Positions 1 to 25,093 of a stretch of 25,093 bases of DNA are shown here, one piece after another. Source of the stretch: a virus. Location of the stretch: the IMG/VR virus record IMGVR_UViG_3300031622_000019, positions 1-25,093 of that record; one strand, written 5' to 3'. The notes beneath the pieces were generated by a model. That model was not told where the DNA came from. It worked only from the letters and a program-made list of their open reading frames with translations, and did no database searches. How positions within the stretch are numbered: position 1 is the stretch's first letter; each line of letters starts with the position of its first letter. Both the position numbers and the translations under genes were made by a program.

Positions 1-1
1 C

Positions 2-391
2 GGTGGAGTTACAGTAGATGCCACGGGTAGATCACTAGGTAATCGTATACCTAAGTGGAAAAGATATGGTAAGAGTGTATTGCCATACGTATCTGGACGT
101 GGTAAAACTGCTGTAGTTGTTGAGGATTGCGTGAGTGCTGCCGTTGTAGGTAGTGATGTATATGTCGGGGTAGCAGTGTTGGGTACTTCCCTATCTAATG
201 GACACAAACAGTACTTGTCGCAGTTCTCATCAGCTATAATTGCACTAGACCCCGATGCCTTACCCAAGACACTGCAATTTGCTAAGGAATTACGTATGTA
301 CGTTGACAACGTTAAGGTGCTACGACTAAACGATGACCTCAAATACCGACAGCCATCCGACATGGCAAACCTTTCAACACTAGGAGACTAA
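2..391 (+). CDS. DNA primase, C-terminal Toprim part (5' truncated by window edge)
   Basis: The frame is open from base 2 to the TAA at 389-391, so the gene begins outside the window; an internal TTG at 80 is unlikely to be the true start. The visible 129 residues look like the end of a Toprim primase. A conserved acidic motif (VVVEDCVSA) is followed by a short strand and loop (GTSLSNGH) and then an IIALDPDA strand carrying the DxD metal-binding pair. Such proteins make RNA primers for lagging-strand synthesis. The stop is 3 nt before the helicase gene, so primase and helicase are separate here, whereas T7 gp4 fuses them. The zinc-binding N-terminus expected of a primase cannot be checked. 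The Toprim assignment rests on motif spacing; the neighbouring helicase supports it strongly. Confidence 0.72.
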   Translation, partial: GGVTVDATGRSLGNRIPKWKRYGKSVLPYVSGRGKTAVVVEDCVSAAVVGSDVYVGVAVLGTSLSNGHKQYLSQFSSAIIALDPDALPKTLQFAKELRMYVDNVKVLRLNDDLKYRQPSDMANLSTLGD

Positions 392-394
392 CAC

Positions 395-1618
395 ATGGAA
401 CTATCACTCATTCGTAGCTTGATGGACAAAGAATTCTATGACGAACATCGTGGCTCACGTTGCCCTGATCGTTTGTTCAGTAAGGATGTACGTAAGATCA
501 AGCAGTCTATCGACTCAGCTATGGATCGTTACGAACGTACCGTAACACCAGCGGAGATTGAGGCGTTGTTCATGGCTAACAACCCAACCCTCACTACGGC
601 ACAGCGTCAGGCATACAGCCACCTGTTCCTGCAAGTAAGTAAAGAAGCACCAATGGGCAGTGACATTGCACAGGAGGTACTGTCTAAGCTGTTCCAACAG
701 GTAGTAGGTGAAGACATTGCCAACCTTGGTTTCGACTATGTAAATGGTGACAAGACTAGCCTTGAGCCACTGCGTCAGATGCTTGAGCAATACGGAGATG
801 ACTTCACACCTAACCTACGTATTGAGTGGGAAGACATTGACCTTGATACCATCATTGCAATGACTGACCTTGAGTCACAGTGGACATTCAACATCCCTAC
901 GTTGACACGTAAGGTTGAGGGCATCAACGCTGGTCACTTGATTGAGGTAGGCGCACGGCCTAACACTGGCAAGACATCCTTCCATGCCTCACTTGTGGCT
1001 GGGCCGGGTGGGTTTGCATGGCAAGGTGCTAAGGTAGTTGTACTATGTAACGAGGAAGGCTACCACCGTGTCGCTCACAGGTACATAACTGCCGCAACTG
1101 GGATGGATAAGCACGAGATTGTTAAGCATCGTCAGAAGGCTATGGAAGTCTTCGCTAAGATCAGACCTAACATCATGTTCAAGGATGCAACAGGACGTGA
1201 CATGAATTGGGTTGAGTCAGTATGCAAGTCATACAAACCTGACATTGTTATCCTTGACATGGGTGACAAGTTCTCACGTATGGCTGGCTTCTCACGACCT
1301 GATGAATCACTGAAGGCTAACGCTATACATGCACGACAGATTGCTAAGCAACAAGATTGTGCTGTGTTCTATATGTCACAGTTATCTGCGGAAGCAGAGG
1401 GTAAGGTTGTACTCAACCAAGCCATGATGGAGGGATCACGTACAGGTAAGGCTGCTGAAGCTGACCTTATGATTATGATCTCTAAGAACCCTACGGTAGA
1501 GGGGCAGGAGGAAGAAGACAACCAACGCCACATCAACGTGGTCAAGAACAAACTGTCAGGCTGGCACGGTATTGTACACACCGACCTTGAGTACAAGATT
1601 GCGAGGTACGTATGTTAA
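395..1618 (+). CDS. Replicative DNA helicase (DnaB/T7 gp4 C-terminal type)
   Basis: A 407-residue RecA-fold ring helicase that would unwind the fork ahead of the polymerase. Walker A is GARPNTGKTS near residue 190 and Walker B is DIVILDMGD near residue 290. A glutamine-containing motif (FYMSQLSAEAEGK) and an EGSRTGKAAEADLMI segment follow, as in DnaB-family helicases. The first 150 or so residues are helical and resemble no primase domain, in line with the separate upstream primase gene. The ATG at 395 is preceded by AGGAG at 382-386 and by the ACACATG context seen at several starts in this phage. The gene overlaps the next one by 7 nt. Family assignment is firm; the exact subgroup is not. 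Confidence 0.93.
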   Translation: MELSLIRSLMDKEFYDEHRGSRCPDRLFSKDVRKIKQSIDSAMDRYERTVTPAEIEALFMANNPTLTTAQRQAYSHLFLQVSKEAPMGSDIAQEVLSKLFQQVVGEDIANLGFDYVNGDKTSLEPLRQMLEQYGDDFTPNLRIEWEDIDLDTIIAMTDLESQWTFNIPTLTRKVEGINAGHLIEVGARPNTGKTSFHASLVAGPGGFAWQGAKVVVLCNEEGYHRVAHRYITAATGMDKHEIVKHRQKAMEVFAKIRPNIMFKDATGRDMNWVESVCKSYKPDIVILDMGDKFSRMAGFSRPDESLKANAIHARQIAKQQDCAVFYMSQLSAEAEGKVVLNQAMMEGSRTGKAAEADLMIMISKNPTVEGQEEEDNQRHINVVKNKLSGWHGIVHTDLEYKIARYVC

Positions 1619-1815
1619 TATCTGTAGATGACTTAATACAGTTAGGGTTACTTATATCTGTAGGTGTCCTACTTTGGGAGCAGCACGTTCAGAGAAAAAC
1701 TATTGAAAGGTTTGGTGCTGGGATGATTGAGTTAATAGACAAACACAATGAGTTATCGGATGCCTTCGCTGAATTGGAAGAAGACGTATGCGAGATTGAA
1801 GGAGCAATGCAATGA
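1612..1815 (+). CDS. Small single-pass membrane protein of unknown function
   Basis: A 67-residue protein with a hydrophobic stretch at about residues 8-22 (LIQLGLLISVGVLLW). A basic patch (QRKTIER) and an acidic, probably helical tail with a single cysteine follow. It starts inside the end of the helicase gene, with GAGG at 1602-1605 at good spacing, and its stop overlaps the next ATG (ATGA), so it is translationally coupled on both sides. The single anchor with a coiled tail could suit a membrane-tethering peptide or a small holin-like or inhibitor protein, but nothing identifies it. I do not recognise the family. Confidence 0.7.
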   Translation: MLISVDDLIQLGLLISVGVLLWEQHVQRKTIERFGAGMIELIDKHNELSDAFAELEEDVCEIEGAMQ

Positions 1816-2159
1816 TTACATATGAAGACATAGCTGCCTTCGCTGAGATGGCGGAAGAAGGAGTGCAAGCAGGGTACGTATATGCTATGACCAACAATGC
1901 TTGGGATGGTTGGGTCAAGATAGGTAAGGCAATCAATGCTGAAGACAGGCTGCGTAGTTACCAGACAAGCTCACCTATGCGTGACTACAAGCTGATACAC
2001 TACGTACCCTTTGACGATGTGAATGCAGCGGAACGTAAGGCACACTTAGTTGCAGCACGAATGACCGCCCACCCTTGGAATAAACCAGACAACGGTGAGT
2101 GGTTCAAGCTAACAGAAGAACAGGCAATGGAAGTACTGAGGGAGGTGACACTTGATTGA
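1812..2159 (+). CDS. GIY-YIG superfamily protein, T5orf172/MUG113-like
   Basis: A 115-residue protein with the pattern of T5orf172 domains, a branch of the GIY-YIG nuclease fold. It has GYVYAMTN at residues 21-28 (first strand), VKIGKA at 35-40 (second strand), an arginine in the RLRSY helix (47-50), a glutamate in AERKAHL (73-79) and a terminal GEWFKL motif (95-100). Related domains occur in phage endonucleases and DNA-binding proteins; whether this one cuts DNA is unknown. There is no added DNA-binding domain and no intron or disrupted target nearby, so it is not an obvious homing enzyme. GGAG at 1801-1804 supports the ATG at 1812. Its end overlaps thyX by 8 nt. Confidence 0.75.
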   Translation: MITYEDIAAFAEMAEEGVQAGYVYAMTNNAWDGWVKIGKAINAEDRLRSYQTSSPMRDYKLIHYVPFDDVNAAERKAHLVAARMTAHPWNKPDNGEWFKLTEEQAMEVLREVTLD

Positions 2160-2865
2160 AGTAACATACATAGACCACATGGGTAGTGACCTGTCGGTAG
2201 TTAATGCGGCACGTGTTAGCTTTGGTAAGCATAAAGAGGTACTTGATAATGTAACTGTAGGTGACTACACCGTCAGGCTTGCGATAGATAACAAGGACGT
2301 CAAGCTAATCAACTACCTAGCCAAGCACAAGCATACCTCACCATTCGGTCATGCCTTTGCATCCTTCCACGTCAAGGCACCTGTGTTTGTAGCACGGCAG
2401 CTAGTCAAGCATAAGTTCCTACGTTGGAATGAGATCAGCCGTAGGTATGTAAGCGATAACCCAGAGTTTTATCGCCCAGATATATGGCGTGGTAAGTCTA
2501 CTGACAAGAAGCAGGGTTCATCAGACCAAGAAGTAGAGCATGTCAGTTACCTTGATCCTGTTGGAGGCCCATCCCGCACAAAGGCATGGCGACACTACGA
2601 TCATCATATAATTGAGATCGAACAGGCATATACAGATATGATAAAGTCTGGCGTATGCCCAGAGCAAGCACGTATGGTATTGCCACAAAGCACCATGACT
2701 GAGTGGTACTGGTCAGGTAGCCTTGATGCCTTCGCTGACATGTGTAGGCTAAGGATTACACCAGATACCCAATACGAAAGCAAGCAGGTAGCCCTTGGTG
2801 TAGATAAAGAAATGTTAAAACTATTCCCTGTATCATGGGAGGCACTTGAAGGATGCCATGCTTAA
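2152..2865 (+). CDS. thyX: Flavin-dependent thymidylate synthase ThyX
   Basis: A 237-residue ThyX, which makes dTMP from dUMP with FAD, NAD(P)H and methylene-tetrahydrofolate. HTSPFGH (61-67) matches the HxSPFEH-type motif. The ThyX signature is present at 86-99, but its usual RHR triad reads KHK (86-88), followed at the expected distance by Ser96 and NEISRRY. Near the C-terminus, ARMVLPQSTMTEW and the aromatic-rich helix after it match the family. Residues of about 113-140 look like an insertion relative to short bacterial ThyX proteins. The start is a TTG with a strong GGAGG at 2141-2145, six bases upstream. With the RNR downstream it supplies dNTPs for phage DNA. Confidence 0.95.
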   Translation: MIEVTYIDHMGSDLSVVNAARVSFGKHKEVLDNVTVGDYTVRLAIDNKDVKLINYLAKHKHTSPFGHAFASFHVKAPVFVARQLVKHKFLRWNEISRRYVSDNPEFYRPDIWRGKSTDKKQGSSDQEVEHVSYLDPVGGPSRTKAWRHYDHHIIEIEQAYTDMIKSGVCPEQARMVLPQSTMTEWYWSGSLDAFADMCRLRITPDTQYESKQVALGVDKEMLKLFPVSWEALEGCHA

Positions 2866-2881
2866 TGACACCACTGTATTA

Positions 2882-2910
2882 GTTAAGAGGCAATACTTGC
2901 CAGTACTAAC
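2882..2910 (+). other. Hairpin between thyX and the tiny-gene cluster
   Basis: GGCAA at 2889-2893 pairs perfectly with TTGCC at 2897-2901 around a three-base loop. An outer GTTA (2882-2885) can pair with TAAC (2907-2910) across an internal bulge. No T-tract follows, so it is not a standard Rho-independent terminator. It lies in the only loosely coding stretch of the early block and could be an RNA processing or stability element, or chance. Confidence 0.4.
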
Positions 2911-2936
2911 ACCCCAGTAGTAGTAGGAGATGATGA

Positions 2937-3098
2937 ATGCCCAAGAGGATACCCATGAAGGGTGGAGATGAATACGATGGCCTCACTAAGGCACGCAGGT
3001 TTTATCTGTGGAAAGCAGGGCAGTTAAAGAAGATCAAACGTGCCTATAACAAACGGTTCCGTAAACATAGCAAGGAGAAGACTAATGATTGCAGGTAA
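2937..3098 (+). CDS. Small basic conserved-type phage protein, 53 aa
   Basis: A 53-codon gene running from the ATG at 2937 to the TAA at 3096-3098. It is supported by AGGAGA at 2925-2930, seven bases upstream, and by a 14-nt overlap with the next gene. The product starts with KRIPMKGGDEYD and then becomes strongly basic (RRFYLWKAGQ, KKIKRAYNKRFRK). That composition suggests nucleic-acid binding. From memory, small proteins with this pattern occur in other marine and enteric podoviruses with no assigned function; I cannot confirm this here. I would not name a role. Confidence 0.72.
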   Translation: MPKRIPMKGGDEYDGLTKARRFYLWKAGQLKKIKRAYNKRFRKHSKEKTNDCR

Positions 3099-3246
3099 TA
3101 TTAAGATCACTGAAATAGAGGATAACGAGGATGGATCAGCCCGTGTTACGCTAGACATGGACGCAGAGACATACCACAAGATCTTTGAGTATGGTTTCAT
3201 AAAGCTTATTGAGAAAGGTATTGAGGTAGATGACGGACAACGATAA
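3085..3246 (+). CDS. Hypothetical protein, 53 aa
   Basis: A short acidic protein that starts MIAGNIKITEIEDNEDG and ends IEVDDGQR. The frame is open further upstream, but AAGGAGAAG at 3071-3079 points to the ATG at 3085. The sequence alternates short strands (IKITEIE, ARVTLDMD) with a helix (AETYHKIFEYGFIKLIEKG), as in a small alpha/beta domain. It overlaps the genes on both sides, so it is part of a coupled cluster of tiny early genes. I do not recognise the family. Confidence 0.65.
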   Translation: MIAGNIKITEIEDNEDGSARVTLDMDAETYHKIFEYGFIKLIEKGIEVDDGQR

Positions 3247-3397
3247 GCCCTTAGCTGTAGGCATTAGACCTATGACACCGGAGGAACGTAGGAGTTCTAT
3301 TGAACGTGAGAAGGCTAACAACTTCATAGCCACATGTGTTAGTTGTGGTGGACCATCGAAGAGTATCTTCTGTGGCTTTTGTTTAGAGGAGGAATGA
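3230..3397 (+). CDS. Small zinc-ribbon-like protein, 55 aa
   Basis: Fifty-five codons from the ATG at 3230 to the TGA at 3395-3397. The C-terminal half carries CVSC (36-39) and CGFC (48-51), that is CxxC-x8-CxxC, a likely zinc-binding ribbon or knuckle. The middle (MTPEERRSSIEREKANNF) is a charged helix. The gene overlaps its upstream neighbour by 17 nt and its stop overlaps the next ATG. The ribosome binding site is weak, so translation may depend on coupling. An ATG at 3272 is possible but has no better site. Small zinc ribbons in phages often bind nucleic acids or host RNA polymerase, but nothing here shows the target. Confidence 0.66.
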   Translation: MTDNDKPLAVGIRPMTPEERRSSIEREKANNFIATCVSCGGPSKSIFCGFCLEEE

Positions 3398-3591
3398 TGA
3401 CTGATCAAAACAACAGAGGTGTAGGCATGTTAATAGATGCCATGAAGGAACATGATGTCTCATTCAGAGAGGCACTAGATGCAATCGCTATGGTAGGTAA
3501 TGATAAAAAGTTTCAGAAAGACCTTGACGAAACGTACAATGTTGATATATTCGATGATTGGAACCACTGGCAGGATGACATAGCAGTATAG
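3397..3591 (+). CDS. Hypothetical acidic protein, 64 aa
   Basis: Sixty-four residues, starting MTDQNNRGVGML and ending in a tryptophan-containing acidic tail (DDWNHWQDDIAV). AGGAGG at 3387-3392 favours the ATG at 3397 over the one at 3394. Its first base is shared with the preceding TGA stop. The middle is a predicted helix (FREALDAIAMVGNDKKFQKDLDE). It lies directly before the DNA polymerase gene, with an 8-nt gap. Small acidic early proteins of this kind often act as host-takeover inhibitors, but that is only a general expectation. I do not recognise it. Confidence 0.68.
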   Translation: MTDQNNRGVGMLIDAMKEHDVSFREALDAIAMVGNDKKFQKDLDETYNVDIFDDWNHWQDDIAV

Positions 3592-3599
3592 GAGACACA

Positions 3600-5645
3600 A
3601 TGATACTAACCCTAGACGTAGAAAACACAACGGTCAAACGGAATGGTAAGTTACACCTTGATCCATTCGAGCCAGAGAATACATTGGTTATGGTAGGTAT
3701 GCTAGATGATCACATGAATGAAACAATTGTAACATTTGATCACGCAGAGCAACAACCTACCACAGATGGGCGGCATATAGTACAAGACGCACTTGATGCT
3801 GCCCATCTACTTGTAGCACACAACGCACCGCATGACCTACTATGGTTGTGGGAGTCAGGCTTCACCTATGACGGTGCGGTGTTCGACACTATGCTTGGTG
3901 AGTACGTACTACAACGTGGACAGAAACAACCACTGTCTCTTGAGGCATGTGCAGAACGATATGAATTGGACACAAAGAAACAAGACACAATGAAGGAGTA
4001 CTGGAAGAATGGATATTCAACACGGGATATTCCTCATGCTGAATTGGCAGAGTATCTATCCCACGACTTACATGCTACTCAGCAATTGTATAATGTTTTG
4101 CAGACATCATACGAGGAATGCAAGTCACTGATACCAACGATACAGTTGACCAATCAACTATGTATACACTTAGCACGTATCTATCAGCGTGGGTTTCAAG
4201 TAGACATGGATGCATTGATGGAGGTACGTGTTGAGTTCGAGCAAGAACGTAACGTACTTATGATTGCACTAGAAGAACAGGCACGTGACCTGATGGGTGA
4301 CAGACCTATCAACCTCAACAGCCCAGAGCAATTGTCATGGGTTATCTATAGCCGTAAGCCCCACGATAAGAAGTTGTGGGCAGACTTGTTCGATGAACGT
4401 ATGCCAGACACAGAGTACAGACGTAACGTCAAGGCGTACAGCGAGAAGTTATACAAGCAGAAGGCACACCAATGCCGCACATGTAATGGCAGTGGTCAGG
4501 TGTGGAAAGAGAAAAAGGATGGGACACCATATGCTAGAAGTAATAAATGTAATAATTGCACTGGTTCAGGATATACTTTTAGTGACGTTCATAATGACGC
4601 TGCTGGGTTAAAATTCATGCCACCTAACTCTAAGTGGATCAGTGCCAATGGTTTCGGTACAGGTAAAGAGAACCTTGTATTCCTTGAAGGCATTGCACGA
4701 TCTAAGGGTATGAAGGTAGCTGAGACATTCCTACAGAATGTACGTAGGTTGTCGGCAGTAGAGACATACCTTAGCAGCTTCGTAGAGGGCATAGCAACGC
4801 ACGTTAAGACTGACGGTAGGCTACATGTACGGTTACTGCAACACCGCACTGGTACAGGCCGCTTGTCGGGTGCCGACCCCAACATGCAGAACATGCCACG
4901 TGGTGGTACGTTCCCTGTTAAGAAGGTGTTCATCTCTCGTTGGCACGGTGGTAAAATCATGGAGGCTGACTTTGCCCAGCTAGAATTTCGTGTCGCTGCA
5001 TTTCTATCGCAAGACATGACAGCCATTGACGAGGTGACTACAGGATTTGATGTACATGCGTACACTGCAAAGGTTATATCCGATGCGGGTCAGCCCACGT
5101 CACGTCAAGAGGCTAAGCCACACACATTCGCCCCGTTGTATGGAGCCAGTGGGTTTGGTAGGTCAGAGGCGGAAGCTGCGTACTACCAACAGTTTACTAA
5201 GAAGTACTCAGGAATTGCCAAGTGGCATGCAGAACTAGCCAAAGAGGCGTTGAGTACCAGCAAGATCACTACACCATCTGGGCGTGAGTTCTCATTCCCT
5301 GATGTACAAAGACGAAGGTTCGGGGGTGTGACATTTTTCACACAGATAAAGAATTATCCTGTCCAATCGTTCGCAACGGCTGACATTGTACCCATATCTC
5401 TGATATACATTGATAAGCTACTGACAGCAAACAAGCTACGCAGTTGTGTAGTAAACACTGTACATGATTCACTTGTGATTGATGTACATCCAGATGAAGA
5501 GGATAAAGTATTACAGATTATCAAGGCAGCTAACGACAGGCTCATACCTATCATCAATAAGAAGTGGAGTTTAGATTTCAATATCCCCCTACTATTAGAG
5601 GCAAAGATTGGTCCTAACTGGCTTGACACAAAAGACGTAGCATGA
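3600..5645 (+). CDS. Family A DNA polymerase with 3'-5' exonuclease and DnaJ-type zinc insertion
   Basis: A 681-residue replicative polymerase of the T7 type, without a 5'-3' exonuclease. Exo I is D6xE8, Exo II is AHNAPHD (N75, D79) and Exo III is YLSHD (Y152, D156), so proofreading should be intact. The polymerase core has motif A at D457-FAQLEFR, motif B with R502, K506, F510, Y514 and G515 in normal spacing, and motif C with H622-D623. Between exonuclease and palm lie two CxxCxGxG motifs (C292/C295 and C317/C320), as in the zinc domain of DnaJ. A polymerase with a partial DnaJ domain is the known hallmark of SAR116 phage HMO-2011. The RNA around residues 304-340 is visibly richer in A/T codons than its surroundings. 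Confidence 0.96.
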   Translation: MILTLDVENTTVKRNGKLHLDPFEPENTLVMVGMLDDHMNETIVTFDHAEQQPTTDGRHIVQDALDAAHLLVAHNAPHDLLWLWESGFTYDGAVFDTMLGEYVLQRGQKQPLSLEACAERYELDTKKQDTMKEYWKNGYSTRDIPHAELAEYLSHDLHATQQLYNVLQTSYEECKSLIPTIQLTNQLCIHLARIYQRGFQVDMDALMEVRVEFEQERNVLMIALEEQARDLMGDRPINLNSPEQLSWVIYSRKPHDKKLWADLFDERMPDTEYRRNVKAYSEKLYKQKAHQCRTCNGSGQVWKEKKDGTPYARSNKCNNCTGSGYTFSDVHNDAAGLKFMPPNSKWISANGFGTGKENLVFLEGIARSKGMKVAETFLQNVRRLSAVETYLSSFVEGIATHVKTDGRLHVRLLQHRTGTGRLSGADPNMQNMPRGGTFPVKKVFISRWHGGKIMEADFAQLEFRVAAFLSQDMTAIDEVTTGFDVHAYTAKVISDAGQPTSRQEAKPHTFAPLYGASGFGRSEAEAAYYQQFTKKYSGIAKWHAELAKEALSTSKITTPSGREFSFPDVQRRRFGGVTFFTQIKNYPVQSFATADIVPISLIYIDKLLTANKLRSCVVNTVHDSLVIDVHPDEEDKVLQIIKAANDRLIPIINKKWSLDFNIPLLLEAKIGPNWLDTKDVA

Positions 5646-5651
5646 TATAAC
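5623..5651 (+). promoter_or_regulatory. Sigma-70-type promoter at the end of the polymerase gene
   Basis: A perfect -35 box TTGACA at 5623-5628 and a -10 box TATAAC at 5646-5651 are separated by exactly 17 bases. Transcription would start near 5658, just after the polymerase stop, and read into the putative ssDNA-binding protein and downstream genes. The match is seen directly; activity is inferred. It implies use of the host RNA polymerase. Confidence 0.7.
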
Positions 5652-5686
5652 TATCTTTCGACTAAACAAAAACAGGAGACTTACAC

Positions 5687-6580
5687 ATGAACCAAGTTAC
5701 AACAATCGACACCAATAACTTCTCAGCAATGTCCTTAGCAATGGGCATGGCTGCTGATGCACCTAAGACATCAAGCAAGGCAAGTACCCTTGCACGTCTA
5801 CGTATTCATCACACTCCTATCATGGGTCAACAGGAGATCAATGGTAAGATGAAGAACGTAGAGGTCATTGGTGGTGGTGCGTACAAACTAGAGATACCTG
5901 ATGGGCCTACAGTGTATGCCGAATCAGTATCCATCCGCCCTTTCTTGCAGCGTTTTATGTACAAGAAGTTTATCAAGGGTAACGACAACACAGCTAACCG
6001 CTTCGTAAAGTCCGTCATGGCTAACGATCTTAACAATGACATGAAGGATAACGATGGCGGCTTCAACTGTGGTAAGCCTGCGGGGTTCATTAAGGACTGG
6101 GCTGCACTGCCAGACACAATGAAAGACCTTATCAAGTCTATCAAACGTGTTCGTGCATTGTTCGGTACAGTAGAGATGGTCAACCCTACAGATGAGAATG
6201 GTAATCCTATTGACGTAGACACTACGCCATTCATCTGGGAGATTGATAACCGTGACGCATTCAAGACTATGGGTGAGATGTTTACTAAGCTTACCAAGAT
6301 GCGCCGACTACCTCCGCAGCACTACATTACTTCTACCACTAAGGAAGTACCACTACCAAACGGTAGCAGCTTCTACATTCCTGTAGCTGACATCGACTTG
6401 GGTACTACCTTGGACATGGACAATGAGTCACAAGAAACATTCGCTAACTTCATGGCATGGATTGAGAACTACAATGTATACATTCTCAATACGTGGAGTG
6501 AGAACATGCACAAGAATGAAGATGTGGACACTGACACGGTAGAAGCGTTCGTAGACATTGACCTAGAGGATTTTGTCTAA
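5687..6580 (+). CDS. Putative single-stranded DNA-binding protein (T7 gp2.5 analogue)
   Basis: A 297-residue protein with no motif I can name with certainty. Three things suggest an ssDNA-binding protein. The middle is rich in beta strands and in basic and aromatic residues (FLQRFMYKKFIKG, LIKSIKRVRALFGTVEM). The tail is strongly acidic and ends with an aromatic residue near the terminus (VEAFVDIDLEDFV), the arrangement by which T7 gp2.5 and bacterial SSB contact partners. It also lies between polymerase and exonuclease. AGGAG at 5672-5676 and the TTACACATG start context support the ATG at 5687, and a promoter lies just upstream, so expression is probably high. Function is inference. Confidence 0.55.
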   Translation: MNQVTTIDTNNFSAMSLAMGMAADAPKTSSKASTLARLRIHHTPIMGQQEINGKMKNVEVIGGGAYKLEIPDGPTVYAESVSIRPFLQRFMYKKFIKGNDNTANRFVKSVMANDLNNDMKDNDGGFNCGKPAGFIKDWAALPDTMKDLIKSIKRVRALFGTVEMVNPTDENGNPIDVDTTPFIWEIDNRDAFKTMGEMFTKLTKMRRLPPQHYITSTTKEVPLPNGSSFYIPVADIDLGTTLDMDNESQETFANFMAWIENYNVYILNTWSENMHKNEDVDTDTVEAFVDIDLEDFV

Positions 6581-7419
6581 TGAACCATCCTGCTGAACTG
6601 GCGATCAATCAGTATCTTGAAGATGCTACATCTGGTAAATCAACTATGTCCGAAGAGACAATCACACAGATTGGTACAGATGTAATGGATGCTATGAGAC
6701 GCCAGTTTGGTGGGGGCAAAGGGCGTGACGAGTTTCGTTTACGAATGTCTAACATTGGTAAGCCTACTTGTCAGCTTTGGTTTGCTAAGAACAAGCCAGA
6801 GGAAGCGTTGCCCAAACCAACCACGTTTGTAATGAACATGCTTCTAGGTGATATAGTAGAGGCTGCATTCAAAGGAATTATTAAGGAGGCTGGATACCCA
6901 TATGAAGACAAAGATAACTTCGTAACACTTGAACTTGGTGGAGCTACGATCAAGGGGTCATATGATATTGTTGTGGATGGTGCAATGGATGACGTTAAGT
7001 CTGCATCCGATTGGTCATACCGCAATAAGTTTGAGTCATACGACACACTACAGAAGAGTGACCCATTCGGTTACGTTGGACAACTGGCAGGTTATGCTAA
7101 GGCGTCAGGCAAGAAGGTAGGTGGCTGGTGGGTAGTCAACAAGGCTAACGGTAACATCAAGTATGTACCTGCCGATGGCCTTGTGTTAGATGAACAGATA
7201 GCTAAGCTTGAGAAGACAGTAGAGACTGTGAATGACAATAAGTTCGAGCGTTGCTTTGCACCAGTACCTGAGACATTCAGAGGTAAGCCATCAGGTAACG
7301 TGGTACTCAATGACAACTGCAAGTTCTGTGACTTCAGGTTCTCTTGCTTCGACATAGAGGAGCTACCATCTAAGGTGTCACAAGCAAGGACACTACCAAT
7401 CGTGGCGTATATAAAGTGA
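6580..7419 (+). CDS. Cas4/RecB-like PD-(D/E)XK exonuclease
   Basis: A 279-residue nuclease. The catalytic core is visible: a helix with GDIVEAAF (90-97), Asp129 in GSYDIVVDG, the DVK triad at 138-140 and the QLAGY helix (Q168 to Y172) that defines RecB-family nucleases. One cysteine before the core (C64) and three after it (C247, C250, C256) form the pattern of the iron-sulphur cluster in Cas4 and AddB-type nucleases. It probably resects DNA for recombination, replication or host-DNA breakdown, as T7 gp6 does. The ATG at 6580 shares a base with the preceding stop (TAATG). No CRISPR genes are nearby, so a Cas4 role in spacer acquisition is unlikely. Confidence 0.88.
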   Translation: MNHPAELAINQYLEDATSGKSTMSEETITQIGTDVMDAMRRQFGGGKGRDEFRLRMSNIGKPTCQLWFAKNKPEEALPKPTTFVMNMLLGDIVEAAFKGIIKEAGYPYEDKDNFVTLELGGATIKGSYDIVVDGAMDDVKSASDWSYRNKFESYDTLQKSDPFGYVGQLAGYAKASGKKVGGWWVVNKANGNIKYVPADGLVLDEQIAKLEKTVETVNDNKFERCFAPVPETFRGKPSGNVVLNDNCKFCDFRFSCFDIEELPSKVSQARTLPIVAYIK

Positions 7420-7868
7420 ATGGCAAGCAGTTCTCTGCCGCCATTAAGCATGGGTTTAGGAGTGGGCTTGAGGTCAGAACAAAAGATTACCTCGTTGAAC
7501 GTAGTATCAAGTTCAAGTATGAAGAGGTTAAGATCGAATGGGAAGACCTCATGTACCGCACCTACACACCAGACTTTGTGTTAGGTAATGGGATCATCAT
7601 TGAAACTAAAGGATTATTCTCAGCTGACGATAGACGCAAACACTTAGCAGTCAAGGCTCAACACCCTAAGCTTGACATAAGGTTTGTGTTCACCAGCAGC
7701 AGAAAAAAACTAAGTAAGGGTGCCAAAAGTACCTATGGACAATGGTGTGACAAGCATGATATACAGTACCATGACCGGATCATTCCAGAGGATTGGTTAT
7801 ACGAGAAGGGTAAGGACATGCATCCTGCATTGATCCACTGCCCATATAAAAAAGTAAAGAGGAGATAA
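7416..7868 (+). CDS. T7-type endonuclease I (Holliday junction resolvase)
   Basis: A 150-residue enzyme with the full active site of T7 gp3: Glu19 in SGLE, Asp53 in TPDF, and Glu63 and Lys65 in IIETKG. The FSADDRRKH segment that follows is typical of the family. It resolves branched DNA and in T7 also helps to break down host DNA. The start is a GTG at 7416 that overlaps the exonuclease stop; there is no strong ribosome binding site, so coupling with the upstream gene is likely. An ATG at 7420 is out of frame. Length matches T7 endonuclease I (149 residues). Confidence 0.93.
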   Translation: MNGKQFSAAIKHGFRSGLEVRTKDYLVERSIKFKYEEVKIEWEDLMYRTYTPDFVLGNGIIIETKGLFSADDRRKHLAVKAQHPKLDIRFVFTSSRKKLSKGAKSTYGQWCDKHDIQYHDRIIPEDWLYEKGKDMHPALIHCPYKKVKRR

Positions 7869-7875
7869 CTTACAC

Positions 7876-8214
7876 ATGGCAGAAGATAAAGTTTATATTG
7901 ACTTCGATCCTAACGACTACATCATCCGGTTGTCTCCATTCTTAGATAAGAAGGGTGAGTGGACAGGAGAGTTGATGGTAGGCACTGTAACTACAGATGA
8001 CAATAGCATGAGTGACTATGATCATTTCCAACTCATGCACTTGACAGAGATGGTGTGTGCATCTATACCTGCAATGGAGGAAGACGATGATTTTAGACAG
8101 GTATTGGCTGACATCGTTTCTAATATACAGGAAGAACTAAAAGATGTAGAGGTAACGGCAGAAAAGAAAGTCTTAACCGTTGATGACAACGTAATCAATG
8201 TTAAGTTTCACTAG
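7876..8214 (+). CDS. Hypothetical acidic protein, 112 aa
   Basis: An acidic soluble protein that starts MAEDKVYIDFDPNDYI. Early strands (YIIRLSPFLDKKGEWTGELMVGTV) lead to a helical, very acidic middle (MEEDDDFRQVLADIVSNIQEEL) and a short strand tail (VINVKFH). GAGGAGA at 7858-7864 and the TTACACATG start context mark a well-supported start. It lies between endonuclease I and DUF3310. Similar small proteins with an edge-strand pattern occur in related phages as far as I recall, without a known function. Confidence 0.75.
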   Translation: MAEDKVYIDFDPNDYIIRLSPFLDKKGEWTGELMVGTVTTDDNSMSDYDHFQLMHLTEMVCASIPAMEEDDDFRQVLADIVSNIQEELKDVEVTAEKKVLTVDDNVINVKFH

Positions 8215-8228
8215 GGAGGGTACGTAAT

Positions 8229-8459
8229 ATGAAAGAGCTTGAGCCAGACATGGTGAACTCACCTGCACACTACAACTTTGCAGGCATTGAATGTGTAGAT
8301 GCCATTCGTGCAGCAACAGGTTCAGAGGGTTTCGAGAGTTACCTACAAGGAAACATCCTAAAGTATTTGTGGCGATACAAATATAAGAATGGTGTAGAGG
8401 ACTTGAAGAAAGCACATTGGTATCTTAACAGACTCATTGAGGCACAAGATGATAGTTAA
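8229..8459 (+). CDS. DUF3310 (SaV-like) family protein
   Basis: Seventy-six residues with the complete DUF3310 signature: SPAHY near residue 14, then GIECVDAIRAATG, a single-helix FESYLQGNILKYLWRYKYKNG motif, and EDLKKAHWYLNRL at the end. The family is widespread in phages and often lies near nucleotide metabolism genes, as here just before RNR and not far from ThyX. Some annotations call it a nucleotide kinase, but I see no P-loop and do not support that. GGAGGG lies about 10 bases before the ATG. The last codons overlap the next gene by 11 nt. Confidence 0.9.
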   Translation: MKELEPDMVNSPAHYNFAGIECVDAIRAATGSEGFESYLQGNILKYLWRYKYKNGVEDLKKAHWYLNRLIEAQDDS

Positions 8460-8607
8460 AGTATTCTTAACCCTTGACATAGATGAAGACGAGTATCAAA
8501 TGCCTGTAGATGGATTGCTTGACGATGAAGTACGAGATGCATTACAGGAATACATATACGACATTGACGGTATGTCAATCAAATCAATTAAAATATTAAC
8601 GGAGTAG
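8449..8607 (+). CDS. Hypothetical acidic protein, 52 aa
   Basis: Fifty-two codons from the ATG at 8449, inside the end of the DUF3310 gene, to the TAG at 8605-8607. The protein starts MIVKVFLTLDIDEDEY and ends IKSIKILTE, which suggests a small strand-helix-strand domain with an acidic helix (DDEVRDALQEYIYDIDG) between two outer strands. It fills the gap before RNR almost exactly, and no other frame there is open, which supports it as a real gene. Its start lacks a clear ribosome binding site, so coupling to DUF3310 is likely. Function unknown. Confidence 0.68.
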   Translation: MIVKVFLTLDIDEDEYQMPVDGLLDDEVRDALQEYIYDIDGMSIKSIKILTE

Positions 8608-8614
8608 TATACAC

Positions 8615-10522
8615 ATGAACAATTATTTACCTACCGATTACCAAGCGTTCATTCATACCTCTCGCTATGCTAGGTGGCTTGAGAGTGAGGGACGCAGAGA
8701 GTCATGGCCTGAGACAGTAGGACGTTACATGGATAACGTAGTACGTAGAGCACTGGACATTGACACAATCGCAATTGCAAAAGAGATTGAGGACGCTATC
8801 CTTAGCCTGAACCTTATGCCATCTATGAGAGCAATGATGACAGCGGGACCAGCCCTAGACCGTGACAACACGGCAGGGTACAACTGTTCGTACTTACCTG
8901 TCGATGACCCCAAGTCATTCGATGAGGCTATGTACATCCTTCTCTGCGGCACTGGTGTAGGCTTCAGTGTTGAGCGACAGTTCATCAGTAAGCTCCCAGA
9001 TGTGCCTCAACTCTTCGAGAGTGAGTCTGTCATTGTCGTTAAGGACAGTAAGGAAGGGTGGGCTAAAGGGTTCCGTCAAGTTCTTGCACTCCTATGGGCT
9101 GGTGAAATTCCTAAGTGGGACGTTACACGTATTCGTCCTGCAGGTGCAAGACTTAAAACGTTTGGTGGTAGGGCATCTGGTCCTGCACCATTGATTGAGT
9201 TGTTTAACTTTGCTGTATCTACATTCAAGGCTGCACAAGGGCGTAAGCTATCGTCACTTGAGTGTCACGATCTTATGTGCTTCATTGGTCAGGTAGTTGT
9301 AGTAGGTGGTGTACGCCGTAGTGCCATGATTTCATTGAGCAATCTTAGTGATGATCGTATGCGTCACGCTAAGTCAGGTCAGTGGTGGGACAATGCACCA
9401 CACAGGGCGCTATCAAATAACTCTGTGTCGTATACTGAGAAGCCAGACATGGAAACATTCATGCGTGAGTGGCTATCATTGGTTGAGTCCAAGTCAGGTG
9501 AACGTGGCATCTTCAACCGTGAGGCATCCAAGAAACAGGCAGCTAAGTATGGTCGGCGTGACCCCAACTTTGAGTTTGGCACAAATCCTTGCAGCGAAAT
9601 AATTTTACGTCCATATCAGTTCTGTAACTTAACAGAGTGTGTTGTACGCTCTACCGATACATTGGAAAGTCTATCAGAAAAAGTTAAGCTGGCTACGATC
9701 TTGGGTACAATACAATCTACCATGATCCGGTTTCCTTACCTACGTAAGATATGGACAAAGAACACAGAGGAAGAACGGTTGTTGGGTGTGTCACTTACAG
9801 GCATCATGGACAACCCATTGACTACATCTAAGAACAAGGGACTAGACAGCACACTTGAACACCTTCGTCAAATTGCTGTGGCTACTAACTCTATCTGGGC
9901 TGACAAGCTTGGCATCCCTCGTAGTACTGCTATTACTTGCGTTAAACCTTCCGGCACCGTATCACAACTGGTTGACAGTGCCTCTGGGATACACGCCAGA
10001 CACAGTGACTATTACATACGTACCGTAAGGGGTGACAACAAGGATAGCTTGACACAGTTTATGAAGGATCAAGGCGTACCTAACTCACCATGTGTGATGA
10101 AGGGTGACACTACTACAGTGTTCAGCTTCCCTGTGAAGTCACCACCTAAGTCGGTAACACGTAATGACCTATCCGCAATCGAACAGCTAGAGACATGGCT
10201 TGCGTATCAACGACACTGGTGTGAACACAAGCCAAGTATTACATGCACTGTATTGGACAGTGAGTGGATGGCAGTAGGTGCATTTGTATACGAACACTTC
10301 GACGAGATGTCAGGTGTGTCTTTCTTGCCACACTCAGACCATACATATCAGCAGGCACCCTATCAAGAGTGTGGTAAGTCAGACTATAATATGTTACTGT
10401 CCTGTATGCCTAGCAAGATTGATTGGGGTAAGCTATCTGACTACGAGATAGAGGACAACACCAATGCTATGCAGACGTTAGCATGTAGCGGTGATGCTTG
10501 TGAGATCGTGGACTTAACCTGA
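8615..10522 (+). CDS. nrdJ: Adenosylcobalamin-dependent (class II) ribonucleotide reductase
   Basis: A 635-residue monomeric class II RNR of the RTPR type, which reduces ribonucleotides to deoxyribonucleotides using coenzyme B12. C91 (AGYNCSY) and C337 (FCNL) are the redox pair. NPCSEI places the thiyl-radical Cys326 with N324 and E328, and the 11-residue spacing from C326 to C337 equals that of the Lactobacillus enzyme (408 to 419). KPSGTVSQLVDSASGIHARH matches the family loop. The C-terminal shuttle pair is C624-x4-C629. It is shorter than the 739-residue Lactobacillus protein, as is usual in phages. The TGA overlaps the glutaredoxin ATG, which suggests that this redoxin re-reduces the C-terminal pair. 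The enzyme needs B12 from the host. Confidence 0.95.
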   Translation: MNNYLPTDYQAFIHTSRYARWLESEGRRESWPETVGRYMDNVVRRALDIDTIAIAKEIEDAILSLNLMPSMRAMMTAGPALDRDNTAGYNCSYLPVDDPKSFDEAMYILLCGTGVGFSVERQFISKLPDVPQLFESESVIVVKDSKEGWAKGFRQVLALLWAGEIPKWDVTRIRPAGARLKTFGGRASGPAPLIELFNFAVSTFKAAQGRKLSSLECHDLMCFIGQVVVVGGVRRSAMISLSNLSDDRMRHAKSGQWWDNAPHRALSNNSVSYTEKPDMETFMREWLSLVESKSGERGIFNREASKKQAAKYGRRDPNFEFGTNPCSEIILRPYQFCNLTECVVRSTDTLESLSEKVKLATILGTIQSTMIRFPYLRKIWTKNTEEERLLGVSLTGIMDNPLTTSKNKGLDSTLEHLRQIAVATNSIWADKLGIPRSTAITCVKPSGTVSQLVDSASGIHARHSDYYIRTVRGDNKDSLTQFMKDQGVPNSPCVMKGDTTTVFSFPVKSPPKSVTRNDLSAIEQLETWLAYQRHWCEHKPSITCTVLDSEWMAVGAFVYEHFDEMSGVSFLPHSDHTYQQAPYQECGKSDYNMLLSCMPSKIDWGKLSDYEIEDNTNAMQTLACSGDACEIVDLT

Positions 10523-10752
10523 TGTATGTTGTTATAGGCAGGTCACAGTGTAACTTCTGCGATACGGCAAAGGCTGTGCTAAAAAATAAGGGGTACTCAT
10601 ACGTTGAGTACTCCGTTGACAGTGCCAGTAGTAAGTGGGTATTATCCTTGCTGAAACTGGCACAGATAAAGACCGTCCCTCAAATCTTTGATGGTGCGGG
10701 TAAACATATCGGTGGATACACTGATCTAGTAGAACATTTGAAGGAGAAATAA
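10522..10752 (+). CDS. Glutaredoxin
   Basis: A 76-residue glutaredoxin with the complete small fold: first strand MYVVIGRS, redox motif C10-NF-C13, helix AKAVLKNKG, then TVPQIF with the cis-proline and GGYTDL for glutathione or partner binding. The active site CxxC keeps both cysteines, so dithiol chemistry is possible. It overlaps the RNR stop by one base (TGATG) and most likely supplies electrons to that enzyme. It is a little shorter than E. coli Grx1 (85 residues) and NrdH-type proteins, but no element is missing. NrdH-like redoxin is the main alternative name. Confidence 0.93.
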   Translation: MYVVIGRSQCNFCDTAKAVLKNKGYSYVEYSVDSASSKWVLSLLKLAQIKTVPQIFDGAGKHIGGYTDLVEHLKEK

Positions 10753-10753
10753 A

Positions 10754-10963
10754 ATGGCAACACTTACACTTGATGAGGTAGAGTACGAGACAGATAGCTT
10801 TACGGATATACAAAAACAAATCTTAACTGAGATTACGTACAACAACAATACGCAAACACAGTTGAAGTATCAACTGCAAGGCATGGAAGTAATGAACAAC
10901 ATGCTTGTAGCTAAACTCAAGGAAGAACTATCAACAGAAACCTTTACAACAGAATCGGAGTAA
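10754..10963 (+). CDS. Small helical phage protein (DUF6447-like), 69 aa
   Basis: Starts with a strand pair (MATLTLDEVEYETDSFTD) followed by two helices (IQKQILTEITYNNN and LKYQLQGMEVMNNMLVAKLKEEL), a layout I recall for DUF6447-type proteins found in many marine phages. The protein encoded at 23110-23343 on the other strand has the same layout: a thxD/N-x-EY start, an FT/MTDxQK helix and a final helix ending in an acidic tail. The two therefore look like diverged paralogues, one in the replication block and one near the tail fibre. The ATG is a single base after the glutaredoxin stop, with AAGGAGAA just upstream. Function unknown. Confidence 0.72.
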   Translation: MATLTLDEVEYETDSFTDIQKQILTEITYNNNTQTQLKYQLQGMEVMNNMLVAKLKEELSTETFTTESE

Positions 10964-10968
10964 TACTC

Positions 10969-11412
10969 ATGGCTGCATATCGTAAACCCTTCTCTCGCAA
11001 TCTATACGGCAAGTATGATGGCGTAGCAAAAGACACACTGATTGCTCACCTCGTAAAGGGTGGGCATGAAGTTGTTGATAGCACAGAGTCGTATGACGCA
11101 GACATAGTTACACAGAAGGACAGCACTACTTACTTCAGTGAGGCGGAAGTCAAGACTGCATGGAAAGGTGAGTGGCCTACCCACTGGGCAGAGATACGTA
11201 TACCAGAACGTAAGAAACGTTTGTTAGATAAACATGCAGGAACTGACTTGAAGTTCTACATATTCAGTGGTGACATGTCTAAGGCATGGTGCATTGACAG
11301 CAAGCAGCTTACAGACGATAAACTAAAAGAAGCAAGTGGACGAAACATCTATGAAGGGGAACAGTTCTACCACGTACCATACAAAGAAGCGCAACTCATT
11401 AACGTAGCATAA
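10969..11412 (+). CDS. Putative PD-(D/E)XK nuclease-like protein
   Basis: A 147-residue protein whose order of elements fits a small restriction-endonuclease fold: a first helix (VAKDTLIAHLVKGGH), Asp45 in YDADIV, then the strand SEAEVK that gives E60-x-K62, followed by a tryptophan-rich helix region (WPTHWAEIRIPERKKRLL) and the strand FYIFSGD. The D45...E60xK62 trio is the usual catalytic set. It lacks the Cas4-type cysteines. It might cut host DNA, act in repair, or be an inactive relative; no partner methylase is present. GGAG at 10955-10958 supports the ATG. The fold call is my inference from motif order. Confidence 0.55.
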   Translation: MAAYRKPFSRNLYGKYDGVAKDTLIAHLVKGGHEVVDSTESYDADIVTQKDSTTYFSEAEVKTAWKGEWPTHWAEIRIPERKKRLLDKHAGTDLKFYIFSGDMSKAWCIDSKQLTDDKLKEASGRNIYEGEQFYHVPYKEAQLINVA

Positions 11413-11424
11413 GGAGATTATCCA

Positions 11425-11667
11425 ATGATCAAGAAGTCAAGATCACAACGTGGGCTGGGCAAGTACGATGCCCCACTAAGGGTACAACATCAAATGGGGT
11501 ACGATTGCTTTAAGCATGGACGTATGGAGAACCCGTTCAGTGATGATACAATGCAGTATCGTGAGTGGAATAGGGGGTTCGACAGAGCCTTCTATGACAA
11601 TTTAAAGAGAGTCAAAGAGCATGAGCTTAGAACAAGAAGCAACACAGTTCCTAAAGGAGAAGTATAG
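11425..11667 (+). CDS. RMF-like small basic protein, 80 aa
   Basis: The core G25YDCFKHGRMENPF and, after ten or so residues, W49NRGFDRAFYDNL recall ribosome modulation factor and CrpP-like proteins (GYxxxxxGxxxNPY ... WxxGWxxA). RMF dimerises bacterial ribosomes in stationary phase; small phage proteins with this pattern are often given the name without proof. The N-terminus is basic (KKSRSQRGLGK), in line with RNA or ribosome contact. AAGGAGA lies before the ATG at 11425. The stop is 1 base before the MazG start, so the two are probably coupled. The similarity is a pattern I recognise by eye, so the function is tentative. Confidence 0.5.
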   Translation: MIKKSRSQRGLGKYDAPLRVQHQMGYDCFKHGRMENPFSDDTMQYREWNRGFDRAFYDNLKRVKEHELRTRSNTVPKGEV

Positions 11668-11668
11668 C

Positions 11669-11998
11669 ATGTCAGATTTTAATGCATACCAGCGTATGGC
11701 AACCCAGACTGCAATCTACCCTGACGAACATCGTATCCTGTACCCTGCACTAGGGTTAGCAGGTGAGGCAGGTGAAGTAGCAAACAAAGTCAAGAAGCTT
11801 ATACGTGATGGACCTGAAGGTAGGCCAGAAGATTGGCGAGAACAGATAGCCAGTGAGATTGGTGATGTACTATGGTACTGTGCTGCACTTGCTACTGACC
11901 TCAACCTTACACTGGGTATGATAGCTTCACAGAATGAGAAGAAGTTATCAATGCGTAAGAAGGCAGGCACGATAGGCGGATCAGGGGATACACGATAG
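11669..11998 (+). CDS. mazG: MazG-like nucleotide pyrophosphohydrolase
   Basis: A 109-residue all-helical NTP pyrophosphatase. The metal site is complete: E33 and E36 in LAGEAGEVANK and E63 and D66 in SEIGDVLWY, the ExxE...ExxD pattern of MazG. Such enzymes hydrolyse (d)NTPs to (d)NMPs; in marine phages they have been discussed both as dNTP recyclers and as (p)ppGpp modulators, which the sequence cannot decide. The frame is open to an ATG at 11621, but AAGGAGAA just before the ATG at 11669 makes the latter the better start and removes a 47-nt overlap. It is the last gene of the plus-strand block. Confidence 0.88.
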   Translation: MSDFNAYQRMATQTAIYPDEHRILYPALGLAGEAGEVANKVKKLIRDGPEGRPEDWREQIASEIGDVLWYCAALATDLNLTLGMIASQNEKKLSMRKKAGTIGGSGDTR

Positions 11999-12020
11999 TG
12001 TAACGAAGTTAACGATAGAC

Positions 12021-12054
12021 AAAAAAGAGGGGGCTGTTAAGGCCCCCTTTTCTT
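12021..12054. terminator. Bidirectional Rho-independent terminator between converging blocks
   Basis: GGGGGC at 12029-12034 pairs with GCCCCC at 12042-12047 around a seven-base loop, flanked by an A-tract (12021-12026) on the left and TTTTCTT on the right. It can therefore terminate transcription in both directions, stopping the plus-strand block after mazG and the minus-strand structural block. Its right edge reaches the minus-strand stop codon (12053-12055). Confidence 0.9.
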
Positions 12055-15000
12055 ATTGACTAAAGGATTCTCTGTATCCTTCAGCTATTTTTATTAAAAC
12101 GTTCAAGTCACCTTCATCCATAGGGTCGGGTGATTTACCGTATCTATCTACAAAATCTGTAGTAGCTAACCTACGATAGTCTGGCGCTACTCTACGATAC
12201 TTAGTCATTGCTCTAGCATAGGCATCACCTTGTGCAATTGCACCGTCACGTATCTTAGTTTTAAACTTACGTAGTTGAGCAGACACAAGTGGGCGTAGCT
12301 TATTGGTAACGAACTCTTCTTCAGTAAATGTTTCTTTTACTTTATCTGACGCACTGCGATACTCACTACGCAATCGGACCTCTTGATCCTGTGCAACATC
12401 AACCAGAGTAGGCATGAAACCATTGACCATACTCTGTTCAAAGCGTTTGATACTTGGTACTTTACTACGGCTACCAAAGTCTCTCCAATTAAAGCCTAGT
12501 CGTTTAAGGTACTCACCTTCTTCGTCTGGCTTATTCGTAATGGTAAGACCACCAAACTTCATCCAAGGGTACAAACGTTCCTTACCTTCAGAGTAGAATG
12601 GATACTCCTGACGTGGTGCAGCGGCATCTTCTTCTGGTGACACACCAATACCACGCTGCTTGAGACTACGTGTAACTTCTTTACCTAGTGTACCAGTGAA
12701 GCTAAGGGTAGGGTCAGTGGATACGTCCTTGAACTCTGAGCCACGTACACCTGTTGCACGTTCAGCATCAATGATCTGACCCAAGGGTACAGCCCATGTA
12801 CCTAACCAGTTACCTAGCGTTCTGCCTACGGCACGTCCCGCTGCCTCACCCGAAGTCAAGTCAGTAGCGTCTGCCATCTGTGCGATCTCTTCTATAACAG
12901 AGTTACCTACACCTGTACGGAAGTTACTGCCTGTGAACAGTTCAACAAACTCTTGCATGTCAAACCGTTCTTCAAATATACCAGCAATCATACGTTTAAC
13001 CATCTCACCAAGGTACAAGAATTGAGCCATAGGATATACAGCGGTAGTATCCATCTGTGCATCTTCACCTACAGCTATTTGTTCAAAGTCTGCTGGGGCA
13101 TCATCTGCACTACGAATGTAGTAAGCTGCACCTACTGCAGCCATACCCATCATGTTACGTGTGATACGTTGTCTGTCCTTGGAGGTAAGTGGGCCACCAC
13201 CTACCCGTCCACCAGTTACTAAGCTAGACATCTTACGTGTGAGTGGTATAGATGCACCACCTGCGTACTGACCCATAAGCTCCATGCTGTTGAACATAAA
13301 CCGTGGAAACGGTATCGCTACAGTTAAGCCATTGCGTACAATAAACTGGGACACACTGCGGAATACAGGTATCTCAGGTTGCTTAGCGTATGTAACGTCA
13401 AGGGCTTTAGTGACAGCCTCATCTACAAGTGCAGTAAAACTTGGCGCACCCTTCGGTCTAACGGAAGATGCATCATTCATTAAGTCTTTTAACTTGCCAG
13501 CGTTTAGCGTATCAATCAAGTCTATCTTATACTCCCGGCGAACAAGACGTTCAAGCTCACCAAAGTATTGACCACGGCGTATCAAGTATTCCTGCCAACG
13601 GTTAGGCGTATTAAGAAAGCTAACTGCATCCTCTGCTTCAGACAGTATCTTATCTACTGCACCACCACCGCCTCTACCAGTGAGTGCCTGTATCTCATTG
13701 ATGTTGTTATACATTGCGTCAAGTTGTTTAGCCATTTCTGGTTGTTCTAGTATTAAATCACCGTAACCTTCAGCTAAGTCAGGACGAGAGAACATGTACC
13801 GCATGTTAGCGAAACTATCTGACCAGTTCTCACGGGAGAATAGTCGCTTAGTACCCGCCATGATACCTGCCTCTGCAGCTACGTATATAGCGTCATCCAT
13901 TACGTTGCCTAAGCTTTCCATAGGAGCACGTATTCCACCTGACATCATGTTACGAGATGCCGTAGCAATCTGTGACACAAGGCCACCCCTACGTACATTC
14001 TCTATACGCATGACAAACTTACGGAACTCACCAGCATCTCTTGCTGCACGTTTTGCTGCGTCTGCCTCTGCTACGCTCTTAGGTTTTATTCTATTTATTT
14101 GTGATAGCTTATTAAGAACCTTACCAGCCTGTGACCCAGAACCTACTACAGTTAATACGTAGTCTTCAAAGGATAGGCCGTAGCCATTCAACTCATCCAA
14201 CAAGTCTTGCTCTGGCACAAGCTTTTTGTTTACTGTCAACTCAAACAAGTTGTCAATTACAGTTTTACTTGAGTCCCAATCGTCAGGAAACCTAGCCTTG
14301 TAATCAGATGCGAGTGCTACAATACCATTAAACTTTTCAGGCTTTAGTATGGGTGACGTAATCATGTCGTCACCTAAGTCCAAGTCAAACAAAGCACCAT
14401 CACGTTCTGTAATTTCTTCAGCAGTATCAAGGCCAGCCTGACGTGACAGGTCTGTGTCTATCTCTAGGTTGTCACCCTTCTGTACAGATATAGTCTTACC
14501 CGTAGCATTCTCAAACTCTAGGATAAGATCATCTGCAATGTCACGGTTCTTTGCCGCTACATCTGCAGCACGTGCCTGTGCCTCATCAATGTTAAGCATG
14601 GTTGCAAGTCTTGCACCACCGGGATTGTTACGTTGTGCCTGTGCTGTAGCCTTAGCTTCACGTATTACTTGACGGGATAATCCATTAGCGGAAACTTTAG
14701 CACCTGTAGACACGGCAGTATTAATCGCACCTTGGATGTTACCAATGGCAGGTACTGTCTCTAGGAACTCACCTGCTGCACCTGCGCCATCGGCAATAAA
14801 GTTAGCAAGCTCTGATGGATCATCTATTTTGTATCTACCAAGTGTCACTGCACTTGCAAGTGTTTCAAATGCAGATGGACTTAAATCATTTAAACTAGAA
14901 AAGGCGGATTCCATACCGTCAGTTGTTATAGCCCCAGCCTTTTGGAAGAAGTTACCCATGCCAAGCAACCAACTTGTAGGAAGCGCAGACATTGCTACGT

Positions 15001-15427
15001 CCATGAAGTTAGCGTCACGCATACCGTTACCAGACGCAATAGATTCAGATATAGTAGCCTCAAACTCTTCACGTTCTGTGTCGCTTAGTGTAGCCATGTA
15101 CTCATCCATCTGGGTAATGCCATCCTTGACATCCGCTAGACGCTCACCTGCTTCATACTCGTACACAGGCTCTACATAGGTATCGTTAGGATCATCGGCA
15201 ACTGGAACCATCCAATCCGTGTCACCTAACTCTTGAGGTGGGGCAACTAAGTCTGCGTCTTCATTTGGTTTTACGGACGGTTCCTCTGTGTAGGAGTTTA
15301 AAAAGTTAAGCACACTCTCACTATCAGCGGAAGGTGCTGTTTGCTCTGGTTGAGCAGTCGTTTTCTGTTCTTCCTCTTCAGGGTTATACCCACTAAGAAA
15401 GTCTAGTACACTTGCTTTGTCAGCCAT
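12053..15427 (-). CDS. Large virion protein, candidate internal/ejection protein (1124 aa)
   Basis: The last gene of the structural block and, at 1124 residues, its longest complete one. The first 80 residues are acidic, disordered-looking and contain two copies of a SVLxFLxxY motif (6-14 and 38-46). Long helical regions follow. Around residues 690-725 (FIVRNGLTVAIPFPRFMF...) and 755-770 (MMGMAAVGAAYYI) are segments that could meet a membrane. The size, the place at the end of the operon and the composition resemble T7 gp16-type ejection proteins, but I find no lysozyme or transglycosylase motif. A large polyvalent protein is an alternative. Function is inferred from position. Confidence 0.6.
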   Translation of the reverse strand: MADKASVLDFLSGYNPEEEEQKTTAQPEQTAPSADSESVLNFLNSYTEEPSVKPNEDADLVAPPQELGDTDWMVPVADDPNDTYVEPVYEYEAGERLADVKDGITQMDEYMATLSDTEREEFEATISESIASGNGMRDANFMDVAMSALPTSWLLGMGNFFQKAGAITTDGMESAFSSLNDLSPSAFETLASAVTLGRYKIDDPSELANFIADGAGAAGEFLETVPAIGNIQGAINTAVSTGAKVSANGLSRQVIREAKATAQAQRNNPGGARLATMLNIDEAQARAADVAAKNRDIADDLILEFENATGKTISVQKGDNLEIDTDLSRQAGLDTAEEITERDGALFDLDLGDDMITSPILKPEKFNGIVALASDYKARFPDDWDSSKTVIDNLFELTVNKKLVPEQDLLDELNGYGLSFEDYVLTVVGSGSQAGKVLNKLSQINRIKPKSVAEADAAKRAARDAGEFRKFVMRIENVRRGGLVSQIATASRNMMSGGIRAPMESLGNVMDDAIYVAAEAGIMAGTKRLFSRENWSDSFANMRYMFSRPDLAEGYGDLILEQPEMAKQLDAMYNNINEIQALTGRGGGGAVDKILSEAEDAVSFLNTPNRWQEYLIRRGQYFGELERLVRREYKIDLIDTLNAGKLKDLMNDASSVRPKGAPSFTALVDEAVTKALDVTYAKQPEIPVFRSVSQFIVRNGLTVAIPFPRFMFNSMELMGQYAGGASIPLTRKMSSLVTGGRVGGGPLTSKDRQRITRNMMGMAAVGAAYYIRSADDAPADFEQIAVGEDAQMDTTAVYPMAQFLYLGEMVKRMIAGIFEERFDMQEFVELFTGSNFRTGVGNSVIEEIAQMADATDLTSGEAAGRAVGRTLGNWLGTWAVPLGQIIDAERATGVRGSEFKDVSTDPTLSFTGTLGKEVTRSLKQRGIGVSPEEDAAAPRQEYPFYSEGKERLYPWMKFGGLTITNKPDEEGEYLKRLGFNWRDFGSRSKVPSIKRFEQSMVNGFMPTLVDVAQDQEVRLRSEYRSASDKVKETFTEEEFVTNKLRPLVSAQLRKFKTKIRDGAIAQGDAYARAMTKYRRVAPDYRRLATTDFVDRYGKSPDPMDEGDLNVLIKIAEGYRESFSQ

Positions 15428-15435
15428 TGATAATA

Positions 15436-16584
15436 TTACCCACCTGAAAGTACGATAAACGGCATACCTGTTGTAAAGTCTTCTACACCTGTATACACAA
15501 CTAACATAGGCCCACCATCTTTACCAGTAGTTTGTACAACTTGACCTGCTTTGTACTGACCTTGTGCTACGGCATCTGCAAAGTCAGTCTCTTCAGGAAC
15601 CTTAATAATGTTAGCTGCCTTTACTTCATCATTTACAATGTCATAACCGTAACTCTTTAAACCGGACAGTGCGGTACTGCGAATAGCGGCAGAAGTGTTC
15701 GCCATGTTAGGGTCTTGTATACCTAAGTTACGTTGGTTAAGTTGGTATGAAATTTCCATGCTTGCTACATCAGCAAGGTGTTGATTGCCATCATTTAGAT
15801 TTTCAATGGAATCATCAAGGCCAATTTTAAAACCAAACTTAGTTAATGCGCCCCTACGAATTTCAGATACGTTAGCACTGATAGTACCAAGTGTAAAGCT
15901 AGGTGTTGTAGTACCTTCCTCTGCACGTTCTGCATCCTTCATGGTCGCCAAGTCAGCTAACAAACTTTTTTGCTCAGCCTTGAGGGCATCTATATTTGTG
16001 TCTTTTGTAGGACGGGCAATCTTCTGTGATATAACAGCAAGCCTGCTACTATAAGATGTCTCAATCTTCTCTGGCTCTGCGTACAAGTTTTTCCACACAT
16101 CTAAATTAATACCAAACTCACGTGTTAGCACGTCATCATTTGTCTTTGCAGTAGCTGCGTCTGACGTAGCGTTTAAGTCACCAATATCTTTAGGTGATGC
16201 TGCTTCAATCGTACTGTTTACTACTTCTTGATCTGCCTCACTACCGTCACCGGATACTGAAGAAAAATTAAAGATAGTGTTTGCGTCAACACCTTTAGCC
16301 AAACCTTTCTGGGCTGCATCAATAGCAATTTGACCCGCACCCTTACCGTTAGAGGCAATCTGTGCTGCATTAGCATCACTGTACCCTAACATTTTTAAAG
16401 TGCCGATCATCTCTTCCGCAAGAGCTTTTTCTGTATCACGCTTAGCTTGTTTACGTAAGCGTTGTTGTGTAGCTACTGTACGTGCTTCGTCTTGCAACTT
16501 CTCTGAACGTACACGCTCTTCATCTATACGATCACTTGCTTTGCTGGCAAATCCTGCACCAAATCCTGCTAAACTAAACGCCAT
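15436..16584 (-). CDS. Virion-type protein, candidate internal protein (382 aa)
   Basis: Starts with a short hydrophobic, glycine-rich segment (FSLAGFGAGFASK) and continues as a highly charged coiled coil (residues 20-60, DRIDEERVRSEKL...). The middle is helical with small polar residues. The C-terminal 60 residues form a beta-rich Gly/Val domain (YKAGQVVQTTGKDGGPMLVVYTGV). No enzyme motif is visible. It lies between the 171- and 1124-residue genes and starts inside the stop of the gene before it (TAATG), so it is coupled. In T7-like phages this slot belongs to internal core proteins such as gp14 or gp15. I do not recognise the family. Confidence 0.62.
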   Translation of the reverse strand: MAFSLAGFGAGFASKASDRIDEERVRSEKLQDEARTVATQQRLRKQAKRDTEKALAEEMIGTLKMLGYSDANAAQIASNGKGAGQIAIDAAQKGLAKGVDANTIFNFSSVSGDGSEADQEVVNSTIEAASPKDIGDLNATSDAATAKTNDDVLTREFGINLDVWKNLYAEPEKIETSYSSRLAVISQKIARPTKDTNIDALKAEQKSLLADLATMKDAERAEEGTTTPSFTLGTISANVSEIRRGALTKFGFKIGLDDSIENLNDGNQHLADVASMEISYQLNQRNLGIQDPNMANTSAAIRSTALSGLKSYGYDIVNDEVKAANIIKVPEETDFADAVAQGQYKAGQVVQTTGKDGGPMLVVYTGVEDFTTGMPFIVLSGG

Positions 16585-17099
16585 TACATTCTCCTCGCCA
16601 TGAGACCACTAGGCTGTGCCTCTTCCATCATCTCTTCTGGTTCTTCTATGTCATTTTCCTTACTTTCTTCAAGAGCTTCAGGAAGTTTCTCACGCATACG
16701 TTTCATGGCTAGAGCAATCTTTGACTCACTAATTTTATCTTCGTCAATACGTTCTTCAGTACCTAGTATATAGTCAATACCTGCATCATCTCCAATGAAT
16801 GCCAGCATCTCAATTATAACAGGTATCGCAAGCATACCTACGTCAATAGTATGTAAGCCTTGCATAACCCCCATAGACTGCATGGAGTCAGCCATAGTAG
16901 TTAGTGGTATACCTAGTTCCATACTGTCAAGTAATGAATCATATATGTCGTCAGAAACAAGTCGAGGGATGTAAAACTCTAGTGCCTGTTCAACAGTAGT
17001 GTACTGAGGCGGGTTTTGCCACGGCCTACTACCAACTTCAGCAGTCATACCCTGACCGGGAATGGGGTAGTCAAATGAAGGGGTAGGTGTTTCAGCCAT
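16584..17099 (-). CDS. Putative minor structural protein, 171 aa
   Basis: A protein with a proline-rich start (TPTPSFDYPIPGQGMTAEVG and then RPWQNPPQYTTVEQALEFY), a helical centre with hydrophobic helices (VMQGLHTIDVGMLAIPVIIEMLAFIG), and a long acidic tail that ends basic (GLMARRM). From memory the GQ-x3-E-x-G-x-RPWxNPP pattern followed by TTVExAxxFYxPRL recurs in structural regions of marine myo- and podoviruses, usually unnamed. It begins 8 nt inside the preceding gene and its stop overlaps the next start. A membrane role is possible because of the central helices. Function unknown. Confidence 0.68.
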   Translation of the reverse strand: MAETPTPSFDYPIPGQGMTAEVGSRPWQNPPQYTTVEQALEFYIPRLVSDDIYDSLLDSMELGIPLTTMADSMQSMGVMQGLHTIDVGMLAIPVIIEMLAFIGDDAGIDYILGTEERIDEDKISESKIALAMKRMREKLPEALEESKENDIEEPEEMMEEAQPSGLMARRM

Positions 17100-17301
17100 T
17101 GGTTATCTGCTTTCTTGCGTTACGGATAGAAGATACGTAGCCTCGTACCCTATCCTTTGGTTCATTAGGTTTATTTTCTGCAGCTTTAGGTTTACTATTA
17201 CGAGACAGTAAGCCCATGCTCATAGAGGATTTCTTAGGTGCCTCTACTTCATCTGTAATACCTAAGTTTGTATATGCTTTTGCGGCGGGGTTAACATTCA
17301 T
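17092..17301 (-). CDS. Hypothetical small protein, 69 aa
   Basis: A basic, lysine- and asparagine-rich protein (MNVNPAAKAYTNLGITDEVE..., RNSKPKAAENKPNEPKD) that appears mostly disordered, with a short basic helix at the end (VRGYVSSIRNARKQI). GAGGAA precedes the ATG at 17301. The 8-nt overlap with the following gene and the 15-nt gap after the 748-residue gene make it part of the same transcript. Such proteins in virion operons may be scaffold or minor head components, but nothing identifies it. Confidence 0.6.
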   Translation of the reverse strand: MNVNPAAKAYTNLGITDEVEAPKKSSMSMGLLSRNSKPKAAENKPNEPKDRVRGYVSSIRNARKQITNG

Positions 17302-17316
17302 AATATATTCCTCTTA

Positions 17317-19563
17317 TCAAAACAGTCCGACAATAGCGCCAAGACCTTTACCAAGTAGTGTATTACCACCAATAGGAGATGTAAACATATTTGCCATAAG
17401 TCCACCCCAAGCGGCAGATGTATTATAGTCATTCTTTTCAGCGGCAATATCTGCATTAGCGTCAAGTGAAAGTTTCTGCATCGCTAACCCAACAATACGA
17501 CCACGTTCATTCTCTGCACTGTTCCATGCCCACTCCATACTGTCTTGGTAGTAGGACCACAAGTCATTGTAGGCAGTGTTAGATATACCTAGTACGGATG
17601 CGGCATTGATTTCGTTAGCACGATTTATGGATGCAGTATCTGCAGTAGCTACTTGTCTACGCCAGTTAGCATTATTCTGGTCAATTACCAATCGGTTCTG
17701 TGCATTAAACTGATCACGTTGGTTCATCATCTCAGATGCAAACCTATCCTGTGCATTAGTCTGCCCTGCATTAAATTGGTTCTGGGCATTTGTCTGTGAC
17801 GCATTGAACTGTGATGCAGATGTAGACAGGTTAGCAAAGAACTGATCTGTTTGGTTCTGACTGGATGCATTAAACTGTGCAGCGGCATTGGCTGCAGCTT
17901 GATCCGTAAACAAAGACTGTATCTGTTGCTGGGATTTAAACATGCTAGTCTGTTGTTGGTTATTTAAGTTAGCCATGTCCATCTGCAAGAATGATTGAGC
18001 ATTCATAACGGCAGCTTGTTGACGGTTGTTAAGGTTAGCCATATCCATGTTGGATAGCGCAGCTGCCTCTGCCATTGTCAATGCCTGACGGTTAGATAGG
18101 TTAGCCATGTTCATTGTGTTAGCGTTACGACTGTTCTCTAAAGCTACTTGTTGCTCTGCAGTAAAGTTCATATTAGCTACATCACTAATCTTACTTGCAT
18201 TCATTACACGAGATTGGAAGGCTTGATCAAACTCTTGACCCATGAATGTGGCACGTTGTTGTGCGGCAAGCATGGCACGTTGCTGACGGTTAGATAGGTT
18301 CTGACCCTCGAACTGTGCAAACACTTGGGCATCTGCAGACGCAATGGGTAGTGAGGCTTCCATAGCGGCCTGTATAACGGCCTGTCCTGCCATAGATGAT
18401 GCACCCAAGCCACGAGCAGCCATCGTTGCTGTAGCGGTACGCATTGCACCAGCAGCCCATGCAGGTGTAGCACCACCCTCAAACTCTTGCATCAATGTTT
18501 CAAGCTGGCCCTTTACGGTAGCTTGCTTAGTAGGTGTGGCAGTAGCTGCCTGAATTTCTTCTGTGAATGTAGCAGCAGTCTGTGCGTTAGCTACACCACT
18601 GACAAGTTCACCATCTTCAATCTTACGTTGTACAGGGTTCTCCATAAGAATGGCTTGACCCTGCGCTGCATCAAGTTCACTTACACTTGTAGCTGTAGCT
18701 ATCTGTGCGTCAACGATTGCCTTAGTATCTACTTCACCTTGTGCCGCAGTAGTCTGTGCTATTACCTCGCCTACTTTACTTGCGGATGTTTCAGCAGTCA
18801 TAAGGTTAGCGTCAGTCTTAGTAGGTTCATCGGCAGTTGCTGTAGTGGCAGTAGTTATAGGAGTATTAATGTCACCAGTTACTTGTCCACTACGAGGGTC
18901 AACTATCTGATCTGCAGTTACGTTAGTACCTACAGGTTGTACAGTTGCACCAGCTACAAGGGAAGGATTAATTGCACGATTAGCTTGCAGTTCGGAGATT
19001 GACTCACCTTCGTAAGCAGGTGCTTGAGGTGTTCCTGTTGTCCTTGGGTCAATACTTGCGCTTTCCTGTATGCTCATATAGGGCACAGGAGCTTGATAAC
19101 CAGCGTTGGGATTAAAATTTGCACCCCCCTGTAAGGCACCTGTGTTACCCGTTCTATTTAAATAGTCTTCATAAATTTTATCTTGATCACCACCAATACT
19201 ACCGGAACCTACCTGCCCAAAGTAAGGACTAGAATACATGTCCATAGTACCTACACCGCTACCTGCTTCTTGATACTTTTTAAATTCAGGAGAGTCGTAA
19301 AATCCTTGGTCAATATTTTCTTGTTTAGTATACTGTCGTTCGGGCATGGTAATGCCACCTACAGCATAGTTACCACGTTTAACCATGCCACCCCTAGCCA
19401 TCTCAACAGCCTTCTCTTGGTACGTGTTCATCTGATTCATTTTATCAGGATTATCTTCAAGGTAGCTATTGAACCCACCCATATCTCCTTGATACCCTAA
19501 AGAACCAGCAATACGCTGCATAGCTTCAGGTCTGAATCCTTTAAACTGTGGGTTAAACTGCAT
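17317..19563 (-). CDS. Large virion protein with 11-residue (hendecad) repeats (748 aa)
   Basis: The first 150 residues are Gly/Tyr/Asn-rich and include ARGGMVKRGNYAVGG, a glycine-basic patch I recall from marine phage virion proteins. Residues of about 160-420 are Ala/Thr-rich and low in complexity. From 422 to about 640 the chain is an unbroken run of 11-residue repeats (see the repeat entry), suited to a long helical rod or tube. After that come an aromatic helix (WSYYQDSMEWAWN) and a Gly/hydrophobic end (GKGLGAIVGLF) that could enter a membrane. It is the first gene after the promoter at 19596-19624. A fibrous internal protein or T7 gp14/gp15-like ejection component is my best guess. Confidence 0.62.
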   Translation of the reverse strand: MQFNPQFKGFRPEAMQRIAGSLGYQGDMGGFNSYLEDNPDKMNQMNTYQEKAVEMARGGMVKRGNYAVGGITMPERQYTKQENIDQGFYDSPEFKKYQEAGSGVGTMDMYSSPYFGQVGSGSIGGDQDKIYEDYLNRTGNTGALQGGANFNPNAGYQAPVPYMSIQESASIDPRTTGTPQAPAYEGESISELQANRAINPSLVAGATVQPVGTNVTADQIVDPRSGQVTGDINTPITTATTATADEPTKTDANLMTAETSASKVGEVIAQTTAAQGEVDTKAIVDAQIATATSVSELDAAQGQAILMENPVQRKIEDGELVSGVANAQTAATFTEEIQAATATPTKQATVKGQLETLMQEFEGGATPAWAAGAMRTATATMAARGLGASSMAGQAVIQAAMEASLPIASADAQVFAQFEGQNLSNRQQRAMLAAQQRATFMGQEFDQAFQSRVMNASKISDVANMNFTAEQQVALENSRNANTMNMANLSNRQALTMAEAAALSNMDMANLNNRQQAAVMNAQSFLQMDMANLNNQQQTSMFKSQQQIQSLFTDQAAANAAAQFNASSQNQTDQFFANLSTSASQFNASQTNAQNQFNAGQTNAQDRFASEMMNQRDQFNAQNRLVIDQNNANWRRQVATADTASINRANEINAASVLGISNTAYNDLWSYYQDSMEWAWNSAENERGRIVGLAMQKLSLDANADIAAEKNDYNTSAAWGGLMANMFTSPIGGNTLLGKGLGAIVGLF
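17644..18300 (-). repeat. Hendecad repeat array, residues 422-640 of the 748-aa protein
   Basis: Asparagine recurs in the same register every 11 or 22 residues without a single insertion or deletion: N422, N466, N488, N510, N532, N565, N587, N598, N620 and N631. The first half is best seen as 22-residue units starting MANLxNRQ. The second half is plain 11-residue units of the form QFNAxQTNAQx (at 563, 585, 596 and 618, with degenerate copies at 574 and 607). Eleven-residue periodicity points to an 11/3 coiled coil. About 20 hendecads would give a rod near 30 nm if fully helical. Confidence 0.85.
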
Positions 19564-19595
19564 TATCTTCTTTTCCTTGTGTTGTCATAAGACAA

Positions 19596-19624
19596 AGTAT
19601 ACTGCCTTACCATAAGTGTGTCAA
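19596..19624 (-). promoter_or_regulatory. Sigma-70-type promoter for the virion genes
   Basis: On the minus strand, TTGACA (complement of 19619-19624) and TATACT (complement of 19596-19601) are exactly 17 bases apart. It lies in the 69-base gap before the 748-residue gene, the longest intergenic space in the minus block. Transcription would start near 19589 and read the five virion genes. The downstream AAGGAA before the ATG at 19563 completes a standard start region. Confidence 0.78.
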
Positions 19625-19632
19625 GTAAATAC

Positions 19633-20178
19633 TTAATCTGCTAGTGGGTTATCCAAAGCACGTTGTAACTTTGCCATAAGCCTGTCTTCTAAGTCTTTCA
19701 TGTCTATGTCTTGTGAAGCCCGTAGTCTATCACGTTGGTTCTCAAAGCGTACATCTGCATCATCAATCATTGTACGTACTTTTGTTTCAGTGTCCCGTAG
19801 CTCTGCGCCAACAGTGTCTTCAATAGCTCTTACTGTATCTTCAATACGATCTGTCTGTTGTTCAATACGTAGGATATCATCCTTCAGACCGTTCTTAATA
19901 TCACGAGAGTACTCTACACTTTCCTCTACCTTATCAGAGATACCTGACATCTTAGCGTCCATGATATCCATCTGTTGTTGGTACGCACCAAGGTCTAGTC
20001 CTGCTACTTCTTCAATCTTTTGATACAGTACAAAGCCACCGTACAAACCACCAACTACCGTAGATATGAAAGCAAAGATTGCAAAGATAGATGCGAAGGT
20101 AAACTTAAAACCACCTGCCTTGATCTCACGATCTGCAAGACCATCAATGTTATCTGCAACTTTGGTCAGGTCAGTCAT
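19633..20178 (-). CDS. Membrane-anchored coiled-coil protein, 181 aa
   Basis: One strong transmembrane segment at about residues 25-52 (FKFTFASIFAIFAFISTVVGGLYGGFVLY) is followed by roughly 125 residues of charged coiled coil (EEV, KMSGISDKVEESV, DRIEDTVRAIEDTVGAELRD and so on), ending NPLAD. The short N-terminus has few charges, so topology cannot be fixed by eye. Proteins of this layout are common in marine phages, and I recall them without a function. It is the last gene of a run of envelope-directed proteins. Its start overlaps the preceding stop (TAATG). A spanin-like or holin-like part is possible; a tether in the host inner membrane is equally possible. Confidence 0.72.
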   Translation of the reverse strand: MTDLTKVADNIDGLADREIKAGGFKFTFASIFAIFAFISTVVGGLYGGFVLYQKIEEVAGLDLGAYQQQMDIMDAKMSGISDKVEESVEYSRDIKNGLKDDILRIEQQTDRIEDTVRAIEDTVGAELRDTETKVRTMIDDADVRFENQRDRLRASQDIDMKDLEDRLMAKLQRALDNPLAD

Positions 20179-20612
20179 TAGTTCTCAAATTCCATCTCAG
20201 TATTATTACCTACATCCTGTAGCTGACGTAACTGTTCCAGTTCTGCACGTAACATTTGTATTTCTAGTCTACGGTGCGTCATCTCTACTTGAAACAAGTC
20301 ATCACAGTTTACACGAGTCTTAGGTTTATCCAGAGGTATAACGATACGTGCGTATATGCCTATGTCTTTACCTTTTGCGGTACGGTCATTGATGTTAGTC
20401 ATTACACCAGTTACACCAAACTCTAAGTTAGTTGCACCACCTACCGCATTAGAACAATCTAAGTTACCTGCACGGAATCTATCTGATTGATAGTTCATAG
20501 GTGGGCTTGGTAGTTGTAGTGCAAGAGAACTACTCTCTGCTTTTACAACACCGTAGAAACTCATACACAAAAAGAAGATGCACAGACCAAAAACTATTAT
20601 CTTGGGGATCAT
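20178..20612 (-). CDS. Secreted protein with C-terminal coiled coil, 144 aa
   Basis: I start it at the ATG at 20612, which has GGAGG six bases upstream and overlaps the preceding stop (ATGA); a longer frame to 20639 has no such site. The N-terminus is a clear signal peptide (MIPKIIVFGLCIFFL..., cleaved near VVKA-E). The mature part has a cysteine-containing segment (NLDCSNAVGGATNLEFGVTGVMTN), two strands (GIYARIVIPL) and a second cysteine (VNCDDL), so one disulphide is likely. It ends in a coiled coil (RRLEIQMLRAELEQLRQLQ). This suits a periplasmic or outer-membrane-associated protein. No family recognised. Confidence 0.72.
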   Translation of the reverse strand: MIPKIIVFGLCIFFLCMSFYGVVKAESSSLALQLPSPPMNYQSDRFRAGNLDCSNAVGGATNLEFGVTGVMTNINDRTAKGKDIGIYARIVIPLDKPKTRVNCDDLFQVEMTHRRLEIQMLRAELEQLRQLQDVGNNTEMEFEN

Positions 20613-20995
20613 GGTTTTCCTCCATCTAGCCTCGAACATATACGAGAAGAGACTAGTGTATTAACACCACTTATCTTTTTGACCTTAGATGTTGTACACA
20701 AATATACAGCACGTCCTACATCTATTTTACGTAGATAAACATCAAAGTCTTTGCGCTCTTTATGTTCTATTTTTAGTATGCGATATGTAGTTGAGAATGG
20801 TACGTTAACCCACTCACTATCGAATACTTCTATTTGGTAATACTTAACGTCACTACGTGCATTGAACAGAGACATCTTTGTCTTCACTACCCCGGCAATA
20901 TGTGACGGTCTTAGTTCTGGGTAGGCTGGTGTCATGTCATGTGCAGATAATGCAGATGCCCAGCCAAGTAGTACAAGAGTAGCTTTACTTAGCAA
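20609..20995 (-). CDS. Secreted Ig-fold candidate, pilus-chaperone-like, 128 aa
   Basis: The TTG at 20995 gives a textbook signal peptide (MLSKATLVLLGWASALSA, cleaved before HDM); the longer frame to 21031 adds twelve polar residues and no better site. After cleavage comes MTPAYPELRPS, then strand after strand: KTKMSLFNARSDVKYYQIEVFDSEWVNVPF, RILKIEHKERKDFDVYLRK, RAVYLCTTSK. Alternating strands with an N-R-x-D-V-x-Y-Y-x-I-x-V pattern and a late proline-phenylalanine recall the first Ig domain of PapD-type pilus chaperones. The two late cysteines could form a disulphide. It lies next to the pilin-like gene. The fold assignment is my inference and the weakest link is length: PapD has two domains. 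Confidence 0.55.
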   Translation of the reverse strand: MLSKATLVLLGWASALSAHDMTPAYPELRPSHIAGVVKTKMSLFNARSDVKYYQIEVFDSEWVNVPFSTTYRILKIEHKERKDFDVYLRKIDVGRAVYLCTTSKVKKISGVNTLVSSRICSRLDGGKP

Positions 20996-21473
20996 TGCAC
21001 TCTGCCTGAACGATGGCTGTATATGTACCACCTGTAAAGGGTTTACTTACGCCATAGGAAGCTGTAGAAGCTGTACTAAACCAAGTAGAACCTGCGACAG
21101 TAAGATCAAATACAGTAACGTTATCGTAGGTTACTTTGGCTGTGTCATACGCAGCCATACCTGCGTCAGATGTTTGCGACACAGAGGTTCCACCTGTCCA
21201 TGCCACTGTATCTGTCAGTGTAGGAGACGAAGAGAATGAGTTAGGGTGTGTGATCTTAGCTTCATAGTAGTCTGCGATAGCTACATCGTACCGGATGATA
21301 GGTTCAATACCTCCATCTGCTGCAAGTGTGCTTAGCTTGTCGGCTGTAGGGTTTCCATACACACCACTTGTGTCAGTTTGAATTACACACTTGGCAGATA
21401 CGTTACCTATAATATTTACTTCCGCAAGTACAGGCGTAGCACACATAGATAGAATTAGTATTGGGTATTTCAT
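20985..21473 (-). CDS. Secreted pilin-like protein, 162 aa
   Basis: The ATG at 21473 follows GAGGAT at good spacing, whereas the ATG at 21485 lies inside the preceding stop and has none, so I choose the former. The signal peptide is MKYPILILSMCATPVLA-EVN. The mature protein has one cysteine near its start (NVSAKCVIQTD) and one at the end (AECIAK). In between are many short strands rich in Thr, Ser and Gly (TVAWTGGTSVSQTSD, VTVFDLTVAGSTW). It ends GGTYTAIVQAECIA, like the final strand of fimbrial subunits. This looks like a small secreted Ig- or pilin-type domain. I do not recognise an exact family. Confidence 0.55.
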   Translation of the reverse strand: MKYPILILSMCATPVLAEVNIIGNVSAKCVIQTDTSGVYGNPTADKLSTLAADGGIEPIIRYDVAIADYYEAKITHPNSFSSSPTLTDTVAWTGGTSVSQTSDAGMAAYDTAKVTYDNVTVFDLTVAGSTWFSTASTASYGVSKPFTGGTYTAIVQAECIAK

Positions 21474-21484
21474 AAGTATCCTCA

Positions 21485-22354
21485 TTAGTTATACTGCATC
21501 TGCACCATCTTCTCGTGCAGTAATTGTTGCGCCAGATTATTCCTTAGAGCTTTCTTATTGTCGGGTAAGTTCGCATCGGCAAGGGAATTATTGTCTTGGT
21601 AGTATCCACCATTTATGGTAGAGTTATAATACATAGCTATGTTAGTTTGTAGATTGATCTGGTTTATAATGTCTGCTTGACCTGCAGTTTTCATCATGGT
21701 TAGTGCATTAGCAGAGGCAGTCAAACCCATCTCAAGTCTAGTTTCTTTTTCTTCTTCTTCATCGTCTACTATACGATTACCATCTTCATCGTATTTAAAA
21801 CTACTGTCGTTGTCTAGTGCGTCAGCTACTGTGTCATCTTCTAAAGCGTCATAGACATCTACTTCTACTATAACTGGTACAGGTTTTACGTAACCGGGAC
21901 AGGCAGAGCTAATCTGTGGGTCATAGCACTCATCTATTCTATAACTATATACTACCACAGCGTCCGTTATTTGTCCAGTTCCCTCAACTTCTATTGATCC
22001 GTTACCCCAGTTAGTTGCGGGACTGTTACCTATTGAGAAAGACTTGGTGATTGTGTTGCTTGGTACGCCTGACCAATCGTCTGTCTCTCTGAATGTGTAA
22101 CCACTGCCGTTTGCATTAAGATTACCTACGTGTACCTTCATGGCGTCTTCGGTATTCTTTACGGTAGTGTATCTGTATATCAACCCGTTTATGTCTAGCC
22201 CAGTTACCGAAGGTAGTACTGCACCCATAGACCAGTTTAAACCATTGGCTGCTGCATTGCCTGTTGTACTATAGGTGTATGGCTCAGAATAAGAGTACGA
22301 GGCCAAGGACACCAAGGACAGCACCAATACCAATTGTTGAATTGTCTTGTGCAT
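21485..22354 (-). CDS. Secreted protein of unknown function, 289 aa
   Basis: A signal peptide (MHKTIQQLVLVLSLVSLASYSYS) leads into a beta-rich domain. It has an early tryptophan-glycine segment (GLNWSMGAVLPSVTGLDINGLIYRYTT), a mid-part motif ETDDWSGVPSN, and two cysteines close together (DECYDPQ and SACPGYVKP). A very acidic stretch (EEEEK) and a helical tail then follow. Its first 71 nt overlap the previous gene in another frame, and the overlapped bases encode hydrophobic peptides in both. I recall similar ORFs in other marine phages but no function. It is probably exported to the periplasm or the outer surface. Confidence 0.7.
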   Translation of the reverse strand: MHKTIQQLVLVLSLVSLASYSYSEPYTYSTTGNAAANGLNWSMGAVLPSVTGLDINGLIYRYTTVKNTEDAMKVHVGNLNANGSGYTFRETDDWSGVPSNTITKSFSIGNSPATNWGNGSIEVEGTGQITDAVVVYSYRIDECYDPQISSACPGYVKPVPVIVEVDVYDALEDDTVADALDNDSSFKYDEDGNRIVDDEEEEKETRLEMGLTASANALTMMKTAGQADIINQINLQTNIAMYYNSTINGGYYQDNNSLADANLPDNKKALRNNLAQQLLHEKMVQMQYN

Positions 22355-22844
22355 TTAGTATACCTTTTATAATTCCTTCATCCATCTTAGGTGTAGGGTC
22401 TTCGTTAGCTTCCATCTCCCATGCAGTCTTGGCTGCTTGACCAATCAAACCATCTTTGGGACAGGGAGTACCTGCATCCATCATTGCCTGCCAGACATTT
22501 TTATCCTGACACATAACGGATACTGCAGCTACCTTCATGCCCATGTCGTACATAGTCTTGGCATTCTTTAGTCGAAGGCAGTTGTCTTCTGTATATACTT
22601 TACCTACTGAGATACCAAGTATCTGAGTTTGTACTGCACCTGCTACACCTATGGTGCAGAGATCACCATTACCAGAACTAATCTGTGGTGATATAGCTGA
22701 CGGTGGTGGGCTACGAACCGTGGTATCCATGTTACCACTTGATGTTACTGTACTGGTTGAGTCCGTATAGATAGTATCATCTACTTGTGCATAGACCTCA
22801 GAGCCTATTAAGATACATACTAGTAGTGTTAAATAACGAATCAC
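22284..22844 (-). CDS. Secreted protein with C-terminal membrane tail, 186 aa
   Basis: Signal peptide MIRYLTLLVCILIGSEVYA, cleaved before QVDD. A Ser/Thr-rich linker then leads to a compact domain with four cysteines (GDLCTIG, EDNCLRLKNAKTMYD, SVMCQDKNVW, GTPCPKDG), which suggests two disulphides. The chain ends with a hydrophobic segment (IGIGAVLGVLGLVLLF) with no charges after it. A C-terminal anchor with the domain in the periplasm is the simplest reading. I recall this cysteine pattern in marine phage proteins of unknown function. The start overlaps the preceding stop by four bases (ATGA). Confidence 0.7.
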   Translation of the reverse strand: MIRYLTLLVCILIGSEVYAQVDDTIYTDSTSTVTSSGNMDTTVRSPPPSAISPQISSGNGDLCTIGVAGAVQTQILGISVGKVYTEDNCLRLKNAKTMYDMGMKVAAVSVMCQDKNVWQAMMDAGTPCPKDGLIGQAAKTAWEMEANEDPTPKMDEGIIKGILNAQDNSTIGIGAVLGVLGLVLLF

Positions 22845-23110
22845 TTTTCAGCCTTTTCTCTCATTGCGTCCACTGCATCTCGAATAGCTTTTATGTTCTC
22901 ATCAATACGCCCAAGCATTACTGCCTGTAGCTGTGCAGTCTTCTCTACTTCATTGATCCTTATCTCATGCCGTGCAATCTCACGGGCGTTAGTCTCAACG
23001 GTAGCGTCGAGAGTTGACATATACCAAACCAGCCCTACTGTTTGCACAGCAATGGCTAGGATGAATGTAGCGGGTACAGACTTAGACATATGCCAACTCT
23101 CTTGCTTCAT
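22841..23110 (-). CDS. Single-pass membrane protein with coiled coil, 89 aa
   Basis: One hydrophobic segment (residues 12-31, PATFILAIAVQTVGLVWYMS) precedes an amphipathic coiled coil (ATVETNAREIARHEIRINEVEKT...) with a basic end (AMREKAEK). The start is the ATG at 23110, which overlaps the preceding stop (TAATG); an ATG at 23089 that yields MSKS is a fair alternative. Such short TM-plus-coil proteins are often class III holins, spanins or tethering proteins, and this phage's lysis genes are otherwise not in view. No stronger evidence supports holin. It opens the run of envelope-directed genes. Confidence 0.68.
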   Translation of the reverse strand: MKQESWHMSKSVPATFILAIAVQTVGLVWYMSTLDATVETNAREIARHEIRINEVEKTAQLQAVMLGRIDENIKAIRDAVDAMREKAEK

Positions 23111-23343
23111 TAGTTTACAACTTCCGCTTCTTCGACTTCCTCTGGCGCTTCAAGTGAAGTAGCCAAGCGTGCAACGAAGGCATCACGGCCCACTGCAAGT
23201 TGATCCATGTTGAAGCGAGCATTGTCCAGCTTACGGCCAAGATCGTTGACGTGGTTAAGCAGGACTTTCTGCTCGTCGGTCATGTCTTCAACAAGGTATT
23301 CGATGTCGTTGACTGTGATTGGTGTTTTGTCATTTTTAGCCAT
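23110..23343 (-). CDS. Small helical phage protein (DUF6447-like), 77 aa
   Basis: I start it at the ATG at 23343, eight bases after AAGGAG, rather than the GTG at 23346. The protein begins with a TPITVNDIEYLVEDMTDEQK strand-and-helix start. A long helix follows (NHVNDLGRKLDNARFNMDQLAVGRDAFVARL), and an acidic tail ends the chain. It aligns over its full length with the 69-residue product of 10754-10963, so the genome appears to hold two copies of this family. A place near the tail fibre suggests a structural or assembly role for this copy. I recall the family as DUF6447-like; its function is not known to me. Confidence 0.72.
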   Translation of the reverse strand: MAKNDKTPITVNDIEYLVEDMTDEQKVLLNHVNDLGRKLDNARFNMDQLAVGRDAFVARLATSLEAPEEVEEAEVVN

Positions 23344-23368
23344 CACTAAGTCTCCTTTATGGTTAAAG

Positions 23369-23584
23369 TTAAGCTGCGATTGCAGCGTTGGCAGCGGTCA
23401 TATCTTCTGTAGTCCAGTAGTCTTTAGCTACCATGATTTCCAGATGCTCGACATTGCGAGACACTGTGTCTGCCCAATCTTCATCTGGCATATCCTCTGG
23501 TTGACCAGCGTTAATTAGATCAACTGAGTGGCCCATTGCTGTGTAGTGTGCTGCGATTTCTTCTGTGGTTGGTGCGTCAGTCAT
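23369..23584 (-). CDS. Small acidic protein downstream of the tail fibre, 71 aa
   Basis: An acidic, mainly helical protein (EEIAAHYTAMGHSVDLINAG, DEDWADTVSRNVEHLEIMVAKDYW), with an alanine-rich end. It starts 3 nt after the tail fibre stop, so the two are co-translated. Small proteins directly after a fibre gene are often tail fibre assembly chaperones, which is the most economical guess here, although the fibre already has its own S74 chaperone. It resembles no well-known chaperone family by eye. GGAGC lies just before the ATG. Confidence 0.65.
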   Translation of the reverse strand: MTDAPTTEEIAAHYTAMGHSVDLINAGQPEDMPDEDWADTVSRNVEHLEIMVAKDYWTTEDMTAANAAIAA

Positions 23585-23586
23585 AG

Positions 23587-25093
23587 TTATGCTCCTTCTA
23601 GGGCTGTGACTTTAGTTTCTAATGCTTCAATGCGGGTCATGGCTTCTTGCAGTGCCTTGACTGCTTTCATGTAGAGGATGGAATAGTTGACTTGTTTGGT
23701 AACAGTGCCAAGATCATTCATCTCTGCGTCTTGATCTGGGCTTTCATATACAAGACCACCCATGCCAGCGGCTTCAACTTCTTGAGCAATAACACCAAGC
23801 ATATTAGGTGCGTCAAGACTATCAGCCTTCATGCTGTATTTACGAACGGTTAAGTTCTTAATGTCATCCCACTGTGATGAAGCATCAATGATGTTTTCTT
23901 TTAGCTTAACATCTGAGATAGAGCCATAGCTATTATTGCTATTAACCACGTTGCCATTAGAGAATATCTTGAGTCGAAAAACGCTAGGATCACCACACGT
24001 TAAAAAAGTTGAGGTAGTGTCATTTGGCGTAGCACCAGTAAATGATGCAGCTAGTAAATTAGGCGCAGTCGCAGAAGAGTTTCTAAACATCGCAGAGTTT
24101 GATGATGCGGATACTGCGTCAAAATTCCACGCTCCTTTATAATACCCTCTAGGATTACCATCCCCATCCGACAGCACGATGTTGTTGCTTGAGGTGCGGA
24201 TGTCCAAGCCGCCTTGGTTGCCGTTGTACTTACCAATGATGGTGTTCTTTGAGCCTGTGGTAACTAACTCGCCAGACTGTTGACCAATAAAAGTATTTTG
24301 CGACCCACTGGTGTTTGAAAACGCACATTGGCTTCCAATAAAAGTATTCGCAGTACCTGTGGTATTATTATACCCAGCCTGTTGCCCAACTGCTGTGTTG
24401 TTGGAGGCGGTGGTGTTGGAGCCTAATGCAGAACTACCCAGTGCCGTGTTAGAAGCCCCAGTAGTGTTTACATCAAGAGCATCATGCCCAACAGATGTAT
24501 TGTCATTTGCAGTAGTATTAAGGCTAAGAGTGTTATAACCAACGCCAACATTACGTGTGCCAGTGGTGTTTGAGGTAAGAGACTGATACCCAACTGCCGT
24601 GTTGTTGGAGGCGGTGGTGTTTGCAGATAATGCTGAGGTACCCAAGGCGACGTTTGACCCACCAGTAGTAATAGCATCGCCAGCTAGACCACCAATTAGG
24701 GTGTTGTTTATGCCAGTTGTTACTCCACTGCCTGCCGCAAAACCAACCGCAGTATTATAACTAACTGTTGCGGAAGTAAAGTTTTGTGACTCCAGTGCAG
24801 AAGCACCAATAGCTACGGTTCTTTGACCCTTAGTGTCTGCCGTTAGAGCCGCTGCACCTACCGCTGTGTTGTAATCTCCATTTGTAACCACACTGTCCAA
24901 CGCAGTATCACCCAACGCCACGTTGCCTGTACCAACAGGATAGTTACCGTCCAGCTTGATTGTGCCGCCATCGACTGACAGGTTGCCAGCTACGGTAAGG
25001 CCGTCCGTTACGGCTGTGCCAGTTACGTCAATTCCGGTGGCGGTGGTGGCTAGTTTTTGTGAGCCGTTGTTGTATAGACGTGCCTCACCATTC
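23587..25093 (-). CDS. Tail fibre with YadA-like repeats and peptidase S74 tail (5' truncated)
   Basis: The frame stays open to the window end, so at least 501 residues are visible and the virion-binding N-terminus is missing; a GTG at 24921 is an internal valine. The visible part begins with fibre-like GTAVTDGLTVAGNLSVDGGTIKL, then an array of 17-residue repeats, then a receptor-side domain (AWNFDAVSASSNSAMFRNSS...). It ends with an S74 intramolecular chaperone: SDVKLKENI supplies the catalytic Ser (393) and Lys (398) five residues apart, as in endosialidase, with WDDIKNLTVRKYS and a final coiled coil. The S74 part trimerises the fibre and cuts itself off. This is probably the host-recognition protein. 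Confidence 0.9.
   Translation of the reverse strand, partial: NGEARLYNNGSQKLATTATGIDVTGTAVTDGLTVAGNLSVDGGTIKLDGNYPVGTGNVALGDTALDSVVTNGDYNTAVGAAALTADTKGQRTVAIGASALESQNFTSATVSYNTAVGFAAGSGVTTGINNTLIGGLAGDAITTGGSNVALGTSALSANTTASNNTAVGYQSLTSNTTGTRNVGVGYNTLSLNTTANDNTSVGHDALDVNTTGASNTALGSSALGSNTTASNNTAVGQQAGYNNTTGTANTFIGSQCAFSNTSGSQNTFIGQQSGELVTTGSKNTIIGKYNGNQGGLDIRTSSNNIVLSDGDGNPRGYYKGAWNFDAVSASSNSAMFRNSSATAPNLLAASFTGATPNDTTSTFLTCGDPSVFRLKIFSNGNVVNSNNSYGSISDVKLKENIIDASSQWDDIKNLTVRKYSMKADSLDAPNMLGVIAQEVEAAGMGGLVYESPDQDAEMNDLGTVTKQVNYSILYMKAVKALQEAMTRIEALETKVTALEGA
24244..24924 (-). repeat. 17-residue tandem repeats in the tail fibre
   Basis: The motif NTAVGxxALxxNTTGxx recurs at a period of exactly 17 residues (51 bp) for about ten copies in a row. 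The first copies are 17 to 21 residues because of small insertions. The pattern is that of the YadA head domain and of phage fibre beta-rolls, where each copy makes one turn of a trimeric beta helix. At the DNA level the copies are alike enough to recombine. Confidence 0.88.

Follow-up and report, generated by a model that had tools for sequence, protein, structure and literature searches.

A conserved six-gene set for predicted exported proteins, one with a predicted PapD-like fold, in marine phages: a possible role in lysis

Why would a phage carry a run of genes whose products appear to be bound for the envelope of its host? The question was raised by the window, the whole stretch of 25,093 nucleotides of viral DNA analysed here, for which a preliminary description had proposed a seven-gene envelope cassette: five proteins with Sec signals (B to F) between two end proteins with a membrane segment and a coiled coil (A and G). 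All seven ORFs were confirmed on the minus strand, consecutive and overlapping or nearly so:

A, 22841..23110, minus strand: 89 aa; N-terminal membrane segment and coiled coil; variable partner
B, 22284..22844, minus strand: 186 aa; GTG start; signal-like N-terminus, Cys-containing domain, hydrophobic C-terminal tail
C, 21485..22354, minus strand: 289 aa; signal-like N-terminus, acidic linker, conserved C-terminal ~75 residues
D, 20985..21473, minus strand (start at 21473 or, as a second option, 21485): 162 aa; signal-like N-terminus, predicted Ig-like beta sandwich
E, 20609..20995, minus strand: 128 aa; TTG start; borderline signal-like N-terminus, single predicted PapD-like domain
F, 20178..20612, minus strand: 144 aa; signal-like N-terminus, short conserved two-Cys domain, C-terminal coiled coil
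G, 19633..20178, minus strand: 181 aa; N-terminal membrane anchor and coiled coil, C-terminal NPL motif

Co-occurrence in other phages had been set beforehand as a refutation test. Genes B to G (22844 to 19633, minus strand) were all present, in the same order, in 87 of 87 distinct untruncated IMG/VR relatives, that is, in every distinct locus long enough to hold them. Conservation thus extends to six genes rather than seven; gene A is interchangeable and lies outside it, so that the cassette as first described stands for B to G and loses its seventh member. Several small types of gene, encoding a membrane segment and a charged region, fill the place of A across relatives: directly upstream of B, 116 distinct loci had such a gene in 62 cases, another gene in 49, and none called in 5. 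A weak match of A to an Rz-like PHROG (3.8e-4) is probably an effect of coiled-coil composition. The hydrophobic tail of B and the start of C are encoded by the same ~71 nt, and this overlap measured 71 nt in 120 of 132 distinct loci when the start codon nearest to that value was taken. Two contigs (L069/L129 and L075) have C broken into three ORFs; in another (L285) B is present and two additional ORFs separate F from G. No description of the cassette, or of a phage PapD-like protein, was found in the open-licence PMC full-text literature.

Export was judged with a simple rule combining hydropathy, charge, and the -3/-1 positions, applied to 34 window genes. Signal-like N-termini were called in five of them (A, B, C, D, and F); the other 27 genes, all outside the seven-gene block, gave no call. 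Five random calls among 34 genes would all fall inside a block of seven with a chance of about 7.5e-5 (21/278256), an estimate in which the block was fixed beforehand by the preliminary description but the genes are not independent of each other. Gene A owes its call to its membrane segment. E fell narrowly below the cut-off (9-residue hydropathy of 1.91 against 2.0); its N-terminus, predicted to form a helix that stops at a conserved A-H, is borderline signal-like by this crude rule. Of the five proteins first credited with Sec signals, B, C, D, and F had signal-like N-termini, with E at the margin. The rule was too permissive for relatives, because G also passed there, and per-family counts were not used. 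The description of the end genes held: A and G each have a membrane segment by hydropathy (a single one, at residues 27-45, in G) and a coiled coil as judged from sequence. As had also been reported, no lipobox was seen in A to G by sequence rule.

One reading of such proteins is that they are virion-associated with unusual export or processing, for example injection proteins that cross the periplasm. The window genes do lie inside a block of virion-type genes, two of which (17317-19563 and 12053-15427) resemble internal virion proteins by eye; none of the five genes in that region had a PHROG match. Virions are assembled in the cytoplasm, however, hydrophobic signal-like N-termini are kept in aligned relatives (by eye), and most relatives have the cassette in a lysis neighborhood; we regard this reading as very improbable.

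Where a distinct locus ran on for 2.5 kb or more beyond G (100 loci), holin-type and endolysin genes came within the next 4 kb in 87 cases, 84 of them including gene H and 3 without it. The holin Pfam PF11351 was above cut-off in 8 of 20 contigs, and one representative matched an endolysin PHROG at 4e-74. The other 13 loci are of the window's own phage type, in which a virion-type gene follows the cassette instead of lysis genes; in a 48-kb relative (G007), the H-holin-endolysin set sits elsewhere. In the Vibrio T5-like phages pVp-1 and Thalassa, D-E-F are followed by two small genes and then by a holin and an M15 endolysin (the holin of pVp-1, the one of the two that was tested, is PF11031 at 1.6e-46), and Vibrio phage 1.205.O encodes an M15 peptidase ~2.3 kb past F. 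In two isolates, HTVC033P and HTVC023P, and one assembled genome, a gene annotated as lysozyme or peptidase is at most four genes away from B. Among lysis, exclusion, and a surface structure, the neighborhood favors lysis, although gene position by itself does not establish a function. Together with the signal-like N-termini, the lysis neighborhood of most relatives also supports the original suggestion of an action in the host envelope.

The main rival is receptor masking or superinfection exclusion, in which an exported complex would cap the outer-membrane receptor of the phage, either to shield the cell or to stop progeny from adhering to debris, as the T5 lipoprotein Llp does. A blocker would be expected to travel with its receptor-binding protein, and the window has a tail-fiber gene with a Peptidase_S74 domain, three small genes, and then the cassette. 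In four Vibrio phages that differ in genome type (K251, pVp-1, K478b, and 1.205.O), D-E-F come directly after a large phrog_10818 protein, a family of 'unknown function' called fiber-like by eye; in K251 the three genes lie between this gene and neck genes, as they do by synteny in vB_VhaS-tm, so that the pairing holds even between head and neck genes. On the other hand, the 87 of 100 marine loci place the cassette before holin-type and endolysin genes, and genes labeled by eye as capsid- or portal-like precede it in some marine relatives. Upstream neighbors were given little weight, because a class could be assigned to them in no more than 7 distinct loci (1 portal-like and 6 other). Llp is a small lipoprotein encoded beside the receptor-binding protein, whereas A to G have no lipobox and six genes are many for a receptor plug; the fiber gene near the cassette in the window would allow masking by another route. 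On balance we consider masking unlikely, though ahead of the other rivals.

If the set does serve lysis, the two-component spanins (Rz/Rz1), which fuse the inner and outer membranes as the cell lyses, are the natural comparison. G and A share with them a membrane anchor and a coiled coil, the topology of an i-spanin (N-terminal TM and periplasmic coiled coil) as read here from hydropathy and sequence, and the cassette is near an endolysin gene in most relatives. The differences are that several exported proteins are predicted per operon and that no lipoprotein partner was found: there was no lipobox in the cassette or in the called genes of six large contigs, and four embedded lipobox ORFs in those contigs were judged implausible by eye. 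In a crude scan of the six contigs (48-62 kb), the only proteins with an N-terminal anchor and a charged tail were G and A-type genes, with no other spanin candidates, and no cassette member had homology to a known spanin. All 100 distinct G proteins have NPL among their final 8 residues, as do 4 of 2212 other mechanically called ORFs (at least 100 aa), all four of which are G-type genes, in phages L027, L028, L029, and L031. Two genes labeled 'lysozyme' beside B, CRP-207 gp73 and CRP-810 gp51, are also G-type by topology and motif.

Help in lysis is the leading guess for what is predicted to be an exported set. We put at roughly 40% the probability that B to G form a phage-specific operon whose products are exported to the host envelope and help to release progeny with holin and endolysin. 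The genes would be expressed late. In the periplasm, E would bind and stabilize D, as fimbrial chaperones do with pilins; the coiled coil of F would link D and E; and G, with its NPL tail, would reach across the cell wall to tether B and C to the inner membrane. The outer membrane would most likely be opened or weakened by these products together with holin and endolysin, the whole complex standing in for a spanin.

The part assigned to E rests on its predicted fold. The AlphaFold (AF2) model of E is confident (pLDDT 84.1) and carries the fold of a fimbrial-chaperone N-terminal domain (PapD-like). Fimbrial chaperones or chaperone-subunit complexes made up 47 of 50 among the matches listed by Foldseek against the PDB, including all 17 rows at E<=0.001 (prob 1.00, TMq 0.42-0.55), and 42 of 50 among those listed by VIA, where chaperones (Z 8.0-9.4) were tied within 1 with MSP domains (Z 8.0-8.8). 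A fold search of BFVD returned no chaperone, mostly uncharacterized proteins and some Ig-like animal-virus proteins. E shares this domain with chaperones of the FimC, Caf1M, DraB, FaeE, and CsuC type and likewise adjoins a gene for an Ig-like partner (D). Its two invariant Cys, on the last two predicted strands (41/41), resemble the FGL subclass of chaperones, in which a Cys pair occupies the last two strands. It differs in being phage-borne and in having no second chaperone domain (128 aa and one domain, against two Ig-like domains of about 200 mature residues) and no match to PF00345 PapD_N, either in the window at E<=10 or for E or its Vibrio relative.

Comparison at the sequence level gave little. 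Searches of sequences from solved structures with profiles of B to F gave no match of value, and hhalign was unconvincing both for marine B-G profiles against seven E. coli K-12 chaperones, fifteen pilins, and six ushers and for B to F (G left out) against chaperone and SCPU domains. The marine E profile alone gave 0.5% against PapD_N; a union profile of 41 marine, MAG, and Vibrio E sequences gave 27.7% (P 6e-4, 66 columns), against 2.9-5.2% with E. coli chaperones and <1% with SCPU and pilin targets. For D and pilins, hhalign values of 31% and 54.6% were discounted, as the aligned part was the signal peptide and first Cys; the value fell to 1.7% once the signal peptide was removed. SCPU and E. 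coli pilins are truly related, yet hhalign gave them only 4.6%, and the method is therefore insensitive.

D is predicted to be an Ig-like sandwich with weak pilin-like matches. Its AF2 model (pLDDT 73, N-terminus poor) had a best Foldseek E of 0.011, with FimG and CsuA/B among the weak matches, and VIA returned sandwiches of adhesins, integrins, and sortase-pilins; neither D nor its Vibrio relative matched PF05229 or another fimbrial Pfam family. A chaperone-usher or SCPU pilin, for comparison, has an incomplete Ig fold that a donor strand completes. These models raise the prospect of a surface fiber, in which E would assist D in polymerizing through donor-strand exchange, giving a pilus-like filament that exits the cell or remains periplasmic. 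The chaperone matches of E, the FimG and CsuA/B matches of D, and the order of D before E in both marine and Vibrio sets are consistent with such a filament. Gram-positive adhesins, sortase-type pilins, and integrins match D as well as pilins do or better, however; the two invariant Cys of D are in the first and last predicted strands (40/40), unlike their placement in classical pilins; and no signal to SCPU was found at sequence level. The outer-membrane usher PF00577 was absent from all 26 records at E<=1, with a positive E. coli control, although the virus records may be incomplete. The large proteins preceding the Vibrio D-E-F genes were considered as ushers and rejected, as they matched no usher in Pfam and no signal peptide could be made out by eye; they look like fibers. 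A filament of this kind seems quite unlikely to us. Also unlikely, and speculative, is that many phages infecting Gram-negative bacteria carry an usher-less chaperone-subunit system that would replace spanins in a fimbria-like manner. In it, E would hold D by donor-strand pairing in the periplasm and F would assemble D; in marine phages, a B-C-G frame would anchor the structure across the cell wall, letting it break the outer membrane when the cell lyses.

Another surface organelle has a precedent in marine phages. PMC9004378 describes CsgGF curli pores encoded by pelagimyophages and methylophage Melnitz, and its authors propose that these pores act in lysis timing. The likeness is that a component of a bacterial surface-organelle system occurs in marine phages; the difference is that no csg homology was found in the present set, which is of a chaperone/Ig-fold type rather than an outer-membrane pore. 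A curli pore was rejected here, as A to G had no CsgG or CsgF match in Pfam at E<=1, in agreement with the preliminary description.

By its distribution, the B-G unit is made up of two apparently joined modules. B with a G-type protein recurs in pelagiphages and roseophages without D-E-F, and D-E-F recur in Vibrio phages without B, C, and G; the earlier mention of homologs of single members in marine phages was right but incomplete. The D-E-F genes are probably an add-on to an older B-C-G core. B, with relatives in 13 phage records, has a domain that matches phrog_20531 (4.9e-16), and the N-terminal part of C appears beta-rich. F matches phrog_37374 (4.1e-8) and has relatives encoded in 483 viral-contig stretches. 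The D-E-F set was found in 179 Vibrio phage records, many near-identical, and the Vibrio relatives of D, E, and F fall in PHROG 25895, 25455, and 37374 (5e-40, 5e-43, and 6e-49). These three families and 20531 are all of 'unknown function' in the library, with no link to each other or to any role. Genes beside F in Klebsiella (Eowyn) and Erwinia phages, taken by eye for E and D, had no support from hhalign and were not counted. A pattern-based scan of bacterial genomes for D returned five contigs of three MAGs; among these contigs, L282, L284, and L286 contain phage-type genes by eye.

If the lysis reading is right, the set would explain how a group of marine phages in which no recognizable spanin was found may pass the outer membrane, and lytic phages would gain a use for the fimbrial chaperone fold. 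Should the set serve exclusion instead, its six conserved envelope proteins in marine phages, with the D-E-F part also in Vibrio phages, would still give four 'unknown' PHROG families a role. The set is open to testing in cultured phage-host pairs.

The preliminary description placed seven genes in one envelope cassette, and all seven open reading frames were recovered at the positions it gave:

22841-23110, minus strand, gene A
22284-22844, minus strand, gene B
21485-22354, minus strand, gene C
20985-21473, minus strand, gene D
20609-20995, minus strand, gene E
20178-20612, minus strand, gene F
19633-20178, minus strand, gene G

The proposed membrane segment and coiled coil of A and G were borne out, with one segment apiece and the coiled coil judged from sequence. 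When the N-termini of 34 window genes were put to a crude test, only A, B, C, D and F scored as signal-like; E, also described as carrying a Sec signal, fell narrowly below the cut. As a set, B-G looks exported. At 22284-22354, B and C share about 71 nt read in two frames, which supply the hydrophobic tail at the C-terminus of B and, for C, its signal-like N-terminus; of 132 distinct loci, 120 had an overlap of 71 nt. The window spans the entire 25,093-base virus record, which is probably part of a larger genome. Elsewhere it encodes a DnaB-type helicase, PolA and ribonucleotide reductase, with ThyX and MazG labeled by eye, and these genes and the gene order suggest an HMO-2011-like podovirus.

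Relatives were drawn from IMG/VR by query: 24 loci for C and the best 80 of 190 for D, of 221 for E and of 483 for F. A profile search of 248 loci, a set that takes in repeatedly fetched contigs, six phage records and the copy from the window itself, returned the single order B-C-D-E-F-G, with shorter forms only at locus ends; the exceptions were L026-L031, phage records obtained through B only, and L025, a locus with B-C and a longer C. C was broken into three ORFs in two contigs. Removal of duplicates reduced 227 loci to 154 distinct D-F sequences. All six genes were in order in 87 of 87 distinct loci flanked on both sides by 700 bases or more, a count skewed toward close relatives by the best-80 sampling. 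Divergent versions on MAG contigs also retained the order: the six genes were complete in L282 (D 73% identical) and in L285 (54%), the latter with two additional ORFs between F and G, and the cassette was cut off by the contig end in L283 (60%), L284 (65%) and L286. Of the additional ORFs (L285 4229-4887), the first encodes 77 aa and the second 138 aa; by eye, the latter may be transglutaminase-like. B-G is a genuine unit, and only A drops out of the proposed seven: of 116 distinct loci, 62 had a small gene with a transmembrane segment and charged residues called directly upstream of B, 49 had a different gene there and 5 had none, and the small genes in this position were of several types.

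Parts of the unit occur in deposited phages. B matched 13 phage records, chiefly from pelagiphages and roseophages; Vibrio phages were not among them. In 9 of the 11 fetched (L026-L031, L250, L253, L254), a gene in the C position was followed, immediately or a few genes later, by a small protein with a membrane anchor, a coiled coil and a terminal NPL; L252 did not show this arrangement, and the assessment of L251 used annotation only. The longer C of L025 was 49% identical to C over the C-terminal 75 residues, the sole C kinship shown by tblastn; the likeness in HTVC115P was judged by eye and the remaining C-position genes by position. Profiles linked G to HTVC115P only, the other G-type genes being assigned by topology, position and motif. 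Each of the 100 distinct G proteins had NPL among its final eight residues, as against 4 of 2212 other mechanically called ORFs, those four being the G-type genes of L027, L028, L029 and L031; the motif is specific to G-type proteins. Because B, a C-position gene and an NPL-ending G-type protein recur in phages, B-C-G is taken as a core. Two genes annotated "lysozyme", CRP-207 gp73 (L031 3292-3873) and CRP-810 gp51 (L250 6369-6791), read as membrane-anchored, NPL-ending coiled-coil proteins of G type, and the labels are likely mis-annotations.

Vibrio phages carry D-E-F in the same order as the marine cassette. Profile comparison joined the marine and Vibrio versions of D (96.6%, P 5e-10) and F (97.4%, P 2e-11); E was weak by hhalign (4.7%), and phrog_25455 connects the E proteins (L285, 6e-4; Vibrio phage K251, 5e-43; window, 0.02). 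Used as queries, K251 D and E each matched 179 records of Vibrio phages, many of them nearly the same, and K251 F matched 191 records (180 Vibrio, 6 Klebsiella, 3 Erwinia, 1 Stenotrophomonas, 1 Raoultella). When 50,697 phage records were queried with the window proteins, none matched C at E<=0.01, G at E<=0.001, or D and E at E<=0.1, and F had a single weak match (0.03); the full cassette thus turned up in none of the deposited phages searched. In two Vibrio phages (L339 4242-4427, L338 5658-5834), F is followed by a small protein whose lipobox (LAISGC) is clear, with no counterpart seen in the marine cassette. Two exported-looking proteins flank F in Klebsiella phage Eowyn (L342 4598-5848) and an Erwinia phage (L343 4601-5824); their likeness by eye to E and D, in the order E-F-D, was unconfirmed in profile comparison. 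Upstream of D-E-F, all four Vibrio phages scanned encode a large fibre-like protein of phrog_10818 (unknown function):

L249 2761-5073, fibre-like protein
L340 6518-9103, fibre-like protein
L338 2033-4489, fibre-like protein
L339 198-3101, fibre-like protein

An AlphaFold2 model of E (32 sequences, pLDDT 84) has seven strands. Fimbrial chaperones or chaperone-subunit complexes made up 47 of the 50 Foldseek matches listed from the PDB (our own count; best 3.6e-4), 17 of these listed matches having E<=0.001, probability 1.00 and query TM-scores of 0.42-0.55, and 42 of the 50 listed by VIA (Z 8.0-9.4), where MSP domains, members of the PapD-like superfamily, reached Z 8.8, which the tool counts as a tie. 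A Cys pair on the last two predicted strands was invariant in 41 of 41 E proteins, the placement found in fimbrial FGL chaperones. Sequence profiles by themselves do not prove kinship of E with chaperones (at best 27.7%, P 6e-4; E. coli chaperones 2.9-5.2%). The model of D was weaker (pLDDT 73). Its listed Foldseek matches included FimG, CsuA/B, CfaE, Gram-positive adhesins and a cannula protein (best E 0.011), with matches to complexes assigned to the subunit chain by length; VIA gave sandwiches of adhesin, integrin and sortase-pilin type. As a control, D, also a beta sandwich, drew no chaperone chain among 50 listed Foldseek matches. E and D would form a putative chaperone-subunit pair. No usher was found in 26 records searched.

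Sequence of 2.5 kb or more beyond G was available for 100 distinct loci. In 84 of them, gene H (EF-hand and membrane segments, labeled by eye) lay within 4 kb together with an endolysin and a holin-type protein; 3 had holin-type and endolysin genes without H, and 13 had instead the virion-type gene that comes next in the window. PF11351 was the sole Pfam match among holin types, above cut-off in 8 of 20 contigs; the remaining holin-type genes (phrog_6637 and phrog_2524, unknown function) were labeled from where they lie and from their membrane segments. PHROG confirmed one endolysin type, the other being labeled by eye. In G007, an HMO-like relative, the H-holin-endolysin set lies away from the cassette. 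Two small genes and then a holin and an M15 endolysin come after D-E-F in pVp-1 and Thalassa, which are T5-like phages of Vibrio. The D-E-F of K251 has a fibre-like gene on one side and neck genes on the other, and synteny points to the same placement in vB_VhaS-tm. Upstream of the cassette, L014 (481-2884) and L019 (3219-5547) carry what are presumably glycosyltransferase- and FkbM-methyltransferase-like genes, the former with a short internal duplication in L014. A crude spanin scan of six contigs of 48-62 kb (mechanically called proteins of 70-250 aa, pieces cut at 20 kb) found no anchor plus charged-tail protein besides G and A-type genes and flagged no lipoprotein among the called genes; it was not exhaustive, since the caller missed G itself in contig G002.

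The B-G set is co-inherited, known from phage-type sequence only, and found mostly beside lysis genes. That it masks a receptor is the second-ranked, less likely reading. Lysis ranks first: we judge it most likely, with a probability of roughly 0.4, that B-G would act in lysis, probably at the outer membrane. A published parallel is found in marine myophages, whose CsgGF pore has been proposed to play a role in lysis timing (PMC9004378).
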